Assembly (NCBI RefSeq): GCF_005405185.1
Contig: NZ_BJDO01000027.1
Span: forward strand, 1 to 32,744
Source: Secundilactobacillus hailunensis
GTDB lineage: Bacteria > Bacillota > Bacilli > Lactobacillales > Lactobacillaceae
Direction: 5' to 3'
DNA: 32,744 nucleotides
Shown: piece by piece, positions 1 through 32,744 of the stretch
Position numbering within the stretch: the first letter of the stretch is position 1
Layout of the letters: the number at the start of each line of letters is the position of its first letter
Notes under the pieces: generated by a model
Databases searched by the model: none
What the model saw: only the letters and a program-made list of their open reading frames with translations
What the model was told of the DNA's origin: nothing
Translations under genes and position numbers: made by a program

Positions 1-77
1 CTTTCCCAAAAGAAGCGCAATTGGAGGCTTGTTTACCGTGGAATTATGAACCTGATCAGCAATTAGTAACTGAATGA
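1..77 (+). CDS. possible 3' end of an unidentified protein (partial)
   Basis: Read from base 3, the plus strand stays open for 24 codons to a TGA at 75-77. The tail contains LPWNYEPDQQL, which looks protein-like, and a hairpin follows seven bases later. The other two frames are shorter or less protein-like. The start lies outside the window. I do not recognise the family and the fragment is too short to assign a function. The reading frame itself is uncertain. Confidence 0.35.
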   Translation, partial: FPKEAQLEACLPWNYEPDQQLVTE

Positions 78-83
78 AATACA

Positions 84-123
84 AAAACGGACTAACTCAA
101 ATATGAGGAAGTCCGTTTTGTGT
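84..123 (+). terminator. hairpin terminator after the left-edge gene
   Basis: The arms AAAACGGACT (84-93) and AGTCCGTTTT (110-119) form a 10-bp stem directly behind the possible gene end at 77. The 3' arm itself ends in four T, so intrinsic termination on the plus strand is plausible. Confidence 0.6.
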
Positions 124-172
124 TTCAATACGTCCGGTTATAGTGTGCTTACATTTAAATGACTTGCTCACA

Positions 173-209
173 ACAAAAAAAGAGCCTGATTCAAAATCGA
201 ACCAAGCTC
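173..209 (-). terminator. rho-independent terminator of ackA
   Basis: On the minus strand a GAGC…GCTC-based hairpin at 182-209, with a loop of T, is followed by an uninterrupted T run (A run 173-181 on plus). It lies 17 bases beyond the ackA stop codon. It should end the comG–methyltransferase–ackA transcript. Confidence 0.8.
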
Positions 210-225
210 CATCATTATCAATTGA

Positions 226-1416
226 TTATTTAGCTAACCGTTCAACGTCACGAACGATCATTAACTCTTCATCCGTTGGGATCAACAAGGTCTTAACCTT
301 AGCATCTGCCGTTGATAGATCACGTTCAACACCGCGAATATGGTTCTTTTCAGGATCAACAGCAATGCCGAAATAACTTAACTTATCAGCAACTTCTTGG
401 CGAATCGGAATGTCGTTTTCACCAACACCGGCCGTAAAGACAATGGCATCCACACCGTTCATTTCAGCGATGTACTTACCAACGTAACCAACGATCCGGT
501 TGATGTACATATCACGAGCCAAATGCGCCTTCTCGTTTTTATCCTGAACCTTTTCAAGATCCCGCATATCAGCTGAGTATTCGGAAACACCCAGTAAGCC
601 AGACTTCTTGTTCAAGATTTCGATCATATCGTTAGGATCCTTAATGTTTAACTTTTCCATTAAGAACGTAACTAAAGAAGCATCGATATCACCTGAACGG
701 GTGGCCATCATGACCCCGGCTAACGGTGTGAAGCCCATAGACGTATCAAATGACTTGCCATCTTTAATCGCAGTAATGGAAGCACCGGCACCAATGTGCA
801 TGGTGATCAGCTTAAGGTCCTTTAACGGTTTGCCAAGCATGGCTGCTGCCCGACCGGAAACGTAACGGTGGCTAGTCCCGTGAGCACCATATTTACGAGC
901 ACCGTATTTTTCGTAGTATTCGTAAGGAATGGCGTACATATAGTTTGTCTTAGGCATAGTGGTATGGAATGACGTATCAAAGACCGCCACGTTAGGCACG
1001 TTGGGCAAAATCTTACGGAACGTTCGAATACCCATTGCTTCAGCTGGGTTATGCAGTGGGGCATATTCAGCTAAATCTTCGATCTTCTGTAAAACATCAT
1101 CGTCTACTAATGCTGAATCAGTAAAGTATTCACCACCGGCAACGACCCGGTGACCAACACCCGTAATTTCGTTGTAGCTAGCAATGATCTTCAAATCAAT
1201 CAGTTTTTCAAGCATCAGGTGAATAGCTTCTTCGTGGTCTTTAACATCCTGAGTGTTTTCAAACTTTTGGCCATCGCCATACTTAACGGTCACGATGGAA
1301 TCCTTTAAACCAATTCGTTCGATCACACCACTGGTGATGACTTTTTCTGAAGGTGTTTCGAATAATTTAAACTTTAACGTTGAACTTCCTGCATTAACGG
1401 CAAGTGTTTTTCCCAT
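226..1416 (-). CDS. ackA: acetate kinase
   Basis: The enzyme converts acetyl phosphate and ADP to acetate and ATP, the ATP-yielding step after phosphoketolase or Pta. The 396 residues match the usual family length. Catalytic and binding residues of the family are all present: N8 in the NAGSSTLKF motif, R90 in GHRVVAGGE, D147 in FDTSFH, H179 in GAHGTSHR, R240 in ATRSGD, and E383/E384 in PTDEE. The start is ATG with AAGGAG eight bases upstream, overlapping the end of the methyltransferase gene 17 bases away. The two genes are therefore likely co-transcribed, with a hairpin terminator behind ackA. Confidence 0.97.
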   Translation of the reverse strand: MGKTLAVNAGSSTLKFKLFETPSEKVITSGVIERIGLKDSIVTVKYGDGQKFENTQDVKDHEEAIHLMLEKLIDLKIIASYNEITGVGHRVVAGGEYFTDSALVDDDVLQKIEDLAEYAPLHNPAEAMGIRTFRKILPNVPNVAVFDTSFHTTMPKTNYMYAIPYEYYEKYGARKYGAHGTSHRYVSGRAAAMLGKPLKDLKLITMHIGAGASITAIKDGKSFDTSMGFTPLAGVMMATRSGDIDASLVTFLMEKLNIKDPNDMIEILNKKSGLLGVSEYSADMRDLEKVQDKNEKAHLARDMYINRIVGYVGKYIAEMNGVDAIVFTAGVGENDIPIRQEVADKLSYFGIAVDPEKNHIRGVERDLSTADAKVKTLLIPTDEELMIVRDVERLAK

Positions 1417-1433
1417 GTGATAATCTCCTTATG

Positions 1434-2456
1434 TTACTGCTTTAGTAAATCATTTAGTTCCCAGTCAACTATTTCCGCAATGAACTTTGAAAAACCGGCC
1501 TGATCTTTAAACGATGGAAATTCACCGATCATGACCTGATCAGCCTGTTTCGTATTTTCACCGTGGCGCTGCAACAGCAAAATCGACTTTGCCGATTGCT
1601 TAGCCGTAAACAGATCCTTTGGTAAGGCTAATAAGCCTTGCAAGTACGCGTCATCTTGAAGCCAAGACAGTAACCCCTTTGATTCTGGGGTTGAAAACAA
1701 CTGACTTGGAACTAAGAAAACACCGTATCCGCCCGGTTTCACATAGCGCATTGCTTGTTCCAGCAATAAATGATGGACGTAGGAATGGCCTGACTGAGCA
1801 TGTGTCTTAAACGTTGTAACCTTTTCATCAAGTGGATAATAACCAATCGGCAGATCGGATACGACCAGGTCAGCTTCAGGGATCTGCAGTTCACCGAGTG
1901 CGTCCTGATGCATCAAAGTCACTGAAGATTGTTGCAGGGTCGTATTGATATCGGCGACTGAAAGTAATGATTCGTCATTATCGATCCCAATTGCGGCGAC
2001 TTTTTCGTGAGTCGCAGCCGTTAATTGGTTGATAATCGTCGTCAGCAAATTAGCCGTCCCTACAGCTGGATCAAGGATCGTCAGCTGGTTTTGATTTTCA
2101 ACCAGTCGAATCACAATATAGCCCATGACCATGGCGATGCTATCCGGGGTCATCTGATGATTTCCCTGAATATCGTCTTCACGCATGGCCTTGAGCATTG
2201 CTAGCTGAATCGCTTGACGTACGGTTTCAGCATTCAACTGGTTGCGGTCGACAGAATCATATAGGGCCTGAAGCTGCTGAACGGTCTTTTCATCCGGTCG
2301 ACCATCTTCTACCTGAACGTGTCCGTCGATCAAATTATCACCGGATTCAATAAAGGCATCTAAATAAGATGTTGAAAGCGCATCCTTCAGTAACTCGCTG
2401 GATTCATCGAGAACCTTAAAAAGCGCCTCCGTTTCTTTAATAGCCAGAATTGTCAA
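1434..2456 (-). CDS. YtxK-like class I SAM-dependent methyltransferase
   Basis: This 340-residue protein resembles the N6-adenine-type methyltransferase domain found behind com operons in lactobacilli and Bacillus (YtxK). ILDPAVGTANLL (about 127-138) is the SAM-binding loop. SDLPIGYY (about 200-207) occupies the position of the (N/D)PPY catalytic motif, in variant form. The first ~100 residues are helical and lack a specificity domain, so it is not an obvious restriction methylase. Its substrate is unknown. The start is odd: AGGAGG abuts the TTG at 2456 with no spacing. An ATT or CTG a few codons further in is better spaced, so the N-terminus is uncertain by a few residues. Confidence 0.85.
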   Translation of the reverse strand: MTILAIKETEALFKVLDESSELLKDALSTSYLDAFIESGDNLIDGHVQVEDGRPDEKTVQQLQALYDSVDRNQLNAETVRQAIQLAMLKAMREDDIQGNHQMTPDSIAMVMGYIVIRLVENQNQLTILDPAVGTANLLTTIINQLTAATHEKVAAIGIDNDESLLSVADINTTLQQSSVTLMHQDALGELQIPEADLVVSDLPIGYYPLDEKVTTFKTHAQSGHSYVHHLLLEQAMRYVKPGGYGVFLVPSQLFSTPESKGLLSWLQDDAYLQGLLALPKDLFTAKQSAKSILLLQRHGENTKQADQVMIGEFPSFKDQAGFSKFIAEIVDWELNDLLKQ

Positions 2457-2534
2457 CCTCCTATCCTAATGGTTTCTCCACACAAATTATAGTTTACAAA
2501 TATTCGCCTGTTAATTCAAGCTAACATTGGAAAT

Positions 2535-2705
2535 TTAACGTCTATTGGGCGATTTCACCGGCCGTTTTTGCTCGTAATGATGAATCAAAATATCATAGGC
2601 TTCAACCTGTCGTTGATAACCCTGTAATTGGAACAGCAAGACCCCACTTAATAGGATTAAAAATAGCAACGCTAATATCGTGACGAACCCTTGGCGATTA
2701 CTCAT
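2535..2705 (-). CDS. comGG: ComGG-like minor competence pseudopilin
   Basis: A 56-residue protein with one N-terminal hydrophobic segment (about residues 8-28) behind NRQGF, a short prepilin-like cleavage region. It lacks the Glu at position +5 of major pilins, as ComGG proteins usually do. It is the last small gene of the comG set and overlaps comGF by eight bases (ATGAGTAA). I chose ATG 2705 because GGTGG lies five bases upstream; a TTG at 2717 would add four residues. Identity rests mainly on position in the operon, since this family is poorly conserved. Confidence 0.7.
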   Translation of the reverse strand: MSNRQGFVTILALLFLILLSGVLLFQLQGYQRQVEAYDILIHHYEQKRPVKSPNRR

Positions 2706-3120
2706 CGTAACCACCAATCGCCGTCACCGCAGAAAACTGTTGCAATCTCGTTTTCACACTGATTTTCAGCCGTTTATGCACCACGTCAAATTCATAGTAG
2801 TTCATGCCGGTAAATAGTGGCATGTATCCGCCTTTATCGGTCGTTAACATTAGCTTGCCTTGATGACCCTTTAAATAATACGTGCGGGCGTTATCCGTGT
2901 GCGGCTTCAGGGTGGCCTTTTGCAGGTAAACCTGGCCTAAAGAAAAGCGGTATTGCTTGCCTTCAAGTTCAGCCAGCATATGATACCAGGCCAGCTGCTC
3001 ATCATATTTTTGCTGGGTGCGGACGTTCATCATCTGCAGGCCAAATTGCAGGGTCAGTAAAGCTAACGCCGTCACCGCCAGTGCAATTAGCGTTTCAATC
3101 AGTGTAAACCCTGACTTCAT
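2698..3120 (-). CDS. comGF: ComGF minor competence pseudopilin
   Basis: A 140-residue type IV prepilin-like protein. KSGFTLIETLIALAVTALALL (residues 2-22) carries the prepilin peptidase site after G4, the invariant Glu at +5 of the mature protein, and the hydrophobic helix. The C-terminal part is a soluble domain with VHKRLKISVK, as in ComGF. It overlaps comGE upstream by four bases (ATGA type) and comGG downstream. It probably primes or caps the DNA-uptake pseudopilus with ComGD, GE and GG, after processing by ComC. Confidence 0.85.
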   Translation of the reverse strand: MKSGFTLIETLIALAVTALALLTLQFGLQMMNVRTQQKYDEQLAWYHMLAELEGKQYRFSLGQVYLQKATLKPHTDNARTYYLKGHQGKLMLTTDKGGYMPLFTGMNYYEFDVVHKRLKISVKTRLQQFSAVTAIGGYDE

Positions 3121-3320
3121 TTGCTCACCTGCTTTACTGGCTTGAACTGGGCCTCAAATTGGTGGCGAAGCTGCTGTACCCGGACTTGCCGCTGCTCCAG
3201 TTGGTTAGTCATCGCCACGTGGGCTTGGGTGTAGAGCGTGAGACCAATACTGATCAACACCAAACCAATTAGCGCATCACTTAACATAAAGCCGGTTTTA
3301 CGCCGCTTCTCGATCAACAT
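3117..3320 (-). CDS. comGE: ComGE-like minor competence pseudopilin
   Basis: A 67-residue protein with KTGFMLSDALIGLVLISIGL near the N-terminus: a prepilin cleavage site after Gly10 and one transmembrane helix. Asp replaces the usual Glu at +5 of the mature chain. The remainder is a Gln/Arg-rich helix (QLEQRQVRVQQLRHQFEAQF). It overlaps comGD by 23 bases and comGF by four bases. It is shorter than Bacillus ComGE but typical of the very small versions in lactobacilli. The assignment depends on operon order. Confidence 0.7.
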   Translation of the reverse strand: MLIEKRRKTGFMLSDALIGLVLISIGLTLYTQAHVAMTNQLEQRQVRVQQLRHQFEAQFKPVKQVSK

Positions 3321-3744
3321 GGTAGACCCCCCAACCCATTTGAATCACCAAGTGGTATTTGCGCTGATCAACATCCGATAAAAACGTTACGGTTCGTGGC
3401 GAAATCGTGGCATTCGAGCGAATCAGTAATTTTTCGGCCCGTTCAGGATGTAAACTCCGCGGCAGCGTGAGTGATTGATTCCCTTTATCCGTTCGAAAGA
3501 TTATGGGCGCATTCTTTTCAATCGTAATTTCAGTTTTACGACCATGATACTGTGCTTCATAAAGTGCCTGTTTCCAATAGCCGTCGAAACTGTTCCAAAA
3601 AGCCCGTTCCGTCTGCAGCGACGAACGGGAAAAACGTTGGCCGCCAACCATAATAAGCACCAAAAGACTACTGATGATGACTAACGTGATGAGCATTTCA
3701 ATCATCGTAAACCCCTCACGAATTGGCTTTAACTTCGTCACCAT
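3298..3744 (-). CDS. comGD: ComGD competence pseudopilin
   Basis: A 148-residue prepilin-like protein. REGFTMIEMLITLVIISSLL is a classic class III prepilin signal with Glu at +5. The later part (FRTDKGNQSLTLPRSL) resembles the soluble domain of ComGD. The start is ATG 3744, preceded by GAGGGG at ten bases; a TTG at 3771 would give a longer product but has no SD. It begins inside comGC (29-base overlap), suggesting translational coupling. It works as a minor subunit of the competence pilus for DNA uptake. Confidence 0.85.
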   Translation of the reverse strand: MVTKLKPIREGFTMIEMLITLVIISSLLVLIMVGGQRFSRSSLQTERAFWNSFDGYWKQALYEAQYHGRKTEITIEKNAPIIFRTDKGNQSLTLPRSLHPERAEKLLIRSNATISPRTVTFLSDVDQRKYHLVIQMGWGVYHVDREAA

Positions 3745-4021
3745 GGATTTTGATCCCCTCTTTATTCGCAATCTTAACTTGTTTGACTGTCAGGTAGCCG
3801 GCCTTTTGCAATTCTCCCAAACTGGCGGTTTTCTTGTCCGTTGAATCTAGATAAGTATCTAACTGCGTCTGAACCACCGTTGTCATGGCCCCGGTGTGAA
3901 CCGAATTAGCCCGGTCTTTTTGATGACTGATATTGGGTGCGATAATCAGAATCAACAGCCCAATAATAAACAAAACAATCGTCATTTCAATTAAAGTAAA
4001 CCCTGATCTTTTGCGTTGCAT
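3716..4021 (-). CDS. comGC: ComGC major competence pseudopilin
   Basis: A 101-residue major pilin of the transformation pseudopilus. KRSGFTLIEMTIVLFIIGLL (residues 4-23) contains the prepilin peptidase site G|F, the +5 Glu and the transmembrane/assembly helix. The length and the Lys-rich C-terminal half match ComGC. Its ATG overlaps the comGB stop in the sequence TAATG. The assembled filament spans the cell wall and pulls DNA to the ComEA/EC channel, genes for which are not in this window. Confidence 0.92.
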   Translation of the reverse strand: MQRKRSGFTLIEMTIVLFIIGLLILIIAPNISHQKDRANSVHTGAMTTVVQTQLDTYLDSTDKKTASLGELQKAGYLTVKQVKIANKEGIKIHGDEVKANS

Positions 4022-5055
4022 TATAGTCCTCCAATCGTGTGGTACATCGGTAAAAACAAGCTAGCATAAGCGCCGATGATCACACTGCCAATCAGCACAA
4101 ACGATAACGGCTGAATCCAGGTCATCATCACTTCCAAGCGATTAGTTAATCGCTGATAATACAACTCCGTCAAAGCAGTCAGTTCTTTAACTAATTCTGC
4201 CCGGGGCTTACCGCTTTGAAACAGCAGCTGTAATTCCTTGGGTAGAAAATAAAATTGGGTCAGGACTTGTGATAGCGGCTGTCCAGCAGCTAATGCCGTT
4301 TCTAATTTGCCGCCTAACTGGTATAAAAGAGTGGTCGTTTTCGCTTTTCGCAGCGTTAACAGAATTTCTTGAAAACCCAGTCCACCTTCAAACATGATGG
4401 TTAAGGTCGTCAAAAAATAGTAACCGTAATAGGCTTTGATAATGGGTCCCAAAAGGGGGATATGTGCCGTCTGTTCGACCCGTTTTAAAATGGGCTGCTG
4501 TTTGATAGCTTGATACCCGCAGATCATGATCAGCAGTACCGGTACTACCGCAATACTCCACCACCAGCTGATACTATGGTGCTGACTGGTTGGTGCTAAG
4601 GCTTCAATTTGGGGTAGGATCACCAGCTTCATGCCCGTAATGATGACACTCAGTATCGCCACTAAGATCACTGGGTATTGTAACAGCCGTTTGATCTTTT
4701 GATGGCGCTGATGGGCGGTCTGCAGTAAACGGCTAACTTGCCCCAAACTTCGGGTAAGCTGCCCGTGTTCTTCTGCTAACCGTAATTGCAAGCCAATTTG
4801 TTCGTCCACAAACGGCTCAAAAGTCTGACTAACGGTATAACCCGCGTGCAGCTGTTCATTGATTACGTGCAGATCCCGTTTTTGCGGTTGATACAGCGTC
4901 TCACAAAATTGAATGGCGTGCCGAACAGAAAATCCCACTAACAATAAATCACTGACCGTCCGAAAAATATTTGCTTGCGTGCTAATCGACCACGGCTTAA
5001 CCGGCTTTAAAACGCTCGTAGACGGCTGTTGAGATTTGGTTGTTGTCTCTTGCAT
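4021..5055 (-). CDS. comGB: ComGB, competence pilus assembly platform protein
   Basis: A 344-residue GspF/PilC-type inner-membrane protein with two repeated T2SSF domains (about 25-150 and 225-340). Three hydrophobic segments are visible near 128-150, 165-182 and 315-340. It anchors the ComGA ATPase and ComGC assembly in the membrane. The ATG at 5055 has GGAGAG nine bases upstream. This start lies 59 bases inside the end of comGA, an unusually long overlap for the operon, but no internal start with an SD exists. Confidence 0.92.
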   Translation of the reverse strand: MQETTTKSQQPSTSVLKPVKPWSISTQANIFRTVSDLLLVGFSVRHAIQFCETLYQPQKRDLHVINEQLHAGYTVSQTFEPFVDEQIGLQLRLAEEHGQLTRSLGQVSRLLQTAHQRHQKIKRLLQYPVILVAILSVIITGMKLVILPQIEALAPTSQHHSISWWWSIAVVPVLLIMICGYQAIKQQPILKRVEQTAHIPLLGPIIKAYYGYYFLTTLTIMFEGGLGFQEILLTLRKAKTTTLLYQLGGKLETALAAGQPLSQVLTQFYFLPKELQLLFQSGKPRAELVKELTALTELYYQRLTNRLEVMMTWIQPLSFVLIGSVIIGAYASLFLPMYHTIGGL

Positions 5056-5968
5056 ACTTCAGGCTCTCCTCCCATTGCGGTGTCATTTCTGCAGTTTGTT
5101 GCCACTTACTAACGGGCCCACTAACTAGATCGAGCAAAGCTGTTAGTTTGCCGTCTGCGGTTGGTAATAGGCGCTGATAGGCCACGCCCACCACTGCCTG
5201 CGCAATTGCAGCCGGTTCAATACCTAACTGGCTCAACCGGGTAACGGTGCCCTTAGCCGTTTGGGCGTGGACACTGCTCAGCACCAGATGACCGCTTAGC
5301 GCCGCATCAACGGCTGCCTTAGCCGTTTCACGATCCCGGATTTCACCGATGATCAAAACCTCTGGCCGGTGCCGTAACGCTACTTTGATCAACGCCTGAT
5401 AGCTCATTTCTGCCGCTGGATTCACCTGCAACTGCAAAAAGTCCGGTGCCACGATCTCAGTCGGATCTTCCACTGACAAAACGGATAACGTCTGGCTCAG
5501 CTCTTTAGCTAAATGATAAATCGTGCTAGTCTTGCCAGACCCCGTGGGGCCCGCGAAGAGTATTAGTCCCCGCAATGAACACCAGTCACGCAGTTGAGTC
5601 AGTTGTTTTGGCACTAAAAAGGCTAATCGCTGTTCAGCCAGTGGCAGCAGCAAACGAATCACGATGGATTCTTGGTTGATAAAATTACCCACGCTAGAGA
5701 GCCTTAAATGAACGGTCTGCCCATCGACAGTCAGGGTCAAGGCACCTAATTGGGGGCGTCTGGTCTCAGTGATCGCCATGTTAGCCCGGTATTTAAAATG
5801 GGCAATTAACTGCTGACCTTCACTGATGGTCAATTGCTTAACGAATTGCAGCCCATCGCCGTGGTGTTCAAAGACCCGGTAAACATCACCAACCGGTTGA
5901 ATGTGCAAATCTGAACTGCCCGATGCAACCGCGGCGCTGAGTAAAGTTTGTCCTAATTGTTCTATCAT
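4997..5968 (-). CDS. comGA: ComGA, competence pilus assembly ATPase
   Basis: A GspE/PilB-family secretion ATPase of 323 residues that powers pseudopilus assembly at the cytoplasmic face. Walker A is GPTGSGKT (140-147), the Asp box VEDPTE (166-171), Walker B VLIIGEIRD (204-212) and the His box SSVHAQ (231-236). All are intact. Of several in-frame starts, the ATG at 5968 is six bases behind AGGAGG; the longer GTA-rich extension from 5998 has no SD of its own. It is the first gene of comG and starts about 50 bases after the upstream exporter's terminator. Confidence 0.93.
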   Translation of the reverse strand: MIEQLGQTLLSAAVASGSSDLHIQPVGDVYRVFEHHGDGLQFVKQLTISEGQQLIAHFKYRANMAITETRRPQLGALTLTVDGQTVHLRLSSVGNFINQESIVIRLLLPLAEQRLAFLVPKQLTQLRDWCSLRGLILFAGPTGSGKTSTIYHLAKELSQTLSVLSVEDPTEIVAPDFLQLQVNPAAEMSYQALIKVALRHRPEVLIIGEIRDRETAKAAVDAALSGHLVLSSVHAQTAKGTVTRLSQLGIEPAAIAQAVVGVAYQRLLPTADGKLTALLDLVSGPVSKWQQTAEMTPQWEESLKYARDNNQISTAVYERFKAG

Positions 5969-6018
5969 CATTTCCCTCCTGTCCCTACCTACGCGCATTA
6001 ATTGACTAAAGTTTGCAG

Positions 6019-6051
6019 AAAAAAAGGCGCTCCCCTTTCAGGAAACGTCTT
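6019..6051 (-). terminator. terminator between the MMPL exporter and comGA
   Basis: On the minus strand CGTTTCC pairs with GGGAGCG around a TGAAAG loop, extended by AAG/CTT, and seven T follow. It separates the exporter transcript from comGA. The stretch left for a comG promoter is only about 50 bases. I see no convincing sigma-A or com-box motif there. Confidence 0.75.
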
Positions 6052-6079
6052 CATTCATTCAATTCAGCTAATGACCAAT

Positions 6080-8995
6080 TTAATCTTGCTCAGACTGTTC
6101 TTTATTGTTCATCTTATCGTTAACGTACGGATAGGTCCATTTGACCATCACTGACATGATGATCGGCAAAACGATCACGAGGATCACGAGCCCAATGATC
6201 ACGGTCATCGCAACTTGAATCAAAGTTAAGACATCCGATGGCATTAACGCCGCAAAGGTCCCACTTAAAATAATCGCCGCAGAGATCACAACCGTCCCGA
6301 TCTTAGCGGAGGCATTTAAGATTCGTCGCCGGACATCCGGAATTTTAGCACCATCATCACGATAGCGCATCATCAGGAAAATACTGTAATCCACGCCTAA
6401 AGCAGCAATCATAATAAAGCTGAAGAACGGTGTGTTCCACGTCAATAGCGTTTGGGAAAGCAACGCCTTCGACAACAATTTCGTCATCGTTAGAGCGCTA
6501 ATATAAGCAGTCACCAAAGTGGCAATGATGGTTAATGGCTGGATCAAAGACCGGGTGACCACCATTAAAGCGATCCCAATACCCACCAGCATGATGGCCA
6601 CTGTTCGGATAAAGTCACCGCTGGACAATTTTTGCAGGTCAGCCGTTTGAGACGTTTGACCGCCAATAGCAATGGTACTACTCTTCAAAGCACCGTGTTT
6701 CAGACTCGCTTTTGCATCACTGGAAATCGTTCTCATTCGACTAGCCGACGTGGTGGTACTTGGATCACTATTAAGAATAATGGTAACTTTAGCAATCTTT
6801 CGGTTACTTGACATGAAAGCATCCAGTGATGGTTTGAAGGTCGAACTGCCAAGCACTGATTGTGGAATGTAGAACTCATTACCCACGTAAGAATTTTTCA
6901 GCCCGTTCAAGTAATTGCTAGCAGTGGAAGTCCCCTGACTAATTTTTCCTAGTGCACGGTTAGCGGAGGTCAATCCTTGCTGCAGCGCCTTGGTTTTCGA
7001 CTGCAATTCTGCAACTTGGGCAGCTAACTGTGTCACCCCAGCGTTAACTTGGGTACTGCCACTAGCAACAGATTGCGCACCACTGTTCAGTGCAGCACCC
7101 CTTTGAGCCAGTTGACCAGCCCCACTATTGAGCTGGTTAATGCCGCTGGTAAATGGGGTAACCTGTGCGTTAAGCTGACCCAGACCGTTAGAAAGCTGGG
7201 TCGACCCGGCTGCTAATCGACCGGTACCGTTTTGAATCATAGGCAGACGACTAGTTTGAGCCTGTAATTGCGTCAGCATCTGGGTCAATTGCTGACTGCC
7301 ACTGGCAAGTTGACCAACACTGCTTGATAATCCCGTGGTACTGCCGCTTAACTGACTGGTACCAGCACTTAACTGGCTAACACCAGCAGTATAGGCTGAG
7401 ACCCCCTGATTAAGCTGCTGGGCACCGGCCTGCAACTGACTAGTACCAGCGGTGAGCTGTCCTAACTGGGCAGTATTGCGACTAGTATTCACCGCTGCGA
7501 GTTGCTGATCAGCTGAGTTCAACCCGGCTTGAACCTTGGCTAATCCCTGGTTAGCTTGGTTGAGTCCAGTGACTAACTGCCCTACTTGGTCTTTGAGGTA
7601 AAGCCGTTTGATCTTAGATCCGCCAGGCTGAGTGGCTGAACTTACTTGCTTCACACCGGGCTCAGCCTTTAAATAAGTCGTTAAATTGTCAATCGCTGCT
7701 AAATCCTTTTGATTATTCAACGAGTGGCTGCTTTCAATGTACAGCGTTGAAGGCCCAGACATTCCAGCCGGAAAATGCTGGTGGATCAGATTATAGCCAG
7801 CTTTAGATTCGATGCTGTTGGGTAATTCAGCCGCATTATTAAAATTTAGTTTTTGATGGCTAAACAAGAGTAACGGCGCAATCAGAATCACCATAATCAC
7901 AACGGTAATTGCCGTGTGATTCAGCGCTGAGTGTGATAGAAAATGCCACAACGGATTATTACCATGAGCAGCCAAGTTCTTACTTGGCCAAAACATTTTT
8001 TGTCCCAAGGTTGACATAAAGAACATGTTGAGGGTCAGCAAAACCGCCAGTAACACGATTACCCCAACGGCAACACCAACTGCTGAACGGTAGAACGAAA
8101 AGTGCGCTAGGCCTAAAACTGAGAAGCCAATAAAAACCGTTGAGCCACTAAAGAGAATCGTTCGGCCAGCATGCTTGCGGGCTACTGACGACGCCTCACT
8201 AGCAGCTAGCCCGTTCGCTAATTCTTCCTTGAACCGGTTATACAGCAAAATATTGTAGTCGGTACCGATCCCAAAGAGGACCACCACCATAAAGATTTGG
8301 GTGAAATTAGAAATGGGAAAGTTAAATTTAGCCGCTAAGTTCATCACGATACCCACGGAAACGAGGTAGGCAACCCCCACCGTCAGCAACGAAATAAACG
8401 GGACGACCACTGACTGGAAAACTAAGATCAGTACAATGAAAATAAAAACGGCCGCGATGATCTCAGTCTTCTTTAAGCCGGCCTGAGTCACGGTCGAAAA
8501 GTCATCGTTTAACAGATCACTGCCAGTCACGTAAGTTCGCAGACCCTTGATCTTCAGGTGACTGCGTAACTGTTTAGCCTGGGTAGTCACCTTGGCGTGA
8601 TCAGATAGATTGACCATTGCTAACTGAGTCGTGCCATCCTTAGAAGCCAGCTGCTTCTTAGCCTCAGCGTTATCACTAGCGCTAGTCATATCCAAAATAT
8701 CTAGGTTTGGATCTTGTTTAATATTAGTGATAGCACGGTTGATCTGCCGATTATTTTGGGCATTTAACGTCCCAGTCTTTCTATTAAAGACCACGATCAA
8801 GGACCGGACACCGCGATTATTCTCAGATTTACGATCAATATTCTTCGCAACTTCGCTTTGAACCGATGACGGTAACGTGACTGTCCCGTTCGTCTTAACC
8901 AGCTGTGTCACGTTGGGCATCGTCAAAACGGCAATCAACACTAAGCCAATCCAAACAATCAGGGCTAACCCATGTTTTTTAAAAAAACGTTGCAT
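6080..8995 (-). CDS. MMPL-family (RND superfamily) transporter
   Basis: A 971-residue membrane protein with two MMPL halves, each with one leading helix, an extracytoplasmic domain and about five more helices. The family signature with the paired Asp-Tyr proton-relay residues occurs twice: GTDYNILLYNRF (about 244-255) and GVDYSIFLMMRY (about 867-878). The second extracytoplasmic domain (about 460-680) holds a long run of QL..G-type heptads, as in YhgE/Pip-related and YdfJ-like exporters, probably a coiled rod reaching into the wall. Substrate unknown; lipid, peptide or drug export is typical. SD GAGAGGAAG precedes the ATG. A TetR gene, now split off by an insertion, is its likely regulator. 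Confidence 0.9.
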   Translation of the reverse strand: MQRFFKKHGLALIVWIGLVLIAVLTMPNVTQLVKTNGTVTLPSSVQSEVAKNIDRKSENNRGVRSLIVVFNRKTGTLNAQNNRQINRAITNIKQDPNLDILDMTSASDNAEAKKQLASKDGTTQLAMVNLSDHAKVTTQAKQLRSHLKIKGLRTYVTGSDLLNDDFSTVTQAGLKKTEIIAAVFIFIVLILVFQSVVVPFISLLTVGVAYLVSVGIVMNLAAKFNFPISNFTQIFMVVVLFGIGTDYNILLYNRFKEELANGLAASEASSVARKHAGRTILFSGSTVFIGFSVLGLAHFSFYRSAVGVAVGVIVLLAVLLTLNMFFMSTLGQKMFWPSKNLAAHGNNPLWHFLSHSALNHTAITVVIMVILIAPLLLFSHQKLNFNNAAELPNSIESKAGYNLIHQHFPAGMSGPSTLYIESSHSLNNQKDLAAIDNLTTYLKAEPGVKQVSSATQPGGSKIKRLYLKDQVGQLVTGLNQANQGLAKVQAGLNSADQQLAAVNTSRNTAQLGQLTAGTSQLQAGAQQLNQGVSAYTAGVSQLSAGTSQLSGSTTGLSSSVGQLASGSQQLTQMLTQLQAQTSRLPMIQNGTGRLAAGSTQLSNGLGQLNAQVTPFTSGINQLNSGAGQLAQRGAALNSGAQSVASGSTQVNAGVTQLAAQVAELQSKTKALQQGLTSANRALGKISQGTSTASNYLNGLKNSYVGNEFYIPQSVLGSSTFKPSLDAFMSSNRKIAKVTIILNSDPSTTTSASRMRTISSDAKASLKHGALKSSTIAIGGQTSQTADLQKLSSGDFIRTVAIMLVGIGIALMVVTRSLIQPLTIIATLVTAYISALTMTKLLSKALLSQTLLTWNTPFFSFIMIAALGVDYSIFLMMRYRDDGAKIPDVRRRILNASAKIGTVVISAAIILSGTFAALMPSDVLTLIQVAMTVIIGLVILVIVLPIIMSVMVKWTYPYVNDKMNNKEQSEQD

Positions 8996-9028
8996 TAATC
9001 TCTTCCTCTCTTAGACTAGTGACTATAC

Positions 9029-9044
9029 TTATACACTTGTATAA
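9029..9044. promoter_or_regulatory. candidate TetR operator
   Basis: TTATACACTTGTATAA is a 16-bp palindrome with one mismatched pair. It lies 12-27 bases downstream of the exporter's -10 box and 34 bases before its start codon. TetR-family repressors commonly bind such palindromes in the promoter of a divergent exporter. That the TetR of this window binds it is an inference. Confidence 0.55.
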
Positions 9045-9055
9045 CCTATACCAAT

Positions 9056-9084
9056 ATGATAAGCTCACGTTGAAATGACTGCAA
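9056..9084 (-). promoter_or_regulatory. promoter of the MMPL exporter
   Basis: On the minus strand TTGCAG (plus 9079-9084) and TATCAT (plus 9056-9061) are 17 bases apart. The palindrome at 9029-9044 would overlie the start of the transcript, a good position for repression. Confidence 0.55.
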
Positions 9085-9106
9085 TAAACAAAATTAGACT
9101 TCTGCT

Positions 9107-9142
9107 TATAATTAGACAGATCATGAAAAATGCAAGAAAGGA
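9107..9142 (+). promoter_or_regulatory. stranded native tetR leader: -10 box and SD
   Basis: The plus strand holds TATAAT (9107-9112), no good -35, and an AGAAAGGA SD-like site (9135-9142) with no gene behind it. If the transposon is removed, this SD falls about nine bases before the tetR ATG. I therefore read it as the original tetR leader, cut off from its gene by the insertion. Confidence 0.5.
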
Positions 9143-9150
9143 CCAACTAC

Positions 9151-9330
9151 TAATTATCAACTACTTGGCAATAAATTACCGAGCTTGTAACTCACACCCC
9201 TTACAGGGCAGTAGTGCAGACGTCTGAAAGACTCCTACCAAAGTGGTTACATCATCGGGTGGTTGACAACACCCGTTTAGCAATCAGAATATATCTAATT
9301 GTTATTCTCGATTAGATGTTAATTGTTGAA
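9151..9330 (-). ncRNA. predicted omega RNA (reRNA) scaffold at the tnpB 3' end
   Basis: Downstream of tnpB on the minus strand the sequence is dense in hairpins: CGGGTG…CACCCG (9256-9275), CCACTTTGG, GTCTTTCAGAC, CCCTGTAAGGG, an outer GTAAC…GTTAC closure, and the terminal CTCGGTAA…TTGCCAAG stem. TnpB nucleases use such a right-end transcript, with the bases just outside the element serving as guide. The 5' limit is not defined here; it often begins inside the tnpB coding end. The predicted guide begins near 9150 and reads AGTAGTTGGTCCTTTC. Confidence 0.55.
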
Positions 9331-10510
9331 ATGTGGTTGATTTACCGGTTACCCAGTTAGTTCCTAAAAGTTGGATATTCATAGCTCCAATCCGGTCATC
9401 ATTGCTGGTGTAACCACAATGCTCACAGTGATACTCATGCATAACATGGTCCCGAGCTTGTTTATCAATAAACCCACATTTAGGGCAGCGCTGACTGGTA
9501 TAGTGAGCATCAATCTTAACTACTGTTGAGCCTTGAAGTTCCGCTTTGTAGGTCAAAAATTGCTCAAATTGGTAGAAAGCCCAGCTAACCTGCTCATAGC
9601 GCTTATGTTTAGCAACCTTTTCGGTAGCGAACCGTACATTGGTTAAATCTTCAATTGTAAAGACTGTACCGCTACCATAAGTATCAACGAGTGTCTTAGT
9701 TACTTGATGATTGATGTCACTCATCCAGCGGTTTTCTCGTTGATTAATAGCTTTTAATCGACGTTTTGCCGATTTAGTACCTTTGCTTTGCAATTGTTGA
9801 CGTAATTTTTTGAACTTTCGCCGTTTAGCAATAATCTTTTTACCCGAAACGAATCTAGTTTTGCCCTGTTCATCATAAGCAGTGGATAAGAAACGTAACC
9901 CTCTGTCAATTCCAACTACGTGTTTGAGATTATCTTTGTTAAAATTAGGATTATCTAAGGTACAAGCTACGTGTAAGGAGTAATGTCCACAGGACTTAAC
10001 TAGTTTAGCTGTTCCCAGTTTTCCAGCTTTAAGGTATTTTTCAAAGCCCTTAGCCGTAAAATTCATTTTTTCTCTGGTATCAATCGTATTGATAGAAAGC
10101 TGATTTTTAACAAACGACCAGTCTCTCACAGATACAAGATCACATTGAGGACGATGGAAACTGACAGGGTTTCTCAGCCAAGTTAAATCACGGTTTTGAC
10201 GATACCATTCACCGGTGTTCTTATCTTCAAAATGATAAGGTTTCTGCTTGATTTGAGTATTAACAGTCCGGTATCTAGCTAAAACTGTTTTAAAACTTGA
10301 TTGAGCCATTTGTGCTTTAAGCCCAAAAGTATCTCTTATCAAGTGATACAAGGACTTTTGCAAGTCGCTTTGTTTGGGTTTAAAACCATGTTCAAAATAG
10401 TAGCTAGACACAAGGTTAGATGCCAGCCGGTATTGTTCCATAGTAGCTTCAAGCAGATTAGCTTGGTTACTGTTCGGGTAAAGTCTTAGTTTCAAAGTAA
10501 TCGTTGTCAT
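9302..10510 (-). CDS. tnpB: TnpB (IS605 OrfB) RNA-guided nuclease
   Basis: A 402-residue protein with the OrfB N-terminal helical domain, the RuvC-like nuclease and a zinc finger. Numbered from ATG 10510, the catalytic triad is intact: D202 (VGIDRG), E287 (TIEDL) and D372 (DDRIGAMN). The zinc ligands CPKC and CEHC lie at 342-345 and 362-365. The family cuts DNA next to a short TAM under omega RNA guidance, which helps the transposon persist. I chose the ATG because AAGAAGGTG sits just upstream; a GTG at 10519 overlaps that SD. Full length suggests it is not decayed. No tnpA lies nearby. Confidence 0.93.
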   Translation of the reverse strand: MTTITLKLRLYPNSNQANLLEATMEQYRLASNLVSSYYFEHGFKPKQSDLQKSLYHLIRDTFGLKAQMAQSSFKTVLARYRTVNTQIKQKPYHFEDKNTGEWYRQNRDLTWLRNPVSFHRPQCDLVSVRDWSFVKNQLSINTIDTREKMNFTAKGFEKYLKAGKLGTAKLVKSCGHYSLHVACTLDNPNFNKDNLKHVVGIDRGLRFLSTAYDEQGKTRFVSGKKIIAKRRKFKKLRQQLQSKGTKSAKRRLKAINQRENRWMSDINHQVTKTLVDTYGSGTVFTIEDLTNVRFATEKVAKHKRYEQVSWAFYQFEQFLTYKAELQGSTVVKIDAHYTSQRCPKCGFIDKQARDHVMHEYHCEHCGYTSNDDRIGAMNIQLLGTNWVTGKSTTFQQLTSNRE

Positions 10511-10595
10511 ATAGTTCACCTTCTTTCACTGCAATAAGTATACTATAAATTTAGTGAAGAAAGCTAGACTTACTATAACAATTTAGAAAAGAGGT

Positions 10596-10658
10596 GAGTT
10601 GCTCAAGACGACGATTCCTCTCGGCACTGAAGTACCGAGTTTCCTCGTCTAGCAACTC
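10596..10658. repeat. left-end imperfect palindrome of the IS605-type element
   Basis: Nested inverted repeats: GAGTTGCT (10596-10603) with AGCAACTC (10651-10658), AGACGA (10606-10611) with TCGTCT (10645-10650), and CTCGGCAC (10620-10627) with GTACCGAG (10632-10639). They form one 63-base structure ending two bases before the tetR ATG. In IS200/IS605 elements such hairpins are bound by TnpA as single-stranded DNA. Confidence 0.75.
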
Positions 10659-10660
10659 TT

Positions 10661-11305
10661 ATGAAATATGACCTAGATAAAAAGCCGACTCGTGGCGCAC
10701 AACGGACGTTATTCGCGTTTTCACAGACTATGTTCCACTTACTGGCTCAAAAACCCTTTGAGAAAATCAACGTTAACGAAATCTGTCAATTATGTAATTT
10801 CCCCCGAGCGACCTTTTATAATTATTTTGACGATAAATATGACCTCATCAATTATTGCTGGTACGTGTTAGCCGAAAAGGTACATATCGAAGAAGCTGAC
10901 CAATTGAAACCAAATGAAGTTTTAATTGTTTACTTTGACCGCCTATATGATCTTTTTGAAAATAACAGTCAACTGGTTTTAGGCATTTTACGGCATAACC
11001 AGATTTCGGGTAATTTAGTCAACAGTTTTACAAATTACCTGCGAAATCTCGCCCACAAAATGTTTCTGGAAGTGTTCGGCAACCTGCATTTCGATGTGCC
11101 GGTCGAACTGATGGTCGATCATTGCAGCTCGACCATCTTATTACTCATTGAATGGATCTTTCTTAAAAAACAGCCCACGACCCGTGAACAGGCTCACCAC
11201 TATCTAACGGTTTTATTAGGCGATCTAGAAAATATTGCGGTGCCTAAAGATCAGCAGCTAAACGCTAATCAAACCGCCAAAAATACGACTCATACTGACG
11301 CTTAA
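10661..11305 (+). CDS. TetR/AcrR-family regulator, leader displaced by insertion
   Basis: A 214-residue protein with an N-terminal TetR helix-turn-helix: INVNEICQLCNFPRATFYNYFDDKYDLI (about 36-63). The remaining ligand-binding region has no recognisable signature, and the tail (about 195-214) is polar and probably disordered. The first codon follows the left end of the tnpB element directly, and no SD lies within 20 bases. The frame upstream closes at TGA 10628, so no longer start exists. The gene lies divergent from the MMPL exporter and was probably its repressor. Translation is likely weak now, though the coding sequence is intact. Confidence 0.85.
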   Translation: MKYDLDKKPTRGAQRTLFAFSQTMFHLLAQKPFEKINVNEICQLCNFPRATFYNYFDDKYDLINYCWYVLAEKVHIEEADQLKPNEVLIVYFDRLYDLFENNSQLVLGILRHNQISGNLVNSFTNYLRNLAHKMFLEVFGNLHFDVPVELMVDHCSSTILLLIEWIFLKKQPTTREQAHHYLTVLLGDLENIAVPKDQQLNANQTAKNTTHTDA

Positions 11306-11355
11306 TCCCGATTAACGTTAATTTAATTCTTAGCTGAGATCTACTAATCCACGAC

Positions 11356-11390
11356 AAAAAAGAGACCAGTTCATAAACTGATCTCTTTTA
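11356..11390. terminator. bidirectional terminator between tetR and yebC
   Basis: AGAGACCAGTT (about 11361-11371) pairs with AACTGATCTCT (about 11376-11386) with one G·T-type mismatch. A runs lie on the left and T runs on the right, so it can stop tetR on plus and yebC on minus. Confidence 0.75.
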
Positions 11391-11432
11391 AAGCATATCA
11401 TCAACCTGCGTTGATAATTACGTTTAATTCAA

Positions 11433-12167
11433 TTATTCCACACCTTCAGGTAACGTGGCTGCTTCATAAACATCCGAAACATCATCATTATCTTCAAGTT
11501 CTTCAATCAAACCTTGGTATTGTGAAACCTTTGCTTCGGGAACTTCAGTAGTGTTTTGTGGGAACATTGTCACTTCCGCTGTATCCAAGTTGTACTTTTC
11601 CTGTAGCGCATCACGGGCTGCAGTCAAGCTAGCTGGATCTGTAAAGATCTCAAATTGATCATCGCTGGTCTTCATGTCATCCGCACCAGCGTCAAGTGCA
11701 TCCATCAAAACCGTATCTTCATCGGCATCTAAGCCATCACGTAAGATAACGATGTAGCCCTTACGATCAAACATGTAAGAAACTGAACCAGCAGCGCCTA
11801 AAGACCCACCATGATGGGTAAAGGCGGAACGAACAGCAGCAGCGGTCCGGTTCTTGTTATCGGTCAACGCGGCCACCATAATGGCAGTCCCGCCAGGACC
11901 GTAGCCTTCATAAGTGATTTCTTCGAACTTGGCTCCACCAACACCAGAAGCCTTATCGATAGCGCGTTGTACGTTATCCTTAGGCATGTTAGCAGCACGC
12001 GCCTTATCCATCACCAATCGAAGTTGAGGGTTGTTTGCTGGATCAGGATCACCTGCTTTAGCGGCTTGATATAAGTCACGTGAGATTTTTTGGAAAATTT
12101 TACCACGCTTAGCATCTTGGGCGTTTTTACGCCCTTGGATGTTATGCCATTTTGAATGTCCTGACAT
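11433..12167 (-). CDS. yebC: YebC/PmpR-family protein
   Basis: A 244-residue member of the widely conserved YebC family, beginning [14 protein letters not shown] as is typical. The family was named as DNA-binding regulators. More recent work places YebC-type proteins at the ribosome, helping translation of proline-rich stretches; which role applies here is unknown. Length and all blocks are normal ([13 protein letters not shown] near 83, [16 protein letters not shown] near 118). The start is ATG with AGAGGAG upstream. It stands alone, with its own promoter and a terminator behind it. Confidence 0.93.
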
Positions 12168-12214
12168 TTCACGACTCCTCTTTTCTTAATTATATTCGTT
12201 TACACACAGACTAT

Positions 12215-12241
12215 ATTATAATATCACGCAAGGGTTTTCAA
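12215..12241 (-). promoter_or_regulatory. putative yebC promoter
   Basis: The minus strand shows a perfect TATAAT (plus 12215-12220). A TTGAAA lies upstream (plus 12236-12241) at a short 15-base spacing, so the -35 assignment is tentative. Confidence 0.45.
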
Positions 12242-12275
12242 TACAACCAGCCAATAATGAAACCAATAATTATTT

Positions 12276-13757
12276 CTACCCCTGCGAAACGATTGCCAGA
12301 ATAAACATTGCAATCACGGCGATCACCTGAATCATATCAAACAAAAAGTGTGTCAAAACGGCTTGCCAAATATTTCTGGAAAAATAGTAGATCAAGCCAA
12401 ATAACGCGCCCACACACATATACGGGATCATCTGAACTAACTGACCGTGGAAATTATTCCAGTGAGCCAGTCCAAAGGCTACTGACGAAATGATCAGCAT
12501 CAGCCAAGTCACTGCACCACGCCCACGCCACTGATAAAACAGCGCGTGACGAAAGACAATTTCTTCCGTGAAGGGCGCCATCAAAGTCGTCAAGCTGGCC
12601 ACTAACGCCATCCCGGCAGTTTGAATACTCATCACCGAAGCGGAACCAGCACTGGCGACACCAATTAAGTTCAATCCCTGCCGAATCACGGTTAGCAGAA
12701 CGTAGGCGGCAATCACGCCACCAATTCCCACCAGCAAGCCGGTGCCTAAATGGTGTTTATACCGCTGCCAATGACTGACCAAAACATCGCGGTATAAATA
12801 AAGTGCGGTACATAGCCCTGCGAAGAATATGAGGTCCACTAAAACTACTCTGAGCCATTGATTAGTTGTTACGGCTACCACCGTAGCGCCCAGACCAAGT
12901 TCCGCTAACGGAATGGCGATGGCAACGGCCGTTTTAATCATTGGAACCGGCTGACGTTGAATTGCCGGACGTCTCTGAGGCTGATGACTGCTAAAATCAA
13001 CGTGAGAACCGCTGCTAGTTGGAATTTTCACCGCATAACGCTTGGTCTTCAGTAGCCAGTAGCCAATCGCGCCAAAGACCACCGCGTAGATCAAACTCGT
13101 CCAAACGCTCATGCCAGCAGTATTACTTAACGCCCCAAAGGCTAACGCATCAAACCCATCGATCACACCATGCGCCAAAATTGGCAGCCAGAGATTGGCA
13201 GTAACCAAATAGATTGCTGCAAAGAAAAACCCCAGGCCAATGGCTTCCAGCATCTGAACCAACGTCATGGTTAGGCTGCCGTTTGAAACATTCACTAGGT
13301 GAACTAGACTAAACATCACCCCACTGATAAACGCGGTCATGACAGCCCCAAGATGGTACCGCTGACGCAGTGCGCTGACCAGCACACCGCGAAAAACGTA
13401 TTCCTCAAATAAACCAACTGAAAGCCCCACCATAATGGCGGTCAAAGTAGGTCCCAAGCTCAAATTAAACTGAGGATTCAGCGTTGAATCCCCCAGCAAA
13501 ACAATGATCACCGGTAAGATCAGTACCCATTGATGAGGTTCCCCGTGACCCCGCCAGCTCACCTTAGCTTTTGGATACCAGCGATTTAACCCCCACCAAC
13601 AACCAAACGCCAATAACTCTGCAATGATTTGAACTCCCAATTTAGAAACCACGGGAAACGCACTTGCGCTCAATCGACCAACCATGATAGCCAGCGTGAG
13701 GATGATCACCGTCATCACAACTGACTCTGCTGCTAGTAATACTACCCCTTTTTTCAT
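12276..13757 (-). CDS. membrane protein with two CPBP (CAAX protease-like) domains
   Basis: A 493-residue polytopic membrane protein made of two CPBP intramembrane metalloprotease units in tandem. First unit: E118/E119 in EEYVFRG, FSLVH (149-153), HGVID (196-200). Second unit: E398/E399 in EEIVFRH, FGLAH (428-432), HFLFD (470-474). Both carry the full set of conserved motifs. Single-domain relatives (Abi, PlnI type) serve in bacteriocin self-immunity or maturation. A polar linker (about 237-272) joins the halves. SD GGAGGAAG precedes the ATG. It begins just past the ccpA terminator with no room for a clear promoter, so it may depend on read-through. No bacteriocin gene is visible nearby. Confidence 0.85.
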   Translation of the reverse strand: MKKGVVLLAAESVVMTVIILTLAIMVGRLSASAFPVVSKLGVQIIAELLAFGCWWGLNRWYPKAKVSWRGHGEPHQWVLILPVIIVLLGDSTLNPQFNLSLGPTLTAIMVGLSVGLFEEYVFRGVLVSALRQRYHLGAVMTAFISGVMFSLVHLVNVSNGSLTMTLVQMLEAIGLGFFFAAIYLVTANLWLPILAHGVIDGFDALAFGALSNTAGMSVWTSLIYAVVFGAIGYWLLKTKRYAVKIPTSSGSHVDFSSHQPQRRPAIQRQPVPMIKTAVAIAIPLAELGLGATVVAVTTNQWLRVVLVDLIFFAGLCTALYLYRDVLVSHWQRYKHHLGTGLLVGIGGVIAAYVLLTVIRQGLNLIGVASAGSASVMSIQTAGMALVASLTTLMAPFTEEIVFRHALFYQWRGRGAVTWLMLIISSVAFGLAHWNNFHGQLVQMIPYMCVGALFGLIYYFSRNIWQAVLTHFLFDMIQVIAVIAMFILAIVSQG

Positions 13758-13777
13758 AAACTTCCTCCAAAATTTTA

Positions 13778-13837
13778 CAAAAAATAAGCAGGCGTTATGC
13801 GTTCTTCCAACCAGAAGATAGCATAAGCCTGCTTATT
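13778..13837 (-). terminator. ccpA terminator
   Basis: AATAAGCAGGC…GTTATGC (13783-13800) pairs with GCATAAGCCTGCTTATT (13821-13837) apart from one bulge. A T run follows on the minus strand. It is a strong hairpin between ccpA and the CPBP gene. Confidence 0.85.
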
Positions 13838-13852
13838 GACTAACCTTGGCAA

Positions 13853-14854
13853 TTAGTGAGTTGATGCGCGTTTCATTAAGCCATATGGCAATAAGACCGT
13901 CTTATTTTCCACTGGTTCATTATTCATTAACTTAGTGAGTAACCGCATGGCAACGGCACCAATATCGTACAGTGGCTGAGTGATAGACGACATCTTTGGT
14001 CGAACCATTTCAGTCAGTTTGGTATCGTTACTGGTAATAATTTCAAAGTCATCTGGGACGCTTAACCCCGCATCCGTCACACCATTCATGACACCAGCAG
14101 CTAATTCGTCATCGCCGATCACCGCAGCGGTGGCTTTAACGGATTGCAATGCTGGTTGCAAAAGTTGGCCGGCTTTGTAAGAATAGTCCGTCTCAAAGAC
14201 CAGTTTGTCATCGTAACGCAATCCAGCCTTCTTCAAGGCCTGCTTGTAGCCCTTCAGCCGGTAATCGCGGTTGATCGGATAATCTAAGCTACCGGAGACA
14301 AAGGCAACACGCTCGTTTCCGTGGTCGATCAAATTCTTAGTGGCTTCTTCAACAGCGGCCGTGTAGTCGATGTTGACACTTGGCATTTGATCCTGATCAT
14401 CAACACAGCCAGCAAGCACGATCGGTGTCTTAGCTCGTTCAAATTCTTTCCGAACTTCGTCGCTGATATCATTGCCCATAAAAACAATTCCATCAACTTG
14501 TTTGGCCATTAAAGTATTCAGCACCTGCACTTCTTTGCGACCATTTTCGTCAGAGTTAGTTAAAATAATGTTGTATTTATACATCATGGCGATGTCGTCG
14601 ATGCCTCGTGCCAGAGCTGAAAAGTAAATGTTGGTGACATCCGGAATGATGACCCCCACAGTCGTCGTTTTCTTGCTTGCCAATCCTCGTGCCACAGCAT
14701 TTGGGCGATAGTCCAAGCGTTCAATTACATCTAAGACTTTTTTCCGCGTTGCCGGTTTAACGTTGGGATTCCCGTTAACCACTCTTGATACAGTGGCCAT
14801 CGACACATCGGCTTCACGGGCGACGTCATAAATTGTTACAGTCTGTTTATCCAT
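13853..14854 (-). CDS. ccpA: catabolite control protein A
   Basis: A 333-residue LacI/GalR-family regulator. The helix-turn-helix is near 6-26 ([20 protein letters not shown]), followed by the hinge [14 protein letters not shown] (47-60). The periplasmic-binding-like core contains the segments that dock HPr-Ser-P ([16 protein letters not shown] near 295-310). It binds cre sites with HPr-Ser46-P and controls carbon catabolite repression and activation. It faces pepQ divergently, the classic lactobacillus arrangement (pepR1/pepQ). SD GAAAGGG lies nine bases before the ATG. A cre site adjoining its own -35 suggests autoregulation. Confidence 0.97.
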
Positions 14855-14913
14855 TGCGATAGCCCTTTCTTTATTGGTTTAATTCGTTTTCATCGATTTT
14901 CAACAACTTGTTA

Positions 14914-14942
14914 AATATATCAGAAAAATTTTCAGAAATCAA
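14914..14942 (-). promoter_or_regulatory. ccpA promoter
   Basis: On the minus strand TTGATT (plus 14937-14942) and TATATT (plus 14914-14919) are separated by 17 bases. The box is about 60 bases upstream of the ccpA start. Confidence 0.65.
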
Positions 14943-14944
14943 AT

Positions 14945-14958
14945 TGAAAACGTTTTCA
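14945..14958. promoter_or_regulatory. cre site upstream of ccpA
   Basis: TGAAAACGTTTTCA is a perfect 14-bp palindrome that fits the CcpA cre consensus with its central CG. It starts two bases upstream of the ccpA -35 box. Binding there could activate or modulate ccpA. It is about 290 bases from the pepQ -10 box. Confidence 0.85.
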
Positions 14959-15249
14959 GCTTGATAATACTCCCTTATAGCGGACTTTTCAAGACCACCA
15001 CGCGAGTTCCGGCACCTCTAATAAGAACAACTTACAGAATCAATTTTCTTTGACGATTCAACTAGTTTCTGAAAAAGCCTGTTATAACGGGCTTTATATA
15101 TGTTTTATTGATCAATAAGCTAGCCTTATTTTCGACCATGAGTTTGAAAAAGAACGGTCTTACAAAATATTTAGCCGATCATCCGCTTTTCCAAGCTTTA
15201 CCGGCTTAGATGAAAGCTGCTATGAACGGGCACTCTGAAGTAAACATGA
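14959..15249. other. ccpA–pepQ spacer without a clear gene
   Basis: Beyond the ccpA cre site this spacer holds no convincing gene. It contains a hairpin, AAAGCC (15074-15079) with GGCTTT (15090-15095) and a GTTATAAC core. A 23-codon ORF (15138-15209, starting MSLKKNGLTKYLAD, with HPLFQALPA at its end) has no SD. The C-terminal words resemble the start of a Crp/Fnr-type sensor domain, but nothing follows, so it may be a gene remnant. Confidence 0.4.
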
Positions 15250-15277
15250 TATAATGATGGCATCCTAATTCGAGGTG
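15250..15277 (+). promoter_or_regulatory. pepQ extended -10 and SD
   Basis: TGATATAAT (15247-15255) is an extended -10 element with no good -35. GAGGTG (15272-15277) lies six bases before the TTG at 15284. This decides that start over the GTG at 15275, which is part of the SD itself. Confidence 0.65.
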
Positions 15278-15283
15278 ATTATT

Positions 15284-16381
15284 TTGTCAAAATTACAGCA
15301 GGTTCAAGAATGGACTGACCAGCACCGTGCTGATGTTACCTATATCAGCGATCCGCACACGATTCAGTATCTCACTGGCTTTTACAGTGACCCGATCGAG
15401 CGGGTGTTAGCCCTCGTTGTTTTCCCTGATCAAGAGCCGTTTATGTTTGCACCCGCCCTGGAAGTCGAAGCTATTAAAGACACTGGTTTTTCATTCCCGG
15501 TTTACGGTTACTTAGATCATGAAAACCCCTGGCAGATGATTGCAGCTAACGTGAAAAAGCGTGTTCACCGACCAACGAAAATCGCTTTAGAAAAAAATCA
15601 GCTTTCAGTTGCCCGGCTGGAATCCCTGCAGAACGTTTTTCCAGATGCGCAGTTTAATCAAGATATCACCCCTTTCATCAATCAGTTACGGGTCATTAAA
15701 ACCGCAGCTGAAATCGACCAACTCAACGTTGCTGGTAAATGGGCCGACTTTGCTTTTGAAAAGGGCTTTGCTGCCGTTAAAGCCGGCCGAACTGAAGAAC
15801 AAGTCGTCGCAGAACTGCAATATGCGTTAATGAAAAAAGGCATCATGCAAATGAGTTTTGAGACCCTCGTGCAAGCTGGTGCCCACGCTGCCGAACCGCA
15901 TGGTGCCACCAATGACACTCAATTTGAAAATAACGAACTGGTCTTGTTTGACCTGGGCACCATTTGGCAGGGCTATATCTCGGATGCTTCCCGGACGGTT
16001 GCCCTGGGTAAACCCACGGCAAAGCAACTGGATATTTATCAAGTGTGTCTTGAAGCCCAGTTAACCGCCCAGGCTGCTGCTAAACCTGGCATCACTGCCG
16101 CTGAGCTGGACCAGGTTGCCAGAGCCATCATTACTAAAGCGGGCTACGGCAAGTACTTTATCCACCGACTGGGTCACGGCATGGGCATGAGTGAACATGA
16201 ATTTCCATCAATCATGGCCGGTAATGATATGATCCTGCAGCCCGGAATGTGTTTCTCAATTGAACCCGGAATCTACATTCCTGGTGTTGCTGGCGTCAGA
16301 ATCGAAGACTGCGTCCATATTACTGAAAGCGGCTGTGAACCCTTCACCCATACCTCAAAAGAATTAACTTACGTTGGCTAA
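15284..16381 (+). CDS. pepQ: Xaa-Pro dipeptidase (prolidase) PepQ
   Basis: A cytoplasmic M24-family metallopeptidase of 365 residues that splits Xaa-Pro dipeptides. The creatinase-like N-terminal domain (about 1-130) precedes the pita-bread catalytic domain. The five metal ligands are all present: D223 (LFDLG), D234 (YISDASRT), H298 (HRLGHGMGM), E327 (SIEPGIY) and E341 (VRIEDC). The start is TTG, chosen by the SD. Its place opposite ccpA is conserved among lactobacilli, linking peptide use to carbon state. A strong terminator follows 25 bases after the stop. Confidence 0.95.
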   Translation: MSKLQQVQEWTDQHRADVTYISDPHTIQYLTGFYSDPIERVLALVVFPDQEPFMFAPALEVEAIKDTGFSFPVYGYLDHENPWQMIAANVKKRVHRPTKIALEKNQLSVARLESLQNVFPDAQFNQDITPFINQLRVIKTAAEIDQLNVAGKWADFAFEKGFAAVKAGRTEEQVVAELQYALMKKGIMQMSFETLVQAGAHAAEPHGATNDTQFENNELVLFDLGTIWQGYISDASRTVALGKPTAKQLDIYQVCLEAQLTAQAAAKPGITAAELDQVARAIITKAGYGKYFIHRLGHGMGMSEHEFPSIMAGNDMILQPGMCFSIEPGIYIPGVAGVRIEDCVHITESGCEPFTHTSKELTYVG

Positions 16382-16403
16382 TAGACCTTTATTTTCACAA
16401 CTA

Positions 16404-16443
16404 AAAAAGCAACCTGATCACTTTAACGATCAGGTTGCTTTTT
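16404..16443. terminator. bidirectional terminator between pepQ and the YtxH gene
   Basis: AAAGCAACCTGATC (16406-16419) is perfectly complementary to GATCAGGTTGCTTT (16428-16441). A runs precede and T runs follow, serving both convergent genes. Confidence 0.85.
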
Positions 16444-16475
16444 GAATTTTTTCAAGAAATTATTTCAGTTATCAG

Positions 16476-16958
16476 TTAATCTTTCTGAGCATCGTCAGTG
16501 CTATCCGTAGTACTATCATCCGTTTGCGGATCAGCTTCCGGTGCAGTGGTTTCGTCCGCGACGTCAGCTCCGCCAAAAGTTTCTTCGCTATTTAAGACAA
16601 TGTCGTCTGAATCGTCTGAGTCGGTTGAAGAAACATCGGCTAATTCAGACCGCAACGACCCGTCCGTATCATCTGAGTCGGCAGGATGATTTAACGTCTG
16701 ATCACCAAACTGGCTGGCGGCGTTCTTTACCCGATCACTAACGGTTTGCGATTGATCAGAAAAAGTTTCCTTAAAGTCATCCCAGGCATCACTTGCATAA
16801 AACGCATAGTCCACAGCCCGGTCTTTTGCAACGTCCAGCTTATCCTGCACGTTGGCCTTAAATTCCGCCTTATCTTCATCACTTAGCCGATTATAAGCAG
16901 CGTGCGCAGCGACTGCACCAGCAGCTAATCCGACCAAAAAGCCTAACTTTTTTCCCAT
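16476..16958 (-). CDS. YtxH-domain protein with acidic tail
   Basis: A 160-residue protein that begins MGKKLGFLVGLAAGAVAAHA, a glycine-rich hydrophobic segment as in YtxH (general stress or envelope) proteins. A charged helix follows (about 22-80). The last ~75 residues are very rich in Asp, Ser and Thr (DSDDSDDIV, DDSTTDSTDD) and are probably disordered. It is probably membrane-anchored. It follows the DUF948 gene by 23 bases with SD AAAGGAG, the same pairing as in many Firmicutes. Its molecular role is unknown. Confidence 0.8.
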   Translation of the reverse strand: MGKKLGFLVGLAAGAVAAHAAYNRLSDEDKAEFKANVQDKLDVAKDRAVDYAFYASDAWDDFKETFSDQSQTVSDRVKNAASQFGDQTLNHPADSDDTDGSLRSELADVSSTDSDDSDDIVLNSEETFGGADVADETTAPEADPQTDDSTTDSTDDAQKD

Positions 16959-16981
16959 GAGTCAAAAACTCCTTTCAATGA

Positions 16982-17386
16982 TCAATCTTTACTTTTACGG
17001 CCACGATAAGCGTTATAAAGCGACTCACCTAGCTTAGCAAATAATCCGGTGGTAGCCGTTTTCTTCGCCGTTGATTTAACCTTACCAGTTAGATCATGAG
17101 TGGCTGAATTCAGTTCCGACACACTAGTCCCTAAGTCGGCTGCTGCCTGAAAGACTGGATCGATCGTTGCTACTTTATGGTTCACATCATCTAACAGGGT
17201 GTTCGTGCTTGCCAAAATATCTTCAGCATGCTTTGAGATCACGTCTATGTCGTCAGTCATGGTCTTCACGCTTTTGTTAACCTCATTCAAGGTCCGCACC
17301 ATCTTCATCAAGAAGGCACCGATAAAAAAGACTAATATCAAAAATGCGATGGCGGCAATTAAGCCGGCCACTTGTCCTGCTGTCAC
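16982..17386 (-). CDS. DUF948 membrane-anchored protein
   Basis: A 134-residue protein with one N-terminal transmembrane segment (about 6-28: GLIAAIAFLILVFFIGAFL). A long amphipathic helix follows, with regular hydrophobic spacing as in chemoreceptor-like coiled coils (LNEVNKSVKTMTDDIDVISK). This is the layout of DUF948 (YtxG-like) proteins, which usually sit beside YtxH genes and are induced in stress in Bacillus. The GTG start is preceded by AAGGAGG at seven bases. The transcript leader contains an unusual palindrome described separately. Function unknown. Confidence 0.85.
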   Translation of the reverse strand: MTAGQVAGLIAAIAFLILVFFIGAFLMKMVRTLNEVNKSVKTMTDDIDVISKHAEDILASTNTLLDDVNHKVATIDPVFQAAADLGTSVSELNSATHDLTGKVKSTAKKTATTGLFAKLGESLYNAYRGRKSKD

Positions 17387-17402
17387 ACTACCCCTCCTTA
17401 CT

Positions 17403-17419
17403 TTAACCTGTTAGGTTAA
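17403..17419. promoter_or_regulatory. perfect 17-bp palindrome in the DUF948–YtxH leader
   Basis: TTAACCTGTTAGGTTAA reads the same on both strands apart from the central base. It begins directly downstream of the -10 box (plus 17419-17424) and before the SD, an ideal repressor position. The cognate regulator is not identified. Confidence 0.6.
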
Positions 17420-17447
17420 GAATAGCATTGCGTTTAAGCTGACGCAA
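17419..17447 (-). promoter_or_regulatory. promoter of the DUF948–YtxH operon
   Basis: Minus-strand TTGCGT (plus 17442-17447) and TATTCT (plus 17419-17424) lie 17 bases apart. A second inverted repeat, ATTGCGT (17427-17433) with ACGCAAT (17442-17448), occupies the spacer and the -35. Confidence 0.6.
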
Positions 17448-17529
17448 TATAAAACCCACCGGTTCGCCTGCTTTTTTTTAGCCTAATCTGTTACACTTAT
17501 TGGTGAAATTAATTCAAGGAGAAAACGCT

Positions 17530-18384
17530 ATGATATTGAACAGTAATCTGACCCGTTTCATTCAACATTTTAATTGGCAGCACATTGGCGAACAAGTTGC
17601 CACGACCCTCTTTCAGCTGTTACTCGTGACCATTGGACTGTTGCTCGTCAATTGGATCGGTAAAAAAATTATTCGGCATTTATTCAAACGCTATAAAAAA
17701 ACAAAGTTCACGGCTGGCTCTGCCAATCGCGTAGATACGATTTTTACCCTAGTCATGAACATCTTCCAATATACGGTCCTATTTTTTTGGATCTACGCCC
17801 TGCTGTCCTTTATGGGGGTCCCCGTTGGCACCCTGATCGCTGGTGCTGGAATCTTCAGTCTGGCATTAGGTCTTGGCGCTCAAGGCTTCGTTTCCGATAT
17901 CGTTACTGGCGCCTTCCTGTTAATGGAAGAACAGATCAACGTTGGTGATATGGTTAAAATCGGCGAAGTCGAAGGCACCGTTTCAGCAGTCGGCATCCGC
18001 ACCACGCAAGTCATCAGCGCCGACGGCACCCTGAATTTTATTCCCAACCGTAACATTACCATTGTCAGCAATAAATCCCGCCACGAAATGCGGGCGTTGG
18101 TTCAAATTCCCATTTTCCCCGATGCACCCATTGATCAGATCAACACCATTATTGAATCGGTTAATCAAACGGTCCCAGCTCAATTTCCCGCCATCACGCA
18201 AGCTCCGACCAATATGGGAACAGTACCCCTGCCAGATGGGCAAGTGGTGATTCAAGTCGTCACCTTTACCCAGCCGGGCGAGCAGTTTACCGTACAGCAT
18301 AAACTGCTGTCTGCCTACTTAAAGGCCATCAGGGACGCCCACATTGAATTACCGACTATTTATCATAATGACCCCCAAAAATAA
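17530..18384 (+). CDS. MscS-family mechanosensitive ion channel
   Basis: A 284-residue small-conductance mechanosensitive channel, related to Bacillus YkuT. Transmembrane helices are near 21-43, 72-92 and 94-120. The last is the pore helix, rich in small residues: GAGIFSLALGLGAQGFVSDIVTG. The beta domain with GTVSAVGIRTTQV follows. Such channels open on hypo-osmotic shock and release solutes. ATG 17530 has AAGGAG at seven to eight bases; an in-frame start at 17500 has no SD. Its neighbour across the shared terminator is a CBS protein of the c-di-AMP-binding type, as with ykuT/ykuL in Bacillus. Confidence 0.92.
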   Translation: MILNSNLTRFIQHFNWQHIGEQVATTLFQLLLVTIGLLLVNWIGKKIIRHLFKRYKKTKFTAGSANRVDTIFTLVMNIFQYTVLFFWIYALLSFMGVPVGTLIAGAGIFSLALGLGAQGFVSDIVTGAFLLMEEQINVGDMVKIGEVEGTVSAVGIRTTQVISADGTLNFIPNRNITIVSNKSRHEMRALVQIPIFPDAPIDQINTIIESVNQTVPAQFPAITQAPTNMGTVPLPDGQVVIQVVTFTQPGEQFTVQHKLLSAYLKAIRDAHIELPTIYHNDPQK

Positions 18385-18395
18385 GCTTAAGGCTT

Positions 18396-18438
18396 AAATA
18401 GCCGGCAACAGTGATGACATCACTGTTGCCGGCTATTT
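18396..18438. terminator. strong bidirectional terminator between mscS and cbpB
   Basis: Two perfectly complementary 21-base arms (18396-18416 and 18418-18438, containing GCCGGCAACAGTG) are separated by one base and end in T on plus and A on minus. It serves both convergent genes. Confidence 0.85.
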
Positions 18439-18457
18439 TGATTATCCATAAGTTTTC

Positions 18458-18952
18458 TTAACCGTTACTGATCTTCTTCACTGAATTCAACAGTGGTCGA
18501 ACATCATACTGTTTCGTTAAATTATGGGCTAAGTAATTCACCCGTTTTAATAGTTCCCGTCGCGTGATGATACCAGTAAACGTTTTTTCATCTGATACAA
18601 CTGGCACAAAGTTATTATCAATTAACAGGTGCATGATTTCATCTAAATCAGTAGGATCTTCAATCGAGCGAAAATCAGTCTCCATGACATCGGCCACGGT
18701 CAGGCGCCGCAGATTTTCTGAGGCGACGTGATCCGTATCCAGCATATGTTCCGTAATCATTGAAAGTGAGACTAGGCCGCATAGATGCTGATCATTGTCC
18801 AGCACGGGAACCTTTGAATACCGAACCTTAGTTAACACTAAAAAGGCGTGATAACAATCGTTTGTCACCATCACATTGGCAACTAAATCAGCTGGAATAA
18901 TCAAATTATCATGATCTGCCATGATCATTTTTTGAATTGGTTCATCAATCAT
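18458..18952 (-). CDS. cbpB: CBS-domain protein, CbpB/DarB (YkuL) type
   Basis: A 164-residue cytoplasmic protein consisting of two CBS repeats: about 15-75 (KVRYSKVPVLDNDQHLCGLVS) and about 85-140 (FRSIEDPTDLDEIMHLLIDN then GIITRRELL). Listeria CbpB and Bacillus DarB share this shape, bind cyclic di-AMP and act on the stringent enzyme Rel; this is family knowledge, not shown here. I chose ATG 18952 with GTGAGG upstream, matching the start of YkuL homologues. A GTG at 18964 is possible. It ends the murI–rdgB–phosphoesterase cluster. Confidence 0.8.
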   Translation of the reverse strand: MIDEPIQKMIMADHDNLIIPADLVANVMVTNDCYHAFLVLTKVRYSKVPVLDNDQHLCGLVSLSMITEHMLDTDHVASENLRRLTVADVMETDFRSIEDPTDLDEIMHLLIDNNFVPVVSDEKTFTGIITRRELLKRVNYLAHNLTKQYDVRPLLNSVKKISNG

Positions 18953-18973
18953 AAAAAACCTCACGCAACCTTT

Positions 18974-19492
18974 CTAGCGTTTAAATTGCTGGTGGAGCTG
19001 ATCGATCTGATTTAACTGACGATCATAAAAATCAACCGTGACTTGAGCAGGTAAAACGTCAATCATTGCAAAGGTCCCGCCAATGGCAGCATATTGCCCC
19101 CGTGGCAGTGAGATGCTGCCAGGATTAACGTAGAGCCGCCCCTGAGACATCTCAGCTGCTAACTGGTGCGTATGGCCATATAACACGACCGCAGCTCCAA
19201 GCTCTCTGGCTCTGAGGTCTAATCGCGTCAAACTCATCGAGACATCGTACAGGTGCCCATGAGTCATCAAGACCTTAGTCTTACCGATGACGGGCTGGAT
19301 TTCATCAGGAAAGGTCGTGCCGTAATCGGTGTTGCCCTTGACCACGTACACGTCCTTGAACAACGGATCATCAACGGTCATTTCCGAATCCCCACAATGA
19401 AAAATAGCGTCCACTTGATTGCGATAAGTCTCAAAAATGGTCTGCAAAATCTGCCGGTCACCGTGATTATCACTAACAGCTAAAAGCTTCAT
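18974..19492 (-). CDS. YfcE/MJ0936-type metallophosphoesterase
   Basis: A 172-residue calcineurin-like phosphodiesterase. Metal-binding motifs are complete: D8 and H10 (SDNHGD), D35 (HCGD), N54 (KGNTD), MTHGH near 90 and YGHTH near 115. The physiological substrate is not predictable. It follows rdgB, as ysnB follows ysnA in Bacillus, so a link to nucleotide clean-up is plausible. ATG 19492 has GGGAGG upstream. A GTG at 19510 would place that SD inside the gene. Confidence 0.88.
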   Translation of the reverse strand: MKLLAVSDNHGDRQILQTIFETYRNQVDAIFHCGDSEMTVDDPLFKDVYVVKGNTDYGTTFPDEIQPVIGKTKVLMTHGHLYDVSMSLTRLDLRARELGAAVVLYGHTHQLAAEMSQGRLYVNPGSISLPRGQYAAIGGTFAMIDVLPAQVTVDFYDRQLNQIDQLHQQFKR

Positions 19493-19497
19493 ACTAA

Positions 19498-20097
19498 CTA
19501 AGCCTCCCACCAGTTATCAAACTGCGTCATCATTTTTTTAGTTGCTCGACCACGGTGACTGATGGCGTTCTTCTCGTCTTCACCCATTTCAGCCATCGTC
19601 TTACCCTTAGATGGCACGTAAAACAACGGGTCGTAGCCAAAGCCGTTCTCGCCGCGCGGAACAGTCAAAATTTGGCCTTGAACTTCACCGTTAACAACCA
19701 GTTTTGCGCCATTTGGTTTCAATAAAACTAACGTCGTATGAAACACTGCCTGCCTTTTGTCAGCCGGTACCGTCTTCAAGTTCGCCAACAATTTTGCGTT
19801 ATTGGCTGCATCGTCATGGTCGCCAGCATACCGTGCGGAATAAATGCCTGGTTCACCGTTTAAAGCCGTCACTTCCAAGCCGGAATCATCAGCTAAGACC
19901 GGTAACTGAGTATGGTCAGCAATCGCTTTAGCCTTGATCGTGGCGTTTTCTTCAAACGTCGAGCCGGTTTCTTTGATGACACCAACGTCCGGGTAATCCG
20001 CTAACGTCTTGATCGTAATCCCTTTTGGTGCCAGCATTTCAGTAAATTCTCTCGCCTTACCCTGATTGCGCGTCGCAATCACTAATGTACTATGCAT
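19498..20097 (-). CDS. rdgB: XTP/dITP diphosphatase (RdgB/HAM1)
   Basis: A 199-residue house-cleaning enzyme that hydrolyses dITP, XTP and related non-canonical purine nucleotides to monophosphates, preventing their incorporation into DNA. Family motifs are intact: TRNQGK (9-14), DDSGLEV (70-76), YSARYAG (86-92), GFGYDPLF and SHRGRA near the end. ATG 20097 lies eight bases behind AAAGGAG and overlaps the murI stop by eight bases. A longer start at 20124 would overlap murI further and has no SD. Confidence 0.95.
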   Translation of the reverse strand: MHSTLVIATRNQGKAREFTEMLAPKGITIKTLADYPDVGVIKETGSTFEENATIKAKAIADHTQLPVLADDSGLEVTALNGEPGIYSARYAGDHDDAANNAKLLANLKTVPADKRQAVFHTTLVLLKPNGAKLVVNGEVQGQILTVPRGENGFGYDPLFYVPSKGKTMAEMGEDEKNAISHRGRATKKMMTQFDNWWEA

Positions 20098-20938
20098 TGC
20101 TGGGCTCCTTTGCGGGTAGATCACCGTACTTCATTAACTGTTCTACTGGAACGTGCTTGACGTTTAATTGCGGTAACTGCAGCCAATCTTTCGCAATCGC
20201 AGTAAAACTGCCAACGTCACCCGTCGTGTAAAACTGGCGAGTCTTAGTGCCATGATCCATATTCAGTAACTGCTGATCAAACAGTAGCTGTTTGATGACA
20301 CTCACCGTTTCAACACCGGAATCGACTAGCGTTACCTCTGGCCCCATCGCTTGTTGAATGAAATCGGTTAGCAGCGGGAAATGGGTGCAGCCTAAAATTA
20401 GGGTATCAACCGGATGCGTCTTGAAATATTGCAGCTGATCAGCCACCACTTGAGCCGTTTTGGCATCATGATACTGGCCAGCTTCCACCATGGTAACGAA
20501 GTCCGGACAAGCTAGGCCCTCGATTGAAACAGCTGGTGATAATCTGCTGATAGCTTTTTGATACGCGTGACTCTTAATCGTTCCTTCAGTCGCAATAACA
20601 CCGATATGCTGGCCAGTTGAGACCTTAACGGCGGTCTGGCTGCCAGAATCGATGACTCCCACTACAGGAATCGATAATTTCGCTTGTAAAATTGGTAGTG
20701 CTGCTGCCGTAGCAGTATTGCAGGCAAGCACCAGTGCCTTAATATGCTGGTCTAATAAGAACCCGGCAATTTGCTGAACAAAGTGGGCTACTTCTTCGGT
20801 GGGACGCGGTCCGTATGGCAGACGCGCCTGATCGCCTAAGAAGACAATTGATTCGTTTGGAAGTTGTTTGAGCGCTTCTTTAACAACGGTTAGACCGCCA
20901 ACACCGGAATCTAAAAAACCAATGGGTTGAGATGTCAT
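20090..20938 (-). CDS. murI: glutamate racemase
   Basis: A 282-residue enzyme that makes D-glutamate for peptidoglycan. The paired catalytic cysteines are C73 (ACNTAT) and C184 (GCTHFP), with D10 and S11 in the substrate motif LDSGVGG. Length and motifs are those of the family. ATG 20938 is seven bases behind GGGAG; a GTG one codon earlier is also possible. It heads the cluster murI–rdgB–phosphoesterase–cbpB and overlaps rdgB. Confidence 0.95.
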   Translation of the reverse strand: MTSQPIGFLDSGVGGLTVVKEALKQLPNESIVFLGDQARLPYGPRPTEEVAHFVQQIAGFLLDQHIKALVLACNTATAAALPILQAKLSIPVVGVIDSGSQTAVKVSTGQHIGVIATEGTIKSHAYQKAISRLSPAVSIEGLACPDFVTMVEAGQYHDAKTAQVVADQLQYFKTHPVDTLILGCTHFPLLTDFIQQAMGPEVTLVDSGVETVSVIKQLLFDQQLLNMDHGTKTRQFYTTGDVGSFTAIAKDWLQLPQLNVKHVPVEQLMKYGDLPAKEPSNA

Positions 20939-21036
20939 CACAATCTCCCTTTCAAATAGATCTTGAAACTATATTATTATCCTTTTTAACAGCGGAAGCA
21001 AGAAATCTCAGTTTTTTTTAAGTTCCGTTAATTATC

Positions 21037-21066
21037 TTGCAATTCAAGTTCAATCCATTGTAATCT
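21037..21066 (+). promoter_or_regulatory. putative yslB promoter
   Basis: TTGCAA (21037-21042) and TAATCT (21061-21066) lie 18 bases apart, about 34 bases before the yslB start. Confidence 0.45.
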
Positions 21067-21099
21067 TAACGTAACAGAAAAGTGAATGGAGATCACCTC

Positions 21100-21588
21100 A
21101 TGAATAATCAGATTTACAAACATTATCTTTCAGATCCCGAAACTGCACCCCTCTTTGGAAAAGCCTTTTTTCGCGACGTCATTTTAAAAGACCTGTTGGG
21201 CGCCGATGCCGGTAACATCGCTTATTGGGAAGGTAAGCAACTAGCCAGACGCTTCACTTTAGGCAGCATTGCAAACTTAATAACCTTTTTCCAGCAGGCT
21301 GAATTAGGCAATCTAACACTACAAAAACAGTCGGCAAAAGAATGGCGATTTAGACTGAGCGGTAAACCCGTGACGAGCCGAATAGCCTTACAGCCGGACG
21401 CGACTTTTTCACTGGAAGCTGGCTTTTTAGCACAAACTGCCCAGCAAATGGTGGGCAGCGTAGCCGAAGCCGAAATGGGTGAAAAGCCAAAACACGCTGA
21501 GGGTATCATACTCACCGTTCATTTAGATCCTAAAGATGCGGTCTCTGATCCACAGGAATTGGATCCGATGACGATCATCGATAATTAG
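21100..21588 (+). CDS. YslB-like DUF2507 protein
   Basis: A 162-residue soluble protein of the DUF2507/YslB family. The first half reads …GKAFFRDVILKDLLGADAGNIAYWEGKQLAR and the C-terminal part contains HAEGIILTVHLD. YslB lies near racE/murI in several Firmicutes, matching the murI gene transcribed away from it here. Function is unknown; the fold is distantly related to V4R-type ligand-binding domains, by my recollection. ATG 21100 has GGAG at eight bases; the GTG at 21082 is read over in favour of it. Confidence 0.8.
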   Translation: MNNQIYKHYLSDPETAPLFGKAFFRDVILKDLLGADAGNIAYWEGKQLARRFTLGSIANLITFFQQAELGNLTLQKQSAKEWRFRLSGKPVTSRIALQPDATFSLEAGFLAQTAQQMVGSVAEAEMGEKPKHAEGIILTVHLDPKDAVSDPQELDPMTIIDN

Positions 21589-21609
21589 GTTCAACCTTAA
21601 TAATTAAAC

Positions 21610-21660
21610 TAAAAATGGTCTCATTATCAGCTTATTTCACTGATAATGAGACCATTTTTA
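21610..21660. terminator. bidirectional terminator between yslB and trxA
   Basis: Perfectly complementary 21-base arms (21610-21630 and 21640-21660, containing GGTCTCATTATCAG) surround a 9-base loop. They are flanked by A on the left and T on the right. Confidence 0.85.
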
Positions 21661-21679
21661 TTAACATCCCGGCATTGCC

Positions 21680-22000
21680 CTAAGCCTCAACGTATTGAGA
21701 CAGTAACTGCTTTAACTGGTCCTTGGTGTGATAACCAACGATCGTATCCACAACTTGACCATCCTTTTTAACGAGGAGGGTTGGAATACTCATGATACCG
21801 AATTTTTGCGGGGTATCTGGGTTAGCATCGACGTCCATTTTGTTGAAAGTAACCTGACCGTCCATTTCACCGGATAATTGTTCAACTACTGGTGATTGCA
21901 TCCGGCAAGGACCGCACCAAGTTGCCCAAAAATCAGTTAATGTCACGCCCTTCGACGTATCGTTTTCAAAAGTTTTATCTGTCGTTTCTACAACAGCCAT
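21680..22000 (-). CDS. trxA: thioredoxin
   Basis: A 106-residue thioredoxin with the redox site W28-C29-G30-P31-C32 and the cis-proline loop SIPT. It reduces protein disulfides in the cytoplasm with electrons from thioredoxin reductase. Length is normal. SD AAGGAGGG lies eight bases before the ATG. It follows mutS2 by 75 bases, an order common in lactobacilli. That gap holds a fair promoter, so trxA may be expressed alone as well as with mutS2. Confidence 0.96.
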   Translation of the reverse strand: MAVVETTDKTFENDTSKGVTLTDFWATWCGPCRMQSPVVEQLSGEMDGQVTFNKMDVDANPDTPQKFGIMSIPTLLVKKDGQVVDTIVGYHTKDQLKQLLSQYVEA

Positions 22001-22035
22001 AAAACAATCCCTCCTTTATTTGTTTACCTTTAGTA

Positions 22036-22063
22036 AGTGTATCAGATTTTGCGAAAAGAACAA
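22036..22063 (-). promoter_or_regulatory. putative trxA promoter
   Basis: Minus-strand TTGTTC (plus 22058-22063) and TACACT (plus 22036-22041) are 16 bases apart, just after the mutS2 stop. Confidence 0.5.
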
Positions 22064-22075
22064 GTAATTAGCCGT

Positions 22076-24433
22076 TTACAATTTAGCAATGGTTGACCCA
22101 TCACCACCCGCATTAGCCGGTGAGAAGCCAAAGGACTTGATTCGTGGGTTAGACTGCAGATACTCGGTAACACCTTTTCTAAGGGCACCAGTTCCCTTAC
22201 CATGAATGATCGTGACCGAGGGATAGCCAGCCAAAAGCGCTGAATCAATAAACCGGTCAACTTCAGCCATCGCTTCTTCATAGCGGTGACCACGTAAGTC
22301 TAACGTTGGTGAAACTCCGTTGGAACGGGTGCGTTGAACCGTTGCCCGCGGTTTTGGCGCATTCTTTTCAGGTGCTGCCCGCTCGAGATCCGTATCCTCA
22401 ATTTTCATCTTCAAAATACCCATTTGAACTTCAAAATGATGGTCATCCAGCTTATCCATGATCACTCCACGCTGACCATAAGACCGGACCACGACTTCGT
22501 CACCCTGCTTAAAGTTATGGCGCTTCTTTTCGCGGTTTAAGACGCGGTTCTTCTTCAGCTTCTGATCTTGCTGCAAGGCATTAATCTGCCCCTTAGCATC
22601 GATCAGCTGGTCTTCTTTGATCACGGTCTTACCAGCCTTAAGCTGCTTCTTACGGATATCTTTAATGATTTTATCCGCCCGCAGTCTGGTTTTTTCAACC
22701 ACCTGATTGGCATCGTCTTTGGCCTGTTCCATCAACTGGTCTTTTTGTTTCAAATAACCATCGAATTTAGCCTGCAGATCTTTTTGCAGCTGTTCGGTTT
22801 CTGCCAGTTTCTTAGCAGTCTCCTCGGCATCGAGGTCCGCCTGTCGCTTTTGCGCCGTTAGATCAGCAATCATGTTATTCAGGTCTTGACTATCTTGATC
22901 AGTCAATCCCCGGGCTTCGTCAATAATCGATGATTTAAGGCCCAGCCGCGTTGCAATCTCCAATGCGTTACTGCGACCGGGAATACCAATTAGTAACCGG
23001 TACGTAGGCTTTAAAGTCGCGTTATCAAACTCCATGCTGGCGTTGATCGTTTCTGGTCGGTTATACCCGTAAGCCTTAAGCTCCGGATAGTGGGTGGTGG
23101 CAATGACTTCGCTGCCCATTGCGCCGATCTCATCTAAAATTGCCATGGCTAGTGCTGCCCCTTCTTGCGGGTCAGTACCAGCGCCCAATTCATCCACTAA
23201 GATCAAACTATGGTCGCTGGCCGCCTTTAAAATCGACACAATGTTTTCAATGTGCGACGAGAACGTACTCAGATTTTGCTCAATCGACTGTTCATCACCA
23301 ATGTCGGCGAATACTTCATCAAATAGGCCCACTTGAGAATGCTCGTTAGCCGCAATAAACAACCCGGACTGGGCCATTAATTGGGTGATCCCGACCGTTT
23401 TCAAGGTAATCGTTTTACCACCGGTGTTAGGTCCAGTAACGATAATCGCTTTGTAGTCTTTACCAAGCGCAATATCGTTAGCTACGACCTTTTTCGGGTC
23501 AATCAAAGGGTGTCTGGCCTGGCGCAGTGCAATCTGGTTGTCAGTGGACAAAATCGGTTCAGTAGCCTTTAACGTATGCGCGTAGCGGGCCTTAGCATTA
23601 ATAAAGTCCAAATGCCCCAAAATAGTCGCGTTAGCGTGAATCTCTGCTTGATAGGGACGCAAGGCGTTTGACAGATCCAGTAAGATGCGTCGTTCTTCTT
23701 GGCGTTCTGCAATCTGAGATTCTCGGAGCTGATTATTCTTGCCCACGACTGATTCCGGTTCGATAAACAGGGTCTGACCACTGGCACTTTGATCATGCAC
23801 AATGCCGCCAAACCGTTGCTTATATTCCGCTTTAACGGGTAACACGTAGCGGTCATCACGAATCGTCACCAAGTTATCGCTGAGGTACTTGGCATTTTTA
23901 CCACGAGTAAAGCCCGCCATCTGGCTACGAATAGCGCCTTCAAAATTATTGATCTGCCGCCGAATTCGCCGCAGTTCAGGCGAAGCCTCATCCGTTAGCC
24001 GGCCATCATCTTCAAGTGACACGCTTAACCGTTTACTGATCTCAGGCAAATGAACGAGTCGATCGACCACACCATACAAACGACGCAGTTCAACGGGACG
24101 CTGCTTTAGATCATCAAAAAAATTAACAACAGCTTGGACGGTTTTTAAGATCTGACTAATTTGAGACAGTTCCGTACCGTTCAACGTGCCGTCAATTTCA
24201 AGCCGCTTTAACTGCGGTCCCACATCTGCCAGCTTAGGAATTGGAATACCACTTTCCAACCGGTAAATATCCGCACCATCTTTAGTTTCATCAATCTGTT
24301 CTTGGACCCAGTCAAGGTCATTGCTGGGTTCTAATTGCTTTAACTCGGCGTTACCCGCAGCAGAGACGAGGTACTGTCTTAACTGCTGTTTAATTTGGTC
24401 ATACGCCATGGTTTTATAAATTTTGTTATTCAT
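22076..24433 (-). CDS. mutS2: MutS2 endonuclease / ribosome-rescue ATPase
   Basis: A 785-residue MutS2, the typical length. The MutS core and clamp precede the ABC ATPase with Walker A GPNTGGKT (334-341) and Walker B ILVDEL (411-416). A charged coiled coil follows (about 495-610). The C-terminal Smr nuclease domain has LDLRGHRYEEAM and HGKGTGALR. The family acts on branched DNA and limits recombination; in Bacillus it also splits collided ribosomes. ATG 24433 (MNNKIYKT) follows GGGAG and matches homologues. It comes directly after zapA, with no cvpA gene between. Confidence 0.95.
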   Translation of the reverse strand: MNNKIYKTMAYDQIKQQLRQYLVSAAGNAELKQLEPSNDLDWVQEQIDETKDGADIYRLESGIPIPKLADVGPQLKRLEIDGTLNGTELSQISQILKTVQAVVNFFDDLKQRPVELRRLYGVVDRLVHLPEISKRLSVSLEDDGRLTDEASPELRRIRRQINNFEGAIRSQMAGFTRGKNAKYLSDNLVTIRDDRYVLPVKAEYKQRFGGIVHDQSASGQTLFIEPESVVGKNNQLRESQIAERQEERRILLDLSNALRPYQAEIHANATILGHLDFINAKARYAHTLKATEPILSTDNQIALRQARHPLIDPKKVVANDIALGKDYKAIIVTGPNTGGKTITLKTVGITQLMAQSGLFIAANEHSQVGLFDEVFADIGDEQSIEQNLSTFSSHIENIVSILKAASDHSLILVDELGAGTDPQEGAALAMAILDEIGAMGSEVIATTHYPELKAYGYNRPETINASMEFDNATLKPTYRLLIGIPGRSNALEIATRLGLKSSIIDEARGLTDQDSQDLNNMIADLTAQKRQADLDAEETAKKLAETEQLQKDLQAKFDGYLKQKDQLMEQAKDDANQVVEKTRLRADKIIKDIRKKQLKAGKTVIKEDQLIDAKGQINALQQDQKLKKNRVLNREKKRHNFKQGDEVVVRSYGQRGVIMDKLDDHHFEVQMGILKMKIEDTDLERAAPEKNAPKPRATVQRTRSNGVSPTLDLRGHRYEEAMAEVDRFIDSALLAGYPSVTIIHGKGTGALRKGVTEYLQSNPRIKSFGFSPANAGGDGSTIAKL

Positions 24434-24516
24434 CTCTAACTCCCGTAACTCAAATGCTGTTGTAAGGCCTGACGGATAGCAATATTCAGGCATTTCAAGG
24501 CAGGGACATCACGGCC

Positions 24517-24795
24517 CTACTTAGTCTCATCGTCTTGATGCTTTTCGGTTTGATCGTAGGCCTCAGCCTTTTCTAACTGATCTGAAATGGCATTAAAAGC
24601 TAATAATATCGAAGCTTCTTCCTGAGTCATATCTGGTGCCAATTTTTTTAACTGAGCCAGCTGCTGATTCATCAACTCTGTCACAGCCCGCATATGTGCT
24701 TCAGTTTGGTTACCGACAATCGTGTAGCTCTGACCATCAATAACCGCTTTAAACCGCCTGCGAGCTGGTTGCGGTTTCTTCTTCGTGTTATCCAA
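24517..24795 (-). CDS. zapA: cell division protein ZapA
   Basis: A 92-residue FtsZ-ring-associated protein. The N-terminal globular part includes RRRFKAVIDGQSYTIVG (13-29). A long C-terminal helix (LLAFNAISDQLEKAEAY) forms the dimer coiled coil that bundles FtsZ filaments. The start I chose is TTG 24795, eight bases behind GGAGG. The upstream ATG at 24828 has no SD and lies in an inverted repeat; using it would put the SD inside the gene. Mutual placement with mutS2 is conserved. Confidence 0.88.
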   Translation of the reverse strand: MDNTKKKPQPARRRFKAVIDGQSYTIVGNQTEAHMRAVTELMNQQLAQLKKLAPDMTQEEASILLAFNAISDQLEKAEAYDQTEKHQDDETK

Positions 24796-24824
24796 ATTGT
24801 TCGCCTCCAGAGTGTCTATTAAAC

Positions 24825-24864
24825 TCATTTAGCCGCTGACCCATGCGGACCAGCGGCTAAATGA
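24825..24864. repeat. 14-bp inverted repeat upstream of zapA
   Basis: TCATTTAGCCGCTG (24825-24838) is the exact complement of CAGCGGCTAAATGA (24851-24864), with a 12-base loop. It lies between the DUF1292 stop and zapA. A weaker hairpin, TGAGTA/TACTCA, is near 24865-24892. No long T run follows on the minus strand, so a weak terminator, an RNA-stability element or an operator are all possible. Confidence 0.6.
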
Positions 24865-24902
24865 ATGAGTAAGTCTCTATACACCTACTCAGTAATAATC
24901 AT

Positions 24903-25235
24903 TTATTTGGGATCCGGTACGCCCCAGTCTTGATCAGAGGCATCAGTACCGCCACCGTTTAAGAAGGTATTCAGCATTGATTCAACCATATCCCATTCAT
25001 CGTCATTTTCAATTGGTATCAGGTCGCCGCCTTTGGGATCAGCGGGATCATCACTATCAGCCAATTGGTAAGCTTGAATATCAACTTCTTCATCGTCAGC
25101 TTTACCAGCTGGATAAAGTAAAATGTAAGATTTGTTGTAATCTGGTGACGTGAAGGTAAACAGAACGTTATAGAGTTCTTCGTTGCCGTTTTCGTCAACC
25201 ATCGTAATTTGTTGTTCGTCGTTTTTTTCACTCAT
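24903..25235 (-). CDS. DUF1292 (YrzB-type) protein
   Basis: A 110-residue acidic cytoplasmic protein of the DUF1292 family: ITMVDENGNEELYNVLFTF (10-28), then YILLYPAGKADDEEVDIQAY. It always sits behind ruvX and ireB in Firmicutes, as here. Function is unknown. ATG 25235 has GTGAGG at nine bases; a GTG at 25250 lies within that SD. Confidence 0.88.
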   Translation of the reverse strand: MSEKNDEQQITMVDENGNEELYNVLFTFTSPDYNKSYILLYPAGKADDEEVDIQAYQLADSDDPADPKGGDLIPIENDDEWDMVESMLNTFLNGGGTDASDQDWGVPDPK

Positions 25236-25246
25236 GTTTGTGTGCC

Positions 25247-25687
25247 TCACTTTTCTTTGGTCAAAGGGCCTTTGCGATCCAAGTAATTCTGAAGAATCAA
25301 ACTAGCTGCAAGCTTATCGATCACTTTCTTACGCTTTTTACGCGAAACATCCGCTTCTTCAACAAGCATTCGATCAGCTTCGACGGTAGTTAACCGTTCA
25401 TCCTCAAAATCAACTGGTAAACCAAAAGTTTGCTTCAATAAATCGCCGTAATCTTGAGAAGCCTGGGCTCTGGGACCCAGTGTATTATTCATATTCTTCG
25501 GTAATCCTAAGACGAAACCGGTCACTTCATACTGCTTGACCAATTCCTTCACCCGGTCAATGCCAAACTGTTTTTCATCTTCATTGATTCGAATGATCTC
25601 AACACCCTGCGCAGTCCACCCGAGCATATCACTCACCGCAACTCCGACAGTTCTCGAACCTACATCCAATCCCATTATTCTTATCAC
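25247..25687 (-). CDS. ruvX: RuvX/YqgF putative Holliday junction resolvase
   Basis: A 146-residue RNase H-fold protein. [15 protein letters not shown] carries the first catalytic Asp (residue 7), [12 protein letters not shown] the middle block, and [11 protein letters not shown] the conserved late block. YqgF proteins are linked to pre-16S rRNA end processing and proposed as Holliday junction resolvases. The GTG start overlaps the ireB stop (GTGA), implying coupling. Confidence 0.93.
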
Positions 25688-25953
25688 TTAGTTGTCGTCC
25701 CATTCTCATTTAGGTAGAAGCGAACCAATTCTTCAATGATTTCGTCGCGTTCATGTTTACGAATCAAATTACGAGCGTCATTGATACGAGGAATATAAGC
25801 CGGATCACCGGATAGCAAGTAACCCACGATCTGGTTGATCGGGTTATACCCCTTTTCCTCTAACGCTTGGTACACAGTCACCAATGTCTCATGAACATCC
25901 TTCGGCTTCTTGTCACCGAAATCAAAATACATGGTTTTATCTAACGTACTCAT
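25684..25953 (-). CDS. ireB: IreB-family regulatory protein (UPF0297)
   Basis: An 89-residue protein starting [13 protein letters not shown], the family's invariant N-terminus. IreB is a substrate of the PASTA kinase IreK in Enterococcus and dampens cephalosporin resistance; here only the family is certain. SD GGAGGTG lies just upstream of ATG 25953. The longer reading to 26013 lacks an SD. It leads the operon ireB–ruvX–DUF1292. Confidence 0.93.
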
Positions 25954-25984
25954 GATCACACCTCCACCAATGCTATTTGTTCTT

Positions 25985-26013
25985 ATTTTACCGAATATAG
26001 TCAAGAACGACAA
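25985..26013 (-). promoter_or_regulatory. promoter of ireB–ruvX–DUF1292
   Basis: Minus-strand TTGTCG (plus 26008-26013) and TAAAAT (plus 25985-25990) are 17 bases apart and about 32 bases before the ireB start. Confidence 0.6.
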
Positions 26014-26097
26014 TGGTTGTGGAGCGTTGTAACTGGAATGAAATATATAAGCCGCAATTTAAACGCTTTTTCAACCTAATATTTAAAGTTTAACACG

Positions 26098-28743
26098 TTA
26101 GTCCAAATTTGACAGCCATTTTGCAGCTTCGGTCATGGCATCTTGCAAACCAGCTGGGTTCTTACCACCGGCCTGTGCCAGATTAGGACGACCGCCGCCG
26201 CCACCATTAATTTTTGGTGAAATGGCCTTGATCAAGTCACCAGCCTTAATGCCGGTCTTGATCGTATCTTCATTAACAGCCACGATCAAGTTAGCCTTTT
26301 CGCCAACTTGAGCGCCTAAAACTAACACGTCTGATAATTGCTTTTGCCGCCAAGTATCTGCTAATTGACGCAGTTGATCCATGGAAGAAACCTGAACGAC
26401 ACCGGTAATCAACTGTTTGCCATTGACATCTTGCACGTTATCAAAGATGGCACCGGCCTGCTGGCTGGCCAACTTTGCTTCAAGGCTATCTGCCTTGTTG
26501 GATAACGTCTTAATCTGTTCTTGCAATTGCTGAATCTTATCCGGAACTTCTTCAACTTGCTGTGACTTCAACGTCGCAGCCGCGTTGGTCAAAAGCTGAT
26601 CATGCTTTTCGAGGTACTCGTAAGCATCCCCAGCGGTGACCGCTTCGATCCGACGAGTGCCGGCACCGATACCCGTTTCAGAAGTGATCTTGAAGAGGCC
26701 TAATTCGTTGGTGTTCTTGACGTGAGTCCCACCACAAAATTCAATTGAGAAATCCCCGACTGAAACGACCCGGACTTTGTCACCGTACTTGTCGCTAAAC
26801 AGTGCAATGGCGCCCATCTTCTTACCGGTTGCTTGGTCGGTCACCTTAGTCGTCACCGGAATTTCTTCAAAGATTTTTTCATTAACAATAGCTTCAACCT
26901 TAGCTAGATCTTCGTCAGTAACTTGACCAAAGTGAGTAAAGTCAAACCGCAGATAATTGGGTTCAACCAGTGAACCGGCTTGCTGGGTATGTTCGCCAAA
27001 GACGTTTCGCAGCGCTTGATCTAGCAAATGGGTCGCCGTATGGTTCTTTTTAACCTTACTGTGGAAATGGGCATCGACTTTCAAGGTCACTTGGTCGCCG
27101 ACTTTGATGCCATGATGTAATTTCAAGGTATGCAGGTTTTGACCATTTGGCGCGTGCTGCACGTCTTCAACAGTGGCAATCAAATTGCCGTTTTCATCAA
27201 GGACATCACCCTTATCAGCTACTTGACCACCCATTTCAGCGTAAAATGGCGTCTTGTCAAAGATCACCTGAGCCAGTTCACCTTCAGTAGCGTCGGTCAA
27301 TTTACCATCCGCTACAATGTCAGTGATCTTAGCATCATTGACTTCAAGCTGCGTGTAGCCAACGTATTCGCTTGGTGACTTCACACCGATCAGTACATCA
27401 GTCTGAACACCCATGGAGTTATCCGCATTCCGAGCTTTACGAGCACGGTCACGTTGTTTCTTCATTTCCGCCTTAAAGCCGTCTTCATCAACCGTGATGT
27501 TTTCATCAAAGGTATATTCACGGGTCAACTCAACTGGGAAGCCGTAAGTATCATATAATTTGAAGGCATCAGCACCGTTAATGACGGATTCGCCCTTCTT
27601 CTTAGTATCCGCAATCAAGTTATTCAGTAAGTTTAGGCCATCAGCCAACGTCACGTTGAAGCGATCTTCTTCGGACTTCACCACTTGAGCAATGTAGTCG
27701 CTGTTTTGCAGCACTTCTGGGTAGTAAGCCTTCATGACTTCACCGACAACTGGAACGAGCTTGTACAAAAAGGCCCCCTTGATGCCTAATTTTTGACCGT
27801 TGACCACGGCGCGACGGATCAAGCGTCGGATAACGTAGCCACGACCTTCGTTAGATGGTAGTGCACCGTCACCGATGGCAAACGTAATCGCCCGTGAATG
27901 GTCAGCAATCACTTTGAAGGAAACGTCCAATTTAGGGTCTTGACCGTACTTTTTACCATCGCTATAAGATTCAGTAGCGTGGATCATTGGTAAAAAGAGG
28001 TCAGTTTCAAAGTTAGTTTTCGCGTTTTGGAACACTGAAACGACCCGTTCAAGGCCCATTCCAGTATCAATGTTTTTCCGTGGCAGTGGCTTATATGAGC
28101 CATCTGGTTCGTGGTTAAACTGTGAGAACACGATGTTCCAGATTTCCAGGTAACGTTCGTTTTCGCCACCAGGATAGCTTTCAGGATCGTCTTCCGCTAA
28201 ATTATTAAAGGACTGACCACGGTCATAGAAAATTTCACTATCAGGACCAGAAGGACCCTCACCAATATCCCAGAAGTTATCGTCTGCTTCAACGATGTGG
28301 TCGGGAATCACACCGACTTCTTCCCAACGCTTTTTAGCAGCGTCATCATCCGGGTAAACGGTGATGTACAGTTTTTCTGGATCCCAGCCGAACCACTTGT
28401 CTGAGGTCAATAGTTCCCAAGCCCAAGCAATGGCTTCGTTCTTGAAGTAATCACCAACGGAGAAGTTCCCCAGCATTTCAAATAACGTATGGTGCCGAGC
28501 AGTCCGGCCAACGTTTTCGATATCGTTAGTCCGAATACTCTTTTGTGAACTGGTCATCCGGGGGTTCTTCGGCACAACTGACCCGTTAAAATAGTTCTTC
28601 ATGGTGGCAACACCAGAGTTGATCCATAACAATGTTGGGTCATCCACGGGTACTAATGACGCGCTAGGCATGATGGTGTGACCTTTACTTTGAAAGAAAT
28701 CCAGGTACATCTGCCGAATTTCACTGCTGCTTAAATTTTTCAT
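26098..28743 (-). CDS. alaS: alanyl-tRNA synthetase
   Basis: An 881-residue class II synthetase that charges tRNA-Ala. The aminoacylation core is at the N-terminus (SQKSIRTNDIENVG near 66-79). The editing domain has HTATH (568-572) and CGGTH (670-674), which bind zinc to clear Ser/Gly-tRNA. The C-Ala domain ends in GGGGRPNLAQAGG. ATG 28743 is behind AAAGGAG; a longer start at 28773 would fall in the T-box terminator. Expression is likely controlled by the T-box leader. Confidence 0.97.
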   Translation of the reverse strand: MKNLSSSEIRQMYLDFFQSKGHTIMPSASLVPVDDPTLLWINSGVATMKNYFNGSVVPKNPRMTSSQKSIRTNDIENVGRTARHHTLFEMLGNFSVGDYFKNEAIAWAWELLTSDKWFGWDPEKLYITVYPDDDAAKKRWEEVGVIPDHIVEADDNFWDIGEGPSGPDSEIFYDRGQSFNNLAEDDPESYPGGENERYLEIWNIVFSQFNHEPDGSYKPLPRKNIDTGMGLERVVSVFQNAKTNFETDLFLPMIHATESYSDGKKYGQDPKLDVSFKVIADHSRAITFAIGDGALPSNEGRGYVIRRLIRRAVVNGQKLGIKGAFLYKLVPVVGEVMKAYYPEVLQNSDYIAQVVKSEEDRFNVTLADGLNLLNNLIADTKKKGESVINGADAFKLYDTYGFPVELTREYTFDENITVDEDGFKAEMKKQRDRARKARNADNSMGVQTDVLIGVKSPSEYVGYTQLEVNDAKITDIVADGKLTDATEGELAQVIFDKTPFYAEMGGQVADKGDVLDENGNLIATVEDVQHAPNGQNLHTLKLHHGIKVGDQVTLKVDAHFHSKVKKNHTATHLLDQALRNVFGEHTQQAGSLVEPNYLRFDFTHFGQVTDEDLAKVEAIVNEKIFEEIPVTTKVTDQATGKKMGAIALFSDKYGDKVRVVSVGDFSIEFCGGTHVKNTNELGLFKITSETGIGAGTRRIEAVTAGDAYEYLEKHDQLLTNAAATLKSQQVEEVPDKIQQLQEQIKTLSNKADSLEAKLASQQAGAIFDNVQDVNGKQLITGVVQVSSMDQLRQLADTWRQKQLSDVLVLGAQVGEKANLIVAVNEDTIKTGIKAGDLIKAISPKINGGGGGRPNLAQAGGKNPAGLQDAMTEAAKWLSNLD

Positions 28744-28764
28744 TCTCTTCTCCTTTAAAAAATA

Positions 28765-28972
28765 ATAAAACACCGCTGCTAGTAAAGACGTCTAAGACGC
28801 GGTACCACTTTACTTGCAACGATGTTTGATCGTTTACCACTTAAGGCTCAATGCGCTGAGCGACGGTTATTCAATTCTTCGTAAGGGAGCACTTAGCCTG
28901 GGAATCGTTTTTCGCATCAGCCAAAACGTTTCTGAAAAACCGGCCGCTAAGCATATCCTTGCAATTAATACG
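28765..28972 (-). ncRNA. T-box riboswitch upstream of alaS
   Basis: The minus-strand leader carries the conserved T-box AAAGTGGTACCGCG (plus 28798-28811). A terminator follows: ACCGC pairs with GCGGT, or AGTAAAG with CTTTACT, then GTTTTATTATTTTTT. Upstream hairpins are GCTCAGCGCATTGAGC and AACGAT…ATCGTT. Stem I seems to close with TATTAATT against AATTGAATA, about 100 bases apart. A GCT in GTGCTCC (plus 28888-28890) on its 3' side could be the Ala specifier. Uncharged tRNA-Ala would favour the antiterminator and alaS transcription. The T-box is certain; the specifier is tentative. Confidence 0.88.
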
Positions 28973-28978
28973 CATATT

Positions 28979-29007
28979 AGTATACATTTTTTGCAAATGT
29001 CGTGCAA
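28979..29007 (-). promoter_or_regulatory. alaS promoter
   Basis: Minus-strand TTGCAC (plus 29002-29007) and TATACT (plus 28979-28984) are separated by 17 bases, with the T-box leader starting about seven bases later. Confidence 0.75.
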
Positions 29008-29041
29008 GTGACTTTGCTACCCAAATCAAGTAATCAACAGC

Positions 29042-30403
29042 TTATTTGTAACGTTGTGAAGACGCCTTTTTATTTTTCCGGACTTTACGGTGATTTTGCC
29101 GTTGTTGAATCCGGTTTTCAAACCATTGCTCCTTAGCGATGGCCTTCTTGATCTTCTTCTTGTACCCAGGCTTAACAGTCCGTTTTTCCTTTTGAATTTT
29201 ACCGGCCATTGTCCCAGAAATCTTCGGTGCCCGCGGGCCGCGTTTCTTCCGTCGGTTACGATCAAAGGAATCGATCACTTCGCCGTTCTTGATCTGCTTG
29301 GGCTTAAACACAATGCCCATATCTTCAAGTGCGGAGACCTTTTCTTCTTCCTCCGGTGTATAGAAGGTGATTGCCGTTCCTGGAAGACCTTTACGGCCAG
29401 TCCGGCCAACCCGGTGAATAAAGTAATCGAGATCTTCTGGAATCCCGTCATTGATGACGTGAGAAACGCCATCGATATCGATTCCACGAGCAGCTAGATC
29501 AGTTGCCACGACAAATTGGAAATCCAAGTTATGAATTTCACGCATGACCCGTTTCCGTTCCCGAGCAGGCAAATCGCCATGAATCACAGCGACCTTTAAC
29601 CCCTGTGCTTTTAGATAATCAGCAATTTCAACGACCCGTTGTTTCGTGTTAGCGAAGACCAGTGCCAAGTATGGTTCACCCATGGTTAAGAGCTGATAGA
29701 TCAGTTCGTTTTTAGAGTGACCCTTGGTAGGTAACAGCCAGTTATCAATAGTTGGACTGATCACTGACTTAACTGGAATCTCTTCCACCACTGGATTTTC
29801 CATGTATTTACGTAAGAAGGGCCGTAATTTAGCCGGAATGGTGGCTGAAAAGACCATCATTTGAAGGTGTTCCGGCATCCGGGCCGCAATCTGGTCGACA
29901 TCCGCTAAGAAACCGAGATCTAGTGTCATATCCGCTTCATCCACCACAAATTGAGTCGCAGTATGCACGTCTAGAGCACCATTTTTAATTAGATCACGGA
30001 TTCGACCAGGTGTCCCAATGACCAGTTCAGGCTGTTCACGCTCCAACTTTTCAATTTGGCGCTTCTTATCCGTTCCACCGACGTAGTTACCGATTTTTAG
30101 CGGCTTCGGACTGTGCTTAGCCAGCTGCTTGGCATCCCCGTAGATCTGGTAAGCCAGTTCCCGGCTAGGTGTCGTGATCACGGCTTGAACTTCGTGGGTT
30201 TCAGGATCTAAAGCATCAAAGATTGGCAGCAAAAAGGCGTGGGTCTTCCCACTCCCAGTTTCTGACTGACCAACAACACTTTTCCCTGAACGGATAACGG
30301 GAATTAATTTTTCTTGAATTGCAGTTGGTTCTGTAAAACCAAGTTCATCTACCGCCTCAGTTAAATAGGACTGTAAACCGAACTCTTTAAAGGTTTGACT
30401 CAT
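29042..30403 (-). CDS. cshB: DEAD-box RNA helicase, CshB-like
   Basis: A 453-residue ATP-dependent RNA helicase. Motifs in order: GQSETGSGKT (45-54), TPSREL, TPGR, DEAD (154-157), SAT (185-187), ARGIDI and HRVGRTGR. The C-terminal tail after about 380 is highly basic (NRRKKRGPRAPK, KKKIKKAIAK), probably RNA-binding. CshB helicases aid cold-shock RNA unfolding and ribosome work. It follows nrnA by one base with SD AAGGAG, so they are co-transcribed. I assign cshB over other paralogues by length and the basic tail. Confidence 0.88.
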   Translation of the reverse strand: MSQTFKEFGLQSYLTEAVDELGFTEPTAIQEKLIPVIRSGKSVVGQSETGSGKTHAFLLPIFDALDPETHEVQAVITTPSRELAYQIYGDAKQLAKHSPKPLKIGNYVGGTDKKRQIEKLEREQPELVIGTPGRIRDLIKNGALDVHTATQFVVDEADMTLDLGFLADVDQIAARMPEHLQMMVFSATIPAKLRPFLRKYMENPVVEEIPVKSVISPTIDNWLLPTKGHSKNELIYQLLTMGEPYLALVFANTKQRVVEIADYLKAQGLKVAVIHGDLPARERKRVMREIHNLDFQFVVATDLAARGIDIDGVSHVINDGIPEDLDYFIHRVGRTGRKGLPGTAITFYTPEEEEKVSALEDMGIVFKPKQIKNGEVIDSFDRNRRKKRGPRAPKISGTMAGKIQKEKRTVKPGYKKKIKKAIAKEQWFENRIQQRQNHRKVRKNKKASSQRYK

Positions 30404-30404
30404 G

Positions 30405-31364
30405 TTATTCTCCTTGTTTTGACAATAGTGCGTCTAGTTCTTTGATGACCTGTTTAATTTCGTCATCGTCGTGAGCCACGGCACCGCTGGCCAAGGCGTG
30501 TCCGCCACCACCATGCCGCTTAGCTAATTCGTTAATAGCGGGTCCCTTAGACCGTAACCGAATCCGGAAAGTGTGGTCCTTGGATTCCACGAAAATGGCC
30601 CAAGATTTAACTTCCTTGATGCGTCCCGGCAGTGGGACCACTGAACTCGTAGATTCGTCACCAAGCTTGAAGGGTTCCAAAACTTCGTCACTGAGCTTAA
30701 TGTAAGCTGCACCACTGGGCAAGATCGTCAGATTTTCATAAACGTAAGCTGATAATCGCGCTAACGGAATTGAAATTTCGTCTTCCTTTTGATTAACGTC
30801 ACTGGCAGAAAAATCAAACTGCATCAATTCACCGGCCACTTTCATAGTGTGAGTGGAGGTGGAAGGATACATAAACCGGCCAGTATCGCCGACAATTCCG
30901 GCATACAGTAATCTGGCCGCTTCAGCGGTGCAGGTCAGTTCCGGTTTCATTGCGGTGTAAAGATCAAATACCAATTCGGAAGTACTGGAAGCTTCTGGGG
31001 AGACCCACATGGGATCGCCGAACTGATCGTCATTGGGATGATGATCAATTTTGATCAGCTGATTGCCCTTGCTGTAACGGTCATCATCGATTCGTGGCTG
31101 GTTAGCCGTATCTAAGACCAGCACTAACGCGTCTTTGTAAGCGTCATCGTCAATCGTGTCCGTCTTGCCTAACCAATCGAAGCCCGGATACTGCTTCCCC
31201 ACTGAATAGATCTTTTTACTGGGAAAACTGGCTTTTAAGATCTCCGCCAGCCCCATTTGCGAACCAATCGCATCCGGATCAGGCCGTTGGTGTCTGTGAA
31301 TAATAATGGTTTGATGTTGTTTAATTGCGTTTAAGATTTCAGTCTGTGTTTCTTTTAATGTCAT
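30405..31364 (-). CDS. nrnA: oligoribonuclease / pAp phosphatase NrnA (DHH family)
   Basis: A 319-residue DHH/DHHA1 phosphoesterase. Metal ligands: D29 and D31 (RPDPDAIGS), D85 (LDTANQ), and D107-H108-H109. The DHHA1 substrate motif GGGGHA (285-290) closes the fold. NrnA degrades nanoRNAs and pAp and, in related proteins, linear di-nucleotides. ATG 31364 has AAAGGTG about ten bases upstream. It leads a two-gene unit with cshB from its own promoter. Confidence 0.9.
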   Translation of the reverse strand: MTLKETQTEILNAIKQHQTIIIHRHQRPDPDAIGSQMGLAEILKASFPSKKIYSVGKQYPGFDWLGKTDTIDDDAYKDALVLVLDTANQPRIDDDRYSKGNQLIKIDHHPNDDQFGDPMWVSPEASSTSELVFDLYTAMKPELTCTAEAARLLYAGIVGDTGRFMYPSTSTHTMKVAGELMQFDFSASDVNQKEDEISIPLARLSAYVYENLTILPSGAAYIKLSDEVLEPFKLGDESTSSVVPLPGRIKEVKSWAIFVESKDHTFRIRLRSKGPAINELAKRHGGGGHALASGAVAHDDDEIKQVIKELDALLSKQGE

Positions 31365-31403
31365 TACTGTGTATCACCTTTCAACTCGCTTAGTCGTTTC
31401 TAC

Positions 31404-31432
31404 AGTATAAGTTGTCTCGCCCTTGAAAGCAA
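31404..31432 (-). promoter_or_regulatory. nrnA–cshB promoter
   Basis: Minus-strand TTGCTT (plus 31427-31432) and TATACT (plus 31404-31409) are 17 bases apart. I see no terminator between dinB and this box, so read-through from dinB is possible. Confidence 0.65.
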
Positions 31433-31479
31433 GAAGCCATATTAGCAGGCGGCAAAATTACTGATTACCGTCTGATTAC

Positions 31480-32613
31480 CTACTCATTATGATACTTCCT
31501 GCGCTGCTCATGTTCAAACAGATCCAACGCAATGTTTTCAAAGGTGATTGGCGCTAACCCAGTAATGGTAATACCTAATAGGCGCACCCCTTCTGGATTG
31601 TCTGGCAAACTGTTCATGATTTCTTTAGCCATCTGGGCATAGAGTTTGGGATCATTTTCCAAAAAGTCAGCTTGGGTCACCCGCTTAGTTTTGGTTTTAA
31701 AATCCCCATAGCGCACTTTTAGAACCAGTGTGCGGCCGTGCATCTGCTGTTTTTTAACCGTCTTAGCCAGCATCTCAGCTAGTTTATCCAACTGAGCATC
31801 CACTTCACTATCAGTGGTCAAAAACGGCCAGTACGTCGTTTCGTTACCAATTGACTTACGTTCCCGCTGATATTCTACTGGCCGGTCATCCGCGCCACGC
31901 ACTCGCTGGTACAAGATTTCACCGAACCGGCCAAATTGTTTGATCAGGTCCAGTTCAGCCCAAGCCAAGAGGTCCTGCCCCGTGTGAATGTTTAAATCAT
32001 GCATTTTGGGCACCGTTTTCTTACCCACGCCCCGAAACCGCTCGATTGGTAACTGCATCAAGAAATCATGGGCATCCGCTGCGTGAATAATTGTGATACC
32101 AACCGGTTTACGATAGTCTGAAGCTTCTTTGGCAAGAAATTTACTATAGGAGATCCCGATGGAACTGGTCAAATGGGTCTGATCCCAAATTTCAGCCTGC
32201 AAGCGAACCGCCAATTCAACGGGATCCGCTAACTTCATTTTATTGGTCGTCACGTCCAGATAAGCCTCATCAAAGGCAACGGTTTCAATAATGTCAGTGT
32301 ATTCGTGAAAAATTCGATGAATTTGATCCGAAATCGCGCGGTAGTGCTGAAAATTAGGGGTGACAAACACCGCTTGGGGGCACAGTTTTAACGCTTGCTG
32401 CGCCGGCATAGCCGAATGGACACCAAATTGTCTGGCCACGTAATTAGCCGTTGTGACTACCCCGCGACCACCAGTCCGCCGGGGATCACGGGAGATCACT
32501 AACGGTCTCTTCTTATAGGCTGGGGTATCGCGTTGTTCAATGGAAGCGTAAAAGGCATCCATATCAACATGTAAGATTTTCCGGCTATCATCAATATGCA
32601 CTGGATTATCCAA
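31480..32613 (-). CDS. dinB: DNA polymerase IV
   Basis: A 377-residue Y-family translesion polymerase. The catalytic acidic residues are D17 ([12 protein letters not shown]) and D115-E116 (AFDEAYLDV). The thumb/little-finger motifs include [25 protein letters not shown] (363-367) near the C-terminus is a beta-clamp binding sequence. The start is TTG at 32613, seven bases behind a GGGGG-type SD (AAAAGGGGG); there is no ATG near. Its leader contains a hairpin and T run described separately. Confidence 0.94.
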
Positions 32614-32635
32614 AATTACGCCCCCTTTTATAACT

Positions 32636-32691
32636 AAAAAAAATCGGTGCTACGATATTTGGAGTTGATAGGCAGTTTGCCTTTCAACTCC
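32636..32691 (-). other. hairpin and T run in the dinB leader
   Basis: GGAGTTGA (32661-32668) and TCAACTCC (32684-32691) form a stem with an inner AGGCA/TGCCT helix, 13 base pairs in all. On the minus strand eight T follow about 18 bases later (A run 32636-32643), after a small ATCG…CGAT stem. On the plus strand five T follow the large hairpin at once. It may be the terminator of a gene outside the window, a bidirectional terminator, or an attenuator in the dinB leader. Confidence 0.55.
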
Positions 32692-32695
32692 TTTT

Positions 32696-32725
32696 TCTAT
32701 ACCATTATTATATTTGAACACGCAA
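32696..32725 (-). promoter_or_regulatory. putative dinB promoter
   Basis: Minus-strand TTGCGT (plus 32720-32725) and TATAGA (plus 32696-32701) are 18 bases apart. If used, the transcript begins with the hairpin at 32661-32691. I see no LexA box here. Confidence 0.45.
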
Positions 32726-32744
32726 ATAGGACACTACACTATTT

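What the first reader, a model, noticed from the sequence alone, without database searches (positions are those of the whole stretch)
9107..10680. A tnpB element sits exactly at the tetR start codon and splits it from its promoter and SD
The tetR ATG at 10661 follows the element's left end directly and has no SD. On the minus strand the bases beyond the left end are TTCAT, a usual IS605 target; on plus they are ATGAA, the tetR start itself. At the other end, 1.5 kb away, stands an orphan TATAAT and AGAAAGGA. Joining 9150 to 10661 puts that SD about nine bases before ATG. The insertion may therefore have switched off a repressor and left the MMPL exporter constitutive, which could be a selectable change.
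Basis: partly seen in the sequence, partly recalled or inferred. Interest (0 to 1): 0.75.

Follow-up and report, generated by a model that had tools for sequence, protein, structure and literature searches.

The report
Jumping gene carrying spare translation start
A small jumping gene has landed exactly in front of the start codon of a regulator gene, as some of its relatives have done at other genes, and its own end carries a ribosome-binding sequence and a hairpin that may let the interrupted gene still be translated.

Summary
The insertion is real. A 1505-bp tnpB-only IS200/IS605 element (9156-10660) separates the old tetR leader from the tetR ATG (10661). Six relatives lack it and keep a leader with a Shine-Dalgarno (SD)-like sequence joined to tetR.

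"TetR switched off" is not established. The element's left end brings an SD-like tract, a 59-nt hairpin, TCTT and then the ATG. Closing the hairpin leaves 3-7 nt between tract and ATG, the kind of arrangement described for T4 genes 38 and 25.

It recurs. Elements whose target motif (C/T)TCAT puts an ATG against the left end form two TnpB groups. At 8 of 16 such sites the ATG starts a predicted gene; relatives' empty sites confirm five. A strong tract stands at 14 of 15 measured ATG-type sites and 0 of 47 ATA-type relatives. Starts exceed the 20% expected of non-disruptive sites (p = 0.008; 0.02 without the window).

Best reading: a portable split ribosome-binding site that can keep the hit gene translated. 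Expression is untested and the transcription source unknown; exporter de-repression remains a live rival.

The parts
9156..10660 (-). tnpB-only IS200/IS605 element, 1505 bp; no tnpA inside
   Evidence: Right end TTGAY| and left end |AAGA by comparison with copies and empty sites. One copy in its genome.
9302..10510 (-). tnpB, 402 aa, RNA-guided nuclease family; RuvC D, E, D columns present in the alignment (which columns are catalytic is partly recalled)
   Evidence: Pfam OrfB_IS605 and Cas12f1-like_TNB; NCBIfam guided_TnpB 206 bits, cut-off 100; PDB alignments to two chains shown.
9156..9301 (-). right end: predicted omega-RNA scaffold and 3' palindrome (seen by eye); RNA not demonstrated
   Evidence: Similar right ends 3' to tnpB in L073, L074, L077, L078, L081, L082; no Rfam match at gathering score.
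9143..9155 (-). first bases of the predicted guide (the tetR leader read on the minus strand); behind TTCAT they match the empty allele
   Evidence: Inference from the boundary and from ISDra2 (PMC8612924, passages).
10587..10597 (+). SD-like tract AAAAGAGGTGA at the 5' foot of the left-end hairpin
   Evidence: Duplex with the anti-SD (recalled 16S tail) -15.0 kcal/mol; best of 16 window genes tested -15.4.
10598..10656 (+). left-end hairpin, foot GTTGCT...AGCAAC
   Evidence: Fold of 10575-10700 -34 kcal/mol, z -2.64; model R1.
10657..10660 (+). TCTT, element tip between hairpin foot and ATG
10661..10665 (.). ATGAA on plus = TTCAT target motif on minus; also the tetR start codon
   Evidence: Phage copies have ATGAG (CTCAT) at the same place.
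10661..11305 (+). tetR, 214 aa, intact
   Evidence: Pfam TetR_N.
9135..9142 (+). old tetR SD, AGAAAGGA, now stranded
   Evidence: Alignment with L003-L008.
9055..9062 (+). conserved TATGATAA, more likely -10 region of the old tetR promoter
   Evidence: ATGATAA shared in the alignment; function inferred.
6080..8995 (-). mmpL exporter gene divergent from tetR; its start side is unchanged by the insertion
   Evidence: Pfam MMPL 280 bits.

Best explanation
The element belongs to a group of tnpB-only IS200/IS605 elements whose target motif, (C/T)TCAT, is the reverse complement of ATGA(A/G). Each insertion therefore places an ATG directly against the left end, and at about half of the sites seen that ATG is a predicted host start codon. 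The insertion removes the host promoter and SD. The left end replaces the SD: a purine tract, then a hairpin, then about four bases, then the ATG. When the hairpin is closed the tract lies about 3-11 nt from the ATG, comparable to T4 genes 38 and 25. The hit gene can thus stay translated at some level if a transcript crosses the left end. In the window, TetR is probably still made, at an altered level. TnpA would come in trans from resident IS605 copies, and TnpB with its guide would cut empty alleles and so retain the element. Shown: position, boundaries, empty sites, recurrence, and the tract/ATG association. Inferred: translation through the hairpin, TetR level, trans mobilisation, cutting.
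For: Five insertion sites with an empty counterpart in relatives lie exactly before an ATG: tetR, DUF4430 and VOC, NDT and RlmA (NDT exact over 20 nt of left flank, RlmA flank similar but not identical). Three more (GtrA, TauE-like, secreted protein; names by eye from the sequence) rest on an open frame starting at the junction. So 8 of 16 ATG-type sites, against 105 of 514 non-disruptive motif sites in a 400-kb sample: p = 0.008; 7 of 15 without the window, p = 0.02; 6 of 10 among sites collected by the hairpin-only model, p = 0.007.

The tract: anti-SD energy -6.5 to -15.5 in 15 measured ATG-type sites, 14 of 15 at or below -8; 0 of 47 ATA-type sites reach -8. The hairpin model contained neither tract nor motif. 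ATG-type TnpBs fall in two groups needing two label changes on the tree. Hairpin-closed spacing: 3-7 nt (window), 4-6 (second lineage), 9-11 (VOC). T4 precedent: 22 to 5 nt and 27 to 11 nt (PMC3014915, passages). Hit genes remain open; dN/dS of filled versus empty genes at VOC, RlmA and NDT 0.03-0.08 where computable.
Against: No expression data. In predicted folds of ten sites the tract is only 40-63% unpaired, because it can pair with TCTT or with coding bases; the L076 minimum-energy fold is not the hairpin, and the foot forms with probability about 0.65 in L076 and L068. In the window the fold extends the stem, so the closed spacing is nearer 3 than 7 nt, which is short. My spacing script found no foot partner at 5 of 15 sites. 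No outward promoter at a fixed place: 2 of 15 ATG-type and 16 of 47 ATA-type sites have a 5-of-6 -10, below shuffles. That scan left out the last 12 bases; TATAAT lies there in L178, L179 and L193, too close to the tract to start an mRNA that holds it (inference).

The association rests on two lineages, so rows are not independent; one origin is not excluded (10% of bootstrap trees). Seven of the 16 sites (L081, L082, L220, L223, L224 among them) were found or re-found with queries that contained the tract; L220, L223, L224, L081 and L082 by these alone. In the second lineage the whole left end looks conserved, not the tract alone. L197, with a strong tract (-12.0), has no ATG. L066, an ATG-type remnant, has no tract. 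With only the five verified starts, 5 of 16 is not above 20% (p = 0.21). At DUF4430 a 12-nt duplication made a second ATG, which PGAP calls the start. dN/dS cannot tell when on the branch selection acted.
Confidence: 0.45

Rival explanations
1. One reading: the insertion silences tetR, and the divergent MMPL exporter, normally repressed by TetR, becomes constitutive.
For: The old promoter-like block and SD are 1.5 kb away. No convincing promoter in the left end. Mutation of a TetR-family repressor raising an RND pump is a described pattern, and FarR/FarE in S. aureus is a near case (PMC10019231, passages).
Against: The left end carries a strong SD-like tract at a possible folded distance. tetR is intact without clear excess change. 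That this TetR represses this exporter is inferred from gene order only.
Confidence: 0.3
2. The SD-like tract is a DNA feature of the left end (TnpA binding, or extra pairing with the tip TCTT), inherited by descent; insertions at start codons follow simply from the motif and from selection against gene disruption.
For: About 20% of non-disruptive motif sites are starts anyway. Purine tracts can pair with TCTT in the folds. Only two lineages.
Against: A plain complement of TCTT (AAGA) is absent from several tracts (GAAAGGAAGTGA in L062/L063/L083 and L068; GAAAAAAGGTGA in L081/L082). ATA-type elements with homologous hairpins lack a strong tract. Observed starts exceed 20%.
Confidence: 0.35
3. 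The element acts on the exporter instead: tnpB is read towards mmpL, so read-through past the right end raises mmpL whatever happens to tetR.
For: tnpB and mmpL lie on the same strand; the scan found no terminator-like site on the minus strand of 8990-10720.
Against: No transcript data; the 3' end of the omega-RNA and its processing are unknown here.
Confidence: 0.15

Closest known systems
tnpB-only IS200/IS605 elements (IS1341 type, name recalled; ISDra2 and IS608 as models)
   Same: TnpB of the guided family, end hairpins, insertion 3' of a short motif without target duplication (PMC5934647 and PMC8612924, passages).
   Different: Motif (C/T)TCAT, so an ATG abuts the left end, plus an SD-like tract beside the left-end hairpin. 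I saw no report of this in paper searches (listings only) or in the passages of PMC7290912.
T4 gene 38 and gene 25 split ribosome-binding sites (PMC3014915, passages)
   Same: SD and AUG held apart by a hairpin that brings them to a usable distance.
   Different: Here it is carried by a mobile element, the hairpin is longer (about 59 nt), and use by ribosomes is untested.
Lactobacillus phage iLp1308 and MLC-A elements (KR905070, MT956952)
   Same: 82-83% identical over 1.5 kb, TnpB 87%, same ends, tract and motif.
   Different: Not at annotated gene starts; in iLp1308 an 89-codon frame opens at the ATG, antisense to an annotated gene.
FarR/FarE of S. aureus (PMC10019231, passages)
   Same: TetR-family regulator divergent from an RND-type exporter.
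   Different: There regulator variants change expression; here the regulator's leader is replaced.

Membership tests
IS200/IS605 tnpB-only element | TnpB with OrfB/TNB domains | tested here: met
IS200/IS605 tnpB-only element | RuvC catalytic D/E/D | tested here: met
   GID, ED and D columns align with two PDB TnpB-type chains; catalytic columns partly recalled.
IS200/IS605 tnpB-only element | Inserts 3' of a fixed short motif, no target duplication | tested here: met
   Empty sites, (NDT exact); phage flanks.
IS200/IS605 tnpB-only element | Subterminal hairpins at both ends | tested here: met
   Left end folded and modelled; right-end palindrome by eye only.
IS200/IS605 tnpB-only element | Y1 transposase supplied in cis or in trans | tested here: inconclusive
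   None in the element. The genome has 7 Y1 matches at six places, one with an open 154-aa frame (C42); left-end hairpins lie beside five of the six. Use in trans untested.
IS200/IS605 tnpB-only element | omega-RNA with guide from the flank | not testable with these tools
   Similar right ends only; needs RNA-seq.
T4-type split ribosome-binding site | SD, hairpin, AUG with usable collapsed spacing | tested here: inconclusive
   3-7 nt in the window, 4-6 in five second-lineage sites, 9-11 at VOC; no foot partner found by the script at 5 of 15 sites.
T4-type split ribosome-binding site | SD accessible with hairpin formed | tested here: inconclusive
   Mean unpaired probability 0.40-0.63 over ten sites.
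T4-type split ribosome-binding site | Stem mutations lower translation | not testable with these tools
   Needs reporters.
TetR repressor of a divergent RND/MMPL exporter | Divergent conserved pair | tested here: met
   mmpL start opposite tetR in the window and L003-L006.
TetR repressor of a divergent RND/MMPL exporter | Regulator binds and represses the exporter promoter | not testable with these tools
   Only repeated TTAGACA-like motifs seen.

The most novel reading that the evidence does not exclude
A lineage of IS605-type elements targets the reverse complement of ATGA(A/G) and has evolved a portable, hairpin-bridged ribosome-binding site at its left end. It can insert exactly at start codons while keeping the host gene translated, a cost-reducing strategy that also puts that gene's translation under the element's own leader.
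Probability: 0.33. Interest if true: 0.82.

Novelty: new variant of a known kind. Interest (0 to 1): 0.6.

Why it matters
If true, a mobile element solves the problem of landing on start codons by bringing its own translation start, and split SD-hairpin-AUG sites become a recurring, mobile form of regulation rather than a phage T4 curiosity. It would also warn against calling genes 'silenced' when an IS sits at the ATG. The claim can be tested with a few reporter fusions.

Tried and rejected
Outward promoter in the left end as a general feature: no support, although one TTCACC-18-TATACT match lies at 10515-10544 in the window (6 promoter-like sites found in 8990-10720, 4.3 expected by chance). 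Tip-motif covariation between the left-end tip and the target motif: looked at by eye, not clean (L162 and many ATA-type sites do not fit), so not claimed. tetR decay as a sign of silencing: none found, but 4 versus 2 changes has no power. TnpB relatives in genome contigs gave only three loci; IMG/VR gave three contigs, with the lengths of iLp1308, LBR48 and contig G268:C6. Second-lineage left end in plasmids and phages: no match. Start-codon enrichment from the first lineage alone was not significant (3 of 7, p = 0.18).

Rows dropped. Of 129 matches listed (my count of the list), 68 were examined, chosen mainly by score and full length; 61 weaker or partial ones were not fetched for this count (L066, one of them, was read earlier). 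With four phage/plasmid loci and three there were 75 rows. Three were duplicates of one insertion (L062, L083, L076). Nine had no recognisable ATGAR/ATAAA/ATAG flank (L160, L170, L197, L203, L209, L210, L211, L213, L214). L207 was set aside because its flank reads ATAAATG. That left 15 ATG-type and 47 ATA-type. L066 counts among the 16 sites but has no measurable tract. The -8 threshold was chosen after seeing the values. The script's own tnpA label was unreliable and is not used. Gene calls for the background used a simple ORF caller.

Full report
What is there. The window is from a member of a Lactobacillaceae-like genome set (G000, 154 contigs; the organism's name was not given, and the family is judged from its relatives). 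On the minus strand lies a tnpB gene of 402 codons (9302-10510) with OrfB_IS605 and Cas12f1-like TNB domains, the NCBIfam guided-TnpB model at 206 bits against a cut-off of 100, and the RuvC D, E and D columns in the PDB alignments. There is no tnpA inside the element and only this one copy in the genome. The genome has seven matches to the Y1 transposase model at six places, some of them broken, one with an open 154-aa frame; left-end hairpins matching the same model lie beside five of the six. A transposase in trans is therefore possible but untested.

Boundaries. Relatives of the element end TTGAY on the tnpB strand, followed by unrelated flank (L073, L074, L075, L077, L078; phage copies L081 and L082). 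The NDT pair is decisive: the empty gene in G183 and the filled gene in G352 share 20 identical left-flank bases, then GTCAAC...CTCTT, then the same ATGAACAAG. By that rule the window element is 9156-10660, and the empty site is 9155|10661. The reconstructed spacing from AAGGA to ATG is 13 nt, longer than the 6 nt of the nearest relative L003. Without a same-species empty allele I cannot tell whether the ancestor really had that spacing.

The tetR start and the old leader. Six relatives (L003-L008) carry the mmpL-tetR region without the element, with an SD-like leader running straight into tetR. TetR begins MKYDL in all six sequences aligned (window, L003-L007); L008 begins with GTG. The tetR ORF is intact: dN/dS against L003 is 0.037 over 196 codons, against 0.052 for the first 447 codons of mmpL. 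There are four changes on the window's side and two on the relative's, too few to judge decay.

The left end as a leader. Read towards tetR, the element ends with AAAAGAGGTGA (10587-10597), then the hairpin with foot GTTGCT...AGCAAC (10598-10656), TCTT and ATG. The tract pairs with the 16S tail (tail recalled) at -15.0 kcal/mol, close to the best of 16 window genes (-15.4). The region 10575-10700 folds at -34 kcal/mol, z -2.64. From the end of GAGG to the ATG are 66 nt; with the hairpin foot closed 7 nt remain, and with the stem extended by Watson-Crick pairs, as the fold predicts, 3 nt. Five second-lineage sites give 4-6 nt, VOC 9-11; at 5 of 15 sites the script found no foot partner. A review describes T4 genes 38 and 25 with hairpins that cut the SD-AUG distance from 22 to 5 and from 27 to 11 nt, and says that destabilising them lowers initiation (PMC3014915, passages seen). 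In my folds the tract is only partly free, 0.40-0.63 unpaired over ten sites. For L076 and L068 the hairpin foot forms with probability near 0.65, and the L076 minimum-energy fold is a different one. That is a real weakness.

Recurrence. A 60-nt covariance model of the hairpin alone matched 58 of 397 genomes of the family, 129 listed places. I examined 68 of the 129, plus phage and plasmid copies, plus nine second-lineage sites found in 36 genomes of one genus, six of which were already among the 68. Sixteen distinct sites have ATGA(A/G) abutting the left end. At eight the ATG starts a predicted gene in sense: tetR (window), DUF4430 (L. kefiranofaciens plasmid NZ_CP140263.1 and genome G292, counted once), and genes that by eye are VOC (G132), GtrA (G360), NDT (G352), RlmA (G289), TauE-like (G332) and a secreted protein (G301). 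Empty relatives confirm tetR, DUF4430, VOC, NDT and RlmA; at RlmA the left flanks are similar, not identical. The other three rest on the ORF alone. The remaining eight (L066, L081, L082, the LBR48/L062/L063 insertion, L162, L177, L178, L224) are not at evident gene starts. Two of these have open frames of 89 (L081, antisense to an annotated phage gene) and 46 codons (L224) at the ATG.

Is that more than the motif gives? In 400 kb of G360, 105 of 514 ATGA(A/G) sites that do not interrupt a gene are predicted starts (20%), and 4% of all 2574 sites. Eight of 16 exceeds 20% at p = 0.008, one-sided, with heuristic gene calls. The window was chosen because it sits at a start; without it, 7 of 15, p = 0.02. 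Sites collected by the hairpin-only model: 6 of 10, p = 0.007 (5 of 9 without the window, p = 0.02). Counting only the five verified starts, 5 of 16 is not above 20% (p = 0.21). The first lineage alone, 3 of 7, was not significant (p = 0.18). Start-codon insertion is thus largely explained by the motif, with a modest excess.

The tract follows the ATG. In 15 measured ATG-type sites the tract energy runs from -6.5 to -15.5; in 47 ATA-type sites from +0.8 to -7.3. At a threshold of -8, chosen afterwards, it is 14 of 15 against 0 of 47. Ten of the 15 were collected by the hairpin-only model; L081, L082, L220, L223 and L224 were found only with queries that contained the tract. The rows are related, so the p-value (5e-13) overstates the case. 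The TnpB tree of 31 rows puts ten ATG-type rows in two well-separated groups (two changes; one origin is not excluded, 10% of bootstrap trees, and the tree warns of long branches). Exceptions are L197, an unclassified site with a strong tract and no ATG, and L066, a fused remnant without a tract.

Genes after insertion. VOC, RlmA and NDT genes with the insertion stay open, with dN/dS of 0.03-0.08 against empty relatives where computable. This fits continued use but cannot date it. At VOC and RlmA no long tnpB ORF remains next to the left end. At DUF4430 a 12-nt tandem duplication has added a second ATG, which the plasmid's annotation uses. That may mean that the ATG beside the hairpin was not ideal.

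Mechanism. The best-supported view is a portable split ribosome-binding site. Insertion follows the known single-strand route 3' of a short motif (PMC5934647 and PMC8612924, passages). TnpB with a guide copied from the flank would cut empty alleles, as proposed for ISDra2. The missing step is transcription. No outward promoter stands at a fixed place (which left out the last 12 bases before the hairpin; TATAAT occurs there in three second-lineage sites, but too near the tract to be useful). So tetR RNA would have to come from the old promoter through 1.5 kb of antisense tnpB, or from the weak match at 10515-10544. A TetR-family regulator opposite an RND pump is a familiar pair (FarR/FarE, PMC10019231, passages), but repression of this exporter by this TetR is inferred from gene order alone.

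Literature. Searches of the held library (listings only) and passages of one IS200/IS605 survey (PMC7290912) showed nothing on start-codon insertion with a left-end SD in this family. That library lacks most subscription journals.

Noticed in passing
L076:1890-1917 and L061:5265-5292: After insertion at the DUF4430 start, TATGAAAAAAGC is tandemly duplicated, making a second ATG 12 nt downstream; PGAP uses the second in the plasmid record.
   Followed up: partly
L066:3066-3124: A remnant of roughly 50 nt that looks like the right-end hairpin fused to the left-end tip, perhaps by recombination between the two similar end hairpins.
   Followed up: no
L062, L063, L083 (Lactobacillus phage LBR48): The same solo left-end hairpin with a strong SD-like tract in a phage and two genomes; between the lysin and integrase genes in LBR48.
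   Followed up: partly
window 9020-9120: TTAGACA-like motifs in the mmpL-tetR intergenic region, conserved in relatives; possible TetR operators, left on the mmpL side of the insertion.
   Followed up: partly
G000 C14, C42, C3, C22, C5 (L165, L168, L172, L175, L201): Resident IS605 copies with a homologous left-end hairpin but an ATA-type motif, beside Y1 transposase matches, some broken.
   Followed up: partly
L197 (G138:C1:126060-126119): Left end with a strong SD-like tract (-12.0) but no ATG at the tip; does not fit the association.
   Followed up: no
window 6080-8995: The MMPL exporter holds a stretch matching the LxxG heptad-repeat model TIGR03057.
   Followed up: no
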